A DNA stretch of 64,000 bases from Daphnia pulex (lineage: Eukaryota > Arthropoda > Branchiopoda > Diplostraca > Daphniidae): positions 5,447,001 to 5,511,000 of the forward strand of contig NC_060026.1 of NCBI RefSeq assembly GCF_021134715.1. Reading direction: 5' to 3'. The position numbers were made by a program, and so were the translations under genes. Below the pieces are notes generated by a model. The model was not told where the DNA came from, made no database searches, and saw only the letters and a list, made by a program, of their open reading frames with translations. This document shows positions 1-64,000 of this stretch, in pieces (the stretch's first letter is position 1; the number at the start of each line of letters is the position of its first letter).

Positions 1-29
1 AATTAAATGAACTTATCCCTCTCATTCAG

Positions 30-2612
30 GTGCGGGAAAAAGCACTTTAATGAATATTTTAGCTGGTTTCAAGTAAAACCCAAAATCCTTAAATTACATA
101 AAAAACAAACGGTTAAATATTAACGCAATAATTTATTTGATCTGAAAAGGGGTTCCAATATGACGGGTGAAGTATTGGTGAATGGCGTTGAGCGCGATCC
201 ACGGATATTTCGGAAAATGTCTTGTTACATTATGCAACACGATGAATTGTGTCCCCATTTAACGGTGATGGAAGCTATGATGTGTTCGGCTAATCTCAAA
301 TTGGCTGATCGAATAAGTCACGAGGAGAAACAGTTTTTGGTAAGAAATAAATTCTATTTATAATATCTGCAAAATATATCATTTTTGGACTTTTATCTTT
401 TTTTCAGGTTTACGAAATTTTGGAAACAATGGGACTTAAAGATTGTGAAAATACTCGAACACTGAATCTATCTGGTGGTCAGCGGAAACGTCTGGCTATT
501 GCCCAGGAACTGGTTAATAATCCACCCGTCATGTTTTTCGATGAACCTACAAGGTACGATGAAAATTTAATCAATTGGTATATAATATAACAGAAGAGAT
601 TACAAATATTTTAAAATATTATTTCGGAAATAGCGGATTGGATAGCTCTTCTTGCATGCAGTGCATAATGCTGCTCAAACAACTAGCTCAAGGTAAGTGT
701 TGCGTTACTTCCATTTGAATAACGTTTAAAATTATAATTTTTCTTTTTACATAAATTTTTACATAATTTTTTTTCGTCGTTTTAGGAGGGCGGACGATCA
801 TTTGCACGATCCATCAACCGAGTGCCAGATTATTCGAAAAATTTGACCGACTCTACCTTTTAGCCGAAGGCCAATGCATCTATAGAGGAATAACCGGAGG
901 ACTTGTGCAGTTTTTATCCTCTCTCGGTATGGACTGCCCAAGTTACCACAATCCAGCTGATTTCGGTATTCATTTATCAAACCTAACAAATCGTAAATTT
1001 AGAAACTCATGGTCTTTTCTTTTCCCTGCACGATATAGTGATAGAAATTGCCAATGGAGAGTACGGGGATAATGGGTAAAAGAAACAAGATACAAATTTG
1101 TTTTAGGAATTATTTTTGACGATATTATTATTTGACGTATAGAATACATAAACTGGTAGTTGCTGTGTTAACTGGCAAATGCAATAATTGGAATCAGGAT
1201 TCCAGCAGTCAAAAGTCCTTAACCTCCGTCATCGATGAAACCAGCAAAGTCGTCGATTCATATGTTGGTAAGTAAATTCAACACAATCACATTTCTAAAA
1301 CTCAAATGGAAACTATGAAAGATTCTAATCAAATCGAAATATTCGCTTAGACGTATCTGGGACAAAGGCGCAAATCACCGTTTCTATTGGGCCACCAAAT
1401 TGCGAAAATGTTGCCCGTGCGACCGATTGTTTACTCGATTCTGACGACAACTTGCCGTCACGTTGTTCGTCATTTCCTACTTCGTGCTGGGCGCAGTTTT
1501 TGATTCTTTTGCGCAGAACGTTCATATGCATCATGAGAGATCAGGTAGGATTCTTTCAACATTGACAAAAAATGGCGTGTAATTGATCGCTGATTTTATA
1601 CTTTAGACTTTAACGGGATTGAGGGTTGCGTCACATCTGATCGTCGGTCTTATCATCGGGTTGCTTTATTTCGGCATCGGCAATGAAGCGTCGAAAGCGT
1701 TTAGCAATTCAGGTTCTCTTTTCTTCGGTCAACTTTTCCTCATGTTTACCGCGATGATGCCCACTGTTCTTACTTGTAAGTATAATTTAGCGCTTTTACT
1801 TCAAGCAATGCAAGTTAAAGGCTTAATCGGTTTTTCTTTTAAATAGTTCCGATGGAGATGGCAGTCCTAATGAGAGAGCATTTAAATTACTGGTATTCCC
1901 TGAAAGCATATTACCTTGCCAAAACGGTAGCCGATCTTCCATTTCAGGTAAGTCACGAAATTCTAAGTTCAAAAAGTGCAGTTAGTTATGAAATAATTTT
2001 TTTAATATTTTTATTTTGATTTCAGTTGGTATTTCCTACACTCTACGTAGTCATCGTCTATTTTATGTCGGACCAACCTTGCGAACCGATGCGATTTTTC
2101 ATGTTCTTAACGATGAGTGTCATGACCAGTTTAGTAGCCCAAAGTCTCGGCCTCGTCATCGGAGCAGCCATGGATCTACAGGTATATATCAAATTAATGT
2201 TTAGAAAAAAGAAATGTAATATATTTTTTAAAAAAATCCCGTTTCATCCAATTCTCTCATTTAAAAGGCCGCCGTTTTTCTTGGTCCGGTAACCACAATT
2301 CCAATTTTGCTGTTCTCTGGATTCTTCGTGACACTGGACACGATCCCACCGTATTTGCGTTGGCTGTCTTACGTTGCCTACGTGCGCTACGGTTTCGAAG
2401 GGACGTTGCTGGCCATCTACGGATTCGATCGCCCCAACATGCACTGCTCCGAAGCCTATTGCCACTACAGGTCTCCCGTCAAATTTCTCGAAGAGTTCGA
2501 TGTCCGCCATTCTCTCTACTGGGTTGATTTAGTTGTCTTGTCAGGATTCTTTGTGGTACTAAGGCTGATTGCCTTCTTCGTCCTCAAGTGGAAGCTACGG
2601 TCTCAGCATTAA
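30..2612 (+). CDS. ABC transporter G family half transporter, ABCG1/ABCG4-like (3' part)
   Basis: Twelve exons join in consistent phase: 30-72, 150-339, 408-553, 634-692, 786-965, 1039-1075, 1143-1267, 1351-1544, 1607-1775, 1847-1947, 2026-2181, 2268-2612. They give about 580 residues; the N-terminus lies left of the window. The nucleotide-binding domain shows Walker A (GAGKST, exon 1), Q-loop (YIMQHD), signature [12 protein letters not shown], Walker [10 protein letters not shown]-loop SGLDSS and H-loop TIHQPS. The membrane domain follows ([12 protein letters not shown], then several hydrophobic helices) and ends in KWKLRSQH. The order NBD then TMD is that of ABCG half transporters, which dimerise. 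The YVRYGFEG...[10 protein letters not shown] extracellular loop near the C-terminus resembles ABCG1/ABCG4 rather than White. Sterol or lipid export is the usual role of that subgroup; the substrate here is unknown. All boundaries are GT..AG and no lesion was seen. Confidence 0.93.
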
Positions 2613-2637
2613 TAATCAATCGTTTCTATCCTTAAAT

Positions 2638-2643
2638 AATAAA
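2638..2643 (+). terminator. Polyadenylation signal AATAAA of the ABCG gene
   Basis: A canonical AATAAA lies 25 bases after the stop codon of the ABCG gene. The 3' end would be expected 10-30 bases downstream. Confidence 0.5.
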
Positions 2644-2659
2644 TTAGTTTTCTTTGACC

Positions 2660-5600
2660 TCCAAGTGCCACTCAATTTACCTTCCTGATTACCAAGGGAC
2701 TATACATATAAACCCACTCTCTGAATAGTGTATGCGGATTCCAGTGGATTACTATGCACAAGATTTTGACGACATTTCTTAATGACGAGGTCAACTCTGC
2801 TAAACTGCGAACATGCACTGCTGCTTGATTTCGAGGTCGTCCGAATATAAGTTGGTGGGTCTCCCTCTAATTAACTGCCTAATGTTTGTAATCTTCATCG
2901 TTAAAGAAAGATCTAGTTCTCTGAGATGCGCTTCCCCAGTTACTGATTACCGCAATCGAGTATATTTGCCCTCTGGATTCGTGACGAGTGTGTGTTAGAC
3001 TAACTTTAAAATAGTCTTTCAGAGCAAAGAAGAAACCCTCCAGTGTCTTTGTCACCTTTTCCCCCATGAAGACATTCCTGCAACCAGTATTTGATTGTTC
3101 CCTTCATGATTATAGTTAATAATCATAATCTATAGTATTATGTAACGTGCTCTTGAACTCTCTCCCTTTTTGCCGATTTGTTGGCGTTAGTTTCAGCATT
3201 CATCGTTACATTCTCCGGAAACGTGTATTCTGAATGGTGATTGGTGAATGTATCCTTTTTTATACACGCGAAACGAATTGCAGTCTTACTTTTTAAAACA
3301 TCATCAGACTTGTTCGATTAAGTATTTGACAGCTTTGTCGTTCAATTTTAAATAATAATTTAAAAAACACTTAATTATCGCAGCGAATGTTACAGACAGG
3401 GCTCTTATTGAGTCGTTGAGCGGATGATTTACTTCGTCAAAGATTCACTGAATAAGCGCAACACATTACTTTATACCAAAAAGTAGAATTTAAAGTAACT
3501 ATACAAAGCAAAATTTTTGAGCAGTTATGGTATGTTTGAGTGTATCCAATTTGGGTATATAGCTACTTTATCAAGGCCCGCGTACATACGCGTACATGGG
3601 ATGGAAGTCCTTGTTCTTCTTGTAGAACGAAATGATGTCCCAGATGATCGATGTTGCAATTTATATGCAACATGCAGCGACATGCAGTAAAGCTGACAGC
3701 CAATAAGTTTGCCACTATCAGGGAATCATCAGTTACTTGTCACATCCACGAACTTACTCAATAGACTTGTTTGACTTTGAATTGACTCACCATATACAAT
3801 GGAAAAGACATTCACAAGCGAAATCTTAAACGAATAAGTAAACAATGTTATGAATAATTTATTTTTTGGTTTCTCAAGTATTATTTTAATTAAGGTGAAA
3901 TCGACACACTATTAGGCTAGCTGATTGCCTCGCCAATCAAGCCCACAAAATTCGGACACATTGTTTCTAATCAACTTATATTGCTAATGAAATGATACAC
4001 TATTTGATAAATGAAAGCTGACGATGATGGAATTATGATTTAAATTTTATTTGGCATATGCAACTAACTCTGAAAGTGGATAGTGCATGCCTGGCTTGAT
4101 CCGAGAGCCACTGCCGTCTCAAGTGTAACATGCAAGATATTTTATATTTGATATATTTACGAGTTACTCAACATATCGAATAACATCTCCCGTTCGGCTT
4201 ATCCATTTGAGTCTGCCGGTTCTGGAAAACAGTGTGCGTAACCAACACTTTAATAGGGAGGATCCTATTATAATCATCGAACCCTGCGTGTATAGCTATA
4301 GCCTTGTGTCTCATGTAATGTAGGCTGCTACAACGGAAAACTGAGCTGGCCGGGTATCATTTAATCGTATTAAGCCTTATTAAGGCCAAGGGGAAAAAGA
4401 GAAAAACGAGTTAGAGCTGATGATGATCTGATCTGGGGGGGTTGAGTGGGAAAACTTCTTTTTATTTATTCTTACCTCATTCTTATAGACTGGCATTTTG
4501 TGTGGCCCCTGCCTGATTGTGTATGCCTTGTGTATATCCTTTTGGAAATAAAATAAAAATCGTAACCATCTGGTCGCTGCTGATAACCCCAATTTCAAAT
4601 AAGGATTGGGGCAAAAGATGTCCAGAGTTGGCTATTTAGTCAACAGCACAAACCCCGTGACAATAGTCATCATGGGATTTCTCAACGCTTTTAAGTTCAC
4701 AGATGACGCACACATTTCCAAAAAGAACTGATATTTTTGTTTATTACTAAGCAATTATAGGTCTGGTTACAAATAGATAACGCAATCGTCACTTTTTTTT
4801 TAAATCCTGTTTTCCTTATTCGCTCCCCCCATCGAAAAACAAAACTTAACAAAAATATGAACAAACGACGGAAAAATAAAAATAATTCTTGCGCATTGGA
4901 GTTGCATGCCTTTTTGGCTTTTTCCGAGGTGCAAAGTTTCAGATATTTATTTAGGGTGTTTCAAAATGTGAACCATCCTGTGCGGCTATGCGCCTGCCTG
5001 AGGGCTCTCAAGCCCCGAGGCTGAGCGACCCTGCCGCCGCCACGGTGTATATATTTCTCGGACATGCTTTTTCGTTGGGGGGGAAGTCAGCAGAGTCAGT
5101 TGAGGTTTTGCCGTCGTGCCAGTCGGTTGTACATTTCGGGCAATGGGAAACACCCAGTCAGAGTGTTAAACTGAATTTAAGAACCCCCAGTTCCAAGATT
5201 GGTTGCCAGCATAGAGAAAAACAATAACTGATTAAATAACGGATAAACAAAATTGTGTGCGTCTAAATGTGTGGCGATTGGCCAGCTGTGCAGAGGATTT
5301 AGCCATTTCGACTGGTAAAGTCTCTTTTTTATTTTCAAAAGTCTAGTTAGTTAGTTATAAGCGGTGAATTCGTGCTAGATTGAACTGCAGCAAAATGAGA
5401 ATTTTGTGTGATCGATCAACGTTGAGCGTCCATGTGTCTAAACCCCGTCGGCTTTTGCAATGAAGGGAATCGTCAATTAAAATCGGCTTTTCCTTTGGAT
5501 TAAGCCAGCAGATAAATTGGCAAAAGAAACGCGGCAAGCTCGGGTGGGATCAACACGCAATGTGGTGCATCTTGTGCCCAGGCCAACTCGTAAAATAAAA

Positions 5601-6470
5601 TAAATGATGTGTGTACACCTGTCTGAGAATAAGAGTCGCCCGACCGCCTTCAATATCTATCGGATGATAAATCTCTCAGACTCTGGAGAAAATTGCCGTC
5701 ATTTTTTCTCGGTATTGAAAGAGAGAGAGAGAGAACTCTTGAACGAAAAAGAAAAAAAACTGGGCATACACATATATATAAGAGTTCTGGAAAAGGATAA
5801 AAACAAAACACAACCTACAGCATTCATAAGGGCAGTCAAGGCGTTCGTATAGCCGCCAGGCGTCATTCTCAGCTGGCTCCGAAAAGTCTGAGCGGTTCTC
5901 ATCTTCATAACTCTTCAAACCCAGTCGCCTGGCGCAGCTCTTTTCTCTTTTACCCTTCCCCTTCCACCCGACACGACAGTTTAAATGAAAAAGTTCGTTT
6001 TTCTTTTTTTTACAGATCAAAATCAAAAAGACTTTTCGGAGGGAGAACAAAAAAAATGACCAAGATTTTCAATAGATTTTTAAAAAACAAAATATTTTAT
6101 CCAGAAAAAAAAAAAGAAATACAAATTCTTTTTCCCTGTTATTCTCTTTGGTAGAAGACATCATCTAAGGGGACGTAGTATATAGTGACTTCCTGCCTAA
6201 TTGTTGGCTGATAAAACCGGAAGAGAGGGGGTCAAGCCTTTTGTTGACTGTGTGCAGATGTGGCGGAGGATATGCCCGTCACCTTTTTTTTCAGACCTTG
6301 TTTGGTGTTGGAATGTCAAGTCTCTTTTACGGCTCACTAATTCACTGGATAATATGTGCCTTATTCCTTATCAACCGAGTTTTCCTGGACGTCCGTTGAT
6401 GTACAACACTTTGTCCGATTATTATGAAACTTTTGTCATTTTGATTTTATGAACTCTTTGTATTACATAG
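2660..6470. other. Non-coding stretch, no gene recognised
   Basis: I see no ORF with domain or splice support on either strand. The sequence is AT-rich with simple homopolymer runs. A short GC-rich island at about 4980-5130, containing TATATATTT (5048) and two TCAG initiator-like motifs (5087, 5096), could be a promoter for the downstream plus-strand PDZ gene, but the TATA-to-initiator spacing (41 or 50 bases) is too long, so this is weak. Confidence 0.5.
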
Positions 6471-6572
6471 GTTGTGCCAAAGTCCTCACTCGACTGGAAA
6501 TCGTAGCCATTTGGACAGGAGTGGATCTGGAAGGAATCGAAATTTTAAAATTTCTACCAATTTATTCACACA

Positions 6573-6593
6573 ATGGATTTTGTTATTCTTCAA
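6573..6593 (+). CDS. Candidate first coding exon of the PDZRN3-like gene
   Basis: An ATG at 6573 opens a seven-codon reading frame, MDFVILQ, that ends exactly at a strong donor (CAA|GTAAGG). The exon boundary is phase 0, as is the acceptor at 15927, so splicing would give FVILQ|VNG, the usual residue sequence at the third strand of a PDZ domain. An upstream acceptor-like TTACATAG at about 6463-6470 would make the whole exon 6471-6593. The resulting protein would carry only the C-terminal half of its first PDZ domain. The chance of a coincidental seven-codon match is real; transcript data are needed to decide. Confidence 0.35.
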
Positions 6594-9500
6594 GTAAGGA
6601 ATCTCTTCTTTTTATTGATTTAACTTGATTTATGGAACACGTCTGCACAAGAGAGGTGCATGCATAATTTCCCCGCGTGGAAATCTCCTTCGAATTTTAG
6701 CCGCAATATCAAAATAACAAATGAGCCCTAAAAGTGGGAGGGAAATGAATGTTTCCCCCCAAAAAAACATCAGCATTGGGAAAACAAAAAAAATACCATG
6801 TGTGTTGGATATAAGACGAGTGTTGGTCTGCGTCCATGAGAGAATGTGAGTTATTCATAAAAGAGAAAAAATCTCCCGAAGGACACGTTCTCGAATGGTT
6901 GGAAATCTTTTGTAGCCCTCCCTCAGTCAGATCGTTGCCTGTTTTGAAAGGGAAAATGGGTTCAATCACATATTTATTTATATATTATATAGTCTTTCAA
7001 GGGAATCTAACCATCGTGGGAGGTCCTTTAAATGCTAATGTGGCAGTTGTGGCACTTGTGATGGTTACCTGAAACCACAGCACAGCCAACGTAGCACAGC
7101 ACAGCACAGCATGTCCTGTTTCGTATCTTTTGTACATGCCCAAATAACGCTATCCGTCCATCGACGTTTCGTCTTGAATTATTTTGCACTTAATCAATTC
7201 TTTTTTTCCGGTTTTGCCGACAGCTCTCCAGGGTAGGTAGGGTCTATACCATAACCAAAACATCGGATTTTTTTTTCTTTAATAAAAAAAAAAAAAAGTG
7301 GTGAAAATTTCATTTATCCACACCGAAAGTTTAGTGGAAGAAAAATTTATTTTTCGGTAACCGCAACCGAGTCAATAGAAGAAGTATTGGGGGCTCTCAA
7401 AAGTAACTCTTGGCCGGGGGGTTATTGTTATTCCACTGCCGACTTTCAAAATTGAAACTCAAATGGGCGATGGTCGTGCACGAAATGTGGTTTCTTCCCA
7501 ACTTTCAGATGCTTGCCAAAGTGATTTGGGGCTGATTTCGCCCATTTATTTCCCTTAAATTTCCTTTCCTTGAAAATAATCGTAAAAAGGATCACCGCGC
7601 CACCAGCATGGGTGCAATTCAATTTGAAAAGAAAAAAGAAAAAAAAAAGGATCGTGACCGATATCTTTTCAAATATCTTCGAGGGCGGGAAACGGAATGG
7701 AATATACCACCTTATTGTAAAACTAGCTAGGAGAGAAAGCTTATTCATCCGTCAAATAAGGAAAATTCCGTCGTCTATTATACTACAATTTTATGGAAGT
7801 TCTTTCGACGGTCCTTGGCTCGATGGTAGAACTGAAACGTACGACTGGGAAACATGTCTGCATACATTTACCTTGTTTTATTTTAATCGATTCAAAAGTT
7901 TTTGCAGTCATTTTTGGTATTCCATTTTATTGGCCCTGTTTGGTATGTCCCAACTTGGAAATAGACGAAGTTACTTTTTGTAGTTGTAATAATATCCGTC
8001 AATGATACAATTGCCTTTGCCGATTCTAAAATACGCCGGAAGCGTGCCTAGGTTTTCAAACACAAATGGCATGTAGTGGTACCACATATCCTGGACATTT
8101 GGAGTCAATTGGGTTAAAAAAAAGTTTTCAAGAAGAACAAGTTCTTGGCGTGTGTATTTTTCCAAACTTTTTGCCTTCCTTTTTGTTCGTGGCCAGTCTA
8201 TTGATGATGGGTTCATGCGTGTAGTAGTTTGAAAGTCTCGTGCATTAGGATATATCCGTGTGGTTTCCGTTCGTCATGGTTGGAAGCTCAAACAGTGAAC
8301 ACTTCTGACAAACAGCATGTCTTAGTCTTAGTCTCTCTCTCGACGTCTCTTTCCTTCCCCCCTAGCGTTTCCTATTTCTTGTTCAGAAATGCGCTGGATT
8401 CCAAGTAACGCCGACTTATTTAGCTGCAAAAGAGAAAAAAAAAGCTACGCATCAGGCCCATCTTTTTCTATGGGCGGATTCAATTATTTATATGCCGGCC
8501 CTTTCTTTCTCTAAATCATTCGCCATTATTTTTGGGCGCCCCGGCCGTACGTTGGCAGAAACACGCGGGCGTGATAATCGACGCAATAAGCCACCAATCG
8601 TCTGCAAGTCTGCATCATAATTTATCCCCTTGAATGAAGAATGAAGAATGAAATGTGCGATATAATTCCGAGTTTAGAGAGAGTCTGACTATAAGTCAAT
8701 CCTGGCTATTGGCTATACATAGCACTTTTCCTACTTTTCCTTGTTGGCGTTCTCTCGCCTAGCGTTCTCAATCCAATCTTGTAACGTGCTTCTCTTTTTT
8801 CTCTTTTTTCTTCACGCCCAAAAGTCTGGCCGTTACAACCACGACAGACTCTCGTTTTGGCCTCACCATGCGACCCATGCATTGCCATCAGCACGAGAGC
8901 TTCTAATGTTTTCTTTCCCCCCTCTTATTTCCTAGTTGGTTGCAGCCTTCCTTGGCTACTACTACACTACGTACTACGCCGAGATTTTTATGTTTCTTCT
9001 CCGCGTTTCTCCGCGTTTCTCCCCCTTTTTCTTCACATTTCCCTCTAGTTCCATTTTTTTCCTCCTCTTCTTTCCTCCTCTTTCCTCCTCTTTCATTCCT
9101 CTCTCCTTTCGTCTCCTTCTTCATCTTTTCCCCGTACATAAGAAACAAGAATAGCTTCGCGTGTTTTCAACAACCGCCCTTTAATGACCAAATATTTTTC
9201 AGCTGATTTCCAGGCAAACGCATAATTTTTGACGGGAATCAACTCGCCAGATTCTGCTGGCATCCATTTTTTAATATCGACAGCAATTCCCTTGTCGACG
9301 TTTAGACGTGTCACACTGAAAATCGCAACTGAACCGAACAAAAAAGCGCATACACCATTACACCAACAAAGAGAAAACTAATCGGGAGCTGCTAGTAAAT
9401 GTGTGTTTGTGTGTCACGCCGTCTCTCCGTATCGTTTACCGCCAGTCACTTCTTCAAAAGTTACCGGTACTTTTCTCGACTGGAGAGTCGATGACGTCTA

Positions 9501-11777
9501 AAACAACCCCATGGTTTTAATCACGGGTGGTGAATCATAAATGATTGATCATAACATAGATTGAAAACAATGTTACAGTCAGAGAAAAAGTGGCGATTGT
9601 ACACCTATAAAAATCATAAATACCGATGGGGGGAAGTTAATGTTTTTCGCGATTAAACATACACAATTTTAGTTTTCTTGATAATACCAGTGTAACTGTC
9701 AAGTGCGGGTAGACCAAAAGATTCGGGAATGTTCTTCTTCTTCGTTTCAGGTACCAGTTTTTGAATGGCACATTTTCTTTGATCTAGCAGCTGCGCAATT
9801 GAGAATATTGTGTGTGGCACTTTTGATCATTGTGTGGTGTTTTCCTTCAATAGTCTAACCTGGGGGGTTCTCAACTTCTCACTCAGCGGTAACCGAAGAA
9901 AAACAAGACCAAAGGGAAAATGTTCCCCGCCACTTATCCGTACTCGATACGTGACTTTGGGTGTGATTTCAGAATTGCAATCTTAGTCACTTCTTGTCAC
10001 GAAGTGCCATTCGAAACCTATTGTAAAGGTGGAGTTACAAAAGACGAGTCGACGTGACGTACACATTTTTTGACTTTCTAAAGTTTCCTTCTAAACACAT
10101 CAGCGCGATATTTGGGAGCCAAGACACAAATTGTACTTTTGAAAAAAGTTCAAATTTTCCTCCTGTGGCAAATGCCGAGAGAGATGAGGCGAATTGTGTT
10201 GTGTAATCGGGGCGGGACAGTTCGGGTAAAATTAGTAATTACGAATCTAAGTATATGTTTAAGATATCAGATTGCCATATACAGCACCTCCCCATCTTAT
10301 AGTAGGGGGCAAAAAAAATCTGAAAACATGGAAATTCTCCGAATAATTTTTCGGCTGGTACACCTCCAATCCTACATGATTCAAAGGTTTCGTGACGAGT
10401 TTTATTCTTTGTTGTCTGTCTTTCTTTCAAGACGCTTCACGGTGTTGCCCATTTAGGGATGTGTCTTGCCAAGTTGCTATGCGCCAAAGCACTTTCGTAG
10501 GTCTCGTTTCAGTTTTCAGATTGGAACAATCTCAAGTTTTCATGCGCGGATTCGATAGGGTCCTCTTTTAGGGAAAAAAGAGATAAAAATGAAATAGTAT
10601 AAGATGTACTTTCAGCGAACCGAAATGATGGCGTTTGAAAGTTTACTAACGGCTACAACAGCGACGGCACAAGGATAAGATCAAACAAACACCAACTGTG
10701 TCGGTGAGAATCCTGCAAAAACACAAGAGTGCCAGTATAAGATTAGAATGGATTATAGAGGGATATCGGGTTTAATAATTCTAAGGTAATACTTCCCCGT
10801 TTCAATTCTATCAACTGCCAAATGGTTGATCTCCAGCGCAGATCTAACTAGCAATTATCATTTTTTATTGAAAGGCATTGAATAATCTTAATGTCAATTA
10901 AGATTATTCAGAAAATGAACTGAAATCCATTTATAATTTTATGTTTATACCTGCATATCCATGTGGATAAAGAAGTAAAATCCTGGTTGCCATTTGAGAT
11001 TTAATTGTATTTTCACAGGGAAATGGGTACTTTTACTTAGTGCGTATTCCTTTTAACTGATATGCAAAACTCCCAGCTGATTTCCCCTTAAAATTTTCAC
11101 TGAGAGATTTACATTTAAAAAAAAAACAACTATTCCATTCGCTATTTCTTGGAAGTTAAGATAGGGTGCTGCCTTGTTTAAGGCGTTGACTACTTGACTG
11201 AATGCCAATTTTCCAATGAGGTGACCTAGAGAACCATTGCGCCATAGAGCCAACTATTAATTTTGGTTTTATTTGTCATTTCGTTTGCCTCTCATAGACA
11301 TAACGTCTGCAAACAGCCCTTGGTAATGTGGATGTTCTCACTATGTGCAGTCATTGATTGGTGGAAAGGGGGAGGTTGTTTGACTCAGAACAAACAGACA
11401 CACAATTCTTTCAGGCTTGTTTAAACACAGACAGTCAACACTGCGCTGAGTTTGTGCTAAAATATCCCTGTGAGGCTGTGACGAAGTGGCGTTTGCCTTC
11501 GCTTCAGATTGCCTTGTAAATCACATGTTTTAAAATTTGGCAGCTTCAGTCCCCTTCTCTCCCATATAACTAAAGATTTCACACAATTTATTTTATGGCG
11601 TTGTATAAAGGACATCATTTTCTTTCCCAGCGTTTTGAAACTGCTATTCTAATTTACCGTTAACAAATGCTCCTAGTTGAACAATAACTAAATTAGACGA
11701 AAAAAAACACACACACACAAAGTTTTCAACAAAGTTTAAAAATTGAAACTTTAATGAACAATTAACAGTTTAAGTTA
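6594..11777. other. Non-coding stretch, probably intron or intergenic
   Basis: No gene is recognised. Two minus-strand open frames (7971-8216 and 9093-9341) have a protein-like composition but no domain, partner exon or convincing splice site. A CAGCA/CACAG microsatellite lies at 7077-7111, and the pyrimidine-rich tract at 8740-9140 is listed separately. If the exon at 6573-6593 is real, all of this is the first intron of the PDZ gene. Confidence 0.5.
8740..9140 (+). repeat. Long pyrimidine-rich (CT) tract
   Basis: The plus strand is strongly enriched in C and T, most densely at 9000-9130 where TTCTCC, TTTCC and CCTCTT blocks alternate with few purines. It is low-complexity sequence and explains several spurious open frames on both strands. 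Confidence 0.7.
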
Positions 11778-14143
11778 GGGTAAAACAGCGAATGCCGGAC
11801 AGCGATCCGACTTACGGCGTTTGTGTGTAAACCCAAAATGCGAATTTCCGGACAAAACGCGAATGCCCCGGACATTTTTTCGAATTCCGGACGGAAATAT
11901 TTTAAAAAACTAATTATATCAATCGATGCAGTTTTTAATTCGTAACAAAATTGCTCAAGACATGTTATACAGTGCAATGGAAGTATTTTAAGATATTTTG
12001 ATTTAAAAAATCAAAACATTGAGCTGTCAAAAACTGTTTTCGTCTGCTCAAGCTTTTCGACTTGGGTTCAAAACGAGTTAAGAACATAAAAACTATTTTT
12101 CGATATTTACTTTAGTTAATTATATTTCACTAAAGTAAAGAAGTCTATAATTCAAAAACAAAAAACCATATTGAAATCCTCGTTGGGATTCTCGAGAAAT
12201 TCGAATATAAAGTCGGTCAGACATGACGCGAATGTCCGAAAACTACCAAAATTTGAATAATAAAAATAAAATTCAAATTTAATCTTTTTCAAGAAAAATG
12301 GGTATTGACAGATTAAGAATAACGTCCTCTTTTAGTCTAGATGCATAAAAGTGGTATGGCGTTATATACTCCGTCTAATTAATGACTTTTCTTTCCCCTT
12401 TAAGCCCTTGATGCGAATTCCGGACAGCAGACGAAAACAACAGTACAATTAACGTTCCACAACAATTTTAACAAGGTTAAATGGCTCATTGGTAGAACCC
12501 AGTAATACGAATTAGAAATTGGCAAGTGTTGAAGTTCGGTCCCAGTGTTTGGAAAATATTTTTGAGGTAAAGAAAAACCTTTAATGGAATAATAACAAAC
12601 GCTATCTTTTTCTGCGAACAACTTTTAATGAATGTCATGAATTAACGACGGCTAATATTTATTTGAAAAAGAATAATTTATTTTAGATAATCTGACTTTT
12701 TATTAGAAAACGAGCAATTTAGAAAACTAGACGAGCAGCTTCAAGATTGTCCCTATTACTTTAAATACAATTAAAAAAATTAGTTTAAATACCGAATAAG
12801 AAAAAAAAAATATATGAGACGTACGCAATAGTCATTTCAGTACAGTATGGGCAGCAGTAACTTGAAATGCCAAATGTTGACAAAAGAATTGCTCTTGGAA
12901 AGCAGCTCTCATGGATGTATGCGTCGCAAAGTCGACATCGGTTACAGTCGCCCACTGTACCTAGCTAATTTTAACAGTAGTTGATAAGTAAATCTAAAGA
13001 AAAAAGATTTAAATCAAGAAGTTGTTCCGGATGTTTTTGAGAGTATTTAAGAAATTTGTTTGTTATGAGACTTGAACAGCGCACCAGTGAATTCGTGTGC
13101 TTGCATTCATCCACAAAGCCACCATACAACATAATAAGAACTCTACAAAGATCTAGTCATTAGCAGACAGACGCCATCTGTCCGGAATTCGCATCATGGG
13201 CCGTTATGGGAGATAAAAATGGATTTAAAAATTTAGGTTTTTTACGGTGTTAAAACGCTTTTTTGATAAAATAGCTCTAATTAGGGTTACATGCACACCA
13301 ATTAATTAAAAAATCGTAAAATTGAACTATTTTACGAAAAAACAAAAATCCGGACATAAGATACAACATTTTTAGGTATGCCAGTCGTTAACAAACTTAT
13401 CGCTCGTTTTTTTTTTCTTTTTTTTTCACAAAAGTGACTAAAATTATATTCCTTTTACATATACTGGTAAAAAGTGGAATGAAAAAAGCAAAATAATGAT
13501 GACAACGTTTTTGGATCGATCCAGATTCGATCCTCTGTCAATCGAATCTTGTTTTTGAAATAATTAAAAAAATACGCAACAAAAGATGTAAACATTGTAC
13601 ACCAATCGATGCGTCTCTCAATTCTGCGTCGATTGATGTACAGACATGTGAAAACAAAGAAAGTCAATTATTTTCGAAATTTTCTGTCCGGAATTCGCGT
13701 CAGCTGTCCGACATTCGCATTTCGGCCAGGTTTTCTATTTTCACTGATATTTGGGGAAATTCTTAAAAATAACGATGCAACCTTATATAATATTGTAGAG
13801 CTTTCAATTCTCTATCATTTGATATAATTAGTTAAGGGATTGTTTTCGTTATTACCTTAGAAATTCCTTACGAGGAAAAAGTTTTCACTAGGTGATAACA
13901 CACAGACGAAATTAGAGGCCGTACAAAAAAATTCTGAAACTTCAATTCATGATTTTTTGATTAATTGGGCGTATTTCTACATGCCCTTTGGCTCAATTGT
14001 GTATTCCTCGCCATATTTTAAAGTTCATTCATTAGTTTTTTATATAATTTCGTCGTTTATTTATAATTATAAATTGAAAAAGTCGGCTTTTTCGTCCGGC
14101 ATTCGCGTATCCAAGATGCTGTCCGGAATTCGTTGTTTTACCC
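11778..14143. mobile_element. Non-autonomous inverted-repeat DNA element with GCGAATTCCGGACA subterminal repeats
   Basis: The ends are inverted copies: GGGTAAAACAGCGAATGCCG at the left and, read on the other strand, GGGTAAAACAACGAATTCCG at the right. Both are flanked by TA, which fits a TA target duplication. Variants of the 14-mer GCGAATTCCGGACA recur inside: forward in the left half (about 11787, 11840, 11861, 11880, 12230, 12413) and inverted in the right half (about 13179, 13684, 13705, 14094, 14129). No transposase frame is visible in the 2,366 bp. It is AT-rich between motifs. Tc1/mariner-like mobilisation is suggested by TA alone; the superfamily is not established. Confidence 0.8.
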
Positions 14144-15926
14144 TATATGATATGCCAAGCCATGTAGACCGTGCGTTTCTCATGCGAACCATTAAGTTGA
14201 AAAAGGGAATTTTTATTGTATATTGCCTTGAACGACGCGCTTTTCGTTGGGGATTTCCAGGTAAAATTCTTTCTGGGAAGGCTCGGTTTAAAACCATCAA
14301 AATATACAGCCAATTTTTGTTTCGCATATACAAGTCTGCTCTGAATTGATCCATAGTTTGTACATTAATGCGTTTCGGAGCTAGCCAAGAACAGAAACAA
14401 CAAAATACGAAAACATTCTAAACAACCCCATAAAATTGTAGGAATATCGTGAGAGAATGTCAGATTCCAAAAAAGAGTTGTGAAAATAGCCCCGCAAGCG
14501 GATTTGCATGAAACAGTAAACGTATTTCTGTCAGACCCACGTCTCTCATAATGCTCAAAAGTTGAATTTCGTTATCGTTCCCTTGAATCCTTAAATAAAT
14601 AATGCATGTAGTGTCGTTAGTGATTAAATACGCCGTTGACTTGATGGGGGAATATAGTAGGCAATTCTGTGTCTACAGTTATGAATTGGCCATACACTGT
14701 GAAATGTAGCTCTATAGGAGAGAGCGCATGTCATTTCGTAACAGACGATTATTTATTCAAAGTGAATTCAGTGAATTTCAGATATTTGCTCTAATGGGTT
14801 TTCAAAAGTCAACAATACTTAAAGAAACTTTTCTAAACACAACTTCAGCCCCGTTTCGATAAAATGTGAGACTCGTCTGTTACCAAAATTCAAATAATAC
14901 TTCTTCATATTTAAAAAAAAAAAAAAATTTAGATTTACACCTGAAAATATAAAAGCATTAAGACAAATCTCTTAGTCATGTGATGACATCAACTTCATGG
15001 TTAGACTTTGATGTTTCGGTCACGACGTTTTCCATCGTTCTCTTTTCTAGTTGAAGCCGTACTTGTTGTTTAACTGTTTCCGGTACTTATATATTTAAGT
15101 TGTTTGGCCCCGTTTGATAGGGCTTGTTGTGCGCTCTCAGCGATTTAATCATCGATTCATCGCCAACAGCAAGCTTTCAAAAGAGAATTTTCTCTATATA
15201 GTTTGCCCCCAGATATTTGCTCTATGGCACGTTTCAAAGGTTTCGTAAAATGCCCCCGCCACTCTTTGGTTTCGAAATTTTCCAATCTAAATATGTTAGA
15301 TGTGTATAACACACATTTCCTATACTGGAGCTTCTCTTCTTCTGTTTTTGTTTTTTTTTTTTTTTTTGTGCAGCACATGTGCATGAAATATGAAAAAATA
15401 TGAAAACCAAAATTACGTCAGTCTATACACACATTTGTGACTCACCGCACGAGGGCCATTCACGATGGTCCTACATTAATAGTACTTTAACCGAAACAGC
15501 TGCTTCACTTCCTGGCATAGAAAATCCGAAAGCGAATCGTGCAGGCGAGACGATGTGTTGGAAATGTAGGATGGGATAACTGATGGCTAGACGTTTTTGT
15601 TGCATTGGTCGGCTCTCTAGCTTGCGCAGTTTAACCATTTGCTTCTGACTTCACGGTTTAACTCCCGACTCGTACGAGATAAAATTTCAAACAAAAAAAA
15701 AGAAGAAGCAAATCAACCGAACAGGTTATTGACCCCCTGCAAGGCTACGCTAATTACAGTTTAGAAGTAGATAACGGGAGATTTTTTAATTTGATCTGAC
15801 GAAATTCGGTTTAATTATCGTCGATTGTCACGTCTTTTGTTCCATGGCAATTGAATCCAGTGAAAACGAGTGAGAAAGAGATTGAATATCAACTAACCGA
15901 ATTTTCTAATTGTTTTTTTATCATAG
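14144..15926. other. Non-coding stretch before the first firm PDZ exon
   Basis: No coding feature is supported. Poly-A (about 14911) and poly-T (about 15351-15367) runs are present. A donor-like CAG|GTAAAA at 14257-14264 lies inside the end of an open frame at 13957-14349, but that frame spans the end of the inverted-repeat element and has no recognisable domain. Confidence 0.5.
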
Positions 15927-18900
15927 GTCAATGGAGTAGACGTGTCTAAGTCGTCGCATGAAGAGGCGATTGGCGTGTTTCAATCGGCGTCGGAACCCAT
16001 TTTGGTGCAGATGCTTCGGCGGGCCCCTGTCAAACCTTCACCATCAGAACTGTCGTCGGTTAAGGTTCGTCTCATGACGATAACGATAATTTTCCTAGTT
16101 CATCATGTGTGTGAGAGCGTAAAACTCTTTGAAGTTGGGCGTTAGAGAGACAATAAGTCGCTCGGAGCCAAGGTTCAAGAAGCTCCCAACTGCGAGCCCC
16201 AGATATACAAGCGTGAAGTCAAAGATTCAACATACCATCAGCTCTATCAGCCGCATCCGGTTAAGAAACTGATGGATGTGTTCTGTCAAATAGCTGGCCG
16301 AGAATTTTAGAACGCCATTGGGTGTTCGTGCCACACGATGACAAATTTAAAAAAAAAAAGTTCAAATGTATTACAAACACACAAACGCGGTCTATTCTTT
16401 AGATGTTATACCCATACCGATCTGACGATCTTGTAGTTGGGTTATCTGTTATCTACGGGGTAAATGTAAAATACGGAATGTCTTTTAATTGAGAAATTTG
16501 AATTGAATAACTCAAAAAATAATCCAAATAGTTTTTAAAGCATTACAAAAATACGTTCTAGTTATTTTTCAATCATTTTTCGAAATATTTTACTGGTCTT
16601 TTTTTAAATTATAATTTATAGTTCAGTTTTATTTATTAAAAAAAAATATGTTTAGAAAAATAAATAAATGCATTTTTGCACAAATGAAATCATGTATAGA
16701 ATCAGGAGAAACCTTTGAAAAAGGAAAACGCTGTTTCATCTTCTTCTTCTCCGACATGCATCACCCAACGGACTTGCTGCCTACATGAAAACGAATCTTA
16801 TAATAGCAACAGAAGCAACGTCCAAGTTCAGACGGACTGGGCCGGGGTGGATCTACCCGTTTGGAGCGCTATTGATTTCTATCACCAGGAAGCCCTTGGC
16901 GAAGCTGAAGATGGAATTGACGAAGACCAAGAAATGGAATACGAGGTATTTCGGCTAAAATAACTTCATGTAGTTTCAACTTCATTTACTCCCAGCATTA
17001 TTCGTCATTTAAAATTCCGCTGTCAGCTGCTTCACCATCTGCTAGTAATAATGGTTTTTTTATAACTAGGAACTTTATTGAGTAGAATCTTTTAATTATT
17101 ATTCCGCGTACCGTGCTGTGCTCTTTTCACCGCAGTATCATATTAAAATTTCTATGTGATCATAACATAGAGAAGCACGCTCGTTGTTTATAAGAGCTCT
17201 TCACATCAAAATTGCAAAGTCTGTTGAACAAGAGATGTAGTGAAATAGAAATTGGGAAAAAATGCGGAACCAAAGTAACTGTCGTACTTCCCGCAATGCG
17301 CATGTTTGAATGATTGAAAATTTCCTCCCCATTCAATTTTGTTATTTGTCCTCTACCCAACCCATGGACGAGTTTTATGCGTTGTAATGCTAACTGTCTG
17401 CATCAGAGAACATACGGTTGCTTACCTTACGACACCCGCACACTATTTATGGTAGTCGAATGGATGCAAACCACAAGAGACCCCACGTAGTGCCTTTTTA
17501 TAGTTCCAAAGAGAAAATTCCAAAACGAAACGTGAAGTTCTTATGAAAATTTGGAAATGATGCAGCAGCTAGATTGTTATTTTAGCTTCAGATAACACCA
17601 GAAATGTATGAGATAATATATATTTATTTATTATGTATCCGTTGGATGAAATGATTAGATTTTCGTGACCAACAAACTACGGGCGGAAAAATTGACTGGA
17701 AAAATTGTTTTTTAGATTATTCATCGAATCCGTGTTTTTATTAAATTTTTGTTCTTTTTTTTTCGACCGGAAAAACTCAAAGGTGTGTACAGTAATAGAA
17801 TGAAGCGTGCTGTATGACCGCAGTTGCAGGCCTATTGGTAGGGCGCGTTGCTATGAGGTTTTTACATGGGTCAGTCGCTTTAACAACCAGCCGACTTTGA
17901 GTTTTTTTTTCCCCTTCGCTCCCCGAGTTTCTCATCTGCTTTTAAACCCCTGGCCCAAGTTGAGCGCTGGCGCTCGGTTGCTTGCTTTACCACCCGTCGA
18001 ATCCAAACACAGGAAACCGTGCAGAGCAAATAAAACGGGTAAAAGACTAACTAGCACATTTCCCAATATGTGCTTCACCCTCGGCTTGCACCGAGTAGAC
18101 CGAGTCTCAATGCAGCAGTTGTTTACTGTAGGCCACGTGCCCCCCTCCATGGACCCACATTGAGCCACCCTAAGCATCCCATTCTTTATATATTTTCTCT
18201 GTCCCCTTTATTGTTTACACTTCTCTTCTTAGGCCTGCTCCGAGAACCTTTTCTTTAAAACACGTCGACGTTCAATAAGGTTTTTTTGAAGACGGCAAAA
18301 TGTGTATTTTTATATCAAGAACGATTTCCACCGCCCCCCTTTTTTTTGGCTAGCACTATAGCTTTTTACATTTCTCGAGCGCTATTGTTTGCTGGTAACT
18401 TATGCAATGACTCACGATGGGCTCGTCCGTTTGGCTTGTTAACATGAGAAACTTAATAGGATGCCGTACAAGCGACAGAAGGCTGCAGCTGCCGATAAAC
18501 TTATCGGCCACACGACCCATTAAATTGTTTTGTGCCGAGTATCCACTCTAATTCACTTGCTAATTATGTTCTTCGCCAGTTTAGACAAAGTCTGAATCTA
18601 AGTTTCACCGTAATTTACGGTAATTTAGACAGAGGACACAGAGGATGTTTTAATTACGACAGTCGACAAACAATTTAATATTCTTGGATAATTCAAATGT
18701 TTCCTTGCAAGTAGTAAAATGTGTGCTGGTTACCTAAAAGAATTTTTTCGCAGTTTTAAAATATTATACCGTAAGTAATATTATTCAATACTACTATACT
18801 AGACCGGCATTTAAAGCCGAAAGAATTTGGTCATGAGTTAGGAGATGATTTTTCGAATAGGACGTCTAGTTAAAAGCAACCAAAAGCAAATGTTGGCTTA

Positions 18901-21900
18901 GTCAAGGCGTACATCACTTAATTATTGTGTTGACAATTTTTTATTATCCGTCATCGACATCATTGAGTAAAATAAAATAAAATGAAATAAATCTACTTAA
19001 CGTTTTATTCTTTTTTGTAGGAAATCAAGTTGAAACGGGTCAATTCTACGGACAAACTGGGATTGACGCTATGCGACGGTTTGTCAGTGTCTCGATCGAA
19101 TTACAACGAGGACGGCAAGCTGACGGCAGCAACGGAAAGAATCGATTTAGCCGATGAAAAACCCCCAAGATCAAAGCCACAATTCGATACCAGTGAGAAA
19201 ACTGCTGAATTCGAAGAAGACGAAGCATGCATTGATGAAAACGACTTGGAGGGCCAAGATAAAGAAGTCTACATCCAAGCCGTTGCCGAAGGTAGCCTTG
19301 CGGCCGCCGATGGAAGGCTCTTTCAAGGCGATATCCTTTTGCAGGTTTCTAAAAAGACGTTTTTTTTTTCTTGAAACAAAATTTAAATCTATTGTACTTT
19401 CAAACACACAAACTAGCTACATACCTATTCTTCAATTCACAAGGAAAGAAAGAAAACTAAAGAAACTTTACATTTCAGATAAATGGCATAGACGTTCAAA
19501 ATCGATACCAAGCCGAGACTTTGTTTGCTGCTGCCACCGGACCTGAAATAACGCTGCTTGTATCACGACCACACAATCAAGTAAATCTAGTTATTTTGAT
19601 TTGATTCGATTTTTCCGCTGTTTTATTTCGAAAAAAGTTATTCAAATAAAAATAATTATTTCGACATTTGATAAAATTCAAACATTTTTAAAATTTAAAG
19701 GCCGATCCTTTGGACGTGCTGTCCGTGGCATTCCCCTTTCCTGAGCTTGAAGAAGAATTCCAAGAAGATGCGGAAACGGACGAAGATGTTCAAGTCAATT
19801 TGGAAGTAGAGAGAATGGAAGATGGAAGCAAGAGGAGAACAGAAAAAGGAGAAAATGACAATGAACAACTTCAAGTACTACAATGCTTCTTTCTAATTAG
19901 TATTCTCAACTAACATTTGTATGATAAATATATTAGGCCTTATACATGAAGGAAAACCATGGCCATGAAGGTGAATGGCGCCAGGACAGTGGATTTGGAA
20001 CAAGTTCTCTTCCGCGTAGCTATAGTGATCAGGACCCTAATGAATGTTCTAACGAAAGAACTATGAGGTAATATACTACATCAAATATTTGTTTCGAAAA
20101 ATGTGTGAAAAATTTGTTTATTGACGAACAGGTCACGGATGAGTAACGAATCCACACTCAGTCAATCAACAGAAGAAACGCAAGCATGCGCTTACAAGGC
20201 AACGGAATCGTGTGGAAATCGGACGACCACTGATTTGGTCACCGATAAAAGGTTGAACGTGGTAAACAAAAAAATGAAATCGATGGAATTGGAATGTGCG
20301 ACTACTTCCGCTCGCTATTCCCGACCACCGGCCCATTCGACCAGGAAAGAGGAAAACGAAAAAGACGACTCGGATCACATTTATGAAACGATTTCGGAAT
20401 GCTTGGATCAAGAGCCTGTCTACTCGATTCCGTACGAAGTCTCATTTGAACCAATCAATACCAAACCATCCACGAGCCATTCTTCAAGCCCTCGTGCATT
20501 TCGTGGCGGAGCAGAGAATAAATCTGGAAATAAAGATGCTTCTCTGTGCACGGAAACTACTCTAGTCAAAACAAGTATCCAGTCCCTGTACAAGAATCAC
20601 TACAGCAAGCGCGGCGGAATGCCACGTTCTGATCGAGTTGAAAAGGCCAACGATGTCGAGCAATGGATACGGCAAGCGACAGCTGTTTCTCCATCACAGC
20701 CACCCGGCGGTTTATACGAACCCAAAAAGAATGCCGACTGGAAAGGCACGACCTCCACTAAATTCAGTTCAAGCAGTGGAGATTCCAGCGGAAGAAAAGA
20801 AAAGAAACTGGCGACTGTTGGCCAGAAAAGAATCAGCAACGAAGAAGCGATGAAGAAATCGGTTAGTCGCGATCGTCAGAGACAGAACCATTTTTGCACA
20901 GGCGAAGATCGTGATACGTCCAGTGCGTACAACACTGGAACTGGGGAATCTTGGCGAAGTGCTCATTTATCGCAGCCTTTGCCACCTGGGCGAGCTGCCA
21001 TTCAAAATGAGCATTGCGTATGTTGTGAAAAGCCTAGCGTCGCTGAGCAGACGAATAATTCAGGATGGATGCAGTCAACGCTCTCACTTTCCATCTCGGT
21101 GTCGGGTGATCGCCTAGATCCTGTATCGGGCTCTCTGGTTCCCACCAATAAAACAGCTGACTGTGGTCCTCAGTCCTATTTCGACTCTGAGACGTGCACA
21201 GGTTTACCCTGCGAAAGTTGTCGCCCTTGCCTCCACAACAACCACACAACTGAGCCACAAAGAACCAAACGACATCCTCCTCAACTTGGAGAGGTTGGCA
21301 AAAGAAAGCTTCTCAACCGACCCAAGGACAGCGACAACAATCGCCCAACTCGAAATGACATGATGGAAAGAAACTGCAACTACGTCACCATGCTACCAGC
21401 AACACGGACAATGTACACTAATGCAGAGAACCTGCAGCAAACAATATGGTTGCAACAGCAACTATTTCAGCAGCAATTACTTCAAAAGCAGCAAGCGCAA
21501 ATGGCTGGCAAACGTAACGTTCAATTGATGTCCACAATTGAGGAAGATGCCGTTCAGACTGGGTCGTTTGGCAAACTTTTATTGTCACAACACAGCCAGG
21601 AACGTTACAGCAGAAAGCCAAACGAAGTATTCACTTCCGAACAGTTGCAAAATCACGAGCGCAAATATCTCGAGTCGAACACGGAATGGCGAATGAAGAA
21701 ACGGGCGGATGGCACTCGATACATAACACGACGTCCAACTCGGGACAGGTTGCTGCGCGACCGAGCTCATCAGATCTCTGAAGAACGAGCCGGAACAACC
21801 ACTGACGATGACACACTTTCTGAATTGAAGTTGGGACGCTACTGGAGCAAAGAAGAACGTAGGCAACACGTAGAAAAGGCTCGAGAAAGACGCCAGCGAC

Positions 21901-22109
21901 AAGAGGAGCTCATCCGTTCAAAGTTCCATACAACTTGTCCACTGATTGACAACGACAACCAACATTGTCCCATCGAACAGATCATGCAGCCGACTCATAC
22001 GCGTTCTGGATACAAAGCAGGTGTAACTAATAAAAACAGCAGAACCAAGTTAACGACGGAAAACTCTAAACATATACCGACCGGCCTTCTCACTGTTACC
22101 ATGGTCTAG
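15927..22109 (+). CDS. PDZRN3: PDZRN3/LNX3-like multi-PDZ scaffold protein
   Basis: Seven exons join in phase: 15927-16064, 16706-16945, 19021-19344, 19479-19580, 19701-19874, 19937-20067, 20132-22109. The first holds the second half of a PDZ domain ([15 protein letters not shown]). Exon 2 has the VQVQTD linker. Exons 3-4 hold a second PDZ ([18 protein letters not shown] ... [22 protein letters not shown]). The last exon carries the family's SSAYNTG motif, the conserved block [17 protein letters not shown] ... [23 protein letters not shown], and ends in TVTMV, a class I PDZ-binding C-terminus like that of vertebrate PDZRN3. A Gln-rich run ([21 protein letters not shown] region) precedes the conserved block. 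PDZRN3 proteins scaffold receptors such as MuSK; a RING domain would lie further 5' and is not seen in the window. The first half of PDZ1 is also missing from view. Confidence 0.88.
16146..16310 (+). other. Possible alternative terminal exon of the PDZRN3-like gene
   Basis: After an acceptor-like GTTAG, an open frame in the phase required by the exon ending at 16064 reads [19 protein letters not shown] ... CQIAGREF and stops at 16308-16310. The composition is protein-like and no donor is visible before the stop. If used, it would end the protein right after PDZ1. It could equally be chance open frame in a 640-base intron. Confidence 0.25.
16946..19020. other. Large intron of the PDZRN3-like gene
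   Basis: This intron of about 2.1 kb lies between the linker exon and the PDZ2 exon. It is AT-rich with a pyrimidine-rich patch near 17880-18260. I see no nested gene. Confidence 0.6.
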
Positions 22110-22776
22110 GACCAAGTGACGAGTGTTGCTTAGTGTTGACTAAAGTTCATTTATGCTGTATATTTTGTACAGCGTCTCGTTTTCAATATGTAATACAACA
22201 ACGTGTTCCGGTACGGCGATAAAAAGTCAACCGGTAATCCGTAATTATGATGAAATTGTACTTCTGTACTTGCCCTTAATCTTGTGCGAATACCAGTATG
22301 AAATATAAAGATTTTCCAGTAACATTGGTCTCACTACAAGCTTCGTTTCGAGTTTCAAATAAAGGTACTAGCTACAATAGATTTCGGTTTTTTACTACAA
22401 GCTTTGTTCTAAACATGAAGCAAACAAATTTAATGGTTAATCAAACCAACTTTGCGAACAAAATCGTTATGATTTCACAAAAATGAAAAGGTTTGAAAAG
22501 AGTAACTCAAGTCCAAAGCATAGGTGTATAAAGGAGTTGCAACACCATGCGACATGTTTCGTATTGTCGACAACAACTCGGGATTTGAAACAACTGTATT
22601 TACCAGAAATATACGAGAAATTGGGAGAAGAAAATTTGTTGCTGTAGTAATAATCGAAGAGACGAACACAAAAGGAATAAATCGTCTGAAAAAGGTCGTC
22701 CGATGGTTGGTAGTTTCACATAGAAGAAAAAAAGGCCAATGCAAATGTTTTCATATCCTCTCCCGATTCCAACCTT
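22110..22776. other. Convergent 3' ends of the PDZRN3-like gene and Rho1
   Basis: This 667-base interval must hold both 3' UTRs, since the PDZ gene ends at 22109 on the plus strand and Rho1 ends at 22777 on the minus strand. No additional coding sequence is supported. Confidence 0.6.
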
Positions 22777-23840
<1,064 letters not shown>

Positions 23841-24084
23841 TCAGATGATTTGCGTCAATAACTTGTAAAATCTTAGCCGGCTAGTACAAGAAAATCAATA
23901 ACTGAACTAAAACGTCTGTTTTGATTAGTTTAAATCATGTTTTGTTGGAAATGTTATTAAATTTCCAGTGGAGTCTTGTCGAAATGCCATCACTGAACAG
24001 CGGTTGGGAAACGGAATTCCTTTTCCAGCTTTGTTAGATTTTGATCGTTAGACTACTGTATCAACGAAAGCAAAATATACTTAC

Positions 24085-24240
24085 AATCAAAAGACACACA
24101 AAATGTTTAAGGAACTTGATAAATAACTGAATCTGAACTATAAAATAGCGACACAGAGTTTCTAATCAAACTCGCGTCGAGGGCACACCCAGCAGAAAAT
24201 GGATGTTCCAACAAGCGGGCCTAAGGGAGGGGGCGCTAGC
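24085..24240 (-). promoter_or_regulatory. Possible 5' leader exon of Rho1 (proximal)
   Basis: On the minus strand a donor GATT|GTAAGTAT occurs at 24085/24084, between Rho1's coding start and the region upstream of it. It could splice to the acceptor at 23816-23817. The 5' end of this exon is not determined. Confidence 0.3.
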
Positions 24241-26304
24241 AAAATGAAACAGCAATGACGTCATGGACGCCATCTGCAAACAAATGATGAACGCCATGCG
24301 TACTGTACGGCAAACGCCATCTATGAGAAATATGCATATCCTTGCCGCCGGAGATTGTCGGCATATTTCCTTTTGTCAGGCACACTGTCACACAGTCCCA
24401 ACTCCCCAAAACCCCTGTTGCTCCACTATGCTTAATTTCCACATCCCACCCCTTGTTTTTTGGGGAAACTTTTGTGTGGGGGAAAGGTGTAAAATAAAAT
24501 GATCGATGAAAGAGCGCCTCTCGTGGGTGTGTGGGGTATATTCTTATACTAACTACCGTTGTCCGTTGATGGACTAGATGACTCCTTTGAATTAATTTTT
24601 TCAATTTTAAACGAGATAATGTTATGACCATACAAACTTCTGCTCTAAAACCTAGATTTCTGAAATTTTTCTCCGCCTGGCGCTCACTAGGATTTTCCAA
24701 ATAACAAAGCGGAAATAACCTTAGTTGCGAAACCAGGGGTCTATGACTCATTGACTCGGTATTTGAAGTTACAGTGTATTTACTTTACTGTAATAAATAT
24801 CATAACTTTAAATTTAAAAGACCTAATAATTATAAAACCGAATTTTATTAACATTTTATGTTATACATACATTCAAAATGCTCTGTTGTTACTACTTTCT
24901 GCAGGAAAACGGTTAGTTCAATCTAGAAACCAGTAATCAATTTTGCTATAATAATTTAATTAATGAAGCATGCGCATAACAGAAGTTATCGAACGTAACT
25001 ACGTTACTTCACAGTAGTTTTATATTTCGAAAGCAGTTTTCCTTGTGCTAATAAAAATAATATTTTGTATAGCCATCGAAAAAAAAAACACTATTTTAAA
25101 AATAACTATTTAACGACGCAATATAATAAAGCCATTTTTAACAAATAACTTACCCGACGAGCGATTTCCCCATTGCGTGAAAGTCACCTTAGGCACTGGA
25201 AGACTCTGAGTGAATTCTAGGACTCGCTTCATTGTGCGAAGCTAGCGGTTATAGACGTTCACTACCGGTATGTCTCGTAGCATCCAAAAGTAGTAGACTG
25301 CAATAACTTGACTGAACTCCATGGATATTTGGTTATGTATGCACCCTTTGTAATTTTGTACGTTATTATTGCTATGGTACTTTTAAGGTTTCATGCTCGA
25401 CTTTCTATAAGCCGAACATATAGAAGCAATAACAAACGATGTAGGACTTCACTATTGCTTTTTTTTTATTCTATATTTTTTGGTGAGCTCAACGACTTAG
25501 CAGTCCAACCGTGAATTTATAAATCTTGATTGATCTTGATTAAGCTTGACTTATGCAGTGCCTGAGAGAAAAAAGAAATTTTAAAGATTCAACATCAATG
25601 AAACTATTGCCAATAAATGAGTAAACTAAAGAGTATGAAATATTTTCAACAAATCCAACACGGCTGTATTTCCACTTTGTAAGTCCAACGGCCCATAACA
25701 CAAAATGAGGCTTATGGAATCACTACATCTTTCTTTATAGGCAATAGGCATTCATACAGGATATAAAGATACGAAAAGGAGCAAAAGATGAGGAACAAAT
25801 TCAGTAGTGAAAACCAAAACACCTAGATATCAGTCATACTGATTTGATTACTTTTACCTAGTAACCAAAGCCAATCAATCCACTGATAATAAAAGAAATT
25901 AAATCGGATGCAAAATTTTCAATGGACGACGATTTAATATTAATTTGATAATAATAAAGGGCGCATCGCATCAGCAATGCGCGCACAAAGGCAGCGTACC
26001 GATGACGCGAAATAACTTGATCAGGATAATTTTACGCTAATCTAAAAACAACCTTGATCAAATCATCCAACACTCGACACAACAAAACCACGAAGAGAAC
26101 TGGGAAAAGAAAAGAAAAACAAAAATAGGATATGTAAATAAACGGAAGAGATGTATCGTAGTAACTTATTAGAACCACCGTAAACAACATTGAACCAATC
26201 GGCCAGCAGTTGGCAGTAGGTCGGAATCTACTTTCCAACAAGTATAAAGAAACTGGAAGAAAAAGAAGGGCTAATAAGTAAGTAATTACTGATTGAACTT
26301 ATTG
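24241..26304. other. Intergenic between Rho1 and capping protein alpha
   Basis: Apart from the candidate leader exon near 25154, no coding sequence is supported on either strand. The right part (about 26000-26304) is probably the 3' UTR of the capping protein gene. Confidence 0.5.
25154..25270 (-). promoter_or_regulatory. Possible 5' leader exon of Rho1 (distal)
   Basis: A second minus-strand donor, TCGG|GTAAGTT, lies at 25154/25153 at the end of a locally GC-richer patch. With the donor at 24085 it suggests two alternative leaders and promoters, both ending at the same coding exon. This rests on splice motifs only. Confidence 0.3.
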
Positions 26305-27733
26305 TTATTGGGTCTTGTTGATTTCTTTTCCAATTTTGTACGAAATGATCTTTTCCCAGTCTACTTTGCTTCGCGTGATTGGTAATTGACGGCGCAACGC
26401 TTTAAAGGTAGTGTCGGACATTGTTTGATAATTTTCATTAATCGCCAGTTGATATTCAGATTCGGATTCTTCAATCAACCGAACCATTTCCTTTGCAGTT
26501 TCAACCTCACTCTACAACCATAATAATAATTACGTAAGTTCCATTAATGCATATACAGTACTGTGTACTTACTGAGCATGTGAGTGAGTGTTTAACATTC
26601 TTTGAACACACAAGCTGGACATTACCATCCTCATAATAGTGGACCTAAAAAAACAAATTTATTAAATATCAAAATGTAGGTTATGCATGGAATAAACATT
26701 TATGAGTACCTGAACCCTTAAAGTTCCTTGAAGCTCTCCAGTGCCACCAGTTAAAGTTGCACACCACTGAGACCTCCAACGGCCGTTCCTACACAAATCT
26801 CAATGATAAATGAATGATATAACAATGAGCAACATTTGCAACACACCAATAGTTTTTGGGTTGAAACTGATGATCCTCAATGCATGCTACAAGCGATATA
26901 CTGTCATTTCTACTTTGACCAAAAACAGCACAGACACCATGCTTGTAATGGTTGGCTGTGTACTCAGTAAATTGGGATTCTAATGCATCCCTCCATGACT
27001 CAACAGCAGAATCAGATTCCCATGCCTGAAAATCAAAGGATAAACTTTATTATTGTTTTTTTTTCAACAAAAATAAATAATATTACTATATACCTGAAGA
27101 TCAGAAGCCTCCTTTCTCAAATGGTCATACTTAAAAGACTGTTTTGAACGAGGATCAAAAAACCTTCCACCCCCTATATCATTGTGCTCAGTAACCAGAG
27201 AAGGAATACTAGAGTTTGGAAGTTTGACAGGAGTGAGCTGATCTTTATTATACAAGGCAAAGGCACCTGCAACTCCTTCTTTGAGGAGAGTGTCATTATT
27301 CAAGAGGACACGCACATCTGAAAACAAATGAGATTTCGAGTACAAATCAACAGATAGTCGTTTCTATTACTCTAACCTGTAAACACTTCATTGAATTCTC
27401 CAGGAGGGGCATGGCGTATGAAATCCGAAGCAATTCGAACCTGAAGCAAATAACAGACAAAAAGTGGATTAAGTCAAAATTTATGACAAAAGTATTAAAT
27501 AAAAATGCAAAGCTGAATTGCGAAACACCGGTAAGACCCCTCCCACTTGTCAAACGAACACTTTGAATAACACACTTTTACGGTAGTATTATGGTAAACA
27601 AATGAATACGTGACGTTCAGTCATACCCACAATTTTAGAAATCATCTTACACTATTAAAATTGTTATCAAACCGAATAAAAGTAACAAACAATTTACCTT
27701 TTCTTGATCAGATATTTGATCGTCGGGCGCCAT
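26305..27733 (-). CDS. CAPZA: F-actin-capping protein subunit alpha
   Basis: Seven minus-strand exons (27733-27698, 27440-27377, 27317-27094, 27025-26847, 26788-26710, 26644-26573, 26511-26305) join in phase to 286 residues, the length of human CAPZA1. The protein starts [12 protein letters not shown] and contains [61 protein letters not shown] and a C-terminal amphipathic segment ([17 protein letters not shown]) that forms the actin-binding tentacle. With the beta subunit (not in the window) it caps barbed ends of actin filaments and is part of the dynactin complex. The gene is on the same strand as its neighbours Rho1 and Tiki but is separated from both by more than 1 kb. No lesion was seen. 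Confidence 0.96.
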
Positions 27734-28865
27734 TTTACTTTGACTTTTTGGGAAATAAAATACAGATATAGTGAGCCAGTACTCTAACCTATAGGCAGCT
27801 CTCGTTGACAATTTGTATTGTATATACCGGCAATAAAAATATTTTAATTACGCAATTGTCTGAATAACAAAATTTATCGTTGGTTAATTATTTGTTCCTA
27901 TACCTAAAATTAGTATTTAATAAGAAATTTTGATTTTAAATGCAGTTTTCAGGTGGCCAAGTCCGTAACCGAACGCCATCTCGTTGTCATTTCGTTGAAG
28001 AAAAAAGAAATAAAAAAATTTAAGTAGGATCTACCCATCTATCCTAGGATCTCCAGCTTGCCTTTTCAGGAATAAAAGACAGATAGGTGTTCGGTTTTGC
28101 TAGAAAACTAGCTTAAAAGAAACACTTAATCAACGCACTCTGACTGTTGTGTAGTCATGATTTCCGTTAAGCACCAATTTCAAATTCTGAAATATCGTTA
28201 TTTAATTAATAAAAAAACAGACCTTAAACTTTTTTTCCCATTTCACAGGTCTTTTCTTAATTTTTCCATCTGATAAACGTTTGCTGTAAAACGATTTCAC
28301 ATTTTATCATAAAAAAATCGAAGGCTCACGGCCCACGTCGAGTAGGCTAACGTATGGTTTAAAGATAAGTTTATCATTTGGTTCTAGTTCTATCTCCTTT
28401 TTGTCTTGTTACATTAACATTATTAGGATTATTTGAAAATGCCCCCAAATTTACTGTTTTTCAGATTTATTACTATTACTAATTCCCTATCTTAGTAAAA
28501 CAAATAAATAGTCCGTAATTATCTCTATTATAAATAAAAGTATCGCATTTCATTTACGCACACTGAATTAAGAAGACGAATGCATTTAATAAATTTAATT
28601 ATCATGAGGAGAATATTATGCGTAAAACAAAATCAAAGTGCATTTGAGCTGTACAAATTATCTACAAACAGAATTGACACATAATAAACGAATATTCAAA
28701 CCACAGCTAACTTATATCTCGATAATAGACATTGGACAATTGGGCATCATTGGACAATGGATAATAACTCTTAATGAGTATTTGGCAGGAAATCGCATTC
28801 AAAAACTGAATCTACATTCTGACACAAAAATAAGCATCTTCGTTTCATGATATATCAGGCTCTTG
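27734..28865. other. Intergenic between capping protein alpha and Tiki
   Basis: The stretch is AT-rich. It should contain the CAPZA promoter and the Tiki 3' UTR. No coding sequence, RNA gene or inverted repeat was recognised. Confidence 0.5.
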
Positions 28866-31800
28866 TTAAGGAGAACAGCATAGATACAAAGAGAGGGACC
28901 CATAAAGCTTGGCAAAGTGAATCTGAAGTTGCTCGATTCGGTCGCAATCCATACCAGACCCGCAAAGAATCTTCCATCCTCGTAGACGACGGCTCTGACG
29001 GCTGTAAATTTCTGTGTCATAAAAACATAAAGAAAAAGAAAATAAGTAAAAATCTAAATGTTTCTCACTTATCAAACGGTTAGAGCTGTATCAATAGGAA
29101 AGGTCGATTTCACAAGAAATTAATTGGAATTGCAAAAACGACAACACTAGAAATCAAGACTCTACGAATGAAATCATGTGAAATAGTGTTACCTAATGTA
29201 AGAGTGACCTCCGTTCTCCAAGCGGACCCATAAGTCATTGAAATTTCGGTATTTCCCAGCCAGATCTTGATTTGTTGCCTCTCTCGCAGCTGCAGCTGCG
29301 GCAGCTACCAAATTTGGGCTGGTTCTTAAAAGTGTGGGCGGTCGAAAAGTAGTTTTCTTTAAAGAATCGTGTGGATGCGTCCGGGTAGTGTTGGTCGCAA
29401 CGCGGGTAACTGTTTGGGTGTCTAGTACGTTCTGTGAAAACTCTTCATCTTGGCTATCCAGCGTATTTGACTTCAAGTGTGTCGAAAAGTCTCGAAGACT
29501 GCTTGGTTCTGGTACAAGCGAAGGGCGAGGTTTACTTTGCTTCTTCCGATGCCTTCAATTAAAAACAAGAAACAATTATTAAACAAGAAAACTGAAGACC
29601 ATAAACTAAACATCATCGCCACGAAGAAAATATAAACACAACGTCCTTTGAAAAACACAAACTGTGTTGTAAAATAAACAGGTCTAAGAGAAGAAGTTGC
29701 AGCTCTTCAAAAGTCCAAATAAACACGACCACACAACTTGAGAATACTTTCTTCGGCGAAGCTTTCAATAAGTTACAGAGTGTGGGCAACCTTTCAGGGT
29801 GGTCACGACTTGGGCGCCGTCAGGTTTGTTTCGCTTTAAAAGTGTTTGGTTTCAAGATGAATCGTTTCCAGATTGGATCACCATTTTTACAAGTGCACAA
29901 TATTAAAAGCTAAGGATGAAAAAATTCAAAACAGCTTTGGACTAAAGTCTGAATTTGTGCAAGTTTTAATGCAAGACTAGGTCATCCAAGTGGAGTTCAA
30001 AATTACACTATGTTAGGAAACTAGACAAACAAACAACAAAACATACCTAAGAATCTTGTGATCAGATGTTAGTTGCTCGACGGTATAGCCACCACTTTGA
30101 ACGACGTCTAGTACAGTATAATTACCCAAAAAATGTCCTGTCCAAAGCAAAAAAAATATTAAAGCTTCATAGTTTTAAATGATTCGTACGTGCATATTTT
30201 ACCTGCACCGAATGCAAAGAAAAAACTTTTATCCGGATGAGCGGCAAGGAGTTCCAGCACTCGTTGACCCATTCTGCGATTACGTTTGAATATTAGTTCT
30301 TGTCGAAAATATTCGTCAATTTTCTTCGCCATGACTTGCTCGTAAGGAGCCAAGGTTACATTAGTCATCGATGGAACCTAAAAATGTGTGATTTTGTTTT
30401 TAAAATGCCCATTTATTTAAACCGAGCCATAGTACGTTTACCTGAGCTGTGTCATGACTAAAAATAACAGCATTAAGGTCGCCGCAGTTGTAATGCTTGA
30501 TTAAGTCATCAGTAGTATAGGGCGCTGAATGGTCCCCTGCTCTCAGAGATTCTTGGTGGTGCAGAGTTTGATTTAGAGCAAAAACAACCTAAAACACGTT
30601 TTAAAACCCGAAAGTTAAAAAAAAAGGGGGTAAGTGCTGACAAAAGAAGGAAAATACCTGTGAATAATTGAGTCCATTAAGAGGAACACATTGCTCTTCA
30701 ACTCGTTCGACAGCTCCCATCCGTTTGTTTCGTCGTTCTGCTTCCTGAGCCAAATACAAATCCAAAACGGGGATACCGCGCGACTTGATATCACTCTCTG
30801 TCAACGAATTGACCATCAGCATGACCCAGATTGGTCGTTTTCGTTCCCAATTGCCCGTGATGGCGCTGAAGAGGTAGTCTGCATAGAGTCCTCGTCCTCG
30901 CTGATCAGGACTCATCCACGATGGCATCACAGCCTTTACGTAGTCTAAATGGCGTTTAAGCCGTGCGTATAAATCGGGTGGCAAAACTTGCCCTAGACTC
31001 TGTCCCGCCTATACACATAATGAATTAAACAGAGAAATATTGAAATTCCAATTGGGCAAATTTACTGGCAAGAGCTGGCAGCTGGTAAGTGCGCTGATGG
31101 TGTTGGGATCCGTCAAATCCAGTTCGAAAAAAACTGCGTCCGAGGCGTCGAATGCTCTTTTAACGTTTTCAGGCACGTAGTCCCAGACACGGGAATAAGG
31201 TACATGAATTGTCCCGAAAAAATATGATGGCGGTTCAGCAGCAATTCGCCAGAGAAAGGAGGTGCTGCGCCCATTCTGTATAATTCATGGAAAAGAAAGT
31301 GAGGACAATTAAACAACAGACCTCTCATGTATGTTAATTCTAATCCATTAAGTGATTATAACGAAAAAAAAAAAAAAGATAAACCCTACTCCTAGAAGAT
31401 CCGTTTATTTATTTTTTTTTCTACGTAAATTTTCTCATTTTCGTAGCGGTCGTGTTGAATGAAAAAACCAAAATTTAATGCCACTTGATAACACGAATGC
31501 CGTGATTACTCCAAGTTTCGTCACGAGTGTAGCTTTCTCAACGCTTTTCAAGCATGAAATGCGCATATACACATAATATTGTTCATCTCTCCATGTATAA
31601 GTTTCTCATTGTTTTGGTTATTTGATTCCTTTCTCATAACAATAAACGAGAAAACAAATCTTTAAATGGTATCTCTAGAAGACTGAGTCTTTGTGTGTTT
31701 TGTAACTAAATGAGAGACGCATATCCGACACCCCATGCTTTTCACTAGAAAAGTCTTTGTTCATCCAGCCTAAAAGAAATAAAAATTCCTGCGTTAAACA

Positions 31801-33255
31801 GATAGGAAGGGACGCTAAAAACCTCGTCTACCTACCTCAGGTGTGTAAGCACCAGCCAAAACTGTAGAGATTTTTACAACCAACTTCTCATTACAATAAA
31901 GAATAAGGTCGATGTGTCTAAATCGTTTTCAACACATGCATCAGCAAGAATGGAAAGGACGACTATTTTATAGCTAACAGCAACCAATTTTCATGGCCAA
32001 CGTTCCATTTCTTCATGAAAAAAGTTTTCGTTACTAATGCCGTTAGTCGAAAGTCGAAATATAACGCCATAAACGGAGTCGAGACGAAAAACTGAAAGTG
32101 AGAAAATTTATGTAAACTCGACATATTTTTTCAACTTCTAGTTCAAGTGGAAATATGACAGGTTTGATGTTAGAAAACTACCTTTTTTCCCCAGTGTTGC
32201 AAGTACCACGAACATGGGTCTCGTGAACGGCAGACAAACGACTGTTGACCCGTTTCACCTTAACGTTGACTTTAAGGTGAAAGCGCGCAGACAACGCCAT
32301 ACATGGATCCCAAGACCAGGCTCCATACCAACCAGGGGAAATGCACAACATTTAATGATTACCATAAAGGCCTACAATTTTGTGGTTCAAGGTAGGGTAC
32401 CCAAAAGTTTAAGTCTTGCGTTTTATTGATTGGCAATTTTTCCCATCTATGCAGCTAATCTTGTTTCAAGAAAGTCAAGAAATTAGTCCTGCCATAAAAC
32501 ACGCATTTTCTCGACCGAAGAACCAGTACAGGTTTTTTGAAAAATTCCTTCTCTTCCTCCTCATCCTCCCCCCAACCTCCCTCTTCACTTTTCTCTTATG
32601 GAAACCAAAGTTGGGTATGGACAAAGTCTCATGTGCGAGGGGGGACGTTATAAGGCCGTGTAAGTGTGCTCGACATCTGAATCGAGCCGTCACTCGCCTA
32701 CACCTTGTGTTTTCCTTGCGGGGAGTTGGGCACGCGCATTACATTCAACATGGCCGCCAAAAGTTTGGTGTGAATTGTAGGCGGGAAACACGTATGATAA
32801 TACCCGAGTGTCACCCACAACACACGGTTAGTCCTTGCGTTGGACGGGTTTCCATTTCAATCTAGCGTTTCATGTTGTAGCCTGTTCGCTTGGAGCTTCT
32901 TTGACGACAATGGATTAGAGCAACGGCAAAGCGTGCGTTGGATACAAATAATTGTATCGAAAATGGAATCGACTTACGTCAGGTTTGCTGCAAGTTTCCG
33001 GGCGCTTGTGTCGCCTGCCTTCTGTCGTATCAATCCACTATAAAAAGAAGAAACCACAAATGAAATTTTGGGGGGGGAACAAAGTGTGTTAAGGCTATAA
33101 TATAAGGACGAGTATCATACCACTAATGCGAATAAGAGAAGACATTGGAGCACTGTGCGAGTTCGACGAGTAGTGAGCCTGCTGTGTTTGTTGATTGACC
33201 GATGCGGCTGGCGAGCTCCGTCCACTCTATTTCTATGAGATGCATGATAGGCCAT
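28866..33255 (-). CDS. Tiki: Tiki-type Wnt-inactivating metalloprotease (TRABD2)
   Basis: Nine minus-strand exons join in phase: 33255-33121, 33037-32978, 31275-31066, 31008-30658, 30588-30442, 30377-30203, 30137-30047, 29552-29193, 29001-28866, giving 554 residues. Exon 1 encodes a basic N-terminus and a hydrophobic core ([11 protein letters not shown]) fit for a signal sequence or anchor. The catalytic Tiki/TraB domain has both GX2H motifs, GTIH in [15 protein letters not shown] and GAGH in FAFGAGHFLG, plus the acidic [21 protein letters not shown] near the end also matches Tiki. Tiki proteases clip the N-terminus of Wnt ligands at the cell surface and so reduce Wnt signalling. The last exon is supported by phase and splice sites, but its sequence (RRLRGWK ... 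LYLCCSP) has no family match I recognise, so the C-terminus is less certain. Confidence 0.9.
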
Positions 33256-35759
33256 AATAAAGGTTCATAATCGGCGCGAGGACACCTTGTTGAAATGAGA
33301 TAGTGAGAAACGCGGGATGCTCATGGCACGACCTGCGGGCGTCTTTTCGATATTCACAACACGCGCCCAACATGGCGAGATTCACCAAATAACACGAGAC
33401 CGCCGACAGCAGCTACAATGACGAGGAGAAACAAGCATCATATACAAGAGTCAACACAACACTACACTACTACCAGAACTCTAGCTCAAGACTAACATGT
33501 AACTATGGAGATGGCGGCAGCGCGCGACTGCCCGACTGCGCATCCAGTGCCATCTGGCGGTCACATTTTCTACCCCACTACAATAACAATTGACCCATTC
33601 GAGGAATGCGAAACCAATTTTTCTCAGGCTACCTTTTGCTGTCTTTCACACAGATAATCCCCCCACCCCAATCAACAACAATTGGCACACACAAAAACTT
33701 TAGTTCACGTATATAGGAGGTTAATTCATTCACTTGGTCAGTTTGGGCTATTCTGGGAATGCTGTATAAAAGACAATGCAGAGCGAAGATCCTACGGCAT
33801 TCGAAAGAAGTGGAAAACTGGAAACAAAGAAGGAATCATTTTCTTTACAATCTCTTGGGGGAGAATTTGAGAAGTAGGAAAGACGAAAAGCTCGAAAAAA
33901 AGAAAGCATCGTAGTAAATCTATTGACTGGGCGTCAAAAGTCGGAACTTTTTTTCATTTTTTACAAGGGAGGCCTATTTTTCCCTCTCTCCTATTTGTAA
34001 CGTTCTCTTCCCCTTCGCATCTGTTTCCCCCTCACTAAACCAGCAGACCCCCAGACAGCAGCAGCAGCTTCAAGCCCTTCGTTTCCCCATCGTTTCATTT
34101 CGTTTCTATTTTCCAACTGAAATCCCCTCGCACTGGAATAGGCCTTTTTTCATAGGGGCTTATAGCTTTTTCACCCTTCCGTACGACTTAGAAAAAGGCG
34201 CTTCTACGAAAATTCCTTGAAGCTATTCACTAAACTTTTTTTCTCCATTCAATAAAAGGTCTTTAGCGAAGGATTTCGACTAACGCTCTATTCACGAGTT
34301 TCTAGTGTCATGATTTTGTCCCCATATCAAGTCAGAAGAGAGGATGTTGCCCTTTACTAGAGGGTATCGCCGGGTATCGCCTAGTGGAAGAACGCAACTT
34401 GACTATGCCTCGGAAAAACAACATTTAATTTATTATCGAGGCCCTTTGCTTGAATGGCGCTTTTGAATGTTATGCGTCGATTTAATTTATAGTAACTGGT
34501 TCCTTTTTTGGTGTAATTCAAGGTTAATGATTAACACTTTTCACCCCTACTCGAGTCTGACAACGTCGCATATAAATACTCTCCTTCAAGGTGAACATAA
34601 TAAATAGGCCTTGAATAGATGGTATAGTAGAAGAAAATGACTTTATTGTGAGATCAATTAACTGTTCTATATTAGCCATTCTTTTCGTCAGGGAGTTTCC
34701 TGTGGGTTTAGGACTGGCAAAGTTAAAATGTGTTTGGCCCTTAAAACAAGAGTCAATTGCTGGTTCGGTTCAAGGTAGGGAGGGACAAGAAAGAGAGAGT
34801 GAGGGAGGAAAGAAAGAAAATGTCGAAAACGAAGAGAGATGAAAGCCCAAGTTGGGCTTGGCTGCGCGAACAGCAGGGGCTGCGCTGGCTGGCTCCGGGC
34901 ATCTCGTTGCTGTTGTATCCGTGCATAGGCACAGGAGAGAAATGGAGATTGGAGAACTAATTGCATCTCCTGGGTTTTCTCGTGTGTCTATCACCCCGTA
35001 GATTCCTTAGCAGCAAGAGATCTCTCTTCCATCGGTTATCTATTGTTATATATTTTTTTTCTTCTCCGGATACGCAAGGCGAATTTACTATTGCAAACGT
35101 CTGACAAATAATTAAGAACTAAATCGTAATTACGAGCTAATTGTATTTTACGTTCGAATGCAACTGAGCGAGAAAATGGAAGATGTATTATGGTGTCGCT
35201 CTAAAATTAGTGGTATGGCTTTTGCTTTTGTACTGAATTTGGTGAGCATTCAAGTTCAAAGTATCTATAACGCAGAAAGTATCTATAACAAACGAAAAAC
35301 TTTCATGCTTCAAAATATGTATACACATTTGACATTTATTAAGCGCGCCGAACTTTCTGCAAAAACAAAACATTTGTTTTCATTCGTTATTAAAAATGGG
35401 CATCTGAATCTTCTGTGCTAACAACGATTTTCGCTGTCGCTTTGCCAGTTGGCAACGAACGATCCGACACATCCACTCTTACTACGCCGCACCTACTGAC
35501 TTATGAAATATGCAGCAAAACAGCTGAAGGTGCAGCGTGTTATTACAAGTCCACAAGGGCTTCTTCTCTTCTAAATATTTCAGTTTCTTGGTGTATTTCA
35601 GCCTAAAGGTTTTATGGGCTTATTTTAAGCATGTAAAATTAATGTGAAGAGAAAGAATGAGATAAGTGCTTCCATCTTTTTATCAAAACAGAAAGCGTCT
35701 CGAATAAATCAAGACTTGGCCATATTTTTATTTTCATACATTCATTCTGACAAGTTTAT
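33256..35759. other. Intergenic between Tiki and LSM4
   Basis: The part next to Tiki (33256-33560) is GC-richer and contains GGAGATGGCGGCAGCGCG, probably promoter or leader sequence. The rest is low-complexity with purine-rich (about 34780-34840) and pyrimidine-rich patches; open frames on both strands there lack domains or splice support. Confidence 0.5.
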
Positions 35760-37261
35760 TTACTTTCCACGGGGTTTATTATTGCCACCACCACCACCAC
35801 CACCTCGTCCCGACGGCGCGCCTCGACCTCTTGAAGCACCAAAAGAACCTGATGGTCAACACAAGAATAATTTTATATCATATCAATAGGAATATGCATG
35901 CTCCATATTATACGTCAACGAAGCCTATATGTTTTAAAATAAAAATATTAAATAATAAAATTAAAATAATCCCATCGATTCAATCAATCATTAACTATTA
36001 ATTTGAGTTTGACGCACATTCGTGTAGCTGCGATAAGCTAACGCTTAGTAAAAGGAAATAATGTAAGTTATAATAATGTACACGACTGAGAAACATTACC
36101 TAGGTAGTACTATACTTCATTAAACTGTAAACTTTTTTTGGAAGGTTAAAATAAAATATAAAAAAACGTGAAAAGATTAAATAATTAATTTTATAAATTC
36201 CTATTTTTAATTAATATTAAAATTAATTTATTATCAGTATTCAAGTAAGAGACGCGGCATGTACCTCTTGAAATAATAATCAATAAAAAACAAATTATAA
36301 ACCTCTACATAGTAGATAGATTTCATTTTTAAACCATAAGAGCAGGCATTCCTGAATGTGCAGATAGGATGTTTAGCTATTCATTCGTCAAATGACACGA
36401 AACGACGTAATTTAAAAATAAAGCTACGATATACTGAACATGATTCTAGAATAATGAGATTAACAAGAAGTCAAACATACATTAGTTATTGTACAATCAT
36501 TTGAGCATTAAGTGATTGTACTATATTTATCCCATTGGACCATTATCAGAAAATTTTGTATAATACTGTTATAACTTGGTACTTGTTCAATAATATTCAT
36601 GACTAAAACAATATTAAGACTACGAATAAAATTGTTTTGTATACCCCATTAACTTAATTGATAATGAGTGAGAAAATTTTGGCATTTAAAACATACCTCT
36701 ACTACCACCTCTGCCTCCTCTTTGGGCTCCACCTCTTCCTTTACCATCACTGCGACCACGACCTTTTGCAACTACTTCTTCCTTAACCATATCAATGACT
36801 TCATCTGGAATTCGAAGATATTTGATGGTACTGCCTCTAATGTAACACTCAGGCATTCTCCAAAATCTGTCACCATCCTAAAGAAATTGTATTTTTGTTC
36901 ATTAAATATTATATGTAAAACCTTATGATCGTATTCAAGAATATCACTGACAGATACAGATGACGGAACTATCTTAAATGAAAGTACTTTACCTTGGAGG
37001 TGCAAATTACTTCTCGTAGATTGATGTTCATCCAGTTATCACAACTCACCAAGTGGCCATTGTAAGTCTCCCCATTTTTCAATTCCACTAACTGTAAATA
37101 TTGAAACACTAGTTTTATTGCTGTAAATAACAAAAGTAAAAAATGCTTACCATGGGATGATTCTGGGCTGTACGTAGTAGCGACAAAGGTAACTAGATAA
37201 ATAAATAATTAAATTAATCTTCGATGATTCGGTATGAAGCACAAAACTCAATAGTTACCAT
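35760..37261 (-). CDS. LSM4: LSM4, U6 snRNA-associated Sm-like protein
   Basis: Five minus-strand exons (37261-37259, 37192-37151, 37091-36993, 36877-36697, 35848-35760) give 137 residues; human LSM4 has 139. The first coding exon contributes only the ATG, directly followed by the donor GTAACT. The product reads [35 protein letters not shown]..., covering the Sm1 motif, then [27 protein letters not shown] with the Sm2 motif. The tail is RGG-rich ([12 protein letters not shown] ... [16 protein letters not shown]). LSM4 is part of the Lsm1-7 ring (cytoplasmic mRNA decapping, P bodies) and the Lsm2-8 ring (nuclear U6 snRNA). The Gly run is encoded by a short (GGT)n tract. No lesion was seen. Confidence 0.95.
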
Positions 37262-37627
37262 AATTGATTTAATATTATTGTTCTCGATATGTTCCAATTA
37301 ATAATTAAGAAAAAGGTTTCTCCTAGGTTTTAAGTGGTTGGAAAATGGAAATCAAAGATCAAAGATTTATGAAGCAGAAACACCATCTATCGTGCGATCG
37401 GCCAATCCTTTACACCGCGCCACAGCGGGTGTGTTGGGAAATGTTATAAAATAGGCGGCTGTGTTCGGAACGGTTCCGAATGGACAAGATCAATCAGGAC
37501 CAATAATCCATTAACGTATAAACCCGTAAAAACGTAACGTAAAATAAACCATTAACACTGCGCTGATCCTGAACGTTATTCGCGATACATCAGTAACACG
37601 TATTGTATTGACTATTGACGCAGCCGA

Positions 37628-37742
37628 ATAGATCTTATTGCAATTCAAAAGTACGCGACATAGCCAAAAGTCGTGCGAAGCTTACGCCAATGCGTACCAC
37701 TGTGGCGTATAGCCGAACTAGAAATTATTTTATGCTTGACTA
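37628..37742 (+). repeat. 115-bp repeat, copy 1
   Basis: This segment (ATAGATCTTATTGCAATTCA ... TTATGCTTGACTA) is nearly identical, about five differences, to the reverse complement of 48604-48717. In both places it directly abuts an inverted repeat beginning ACTCCC. Confidence 0.85.
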
Positions 37743-37747
37743 ATCCT

Positions 37748-38179
37748 ATACTCCCTCCTATACGACAGAGGATAATTATAGAACTTGAATTAACCTTAAT
37801 TAATTTAATCTAGTTACCAATTGATCTCATCTGGACGTGGAGCAAAATCAACGGACCAACGGTGAGGCTTAAAGATAACAATCAGGCTCGAGCTTTCTGG
37901 GATTGATCCACATCGCCAATTGGGCCTATGATCTTGGCTTACCCTCGCTGCTTGAATGTTTGAGGCGAAGGTTATAAAAGCTATTCCAACTGGTCGTTTG
38001 ATAGCCTAAATGAATGGCAAAGTAGTGGTTACTAGATCACTATTCACTACGACATTAAATTATTTTAAAAAATATACCTTCAGTTTTTCTTGATCAATAA
38101 GTGACGCAAGTTGCCTTTCTTCGCTCGTGTAATATATACCCCCTATACGACGGAATTTCCGTCGTATAGGAGGGAGTAT
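37748..38179. repeat. 432-bp inverted-repeat unit enclosing a host gene fragment
   Basis: A perfect 19-base inverted repeat, ATACTCCCTCCTATACGAC, stands at 37748-37766 and, inverted, at 38161-38179. The right arm also forms a local palindrome (CTATACGACGG AATT CCGTCGTATAG, about 38143-38170). Between the arms lies a spliced-gene fragment of TMEM63 type. No clear target duplication is visible and there is no transposase, so mobility is inferred from the termini alone. Confidence 0.65.
37818..38145 (-). pseudogene. TMEM63/OSCA-type mechanosensitive channel gene fragment (two exons)
   Basis: On the minus strand, IYYTSEERQLASLIDQEKLK ends at a donor (38088|GTATAT). An intron of about 80 bases ends in TTTAG, and the frame continues at 38005 with AIKRPVGIAFITFASNIQAA and then, further on, IFKPHRWSVDFAPRPDEIN. 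GIAFITF (an RRM-like strand) followed by W(S)VDFAP.PDEI.W is typical of the cytosolic domain of TMEM63/OSCA/RSN1 proteins. The second exon ends at a natural donor inside the Trp codon (TG|GTAACT, 37818). The intron is retained, so this is a DNA-level copy, not a processed one. Nothing else of the gene is in the window and both ends are cut by the inverted-repeat arms, so it cannot encode a channel. Confidence 0.75.
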
Positions 38180-38220
38180 GGCAGGGAAATCATCTTTATT
38201 GCTCTGAGGTGTGTAAAATA

Positions 38221-39300
38221 ATGTACTCTAGACCTAGATCAAGTATTGGTGGCACCAATGGTGAGAAACGGAAACGTACACTTAGTGTACAGAACAATAG
38301 CCAGAATTCTCTGACCGACATGTCGAGAGAAGACATGATAATATACTAATAAAGGATTTAAAAGAGGAAAGAGAGACGCTCATTCAAGAGAAAGAGTGCA
38401 TTATCAGTCATACTAAAGAGATAGAAAGTGAGCTAACCAGCATCAAGGTTAAAATTGCAAATAGGTTCTTGAATGGGTTATTCGGTGATGGGCAGCCGAC
38501 TAAGGAGAATGAGCCACCTAGTGGAATGGACTCGCAGCTAGGTAAATCCTATGCGGCAGTGGCCTCGAAGTCGGTCACCATCATTGCTAAGCTAGATCCG
38601 GATGTGGACACGAGCAATTTTATCGGTGATGCTATGGATGAGTTCTTTAAAAGTAATTCGGAGTATCTGACGCTGCAGTCTTTCACTAAGAGAGACAATA
38701 TAGCTCGGTTTAAGTTTAATAACGACGCTGATGCCAAAAAGGCTAAACAGTTAATGGAAGCGGATGGAAAAATAGAGGCGTCCTTAAAATCTGTTTCAGA
38801 ACGCAAAATAGAGTACCCGATAGCAGTCTTCGGGACTGGGATAGAGAATCTAGAGGTTCTTAAAAAAGAGATGGAGTTTAGAAATGAAATATTACGTGGT
38901 AAAATTAATAGAATCAAACCGCTCTCGAATTAGAAAGGACACGTCAAAGATTTATGGCACATTCAAAAAGTGTGAAGAAGCAGTAATCCAAGCTAGGAAA
39001 ATATCAGTTAAAAATGCCGCAGGTGAGTTAAAAGAGAATAGAGTAGAAAAAGCTAAACTGGATTTTGAGGTGACGTATTGTTACAAATGTAAAAAACTGG
39101 GCCATGTCACGTTTAAATGCACAAACAAATCGGCAGCAGAAATCTGTGACCGGTTCGCAGAGTCGCACAAAACACAAGACTGCATCCATCCAGACAACAA
39201 GATGAAATGCGTGAATTGCAAAGGTGCACACAAATCGGGTGACTTTCAATGTTCAGCGCACATTAAGGTGGTGGATAGACTGAGACAACTCTTAGCCTAA
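38221..39300 (+). pseudogene. LINE ORF1, Gag-like with zinc knuckles (frameshifted)
   Basis: The frame opens with MYSRPRSSIGGTNGEKRKRT and breaks near 38345. It resumes with a charged coiled-coil segment (LKEERETLIQEKECII) and an RRM-like region (SVTIIAKLDPDVDTSNFIG onward), then shifts frame again near 38930. The last part carries CYKCKKLGHVTFKC and CVNCKGAHKSGDFQC, Cys/His knuckles characteristic of nucleic-acid-binding ORF1 proteins of jockey and I clades. At least two frameshifts inactivate it. Confidence 0.8.
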
Positions 39301-39303
39301 AGT

Positions 39304-40107
39304 ATGAATCACAATAACAAATCACTTTCATGTTTACAGATTAATCTGCAGCACTGTAAAGTAGCATCCTTAAACCTGAGTCAAGTTTGAGTAGAGCTAG
39401 ATATTGACATAGCGTTAATTCAAGAACCTTACGCCATAACCAATAAATTTAATAATGAGTTACTTATACCAAATATTCCTAGTAATTATACGGTTCATCA
39501 TAACTTAAATAAAGAACATGCTTTTGGTGCAATAATTCTGGCTACAAAATTTCTTATGGCTGTAAATATAGCAGTGCAAAACCTAAATAATTGTGTAGGA
39601 GTCCATTTAAACAAATACCCTGGTCTAAACTTTTTCTCTGTATATTGCCGACCGTCTCTGAGTCTAGATTATTTTTTGAATCTTATAAAGACTGGTCCTG
39701 ACTTAGAGCGGTCTGTATAATAGGCATGGATTCTAACGCAAAAAATAAGTTATGGAATAGTAAGTCTACGGATAAAAGAGGTGAGTGTCTGGAATCATTT
39801 ACTGACCAAAACAAGTTAAATATAGCAAACGTTCCTGTTTCCAAATTAGAATACATTCCCCAGATAACAGCGATGGTGGACGTCACTCTCAGAGGTGATA
39901 ATACCAATATTTCAAATTGGCATTTTCCCAACGAGAACAGTCACTCTGATCATCCGATCATTCTGTTTCAAGTGGCTGTGAAACAACCAAAGCGTAGTAC
40001 AGTAAGTAAAATAGTGCCAAGAGTAAAAAACATAGATAAAATGAAATGTCTTGCTAAGTTGGAAATTAAAGTTAAAAAAAATAGAAGATCAATTACCACT
40101 AATTAGT
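39304..40107 (+). pseudogene. LINE ORF2 apurinic/apyrimidinic-like endonuclease domain
   Basis: The region begins MNHNNKSLSCLQINLQHCK, with the LQINLQHCK start typical of jockey/R1 endonucleases. It continues through IQEPY, MDSNAKNKLWNS and SDHPIILF (the catalytic SDH). An in-frame stop follows SLNLSQV (about 39390), and frames change near 39720 and in the poly-A run near 40075. The endonuclease would nick the target to prime reverse transcription. Confidence 0.8.
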
Positions 40108-40114
40108 TCTAGAA
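40107..40114. repeat. Target-site duplication TTCTAGAA, left
   Basis: The octamer TTCTAGAA stands directly before the left terminus and recurs directly after the right terminus at 54243-54250. It is itself palindromic. Confidence 0.8.
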
Positions 40115-40206
40115 CAACATGGCCTCTCCGACTTAAGACAATAAGGCTGTGTCTGAAACTTTTTCATGTAACAGACAAAGCCATGTCTTAAATTTTCCTT
40201 CTTTTT
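40115..40206 (+). repeat. Left terminal inverted repeat of the KDZ element
   Basis: This arm matches the reverse complement of 54158-54242 with a 3-base insertion (ATA, about 40141) and a few substitutions. A second, inverted copy of part of the arm (TTTCAGACACAGCCTTATCT, about 40347-40366) lies 170 bases further in, so the left end can fold back on itself. Confidence 0.85.
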
Positions 40207-40741
40207 ATTGCATTGCCTCCTTATATTTGTTATACATTTATTTTATCCCTTTTCAATTCACAGCATAAAATTTTCCAAACGTTAATATTCCCTTTCATAA
40301 TTTTCTAAAATTTTGCTGTTTCAATGGTATGGGTTACATAAAAAATTTCAGACACAGCCTTATCTTAAGTCGCAGAGCATATGTTGAGGGTTGTATATTT
40401 TGAGAATTTTTTTCTTTTTAACTTAGCATTTCTTTAAAAAACTTAAACCTTAGCGTAAAGCAATTATCAAGTTTACTTCAAATCTAAGAATCTTTCATTT
40501 AAAAAATACTTCAGACAAAGCAACGTCTTAAGATTTTATCTATTTTTACGAAAGCGTTATTGACATGTATTTTGGGGGATTATACAAATTTTTACTAACT
40601 AAGAATTTTTAAAATTAACTAAGCCAATCTTCATAAGGAATCGCAATCGGAAGCATCTAAATTAACTCTAAATAGTACCGAAGTAGAAAAAATTATGTAA
40701 CTAAACAAGGAAAATTTCAGTTTTTTTTTGTAATTTAAGTT

Positions 40742-41606
40742 GGGTGTACGACGTTCAGGCCCGGTCATTCAGGCCCGCGTCTTTCAGGCCCGCGTCTTTC
40801 AGGCCCACTTTTATTGGGCCTGGACGTCGCAAAAATTGGGCCTGAAAGGCGGACTTGAATGTCATTCAGGCCCAATATAATTTTTATGTTTTTCACAGTT
40901 TAATATATTGGAAATACATTTCATACTTAAGAATTTTTAAACCTTTTAAAATAATGATCAATCAGTAATGATCAATCAGTTAAGGCTATACATAAAAACA
41001 CAATACATAAATATATCGAAAGCCAATCAGCGTTTAACAGACGTGCATTTTGAATAATTCAAAAGTGATTTGTTCCCTAGCAAGACAAGTTTTCTGCTAT
41101 CGAAAAACGATTGATACATGGATGAAGATCTTTTTACACTGATAATTTTTAATATAGGGCTTAGCGGCTGAGGTTGAGCGGCGGGGACGGGGACTGCGCG
41201 CACCCCTGGGAGAGGGTTGAGTGAAAGGGGGGTATACCTGAACCATACCATCAACGTCCATGTTTCCTGTATGTCACTATAACAACGGTGGTCTAATGGT
41301 CAGAAGCCCGGGCTGTAATGACAATGGACCGAGTTTCGAATCTCGGGCAAGTCGAAATAGAAATTTCGAAATAATTGAAATTATTAAATTTTATAATGAC
41401 AACTGTATACGTATAGTGGTAGTGCCCAGGTGTGGGAGCAACTGTGCTCACCAGGGGGAGTCGTCGGATACCCCATTTTTTTTTAATTTTATAAAAAAGA
41501 AATCTTGGGCCTGAATGACGTCAAAATTGGGCCTGATAGGCACGTAAAAAAAAGGTGGGCCTGAACGTCGCGGGCCTGAATGACTGGGCCTGAATGTCGT
41601 ACACCC
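40742..41606. mobile_element. 865-bp inverted-repeat element with TTCAGGCCC repeats, nested in the KDZ element
   Basis: The termini are GGGTGTACGACGTTCAGGCC (left) and, inverted, GGGTGTACGACATTCAGGCC (right). Several TTCAGGCCC copies sit near each end: four direct copies at 40753-40804 and inverted GGGCCTGA copies near the right end. The middle holds a tRNA-like sequence. There is no transposase frame. Its layout (GGGT termini, subterminal copies of a short GC-rich motif) parallels the element at 11778-14143, though the motifs differ. No target duplication is evident. Confidence 0.75.
41283..41358 (+). repeat. tRNA-derived (SINE-like) sequence with pol III A and B boxes
   Basis: GGTGGTCTAATGGTCAGAAG resembles the 5' D-arm (A box) of tRNAs such as Glu or Asp. 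GAGTTTCGAATCTC, about 45 bases on, resembles the T-arm B box GGTTCGANTCC. The cloverleaf is not complete and the acceptor stem does not pair well, so this looks like a SINE head or tRNA relic rather than a working tRNA gene. Confidence 0.55.
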
Positions 41607-43370
41607 GTTTTTGACTTGGTTGTTTTAGTGATGACCGTTTATCAATGAGGAATCGCATGTAGTTTATCATTTCATTCTTACTCAATGTAATTTCCTCCCT
41701 TGCTCTTTTCAATAGCATCCAACAATCAACAATATTATATTTGTCGGCAAGGGAAACTGCAAAAACGACGAAATAAAGTTTTTACTTAAAAAAGTATAAA
41801 TTTTTTTTTATTTTTACGTGTAGGAAAGTGCGTGTCATCCCGATACAGAACTGTTTCCCAAGAAACGACACCTTTATCGAAATCCTCGTAAGAAATTGGA
41901 AGCGTTTTATCCTTAGAATTAATTAATTCGATCGTTTCCAAAGCCTTCCGTTTAGTTTCAGTGAAAACCCGCCTTAATTTAGTCAAAGTCTTCGAATTTT
42001 CTGTTTTAGTACAACTTCGATACTCTAAGTAAGTAATGCAGTCTCAATTTAGTTTTTGTAATATACCTGCTTCTTTAGAGATAGAAATGGAAGTAGTCTT
42101 TAAAAGCCCTCCAGCATTCTTCTCAGTTTATCAGCTGTAGTCTTTTTTGGTTTTTCTTTGGTCAAGAATTGCCTTAGCTTTTCTCTCCAGCTCCTTGTGA
42201 ATCAGTGGAAGATCATTATTTACGAGGTTATGGGTTTCCAACAATTTCTCGAGTTTTGAAGTGCCTTGTTTGATTTCCTTTCTTGCCTAATAAGAAAATT
42301 TTCGTTATTTTCAAATAATTATTCAACCTGTATTGGAAAGTTGTTTACTTTTTCTAGCTTTCTGCGTAGAAGGAAATGCATATTTTAAATTTTACCCCAG
42401 TTCCAATAAAGAATAGCTAATGTTAAAAAATCGTTTCTGTCTACATGAAGTAAGAGTAAAATCGCTGAATTAATAGTTAACAATGCAACAATGTTTGCTA
42501 ATAAATAAAATAAGAAGCTCTATTACTATGTTTGGCCATATGCTTTAGCACATAAGTATATAGATACAATTTTGAGAAAACTTGTTCGTGCTCTTCTCCT
42601 CCAGTTAAGTCTATTCCAGTTGTCCAGCGGGGATTCCATAAAATCTGTTTTGTACATATATATTTCAAGCTTGAGAGAAGACTTTGCTTCATAATTTATT
42701 GATATAATACCTTGCATGGCAATTGATGTGCATTCTTATGCATGATAGGCAAGATTCCTGTCATTTCACTTGTTAGATTACTGTATTCAGGAAAATGACC
42801 AGCTACTTATGTTTTCATCCATTTCCAGTATTGGCATACCACATCGTAGCAGAAGAATTTGGCGTTACTTTTCATGGCTTCCTTGTGCATAAATGCAGTA
42901 TGGGTCCACGATTCACCTTTAAACATGTTAATTGCGTATGGTACAACGCAGTGCTTGCAAGAGCTAACGACGAGCCCAGTCATATTTCTTTTGTTCATTG
43001 GAGTCTTCTCTTGCGGCCTTAAAAGCCGATCCCCCACACATCTGTTTCTTTTTTGTCTACAAAAAAAGATAAGGGAATTAAAAATAAAATGAAATCATGA
43101 TTTATCATATCGTAGTCCAGCACGTCAAATCTAGTAGTTTCAAATGAAATGTAATTGCGTACAGTAGAAACTTTGTTGTAAATCCTTTGACGGAAATTTT
43201 CAACTTCTGCATTGGATTTGATAACTAAGTTTCCAAACCTCTCCTGTGGTTGTTCCATTCTATTGAAATAATAAAACTTAAGACCAGTCTTTGTCGTGTT
43301 TTCTTGTATACGCATCTTACGTTCTTTCTTTTTCTGGATTTCGCACTTTTCCAGCCGAGCTTAAGCGCCT

Positions 43371-43602
43371 CAATTTTACGATAGCGTCAGAAGATCTGAC
43401 TAAAGGTTCTTTCCCACAGCTGGGGCAATCAATTTTGTTCCTTTCAAGCACTTGGTCGTCAATATTATGTCTACAGGTTTCCCATTCAATTTTACGATAG
43501 CGTCAGAAGATCTGACTAAAGGTTCTTTCCCACAGCTGGGGCAATCAATTTTGTTCCTTTCAAGCACTTGGTCGTCAATATTATGTCTACAGGTTTCCCA
43601 TT
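43371..43602 (+). repeat. 116-bp perfect tandem duplication inside the KDZ transposase
   Basis: The 116 bases from 43371 (CAATTTTACGATAGCGTCAG...) recur from 43487 without visible difference. Because 116 is not a multiple of three, the duplication shifts the frame within the CPSCGK exon. Identity of the copies points to a recent event or an assembly artefact. Confidence 0.85.
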
Positions 43603-44780
43603 CTCTTTCTGCAGTAGTAAATAATGTTACATTTATTGGTCCATTCTGTAAGAACCAAATTTTTAGAATCACGTGCATACAAAACAGGACCTTTTATGTA
43701 ACATACCCGGCCATATTCTGTTGATACTTCTTCAAGAGAATGTGCATACATTTTTTTTGAAGACCCAGGAGACTTATGAGTAATGTGGTGTCCTAGAAGA
43801 AGTGCCTCTTCTGCAAAAAGATAGGTGACATTTGGCGATAAACTTCCAGGGAAAAATCCAGAAAATACATAGTCATCGATTGTGGCTCTTGTACGAGAGT
43901 TGCAACTATCACAAACGAAAGCTTCAGCTTTAACGAGAAATCGACCTTTGAAGTGTTTTAGAGGATTCAAATATTTTATTGTACAAGATGTATCAATATA
44001 AGTATTACCACTCTCATTGACCACCACGATTGATTCTTGAAGATTTGGAATGAGTAACATCGATCCTTCGCATTCGACATTGTAACACATATGAAGCATG
44101 GAACACATACGCCCAGGTAGCACAGCCCATCCCCTGGATGTCCATTGGATATCTGAACATCTGATTTCCGTCCAGGTCCCAATGGACGTAATCTAGACGT
44201 TGCTCGGAGATATCCCTTGGATAGACCATTCTTGGATGTCCAGTGGACGTAAATCTTAGATGATAAAAGGATAGTAATCTATATAATAGAATTACGTCCT
44301 GTAGATATCGCCTGGATGTAAAGTTTGACCACCTAATGTTTTCGCCCCGTGCTCTAAAAAATTTTTCATAACAAAAAGCTAAAAATAATGTATGTCATTT
44401 ATCTCAATCAATTACAATGAATTGAATATAAGAGGGGAAAAATAAAATAGGTTAGAATGTTTCTCCAAGTAAACTGTATTTCTTAATATCTCATAGTTGC
44501 AACATGATTACATCAAAAGAAAAGTTTAATACATGTTCACTTCGTTTCTTATGGATATAACAGCAAATTTGTCGACGTCAGAACTATTAATTGGAATTTT
44601 CGCAGCTTGAAATTTTATAAAAGACAGTGGAAAAGCCAAAAGACAAGTAGACAAATCGTTTTCAGTCACAAAAACCTCTCCTACAATTCGGGAAGGCGCC
44701 GGATAAATAAACAGGTAATTGTATGTGGAATATTTACTGCCGATGACAAAAACTTGGCCGTCGCGGTCTTGAACAAAGTT

Positions 44781-46052
44781 TTAACCGATAAAGACAGACA
44801 TATCGTTCAAAATTACACAGTTATCAGGCACTTTTGTTCTCAATGTGAAGTAACCGAATTTTACTCTACGATATTGCTTTCCAAATAAAGCTGGCACTAA
44901 CGGTCCCTTACGATGCTTACCAAAGAGAAGAATGGTTTGTTCGGGATTTTTCTTCTTCTCTCGATGTTTAACAGTTTGAATCTCACTTAAACGTTTTACT
45001 ACTGTAGGGAGTGGCTTTGAACTCTTTTTACATAACGTTTTTAATATCTGTAAAAAGTTTTCAAAGGGATAACATGTAATTGTGTCAATGGAACCATAAG
45101 TTGTGGCTTCTTGAGCTAAATGAGTTAAACATTGAACATTAAAAGAGACGAATTTCTTGCCATACAACGTTTTTGATTGATGAACAAATAGTTTGAGAAT
45201 CTTGTCAGCGTAAGAAATCATTTCTGGCAGTCCACTCAAGTCAGGGTCTGACAAGATTCTGGTACCATAGTGAAATAATAAAAAATGTTGGTACAATTAA
45301 TTAATTAATCACTTTTCCATTCAAAATAACCCCGTTTGTCTCTAGAAATTTAACTTCCCTTACAAAATCTTCCAGGAAAAAATTTACATCGAGGGGCTTA
45401 CTTGTCCCCTCGAAGATGCCAATCACAATAAAAGGCTTCGCCCCATCAATGTTTCTTAACAATCCCAAAATAGGCCAGAACTGACTACGCGAACTTTTAT
45501 AGAGTGGGATGCCGTCAACATTAACACACAACTCTATACAAAGTGGAATTTGTTGAGGGGAAAGAGAGTTTAGAAATTCGAACAGATATTTTATCAAACC
45601 AAAATGGAAGTAATGTCCCGGAGGCATTTCTTTTAATGTTACTTTACCCTGAGTTTTTAATAGCGTTCGATAATCACGTGGAAGGAAAGATAAATCAAAA
45701 TGGGGACGAATGCATTTCAACAACTTCCCCACATGAACCCTTGGAATATTCGATTCCACAACCCAATGGCCCAGAGTTCGGAGAAGTCGTCCTGTTTTTT
45801 CTTCACTTCATCTTCCAGACCATTTTCACTTTCACTGCTTGACCAATCAATGTTTTTAAACAAATTTTCGTTGGAACCATAGCAAGAGTTCTGTGAATCA
45901 CTATCATACAACGATAAGTACGAATCAACGTCACTTTCTTCATCTACTGGCTCAGAACTGTCACCGTCGTCCATTGTCAACACAGCTTCAATACCGGGAA
46001 CATTGTAAACTTCACAGTCACTTAAATGATTCATACTGGAAGAGCAATTCAC
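44781..46052 (-). pseudogene. 'Transposase domain-containing' protein of the nested element (broken)
   Basis: The minus-strand frames, in order, are: an acidic N-terminus (46052-45740, DDGDSSEPVDEESDVDSYL); a conserved part (45759-45301, SNIPRVHVGKLLKCIRP ... LPRDYRTLL ... MPPGHYFHFGL ... VNVDGIPLYKSS.SQFWPIL); and a C-terminal part (45296-44781, KKFVSFNVQCLTHLAQEA ... CYPFENFLQILK). These match a large family annotated in arthropods and cnidarians as transposase domain-containing proteins, whose superfamily I cannot name. A one-base frameshift lies near 45755. A central part, which in the family contains cysteines and other conserved residues, is missing at about 45300. The copy is inactive. 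Confidence 0.75.
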
Positions 46053-47131
46053 TTCCGGTTGAATGGAAGATGATGCAGCTGCTATGTTCGGTTCAGCAAC
46101 AACTTCATCAACAAGATAAATCCTTTCAAGCGTAGCCCTAATGCGCTTTTGCTACTGTCTCAGACTGACAACAGCCTTGCAGCGAGAATTTACTCTAGGC
46201 ATGCTTGTAAAGATGATATTCAAATTGGTCTCAATGTAGCAGTACAGTTGATACACAGTCCCACTGCACTGTCACTTCAATGTCGTGAAAATGTGGAACT
46301 ATGTACGATGCCTGTGTACCACCACCTATTTGAAATTAATAATAACAGGTGAAAATCCATTTACTCGCAATCAGTTTTATCTCATTCACCTTCAGCTGTA
46401 ACTCTTGTGTTAAAAAGTGGCTCGAATTAGCAGAAAGCAGCAGCAACATGGGACGTAACAAAGCCTGGCCACAGTTTGTCTCTGACGATACCTTTAACAG
46501 GTAAACAGAAAGTTACACACACATAAAATAGCAATATATGAAAAAAAGTCTCACCTATTTCGTCTGTGGTAAAAATTTACACTGTTGACATTTGTATAGT
46601 CCCCAAACGCAGCTGAATCGCAAATTGTCGACCACTAATAATACAGGGAGTGAGTATCTACTACCACCTATTTAAAATTGAAAGTAACAGGTGAAAAAAT
46701 TAATGAACTCGCAATCAGTTTTATACCAATCACCTTTTCGGCTGCTGCTTGTGTGATAAAGTGGCTCAAATCAACAAGTCTCATCAACAGACATAACCAA
46801 TCCACACATGTTGCCAATGAGTGCTGGTGTATCTAGAAATCTGAGAGTTAACGGTATACAATTTTTACGCAATCAGCAATGATTGTTGTATCATTGGTAA
46901 TATATAATAGTTTTTTTGTGTATCCAGCCCATTTGACTACCAGAGGTTCAGGAATGTCTTTTTCGGCTTATTTGGAACTGCCAAATGACAGTATTAGGGG
47001 TTCAAATGTGAAGAAATTCTACGACGTATTGAAATAGTTGCATTCAAAAATGAAAATTTACCCTCCCAGTGTAGCCTACAAGTGTTAAAAATATATAACT
47101 GCATTTTTACTTTTTTGCAACATGTAACCAG

Positions 47132-47748
47132 AATCAATTGCAGCACCAAAAAGATCTTGAGCAATTGAAAAATCAGGCCCGACCAAATGGTACTATTAAC
47201 CACCCTACTGTCACTGAAATACAAGGACTACCGTTGCAGACAATGGCAGAACTGGAACGTTATGAAATTTCCTTGAGGGACGAAGAAGTTAGACGCCAAT
47301 TAGTAATTTGAGAATTATTTTACATAACTGTCTGATGTTCACAAATTCTTTTATTTCTCCTCTTCCCCCAGGTTGACATGATATCCTCAATTGGTGGTAA
47401 CGGGTTTAAAGATGCGATTGAACGCGCACTGGATGCTGTGGCATCTGACAAAGTTCTGCGTGATGTCAACTGGCTTGGCAGAAAAAGGAAGGAAAAACAA
47501 AAGAAAGGATGCCATGACATGCTGTTCATCAAATCTATTCTTGGTATAATAAATTTTCCTATTTGTAATATTTGTTTTAGTTTACACGTTCAGCAACATT
47601 TATTTTTGTGGTTTGTTGTGTAGAAGGGGTCAGAAAGCAACCTGAATTTGAGGATGTGGTTCGTCACAACAACACGGTGTTTCAGACCCATGTCAAGAAT
47701 TGGTTGCGGCACGCTCCTGCAAGAGCTTCGAATTTGACAGAAGAATAA
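47132..47748 (+). CDS. DUF4806-containing protein of the nested element (3' exons)
   Basis: Three exons are supported: 47132-47302 (KDLEQLKNQARPNGT ... LERYEISLRDEEVRRQL), 47372-47543 (VDMISSIGGNGFKDAIERAL ... RDVNWLGRKRKEKQK) and 47624-47748 (EGVRKQPEFEDVV ... LRHAPARASNLTEE, stop 47746-47748). The IGG..F..AI.R.L ... NW.GR..K pattern is that of DUF4806, a domain often found beside transposase-like genes in arthropods. Exons further 5' (46.4-46.9 kb) are likely but I could not fix them. It diverges from the transposase-domain gene and may be an accessory DNA-binding protein (inference). No lesion is visible in these exons. Confidence 0.7.
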
Positions 47749-48543
47749 TCTCAAACGTCTTTCTTATTTATTTTTTCCACTGATTTCTTGAAGTTCTTTC
47801 TTTTTTTATGATATTTTCCACTAAATTAAAAGAAATGTTTGCTCCCTTTCCTACATTGTTTATTCCCCAATTCTGTTCACTTATACTTAAAGCAAAGATG
47901 CTTGAATTTGTAATTTATTTTTAAGTTTCATAATTTTGTTCCATTCAATTGTTAGAGTAAATACAATTTTATTTTCGAAATATTCTTGTAGTTTATGAAA
48001 TATCCGCTGGGAGCGTACGATGAATGTAATATCCTGCAGGCATAAAATTCGTTAAAAAATTAGATGTCTTCAGACGTCTAAGTAACGTCCAGGCTACATC
48101 CAGCTGGATATCCAAACAGATGTCTCACGTATATCTCATTTTGATGTCATACGTAGCGACATTTGGATTATCGCTGGATGTCCAAGGGACATAACACTGG
48201 ACGTCGAGTTCGTCTGTCAATCCATCTCCTAGATATCCAAGGGATATATCTGTGCTACTTGGGACATCTTTAAAATATAAAAAACTTGAAACAAAGCTGT
48301 CTGAACAATTCGATTCTTACTTCCATACCTTTTATTATAATGTTGCCCTTGGGATCGATGAAATGTTCTGGTAGCAAAATTTGCAATGTGTCGGAAGAAC
48401 ACAAGAATCGTCGGTGAAATGGCATAGTTAAATGAGAGCCTGTATCGCACTTGTGACAGAGATGTTTCTTGCAAGTCATGCATCTTACAGCAGCAGCATT
48501 CAGGTGAAGATGACACTGATCACAATTGGAATGATATGATATG

Positions 48544-48602
48544 ACTCCCATTGTCCCCATCACTTCCACGAATTTTGTGGTCATAATGGGGACAATGGGA
48601 GT
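48544..48602. repeat. 59-bp hairpin with perfect 17-base arms
   Basis: ACTCCCATTGTCCCCAT at 48544-48560 is perfectly inverted at 48586-48602 around a 25-base loop. It abuts the 115-bp repeat copy 2. It lies at the 5' edge of the KDZ transposase reading frame. Confidence 0.8.
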
Positions 48603-48603
48603 A

Positions 48604-48717
48604 GTCAAGCATAAAACAATTTTTAGTTCGGCTATAGGCCACAGTGGTGCGCATTGGCGTAAGCTGCGCACGACTTTTGGCTATGTCGCGTACTTTTGAA
48701 TTGCAATAAGATCTATA
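48604..48717 (-). repeat. 115-bp repeat, copy 2 (inverted)
   Basis: Reverse complement of 37628-37742 with about five substitutions. Copy 1 is outside the KDZ element and copy 2 inside, so it is a dispersed repeat family rather than part of either element. Confidence 0.85.
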
Positions 48718-50916
48718 GGTGGCTCTACGGTGGTTTTCCCCAAATATTCATTTTGTATCTGGATTTTTATTAAATTCATCTTAACTTTAAAACTGTTCTG
48801 AAAAGTGAAAAGTGATATCATAGTCCTTCCAAAGAAAGTTCATTGATTACATTCTTTGTAATCTGCGTTTTTGTTTGATTTTCTTCTCATAATAAAGGAT
48901 GGCACTCGCTCTCCCTGGAGTCGTTAAAAATTCAAACTTTAATTTAAACTTTCGCATCGTAAAGTCACAGCAGCACTAATGCAATTGAAAATACTAGACC
49001 CGTTTACTTACACTTATTTTCAGTACTAACAGAACCGTTTTCGATTCCAATGGAATACCCAAAGTTCTAATATTTGAACCGGTTTTTTGTACACCCCAAT
49101 TTTAGTGGCGCTTGACTATTTATTATAGCCCATCTCCAGCTTCATTCGGCTGCTACCAATGAATTAGAAAAAAATCCAGTATACGAAAAAATGTCCCGTG
49201 AAATTAATGAGAGTAGTGACCCACACAACATTTATTGAATTTCGGCATTTGTTCACAGCCAGTGGAAACAGACAGACAGGCGGTTAAATGCACATAAGGT
49301 ACGATATATATGAAATGATGTCGGTTTTCTCGTCCGTCTTGTTAAGTCCTCTTTTAAACTGACAATGAACATGACTGCTGGGGAGCTGACTTCGCAGTCC
49401 TATACGCTGCTATCACCAAATACTATATAGACTGCCTGTAAGTAAGACACAAGTTTATGTTAAGTGGATTAATTAATTCAATGCTCAAAAATACTTTATT
49501 ACCATCAAGATGTTTTAGAAAGCTTCTTGCAGATACTGTTAAAAAAAGTAAACCTTTAAGTAATAAACATTCACAACCATCTAACAAATTTCGAATGTGC
49601 TACTTATAGTTTTACAAGCTATTAGCCTGTTGTCACATCTTAGAATTACAAAATTCTTAACAAAGGTTTTTAAGCTTAAGATATTTACCAAAAGTTTGGT
49701 GCTTCTATACATCACAGTACGGGAACTATCAAAGGTGCCCAGATAAAGGTGAGTTTCGCATTTCCTCACATCAACATTTTACCGCAAGCACCTGATGTTT
49801 TTCAGCCAAAACCCTGTATCATAAAATAGGTAAGAGTATTGTAACTTAAAACACATGTCAACGGGACACACAACCTTAAATCGGGATGATCAGAACAATC
49901 CTACATCTATCCAGATGCAAGTATTGGCCAGTAAAGTACTACCTAAGAGTGAAATGAAACAATTTTTTGTAATAACTTTAGGTACATTGAAATATATCTT
50001 TTTTTACCTGATTTCTGGGCTGAAAGAGGAAACAGAAAGATTGAGGTGGTATCCTGAATCTGTTAACTGGGAAAAGAGAATCTATAAAATTATAACAGTT
50101 AAAAGGTGAAATATTTGAAAAAAAGCAGACCACAACCTCTTGATGATTGTTCGGAATAGTAAGCCGTGTCTACTTACGTACCGAAATATGTTTAGTTGAG
50201 ACGAGTTAAACGACACGGGAAGATAGATGTATGCCCTGATCCTTTTGTATTAAGACTGAGCGTGAAGTATTCTATATTTTACATTGACTCTTGGACACTT
50301 CTACTGACACACTGCCTCCCCAACGCCTCCCGAGACATGAAGTGGGGGAAGCACAAAGGGTTTTCGGGTTAAAGGCGGTTGTGCAATGGGGCCACCTGTC
50401 GGGCCCTTTAAATATATACAGTTGAGTTGAGTGAATTGGAGGTAATTCAGCTGGATGTTGCAGCCATCTGTTGGAAGTCCATTTCATTTCCAAAAATGAT
50501 TGTGGAACCAAAATATGGTTCACAATAAAATCTCACTAGCTTTGAAATACAGTAATAAAGGGAAACACTTCACACTGACAAGGCCAGTCGGCCAATAGGC
50601 CATGGAGGGTTATGGGTAGGGAAGGTGTTGCCGTTATTCTTGGCGAATATAAAAAAAAGGGGCAAAACTTTATAAATATTGACTTTCAATTCTAAAAATA
50701 ACGTAGAATAAGGATAATTATTTTAATAAATCAATATTATCCAATTTGTTATTGTGATTTGCAACTGCGTTAAAATGCCACCAGGTGTCAGCTCACTCAG
50801 CTGTTTATCATTCGCTGTTTGGTCAAATTTTGCTTTTGAACTGATACGATACCAGACATACCAGATACGATATTTGATTTATATTTATACGACCACAAAC
50901 TGATACTTGGATCAAA
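48718..50916. other. KDZ element interior without a recognised gene
   Basis: The sequence is AT-rich. A plus-strand open frame at 49855-50109 (MSTGHTTLNRDDQNN ...) and a GC-richer patch at 50280-50480 are present, but neither shows a domain or splice support. Confidence 0.5.
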
Positions 50917-52542
50917 ATGTCTTCTGAATCTGATTTAAATTCTGATTTTAATGAGAGCGTAGCAAATGACGTTGCAGGCAAAAGATTGAAAAAAGCCAAG
51001 GCACAAAGGAAAAAAGAGAGGTAGGAACTTAAAAATTTGCAAAGAAGAACAATTAAGAAAAAAAGAAGAATCTAAAAAGAGATTAACAGCTTTCAAAGTA
51101 AGTCTTAAGTCAATAATATTATGGTTTTACATAACCTTCTTAAAAAATTTTTCTGTCTCAGGAAGTTTTCAAAGGTGCCAAGGAGAAGGAAACCAGGAAC
51201 GAGCCATGGGGTGTTCTAGAGTACCAAAACTACTGGAATGGTCTAACGGAGAGGGAACCAAATAACATGGACAGAGCTAAATCTCACTTGATTGAGAGCA
51301 TTAATAGGAAGATAACCAAAGCAGCAACAAAGTATAATGCTTCGATGCTCCTTTTGGTCAGACTTCCTAATGGAACACAGCACACCAAATTTATTTTGGC
51401 AAGCGGAGGAGGTATTGACTACTGCAAAGAGAGAAGATGGTACGCTTACTCAACATTTATGGGAACGTCACTGGGACAAGGTTCAAGGTAGATCTATAGA
51501 ATTAAATGTACTTCATCTATTTGACATTTATTTTTAACAGGAAAAAGGATGAAACTTTGTAAAAAAGAGGAAGTGTGGCTTGCAAGGAAAAGTAAAAAGA
51601 ACAAAATAGGTACATGACAATAATTTATTTCTTTTGATTCTGTCATCGGTTCCAACACTAAATATTTCAACCATTTTGTTTAGGAAATATGACAAAAGGG
51701 AAAAACGGACAAAGTTTTGAATAAAAATAAACCTACAAGTGAAACAGAAGAAGACTGGAATCTAGGAGAGGATGACGGGCGATCATACGAAAGCGATGTT
51801 GATAAAAGTATTCAAAATTTTTTTCTCTCGCTGACGATGATACCGAAACTAATGTTTGGTTTTAATTCAATAGAAATCAAGAGGAAGAAGGAAAAAAAAG
51901 GTTGTCTCGAGAAAGAAAAGGAAAGGGAAAGAAAAAAGGTGAAATAAAAGGGACAGGAAATATAGGAGAGGCAAGAGAGGAAGACTCCTTAGTACAGCAT
52001 CCAGGATCCCCTCCTGCTCGTTCTCCGTCATTGTCTCCGCCCCCATCCAATCATCCCTTTTCTCTCATGGCCACACCGTCTACTTCGTCATCACCTGCTG
52101 CTTCGACAAATTTTCAGCTTGTCCTTTCAGATGGCAACGATCTGGTTATTTTACATTGAAACCTGCATCACCATCAAAAGACAAAAAACTATCAATGGAA
52201 TGCAAAGTGATTCTTGAAAAATTGCCACCTACGAATGCAACAGTATTCATATTACAGGAACATGAATCATTTGGCATGCCATCATCATCCAGAGGAAAAG
52301 CAGTCAGAAGCGGCAAAGGTAGAAGAGGCGGAGCGGGTAGAAAATTCAAAATACAGGATCACGAATCATTTGACATACCATCATCATCCAGAGGAAAATC
52401 AGTCAGAGGCGGCAAAGGTAGAAGAGCCGGAACTGGTAGAAACCCTGGAACAAAAACTGAAGACAAATCTAGTTCTCAAATTTCTCCTATAACAAAGGTG
52501 AACAAACTTAAACTTGCTGACGTGTATTCTAGCAGCGATTAA
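50917..52542 (+). pseudogene. Basic, low-complexity accessory protein of the KDZ element (degenerate)
   Basis: The gene begins MSSESDLNSDFNESVANDVA, runs into a Lys/Arg-rich exon (KRLKKAKAQRKKER), and continues after an intron at about 51160 with KGAKEKETRNEPWGVLEYQNYW and NASMLLLVRLPNGTQHTKF. Near 51410 the frame shifts; the other frame then gives LTQHLWERHWDKVQ up to a donor at about 51486. Short Lys-rich exons follow (51540-51610, 51690-51950), then Ser/Pro-rich sequence and a final part with two 33-residue repeats, stopping at 52540-52542. I do not recognise a family. The strong positive charge suggests nucleic-acid binding (inference). At least one frameshift makes it a likely pseudogene. 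Confidence 0.5.
52255..52452 (+). repeat. Two 99-bp in-frame tandem units (RG/SR-rich 33-residue repeat)
   Basis: The units start at 52255 and 52354 and encode QEHESFGMPSSSRGKAVRSG... and QDHESFDIPSSSRGKSVRGG..., each ending in GKGRR.G.GR. The length is a multiple of three and the frame is kept, so the repeat may have been selected as protein sequence. Confidence 0.8.
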
Positions 52543-53375
52543 GGAATACAGCTGAAAAAATGAAAATGTTTCTATTCAATTTGATTTAATATTAAAATAG
52601 TTACATATTCTATCAAAGTAAATCCCAACAATTTGTTTTTTTAATTATTTTACGGAGATATCTCTTAAGTTGATTTTTCATTTTGTAACGGAGCTATATC
52701 ATAAGTAAAATATTTTTAGATTATGTTGCCATTATTTCAGATACATGAAATCTTTATTTACTACCATTTTTATTATTAGTCCATCCTTTGTATCTTATCC
52801 AGTACTTTCGAAGATGCAGTTACCGTTTTTTCCCCCAATTGTTTTAGTCTATGAGAAAATTGGTGAAAAAAAAATAAAATTAAACACGTTTGCAAACATA
52901 ATCTACTTGAATTATGTGGTGAAATAAAATATTATATAACTAACGTGTATTCTAGCAGCGATTAACCAATACGGCTAAACTAATCAAAATGATTCTGGTC
53001 GTATTTAATTTTATTTCACATAAAAATAGTACATAAAAAAAACCGGTGCGTAGCACTATGACGGAATCGCAGTAGTAAAAAGGCGCGTAAGTATCGTACT
53101 ATAGTAATTTGTATCACTAGTAAAATTGAAAATGGCTACAGTGTATCACTAGTAAAACGTATCTCAAATAATACCGTTCGGTAGAAAATCAAAATTTTCA
53201 AAATAATTTATTTATTTCATAGAAACAAATGGTCAATAGTAAATTGTTTCATAATTCTGTTTCAAAATTTCGTGTGAAAAGGGAAAGTGATACAGTAGTA
53301 TTTTGTAGTATAACGACAACGTCTCGTTAGTAACAGGCATCAACAGTAACACCCCCTATGATCCAGTATGATATT

Positions 53376-53565
53376 CACGGCTTCGCCGTGATGATCCCGA
53401 ATGTAAATTTTACGGCTTCGCCGTGGATGATACCGAATTTAATTTCACGGCTTCGCCGTGGATAATAATAAAATTATGTTCACGGCTTCGCCGTGATTGA
53501 TAATAACTTGACGTTCACGGCTTCGCCGTGGATGATAATAATATGATGTTCACGGCTTCGCCGTG
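53376..53565. repeat. Six hairpin units CACGGCTTCGCCGTG at an exact 35-bp period
   Basis: The 15-mer, a perfect 6-bp-arm palindrome with a CTTCG-like loop, starts at 53376, 53411 (first base T), 53446, 53481, 53516 and 53551. The 20-base intervals are AT-rich and similar (GATGATAATAATATGATGTT type) but not identical. The period never varies. There are no cas genes and this is a eukaryotic sequence, so it is a minisatellite. Confidence 0.95.
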
Positions 53566-53595
53566 ATTGTGATTCGGGAATTACCAATTTTATAA

Positions 53596-53725
53596 CCTAA
53601 CCTAACCTAACCAAACCTAACCTAACCTAACCTAACCTAACCTAACCTAACCTAACCTAACCTAACCTAACCTAACCTAACCTAACCTAACCTAACCTAA
53701 CCTAACCTAACCTAACCTAACCTAA
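53596..53725. repeat. Interstitial telomeric array (CCTAA)26
   Basis: Twenty-six units of CCTAA (TTAGG on the other strand), with one variant CCAAA at 53611-53615 and a degenerate CCTGA after the end. TTAGG is the ancestral arthropod telomere repeat. The array is inside a transposon-like unit, far from any chromosome end visible here. Confidence 0.95.
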
Positions 53726-54015
53726 CCTGATGTTACTTGTGAACAGAAATACTAGTGAGACAATTTATCAATGCAACGAAGTTCTTATGATACAAGAACC
53801 ACAAGAACTTCGTTCTTATGAGACATTTTACTTAAAGAACTAGTTATTAATGGGTACTGTTTCGAGTTACTAAACAATCAAATTATTAGTGATATATTTT
53901 ACTAATGAAACACTTTACTTTCAACACTATATATTTATGAGCAAAAAAAAAAAAGCTGTTATTTATGGCCACCTTTACTAGTGCGATTCCGTCACTGTGA
54001 GATGCACCCAAAAAA

Positions 54016-54129
54016 ACATATCTGTAACAGATATGTTTTACAAATACTGTATTACAAGGCTGTAACAGCCTTACTTGTATGCACTCATTACCGACCTAAA
54101 ACAGGCCGATAAAACAACCCTGTTACAGG
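54016..54129. repeat. Three palindromes with TGTWACA cores near the KDZ right end
   Basis: ACATATCTGTAACAGATATGT is a 20-base-type palindrome at 54016-54036, followed by AAGGCTGTAACAGCCTT (54056-54072) and CCTGTTACAGG (54119-54129). The core TGTAACAG also occurs in the terminal repeat (TGTAACAGAC). They may be transposase-binding sites; this is an inference from position and motif. Confidence 0.6.
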
Positions 54130-54157
54130 TCTGAAACATAGTCTGTGTGCCCCCTGG

Positions 54158-54242
54158 GAAAGAAGGAAAACTTAAGACACTTTGTCTGTTACATGAAAAA
54201 GTTTCAGAAACAGCCTTGTCTTAAGTCGGAGAGGCCATGTTG
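54158..54242 (-). repeat. Right terminal inverted repeat of the KDZ element
   Basis: Pairs with 40115-40206. It is followed directly by TTCTAGAA at 54243-54250, the second copy of the target duplication. Confidence 0.85.
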
Positions 54243-54250
54243 TTCTAGAA

Positions 54251-54948
54251 GTAAGCTAGACAGTATAATAGAAGAACTTAAAAATGATATATCGAACAGT
54301 GCTATATGTCAAGTAAATTAGCGAGTAATAAAATAAGCAAATCATAACTGGATTTCTGGTCAGAAGAGCTTTTACAATTAAAACTATAATTAAGAAACGC
54401 AAAAGGAGAAGCTTTTAAAACAAAAAATAAATCCGATGTAAATAAGCACAAACAACTTAAAGCAGACTATCAAAGGTTGCTAAGGAGAAGCAAGAAGGAG
54501 GCCTTTGAGAAGCAGTGCACAGTTGACATGAACGAAACCCATACAAAGGTCTTAAAAAACTGGCAACCTCACAATGCAGTAATTTTCTACCAGGTGAGCT
54601 AATTATATAAATGGTCAAAGTATAACGGAAAGAGAGGTAATAGTGGAAGAATTGTGCAAAAGTTTCTTCCCAAAGGCCAAAAACATGGGTCAAGCTCAGC
54701 AAACTATTTTCCGTAAGTATAAAAATTATTTAGAAGAACTGTCTAAGCTGTCATTTCCCCCAGTTACGTTATCTGAACTTAAAAATTGTGTTTATTCACT
54801 CAAAAATAAAGCTGCGCCTGGTATTGATGAGATTGGCCTAGATATCCAGACTGCATACTCCATCTTATCAGATATTCTTTTAAAATTCCACAATAAATGC
54901 TTCGAGTTAAATCACTACCCTAAAGTATGGAAAATAGCAAAAGTAACT
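54251..54948 (+). pseudogene. LINE ORF2, start of the reverse transcriptase (truncated)
   Basis: Continuation of the LINE split by the KDZ element. After KLDSIIEELKNDIS the frame degrades and then becomes clear at 54643-54945: FFPKAKNMG, LSELKNCVYSLKNKAAPGIDEIGLDI and FELNHYPKVWKIAKV. KNKAAPGIDEI is the first conserved block of LINE reverse transcriptases. The sequence stops there, at the TG that opens the BEL/Pao long terminal repeat; the catalytic YADD part is not in the window. Confidence 0.8.
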
Positions 54949-55351
54949 TGTTACCGCTCACTAGCCTTGCCACAACAACAAATTGCTGAGTCCTTTACCT
55001 GAACCATAGATGTCGTCGATACCGCCCGTTTCCCTTCCCCACGCCGAGTCGAGCAAGTAGCTTTAGGCGATTTCATGGCGAGCTCGGCGGTGTGCGGAGA
55101 GCTGCTAGTTAGTGTCCTGTTTAACTGTGCGTATCGATGACTCTTGATTCCACTCTATTGTCTAAAAGTGATTTTGTAACTGAACTTACTGTGACACTAA
55201 AAAATACAATTGATTGAACTCTGAAAGAAAGTGCATGGTCATTTCTCTCGCGAGAATGAACATGGTGCATCGACCGGGAAAGTGACTCGACAAGCCTGTC
55301 CCAGTGTGCACTTCTCTTTCCACCCAAGTCCCGCGTGGCAGGACCTACACA
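54949..55351 (+). repeat. Putative 5' long terminal repeat of BEL/Pao element A
   Basis: The segment begins TGTTACCGCTCACTAGCC at the point where LINE homology stops and ends CTACACA, followed by AATGGTAATCAGTAACAG, which could be a primer-binding site (TGG start). TG..CA ends fit, but without a 3' copy the boundaries are not proven. Confidence 0.5.
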
Positions 55352-55751
55352 AATGGTAATCAGTAACAGTTAGTAGCGGGTAATTGCCATTTGTGTGCCC
55401 TTTTTGTTTTTCGTACTATTGTCGATTCAGTTCATCGACCGCACTTAAACCTATACTGCAACTCGCGGTCCCCCACCTAGTGTGGCCCGTCTTGTATGCT
55501 TGTACTTTGTCGGCCCTTGTGCGGCCCGTCATGTGTATAACTTGCCAATGCCCACCACGTGTGGTCCGTCATTATTGAATCGTGTTCCCTACTCGTGCGG
55601 CCCCGTTATTGAGTGCGTAGCTTTCTCGTGCAGCGTACAATCACGTCGATTTATTGCCTCACCTCGCACGCTGGTCTCGATAGTGTTCCACGCTCATCAC
55701 TCGAGCCACGCCCACGCAGCTAATCTAGTGTATCCGCGTTCATCCATCAAA

Positions 55752-56108
55752 ATGGCCAACGACATGTCCGAAGACAATGCAGAAACGCAAACCGACGACC
55801 CAGCAACACTCAAGGTACTTCGAGGTAACGCGAAACGACGGTTCACGAATTTAGTAAAGCTCGTTCGAGATTTGATGGCCGACCACGGCAATCGGACATC
55901 AATAAAAAATAGGAGGGAAGATATCATCGGCGCCTTCCAAGAATGCAGCCACTTCAACAATTGTTACATTGCAATCCGTCCCGACGATGGATCGAGCGCT
56001 GCCTGGATCAGTACGATCGAAACGGACCTCGACTTCTGGCTCGACACCATCGAAGAACACCTGTTCAGCAGAGTGGGTGAGTCGGTTTCGAGCAAGGCAT
56101 CCGTCTGA
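55752..56108 (+). CDS. BEL/Pao element A Gag, N-terminal part
   Basis: The frame starts MANDMSEDNAETQTDD and ends VGESVSSKASV with a stop at 56106-56108. It is mainly helical in appearance (RRFTNLVKLVRDLMADHG, DLDFWLDTIEEHLF), as in the N-terminal Gag region of BEL/Pao elements. In an intact element Gag would continue into the Pro/Ala-rich region that follows; here a stop separates them. Confidence 0.65.
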   Translation: MANDMSEDNAETQTDDPATLKVLRGNAKRRFTNLVKLVRDLMADHGNRTSIKNRREDIIGAFQECSHFNNCYIAIRPDDGSSAAWISTIETDLDFWLDTIEEHLFSRVGESVSSKASV

Positions 56109-56231
56109 TCACGGCTCTCTCAGCAGCCGTTATTGAGTGAAGGAATCAATCAACCGCATTCGCCTCGGCCGACCTCTGATCCCGACTGGAATGATTTAAG
56201 ACGTCGGGTGAACCAACTAGAGCTCTAAGGA

Positions 56232-58080
56232 GTGCATGGTTATTACGGAAGCCCAAGCCTACGCCCAGGCCGTTCACCGCCACTTCCTCTACCGAGACCA
56301 TCTTCCGCGCCGACTCAACATCCCGACGTGGACGACGTTTATTACGGGGCTAGACCAAGAGTAACATCATTTAATTCTTATGGAGGCGATGACGCGTTCC
56401 ACGGTTGGGATCAGCCACCAGGGTTGTTCAGAACCGGCTACCGTGACGCCCCGCCGCAGGTAGCTGAGCACGAGGTTTCCGCGCATGACGTGTCGATGGA
56501 ACGACGGACAAGTGACGATCCTAAATCAGAACAAGCTGCAGTTCCACTTAACATCGATGACCAGACGGCTCCTAACAGCAGCCCCGGATCGTCGCTGTTA
56601 GTTTTGGATCCCGTAACTAGCCTCTTCGCCACACATCCGGATAACCATCCGGCCACCGTTCCTGCTGATAATTCAAGCTCCGTCCCAACCGGCTTTACAG
56701 ATTTATTTTCAACCAGCCTCTTCGCCGCCTATCGGTATAACCGTCCAGCCTTATTTCCAGATAGCCTTCCAACGATTGCGGAGGATAACCATCCGGCTAG
56801 CATTCCAGCTGACCATTCAGGCTTCGTCCAAGCCGGCCTCTCGACTTCAACCGCCGCTAGCTATCGGACTTCGATCTTTGGTGGCTACCCTACCTTCGCT
56901 TCGGCAGGCGTTCCACTCCCGGCCACAGCCGGCCTTTTGACTTCAACTCTTGCCGGCCCTCGGACTTCGATCCTTGGTGGCCTCTCGGCCATTTTTCCGG
57001 CTAGTTTTCCGACTCCGTCTGCTGCTGGCCATCCGGCCTATGTTCCAGTTACTACTCCGACGTCATCTGCTGCTGGCCATCCGGCCTTTATTCCAGCTAG
57101 TTTTCCGACTCCGTCTGCTGCTGGCCATCCGGCCTATGTTCCAGTTACTACTCCGACGTCATCTGCTGCTGGCCATCCGGCCTTTATTCCGGCTAGTTTT
57201 CCGACTCCGTCTGCTGCTGGCCATTCGGCCTATGTTCCAGTTACTACTACGACGTCATCTGCTGCTGGCCATCCGGCCTTTATTCCGGCTAGTTTTCCGA
57301 CTCCGCCCGCCGTTAGCGTTCCGGCCTATCTTCCAGTTACTCCAACGTCATCTGCTGCCGGCCATTCGGCCTTTATTCCGGCTAGTTTTCCGACTCCGTC
57401 TGCTGCTAGCGTTCCGGCCTATGTTCCAGTTACTATCCCGACGTCATCTACTGCTGGCCATCCGGCCTTTGTTCTGGCTAGTTTTCCGACTCCGTCTGCT
57501 GCTGGCCATCCGGCCTGCCGACTACATTCGCAGCCGGCCCACCGACTTCATTCACCGCTGGCTCTTCGACTTATGTTCCTGCCGGCCCAACGACTTCATT
57601 CGTCGCTGGCCATTCAGCTCATGTTCCTGCTGGCCCGCCGACTACATTCGCAGCCGGCCCACCGACTTTATACGGAGCTGGCTATTCAGCTCATGTTTCT
57701 GCAGGCCCGCAGACTACATTCGCAGCCGGCCCACCAACTTCATTCGTCGCTGGCCATTTAACTCATGTTCCTGCCGGCCCATCGACTACATTCGCAGCCG
57801 GCCCACCGACTTCATTCACCGCTGGCTCTTTGACTTATGTTCCTGCCGGTCCACCGACTTCATTCGTTGCTGGCCATTCAGCTCATGTTCCTGCCGGCCC
57901 ACCGACTACATTCGCAGCCGGCCCACCGACTTTATTCGCCGCTGACTCTTCAACTCACGTTCCTGCTGGTCCACCGACTTCTTTCGACGCTGGCTACTCG
58001 GCTCATGTTCCCGCCGGCCCACCGATTTTTTCCGCTGCTGGCTATTCAACTTATGTTCCCGCCCACCACTATCCGTCGGC
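56232..58080 (+). repeat. Pro/Ala/Ser/Thr-rich repeat region of Gag (48-bp and 30-bp units)
   Basis: After a unique start (MHGYYGSPSLRPGRSPPLPLP), the frame enters two arrays. Array 1 (about 57026-57520) alternates GHPAFIPASFPTPSAA and GHPAYVPVTTPTSSAA, 16 residues (48 bp) each. Array 2 (about 57530-58080) is made of 10-residue units such as VPAGPPTSFVAGHSAH. The reading frame shifts at the array junction (about 57517), and the open frame of array 2 starts again at 57830. Open frames in the other phases here are shadows of the repeat. Confidence 0.75.
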
Positions 58081-58109
58081 CGACGGTCACCTAGCACGCG
58101 CTTATGGCG

Positions 58110-59304
58110 ACCTGACTTGGTCCGGGACAGCTGCTCCCGAGCCTAAGGTAAAATTTGCCATGGATCTACACAAACGACCGGATGAAAACCCTTCCGCCCT
58201 ACCACCGGGCGCACCTCGGACGCCGGATAGCTGGATTAATGACGCCATCTGGTCCAACCCATGGAGCCACCCGTCCTCAAGGCTGGCATTGAAGTTGCCC
58301 CGCATCAACCTCGCCCCTTTCGACGGAGACCCAAGAAATTGGTCCCACTTCATACAGAATTTCAAGAGTTTGGTGCACGACGTTGTTCCGGACGACGCGT
58401 AACGCATTGTCTTTCTAAAGAACTACTTAACCGAAAGGGTCCGCAACAGCGTGGCAAACTCTCTTCGAGACCCCGCACAATACCGCGCAGCGCTAGAAAA
58501 GCTCCAAAAAGGTACGGCAACCCCCAGATAGTCGTCCGAGCCCACGTCCAGACTCTCATGCAGCTCCCCGGGCCCAAGGACGGAGATTTCGATTCGATCT
58601 GTGTGTTTTCGGGAGCAATCCAAGCCGCCGTCACCGATCTCTCAAATGGCGGACACGTCCACGATCTGTTGGCACCAGGATTGCTTTACCAAGTCACATT
58701 CAAGCTCCCACCCGTTCTGACTCAAAAATGGGGAGAGATGATGTGTCAACTTCAACCCAAGGCGGTAACTCTTATCGACTTCGATCATTGGCTCGATTCA
58801 AGAGTAATGGCAGGGACATGGGCAGCTCCAGCCCTTCCCCCCGCTTCAAATGCCAGCCGGCAACGTCAAAGAACGACAAAAGAAAGAGAAGAGAAACCGC
58901 CAGTGAACACCCGCCCGCCAAGAATATTCAACACGACTCAACCGAGTCCCTGCGTGTTCTGCTCAGGGTCACACGCATTACCGAACTGCGGGAAATTCTC
59001 AAAATTGCCGCCAAAGGAAAGAGCCGAATTGGTTTTTGACAAAAAATGTTGCTTCCGATGCCTGCTACCTGGCCATGCGAGCAAAGGATGTACGACGAAA
59101 ATTACTTGCACTCGCGAAAACTGTAAATCATATCATCATCCGATGATGCACGGTGCACCAAGGATGCCCTGGCCACCTTCGTCTCAACCAGATAAGAAGA
59201 AAGCACACCTGGGTCCCGCATCTACGACCGCCGTGTCTACGACTCCCACATCTGTGACGCCCGCATCTACGACGTCGAAGGTCTCGTTTTCCCCCCTGTA
59301 CTAA
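58110..59304 (+). pseudogene. BEL/Pao element A Gag C-terminal part with zinc knuckles
   Basis: KLPRINLAPFDGDPRNWSHF is the conserved Pao Gag block (I.LP.F.GDP..W..F), ending at a stop near 58400. After a frameshift the next clear part is 58510-59304: IVVRAHVQTLMQLPGPKDGDF ... VLTQKWGEMM, then CVFCSGSHALPNCGKF and CCFRCLLPGHASKGC, with a further CTRENCKSYHHPMMH. These Cys/His knuckles bind RNA. A Thr/Ser-rich tail ends the frame. Confidence 0.75.
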
Positions 59305-60238
59305 AGGGAAAAAGCTACTGCATAAAGAGAGCCTCGACTGGACAGGTCCAGCTAGCGCTAGCCGTAGTCAAGCTGAAAGTCGAAGCCAACGGGCACTCGT
59401 TCGTCACCTACGCTTTAGTCGATCCTGGTTTGGAGCTCAGTTTGATGCCGCACCAAGCGCTCCGGGCCCTAAAATTAAACCCGCCCGCAGAAGAAATATT
59501 GATGGGAACCCTTCACGGGTCGCCGATTTGCATCATTTGGAATCGGTCAACATTGCGCGATGCATGCAACCATTTTCCCCAACATCCATCCAGCTCCACA
59601 CCTTCGTCGATGCCAGCGAAGCTGGATACGGAGCCGAGTCGTATCTGTTGCTGAAATCTGAAGGAAACGTCACGACTTCGTTCGTCATGTCAAAATGTCG
59701 AGTAGCTCCGATCCACCACCTCACCATACCGAGGATGGAATTATCCGCCGCTCTCCTCGGCGCACGTTTGGCTCAAACGGTTAAAAGAGAACTACGACTG
59801 AAAATAGACGCTGAAACGTATTGGTCCGATTCGTCTACGGTAATTCGTTGGATTTACTCAACCCATTGCCGTTACCACACTTGGGTAGCCAACCGAGTGG
59901 GCGAGATTATCACTCTGACGGAGGCCAAACAATGGCGACACGTACCGGGCGTCTTAAACCCGGCCGATGATTGTAGCCGTGGCGTCAAAGCAGTTTCTCT
60001 GACGGAAGACAACCGCTGGTGGACCGGTCCAACCTTTCTCCTCCAACCCAAAACCAGCTGGCCAGCCATGCCGGAACATTTTGAGCCGCCGGACAACGAC
60101 CCCGAAATTAACCATTTCAAAATTTGTAGGATCAACTTTGTCTCAAGAATCTCATCCTCTTCATTCACTGATTCAAAAGAACTCAAACTTGTGTCGGTTA
60201 AAAAGGATTATCGTCTGGGTCCTCAGATTTATCCATAA
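59305..60238 (+). pseudogene. BEL/Pao element A pol: protease remnant and RNase H region
   Basis: The protease-like part is near 59310-59520 (LALAVVKLKVEANGH, then YALVDPGLELSLMP, with DPG where DTG/DSG is usual). It passes straight into the RNase H-side block at 59528: LHTFVDASEAGYGAESYL, HLTIPRMELSAALLGARLA, YWSDSSTVIRWI, HVPGVLNPADDCSRG. The reverse transcriptase that belongs between them is deleted. Confidence 0.75.
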
Positions 60239-61570
60239 TCGTTCCGTTTCAGCCGAAGAAAGAAGATTAAAACCTTACGCCCTGATTCCCGAGCTGAGAG
60301 AAGCTGAAGTCATCCTCGTTTGACTAGCCCAACGAGAAAGCTACAAAGGGGAGAGCCGAAATCTGGAAAAGGGGAACGAGATAAAGCCTGATTCACCTAT
60401 TATCACTCTGACTCCATTCTTCGACTCGAAGGCAAAACTCATCCGCGTAGGTGGTCGTCTAGGCTACTGCAATTTCCCGACGGATATCAAGCATCCAATA
60501 TTGTTGCCCTCGAACCACCACGTCACAAATCTCATCGTGCAACAAGCTCACTTACTCCTCCGTCACGTGACCGCTGAAAGAACGCTCGTTGCTGTACAAA
60601 AAAATACTAGATTCCCCGAGGCAGAACTTCCGTCAACAGCATGATAAGAAAATATTTTGACTGTAAAAGATTCAGGGCGAAGCCGGACATTCCTTTGATG
60701 AGCCCTCTCCCAGTCCACCGTCTTCAAGACGATCGTCCCGCTTTTTCTAACACTGGAATCGATTATTTTGGGCCTATTGTTACTACTGTCGGGTGACGAA
60801 AGGAGAAACGATGGGGAATCATTTTCACCTGTCTGGTATCTCGAGCAGTGCATTTTGAAACGGCTCATTCCCTGGACACGTCATCATTCCTCCTGGCCTT
60901 TTGGAGATTCGCACGTCGAAGGATTCGGCCCGATGTAGTATACTTGGATAATGGAACCAATCTGACAGCCGGCGAAAAGGAACTTAAGGCCGGTCTTGAA
61001 CGCCTGAATCAAACCATCATTGCAGAGGAACTCGGCGCCCAGAACATCAGGTGGACGTTTCCCCCCCCCCCCCCCCCTTCCGCCCCACACTTCGGCGGGG
61101 CATGGGAAAGCCTCATTAAGACGGCCAAAGATGCTCTGTGTTTCATCCTTCAGGACCATTCCTTCCCGGACGAAGTTCTCATCTCATCTTTAGTCGAAGT
61201 GGAGTCCATTATGAATGACCGAACCATAGGCAGATGCTCCACGGATCCAAACGACCCGGCCGTCTTAACGCCTAATCATCTTCTCCTGGGCCGAGCAAAT
61301 CCTAGCCTCCCGACTGATGTGATTTACGAGTCCAATCCAACTTCTCGTCAGCGATGGAGGAACGCTCAGATAATCGGGGATAATTTCTGGCGAAGATGGA
61401 CCGCCGAGGTAGTTCCCTCTCTACTAAGAAGAAAAAAGTGGTTTGCTGATCGTCGACACATGTTGCCACACCACGCCGGTTACGGGACGGAAAAGGACAC
61501 GAACAAACGTCAGAAGATTAAACCGATGTATATTTCAACGTGTCCACTGGTTGCCTTCCAATGGACATGA
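60239..61570 (+). pseudogene. BEL/Pao element A integrase (degenerate)
   Basis: The zinc-binding part (60240-60700) is broken by stops. The catalytic part shows GIDYFGPI, a stop soon after it (about 60795), YLDNGTNL, APHFGGAWE and LVEVESIMNDR, the D, D and E blocks in the expected order. Then LTPNHLLLGRANPSLP and RWTAEVVPSLLRRKKW represent the C-terminal Pao domain. A run of 17 C (61061-61077) expands the Pro stretch before APHFGG. Confidence 0.75.
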
Positions 61571-61876
61571 AAGACACGGCACGAACAGGAAAAAACGAGA
61601 CGAGACGAGACACAATGGCTGCCAGACCACGCGTCTCAACACACGAAATGTTACGATCCAGAAAGGAGATCCCGGCGTGGGCTCCCCACAATTCAAGACA
61701 CGCACACACAAATTACACAAACAATTTAAACTAGTTTTAGTTGACACGAAAAAACTGCAAGCGCTGGTGAAGCCAAGCAAAAAAAGGAAAATTACGGAGC
61801 GGAGATGTGGTTCTCGCGACGAATGGATTCCAAGTGGTAGCGTGGTGGTAAGCTCCGCCCTTCGTCTCCGATTCCC
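61571..61876. other. Junction between the two BEL/Pao elements
   Basis: Unique sequence with no terminal repeat recognised for either element. Both pol genes end here tail to tail, so 3' sequences of both have been lost or have diverged beyond recognition. Confidence 0.5.
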
Positions 61877-63994
61877 TTACCCCTCGCGCTGCGTTGCCAG
61901 GTCCAAATTAAAACGCACGCTCTTGGCGGGCTCAGGAACGCCAACATCGCCGGCCCTGCGCTTCGTCATACGAAGAGCACCCTCTCGGATCCGGACGGAT
62001 TCCAGGGGAAACAAGTGGTGAGCTGGTCGATGGCGTTCAGTCCCCTTCGTCTGGACGGTCGCGGAGCGGACCACTCCGTCATCGCCAGGGAATGTTTGCA
62101 GGATCCTTCCAGTCGGCCACGATCCACGAGGTGTAGCTGGATCGATGATGACGACGATGTCTCCTACTTCGAGATTTGGGCCTTCTCGGTACCATTTCTC
62201 GCGCTCGGTGAGGCTCGGTAGAACCTCCTTCATCCAACGATGCCAGAATTGATCCGCAACAGCCTGCGAGATTCGCCATCTCTGCTTGGCGTTCAAATCA
62301 TCCTTGGTGAAGACGTCAGGCGGAAGATTTGGAGTTGCACGGCCCAGCAGTAGATGGTTTGGGGTCAAACATTCGGGATCGGTCGCGTCCTCGCTCATTG
62401 GGGTCAACTTGCGACTATTGAGGATGTTCTCGACGAGCGTGAGGGCGGTTAACAGGATCTCGTCGGTGAGGCGTTGATTTCCTAGTACTGCTCGCAACGC
62501 GATCTTGGCGGCACGAACCATCCGTTCCCAACTACCCCCGAAATGTGGAGCAGCTGGAGGATTGAAAACCCATTTTGACGGCTGACGACTCAGGTGCCGC
62601 TGGATGGCATGTTGGTTCAAGTTCTGGAGGCATTCGGCCAGCTCTCGTTGCGCTCCGACGAAGTTAGTCCCGTTGTCGCTGTGATAAGACGCTGGGACGC
62701 CGCGACGATTCTGGAAGCGTTCGAGTGCAGCGATGAAGGAACTTGTATCCATTGAATAAGCCATTTCGAGGTGGACGCATCTTGAAGTCTGGCATGTAAA
62801 GAGAACACCCCAACGTTTGATGGTACGACGGAAAATTAACACCTCGATGGGGCCGAAGTAATCTACACCGGTGTGGGTGAACGCGGGATAGCCAATTTTT
62901 AACCGGGAAGCGGGTAGAGCAGCCATGAATGGATTCCTTGCTTTCGCGTTTATCCTTCTGCAACGGTGACACTGGTGGTAAGCTCGTTGGGCCGCGATTC
63001 GGCCCTTCGGAATCCAGTATTGCTGACGCGCCTCGTGATGAAGCTGGCTAGCCGAGAGATGGCCGCGATCACGGTGGAGTTTGAAGAGAATTAGCTCAGT
63101 CATCCGCTCGGAACGAGGCAGAATGATTGGGTGGCGGACGTCGATCGGGAGAGGCGCCTTTTCAAGTCGCCCGCCAACACACATGAGGCCGTGGTGGTCG
63201 AAGTAAGGAGTCAACTTGACGATCTTGGAAATCTCTTCGATTTGGTGGCCGGCCCGTAGGTCGTTCACCTCCTGTTGAAACGCGTTAGATTGCATCCGGC
63301 GGAGAATGAACGCCTTTCCAACTTCAATTTCTTCGACCGAAAGTTGGCCTATTGAACGCTGGTTGCGGTCCTTTTGACGGGCGTTCCGGATGAAGCGATA
63401 AATGTAGGCGACGGTGTTGAAGATGATCAAAGGCCGGGATTTCCGTTCGATGAGAAGATCGATTGCGTCGCTTTCTCTTTGTACAAGCCCGACCCAGGAC
63501 GTTTCGCGGATCTCTGGGTCGCTTGCTTCCACCGGCGGAAGAACCTTGAGTTTCGGCCATTCGTCGAGGCCTTGAAGAAACGGCGGACCGGAGAACCAAC
63601 GATGCTCAACGGTAAACTCGGAAGGATCCAGACCACGGCTGGCGTCGTCGGCGGGATTGCTGGCGCTTGGGACGTAATTCCATTGAGCGGGCGTTGAACT
63701 TTCGAATATTTCGCCAACACGATTTCCGACGTAATTGTTGAAACGGCAATTACGGGATGTGATCCAGCTAAGCACGGTTGTAGAATCGGTCCAATAAAGA
63801 ATTTGGTCGAAGACGATGTCCAGCTTCGTACGCACTTGTGCGCCGAGACGCGCGGCTAGAACGGCAGCATTAAGTTCTAGACGTGGGATCGTCAGGAATT
63901 TAAGCGGAGCGACTCTAGCTTTCGAGATGATGAACCGGACACTGGCTGATCCATCGCTGAACAATCGGACGTATGCGACAGCACCGAAGCCCAA
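61877..63994 (-). CDS. BEL/Pao element B pol: RNase H side, integrase and C-terminal domain (partial)
   Basis: A single open frame of about 705 residues runs on the minus strand from the window edge. It begins inside the RNase H-side domain (FLTIPRLELNAAVLAARLG, YWTDSTTVLSWI, YVPSASNPADDASRGL). It continues with the H..H..C..C integrase zinc domain (HRDRGHLSASQLHHE ... YHQCHRC), the catalytic blocks HTGVDYFGPI, YHSDNGTNF, APHFGGSWE and LTLVENILNSR, and the C-terminal Pao domain (LTPNHLLLGRA, LEVGDIVVIIDP, GRILQTFPGDDGVVRSA). No stop or frameshift was seen, so it is younger or less decayed than element A. Gag, protease and reverse transcriptase would lie right of the window. It shares family but only partial identity with element A. 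Confidence 0.9.
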   Translation of the reverse strand: MGFGAVAYVRLFSDGSASVRFIISKARVAPLKFLTIPRLELNAAVLAARLGAQVRTKLDIVFDQILYWTDSTTVLSWITSRNCRFNNYVGNRVGEIFESSTPAQWNYVPSASNPADDASRGLDPSEFTVEHRWFSGPPFLQGLDEWPKLKVLPPVEASDPEIRETSWVGLVQRESDAIDLLIERKSRPLIIFNTVAYIYRFIRNARQKDRNQRSIGQLSVEEIEVGKAFILRRMQSNAFQQEVNDLRAGHQIEEISKIVKLTPYFDHHGLMCVGGRLEKAPLPIDVRHPIILPRSERMTELILFKLHRDRGHLSASQLHHEARQQYWIPKGRIAAQRAYHQCHRCRRINAKARNPFMAALPASRLKIGYPAFTHTGVDYFGPIEVLIFRRTIKRWGVLFTCQTSRCVHLEMAYSMDTSSFIAALERFQNRRGVPASYHSDNGTNFVGAQRELAECLQNLNQHAIQRHLSRQPSKWVFNPPAAPHFGGSWERMVRAAKIALRAVLGNQRLTDEILLTALTLVENILNSRKLTPMSEDATDPECLTPNHLLLGRATPNLPPDVFTKDDLNAKQRWRISQAVADQFWHRWMKEVLPSLTEREKWYREGPNLEVGDIVVIIDPATPRGSWPTGRILQTFPGDDGVVRSATVQTKGTERHRPAHHLFPLESVRIREGALRMTKRRAGDVGVPEPAKSVRFNLDLATQREG

Positions 63995-64000
63995 TTCTGA

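Follow-up and report, generated by a model that had tools for sequence, protein, structure and literature searches.

What is a DUF4806 gene doing inside an animal transposon, and does it belong with the transposase gene beside it? The question is raised by a transposon copy occupying positions 44112-48263 of the window, the 64-kb stretch of Daphnia pulex DNA analysed here. The copy is bounded by CCCAGGTAGCACAG/CTGTGCTACTTGGG ends and is seated in a gene of a KDZ transposon. Within these ends, pieces of a transposase lie on the minus strand (44544-45801) and exons of a DUF4806 gene on the plus strand (47129-47748), so that the two genes are divergent; the exact terminal repeats bear out the initial annotation, which had described two divergent genes bracketed by a pair of ends. 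We identify the unit as a decayed two-gene cut-and-paste transposon belonging to the TRC elements, the animal branch of the CACTA superfamily. The features are as follows.

43587..44111, minus strand: host KDZ-transposon gene, CxC3 part (downstream side), from a Pfam match and paralogue comparison
44112..44125, plus strand: left terminal inverted repeat CCCAGGTAGCACAG, exact match
44112..44331, no strand: left subterminal region, with 4 GGAYRTCC-like sites (at most one mismatch) and 5 GAYRTC, neither count being reached in 500 dinucleotide shuffles
44544..45296, minus strand: transposase C-terminal part, DUF4218-like, with one internal stop; open frame 44781-45296
45297..45306, minus strand: junction lacking about 176 residues that the relative L052 has, from comparison with L052
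45301..45759, minus strand: transposase N-terminal part with a DG(I/L)P...FWP(I/V)LG stretch
45717..46052, minus strand: acidic stretch in another frame, probably the transposase N-terminus; frame break placed by eye near 45780
47129..47302, plus strand: DUF4806 gene exon A, the first to be recognised in this copy
47372..47542, plus strand: DUF4806 gene exon B, the DUF4806 core; putative intron 47303-47371 from GT..AG
47626..47748, plus strand: DUF4806 gene exon C with stop; preceding intron putative
48044..48263, no strand: right subterminal region, with 4 GGAYRTCC-like sites (at most one mismatch) and 8 GAYRTC, neither count being reached in 500 dinucleotide shuffles
48250..48263, minus strand: right terminal inverted repeat, CCCAAGTAGCACAG read on this strand, exact match
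48270..48602, minus strand: upstream zinc-binding part of the same host KDZ-transposon gene; B-box-like matches under the Pfam cut-offs

The proposal that the unit interrupts another transposon is confirmed by its flanks. The left flank contains the cysteine cluster CxC3, typical of KDZ transposases, with E 1.3e-27 and 96.3 bits against a Pfam cut-off of 26.6. In the KDZ paralogue L088, regions homologous to both flanks stand in line, on one strand and 214 bases apart. A search for an empty site at the DNA level with the KDZ flank matched only the window itself; hence, proof of the interruption comes from L088, a paralogue at the protein level.

The end sequence CCCARGTAGCACAG occurs at 10 exact sites in the 133-Mb Daphnia pulex genome, and the same pattern read backwards at none. 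The tips, CCCAGGTAG/CCCAAGTAG, are not the CACTA of plant-type (En/Spm) elements. Across the window and its relatives the ends read CCC(A/T)(A/G)(G/C)TAG(C/A)ACA, in keeping with the CCC start that PMC1636069 proposes as a rule for TRC elements; the variants are L015 (ACC..) and L050 (CCC../..GGA). At the window copy the 2 bp flanking the ends differ (CG and AC), leaving no readable target-site duplication. Within its family a 2-bp duplication is seen at one of five copies (L048, AG) and is absent at the window, L047, L015 and L050, while in related families it is present at all three examined (C7, TC; C12, AG; C2, TA), the C7 and C12 copies each being assumed to be one element because their ends face each other, at distances of 1035 and 1335 bp, with the interior unread. 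Overall, a 2-bp duplication is seen at four of the eight copies with both ends read. A duplication of 3 or 4 bp was discarded, being seen by eye at none of these eight copies, whereas four show 2 bp.

The window copy is dead, a point that the initial annotation did not note, because its transposase has frame breaks and lacks the roughly 176 central residues lost at the 45297..45306 junction. These correspond to residues 328-472 of the N-piece and 1-31 of the C-piece of L052, and include the CDAPA, CxxC and DPMHL stretches of that relative. On protein comparison, we place the transposase in the animal CACTA branch because of its DUF4218-like C-terminus, its homology to a Transposase_21 protein of the same genome and its CCC ends. 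The DUF4218 match falls under Pfam's own cut-off for the window piece (E 1.5e-4) and barely above it for the C-part of L052 (27.3 bits; cut-off 27). The Transposase_21 protein, L085, scores 38.6 bits against a cut-off of 28.6 and aligns with L052 by blastp (8e-13 and 3e-16) and by hhalign (probability 97.9). No Pfam match to Transposase_21 (tnp2) was found in the N-parts of the window transposase, L052, L051, L053, L054 or L071. From its family, the enzyme is presumably of the DDE kind; its predicted structure is poor (pLDDT 43). Searches of viral contigs with the L052 transposase part and the L053 DUF4806 stretch gave no confirmed match (2 and 5 pattern matches, respectively, failed the check), and sequence searches against solved structures gave none. 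Separately, weak Pfam matches to DUF1258 were noted in L053 (E 0.21) and L054 (E 0.0084).

In the second gene, exon B matches DUF4806 (PF16064) at E 9.8e-5 with 23 bits, under the cut-off of 25; a search with the window pieces gives DUF4806 at E 3.5e-4, likewise under Pfam's own cut-off. In alignment A1, seven of nine exon-B stretches, the window's included, match DUF4806 alone at E <=0.1 (best 2.8e-6). The locus C11:6211292 lies above the PF16064 cut-off at 31.1 bits; the family search found this locus alone and overlooked the one in the window. The predicted structure of the region, with an intron read through, is all-helical and weak (mean pLDDT 60). The initial annotation took DUF4806 to be without known function, which is no longer current: in PMC11075544 it is described, with reference to Pan et al. 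2023, as a BEN-type DNA-binding domain. The relevant text of PMC11075544 and of PMC7642931 makes no mention of a tie between DUF4806 and transposons.

Does DUF4806 then travel with the transposase? Genome-wide, a listed transposase relative lies within 10 kb at three of the 12 other DUF4806 places, and all three pairs are divergent; among 20000 random placements, 15 give three such neighbours and none gives more. The transposase places comprised 65 of the 69 on a first list, four second pieces of an already listed place having been dropped, together with 24 of the 95 on a second list, hand-picked away from the first. Two of the three pairs were read in sequence (L053 and L071); the third, C12:1446840/1454045, is 7 kb apart and known from coordinates. 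At the divergent pairs C7:5700796(-)/5703563(+) and C12:2243509(-)/2246243(+) the transposases are 40% identical to that of the window. The order exon A, apparent intron, exon B is found again in relatives, and L052 has a weak exon-A remnant (E 0.02) on the expected side.

The pairing therefore recurs above chance, as the three pairs and the random placements attest, but is not universal. No listed transposase lies within 10 kb of the other nine DUF4806 places, which goes part of the way towards the contrary evidence named in advance, DUF4806 genes outside the ends in most copies. Three of the nine were read with 7-8.5 kb of sequence. No transposase piece is seen at L055 or L073; L072 has unlisted ones, some of them sharing a strand with DUF4806, and as these pieces are in neither list they were not scored as a pair. 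L039 carries a weak DUF4806 match (E 0.001) and a transposase piece, both on one strand. DUF4806 was not found at L054, nor in the 3.2 kb examined on that side at L051, which has a transposase, one end and three GAYRTC nearby. Copies with the same ends and without DUF4806, also named as contrary evidence, do exist, but L047, L048, L015 and L050, read end to end, have neither gene.

The ends themselves are distinguished by one motif. GAYRTC occurs 5 and 8 times per 220 bp at the two ends against 0.17 in the rest of the window, where no 200-bp stretch contains as many as four. All five GGATRTCC matches in the 64-kb window fall inside them, the count itself being ordinary (shuffle mean 2.23; 5 reached in 11 of 100 shuffles). 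Palindromes in general are not clustered: 6-bp palindromes number 5 at the left end, where shuffles average 3.9 and 99 of 300 have as many, and 7 at the right, where they average 3.8 and 24 of 300 have as many. The description of palindrome-packed ends consequently stands for GAYRTC/GGAYRTCC and not for palindromes at large. On C2, 14 exact GGAYRTCC are packed into the 737 bp of a short derivative; at the ends of L071 and L052 the GAYRTC core is enriched and GGAYRTCC as such is not.

The reading we judge best, and consider reasonably probable, is that DUF4806 fills the role that TnpA has in plant CACTA elements by binding these predicted subterminal sites. In live copies the minus-strand gene would supply a transposase that cuts at the CCC ends and leaves a 2-bp duplication on insertion. 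The plus-strand gene would supply the DUF4806 protein, which would bind clustered symmetric sites as a dimer, the candidate target being the GGATATCC arrays; in the window's family the proposed sites are the GGAYRTCC in the terminal 200 bp on either side. So bound, it would pair the two ends and direct or steady the transposase; it may also repress a shared promoter region between both genes. PIF/Harbinger transposons likewise have two genes, for a transposase and a DNA-binding partner, with a transposase of another family and a Myb-like partner. Plant TnpA is described as binding subterminal repeats (PMC8195511). Among BEN proteins, Insv is reported to bind the palindrome TCCAATTGGA as a homodimer (PMC6911014) and NAC1 to bind ACATGT (PMC7764960).

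It is somewhat unlikely that DUF4806 instead stays outside the cutting complex as a regulator, repressing through the end sites or a shared promoter or recruiting chromatin factors, with end pairing and cutting left to the transposase alone. Drosophila BEN-solo proteins are described as working in repression and insulation (PMC6911014), and in maize Spm, TNPA itself reportedly works on the promoter of the element (PMC1636069). However, the genes point outward, with both site clusters past their 3' ends and outside the promoter region between them, and gene-less derivatives retain the clusters, which suggests a need in transposition and not in gene control alone.

Either protein could own the sites on the evidence here, yet it seems unlikely that the GGAYRTCC arrays are bound by the transposase, with DUF4806 binding something else. 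The long acidic N-terminus of the transposase, a weak HTH_Tnp_Tc5 match in the N-part of L071 (E 0.038, under the cut-off) and the sites at L051, which has a transposase and no DUF4806 in the part examined, would accord with it; against this, the transposase pieces tested have no DNA-binding domain above the Pfam cut-off, and it is DUF4806 that is described as a DNA-binding fold (PMC11075544). That DUF4806 is a captured host gene, a roleless passenger, is very doubtful: gene capture is reported to be frequent in plant CACTA elements (PMC8195511) and nine of 12 DUF4806 places lack a listed transposase nearby, but the pairing, its divergent layout and the exon structure recur alongside transposases only about 40% identical to that of the window.

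Taking DUF4806 as the probable counterpart of TnpA, we can compare the element with known systems. With the animal TRC elements (SmTRC1 of Schistosoma; Tribolium, Aedes) it shares CCC ends, a Transposase_21-related transposase and 2-bp duplications at part of the copies, reported at seven of 14 for SmTRC1 (PMC1636069). The Tribolium TRC end given there, CCCTAGTAGCACC, is near-identical to that of the window's element, whereas a DUF4806 partner, divergent layout and GGAYRTCC arrays do not appear in the relevant text of that source. In common with plant CACTA elements (En/Spm; TnpD and TnpA), as described in PMC8195511, are two proteins, a transposase of the tnp2 kind by kinship and short repeats clustered just inside both ends. 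The differences are CACTA tips against CCC here, overlapping transcripts against two divergent genes, and a second protein of Transposase_24 type against DUF4806; a PF03004 search gave no match in the Daphnia pulex genome, nor in any of 14 control genomes. The DUF4806 subtype of BEN-domain proteins (Pan et al. 2023, cited in PMC11075544) is alike in its domain and in the symmetric DNA sites near the gene, and differs in that the gene here is inside a transposon and GGAYRTCC is unlike CCAATTGG and ACATGT.

What replaces plant TnpA in animal CACTA-type elements is left open in the relevant text of PMC1636069. Our analysis now puts a DNA-binding family, DUF4806, in TnpA's place with a concrete candidate site, so that its role is directly testable by gel shift. 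It is a tentative prospect, less likely than not, that animal CACTA-type transposons have their missing second protein in the DUF4806/BEN-type family, and that many lineage-specific DUF4806, perhaps BEN, transcription factors of animals descend from such genes, keeping dimer binding of symmetric sites. High DUF4806 counts are reported in two Hydra species (69 and 54; PMC7642931) and four zebrafish-specific DUF4806 genes on the sex chromosome (PMC11075544); transposon-borne DUF4806 may be a source of both.

The transposon spans 4152 bases, starting CCCAGGTAGCACAG and finishing CTGTGCTACTTGGG, and its transposase and DUF4806 genes are divergently arranged.

44112-48263: whole element
44544-45296, minus strand: transposase C-part, with one internal stop
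45301-45759, minus strand: transposase N-part, open frame
47129-47302, plus strand: DUF4806 exon, predicted splice points
47372-47542, plus strand: DUF4806 exon, predicted splice points
47626-47748, plus strand: DUF4806 exon, predicted splice points

Relative to its diverged relative at L052, the window transposase lacks approximately 176 residues (N-part residues 328-472 and C-part residues 1-31) at 45297-45306, and frame breaks are also present. Given these losses, the window copy is taken to be inactive.

The left flank of the element matches CxC3 of KDZ transposases (E 1.3e-27), and the flank protein has 23 matches in the genome, from which two loci were extracted: the window itself and L088. 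At L088, homologues of both window flanks are collinear on one strand and separated by a gap of 214 bases, which places the element inside a KDZ gene. Taken together, the ends, the strands and the L088 flanks confirm the proposal in the initial annotation of a divergent two-gene unit interrupting another transposon. A readable target duplication is absent at this insertion (CG at the left, AC at the right). Elsewhere in the window, open frames at 38469-40106, recognized by reading, combine a zinc-knuckle pattern of the CCHC type with a stretch resembling an endonuclease, and look like the remnant of a non-LTR retrotransposon.

Across the 133-Mb genome (13 contigs), CCCARGTAGCACAG occurs ten times and its reversed control not at all. 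The left 219 bases of the element have seven genome matches including the window, the other six being 85-88% identical. Four of these six were read tip to tip (L047, 658 bp; L048, 706 bp; L015, 699 bp; L050, 758 bp), and neither gene lies within them. Same-end copies had been proposed as the place to look for DUF4806; the four read whole lack it, but they lack the transposase too. L049 has lost its right tip, and the right end of L016 falls beyond the stretch examined. At L057:1017-1984 is a window-family copy with an internal deletion, in which DUF4806 exon A and the beginning of exon B adjoin the right end, with 94.9% identity at the DNA level; its left end was not found at this locus. Two further loci, L001:1501 and L002:1514, carry the element's 14-base end with a different inner sequence (CAATTTGATATG in L001), and probably represent a further subfamily.

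The palindrome GGAYRTCC, allowing at most one mismatch, occurs four times in each 220-bp end and once in the 3712 bases between; shuffled ends average 0.59 and 0.35, and none of 500 shuffles reached four. The shorter GAYRTC occurs five and eight times at the two ends, against 0.17 per 220 bp in the remaining window, and a scan of the whole window found 200-bp stretches with at least four GAYRTC only at these ends. GGAYRTCC is also enriched at the L053/L070 end (7) and the L072 end (5), with 0/500 shuffles reaching these counts, and is not enriched at the L071 end (1; 49/500) or the L052 end (0). There, GAYRTC alone is enriched (L071, 2, 6/500; L052, 3, 0/500). The motif core thus differs between subfamilies; by eye, the window family has GGATRTCC, the subfamily of L053 and a derivative on contig C2 has GGACGTCC and GGATATCC, and the L052/L071 subfamily has AGATATC and its kin. 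The C2 derivative (G000:C2:8687782-8688518; L078, L084) is a 737-bp element without genes; GGAYRTCC occurs in it 14 times without mismatch, and its duplication is TA. Its end query returned six genome places, this one counted, all with identical score, which suggests a recent burst.

In plant CACTA elements, DUF4218 accompanies tnp2 transposases, and DUF4218 matches the L052 C-part at 27.3, barely over the Pfam cut-off of 27. A Pfam search gave no direct Transposase_21 match in the window family or its relatives. A 759-residue open frame of the same genome, L085, aligns with both L052 parts and itself matches Transposase_21 (38.6 against a cut-off of 28.6). This frame (L085:345-2624, G000:C8:6103844-6106123) has a twin of identical score and frame length at G000:C7:6379177, and may belong to a CACTA-type element of recent origin or be a domesticated gene.

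Identical 2-bp sequences flank four of the eight copies with both ends read, where chance, at one in sixteen, predicts half a copy. By family, these comprise one of five in the window's (AG) and all three in related families (TA, TC, AG); the window copy is among those without. Of the SmTRC1 copies in PMC1636069, 7 of 14 show a 2-bp duplication; the published animal TRC elements start CCC, and that of Tribolium starts CCCTAGTAGCACC.

The window and L052 N-parts matched 69 and 95 genome places, respectively, and the DUF4806 exon 13 (E up to 1), queries and window counted. Three of the 12 non-window DUF4806 places have a listed transposase place within 10 kb, all divergent; among 20000 random placements, three pairs arose 15 times and a larger number not once. 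Two of the three were read in detail. L053 has its transposase on the minus strand, DUF4806 on the plus, GGAYRTCC-like sites, a right end CCCTACTAGCACAAG and a doubtful left end. At L071, a transposase 55-76% identical to that of L052 is accompanied by DUF4806 (plus strand), GATATC sites and a right end ..TTCTACTTGGA; a left end was not recognized at this locus. L052 itself, whose left end CCCTAGTAGAACACGATATC lies, by eye, within copia-like sequence, retains a weak exon-A remnant on the side expected for DUF4806. No listed transposase place comes within 10 kb of the other nine DUF4806 places; among these nine, no transposase piece was found in L055 (8.5 kb) or L073 (7 kb). L072, also one of the nine, holds pieces of both genes in a rearranged place, DUF4806 sharing a strand with some transposase pieces; from an end at 468, L072:468-3940 runs through a minus-strand C-piece to more transposase pieces and DUF4806 (plus strand), and is a rearranged or nested copy. 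In L039, a weak DUF4806 match and the transposase piece share a strand. DUF4806 was not found beside the transposases of L051, with one end and three GAYRTC in 220 bp, or L054, in the stretches examined. Inverted-repeat arms reaching 88 nt bracket the L054 relative (L054:5-6355) instead, and GAYRTC is absent from its outer 220 bp on both sides. The earlier claim that DUF4806 travels with the transposase is supported beyond chance, but the partnership is not universal.

DUF4806 has been described as a BEN-type DNA-binding domain (PMC11075544, citing Pan et al. 2023), and PMC6911014 and PMC7764960 report that BEN proteins bind palindromes, one as a homodimer. In plant CACTA elements, TnpA binds subterminal repeats and is required for transposition (PMC8195511 and PMC1636069). 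Subterminal repeats are common to both systems, whereas the second protein here is DUF4806, for which binding is predicted. Structure models of the transposase and the DUF4806 region are too weak to add to this functional reading. Both genes point outward, which puts the two clusters of sites past the 3' ends of the genes, an arrangement that fits end recognition better than promoter control. Considered together, the BEN-type domain, palindrome binding, the TnpA analogy and the position of the clusters make it plausible that DUF4806 would serve as the functional counterpart of plant TnpA, a putative binder of the subterminal sites.
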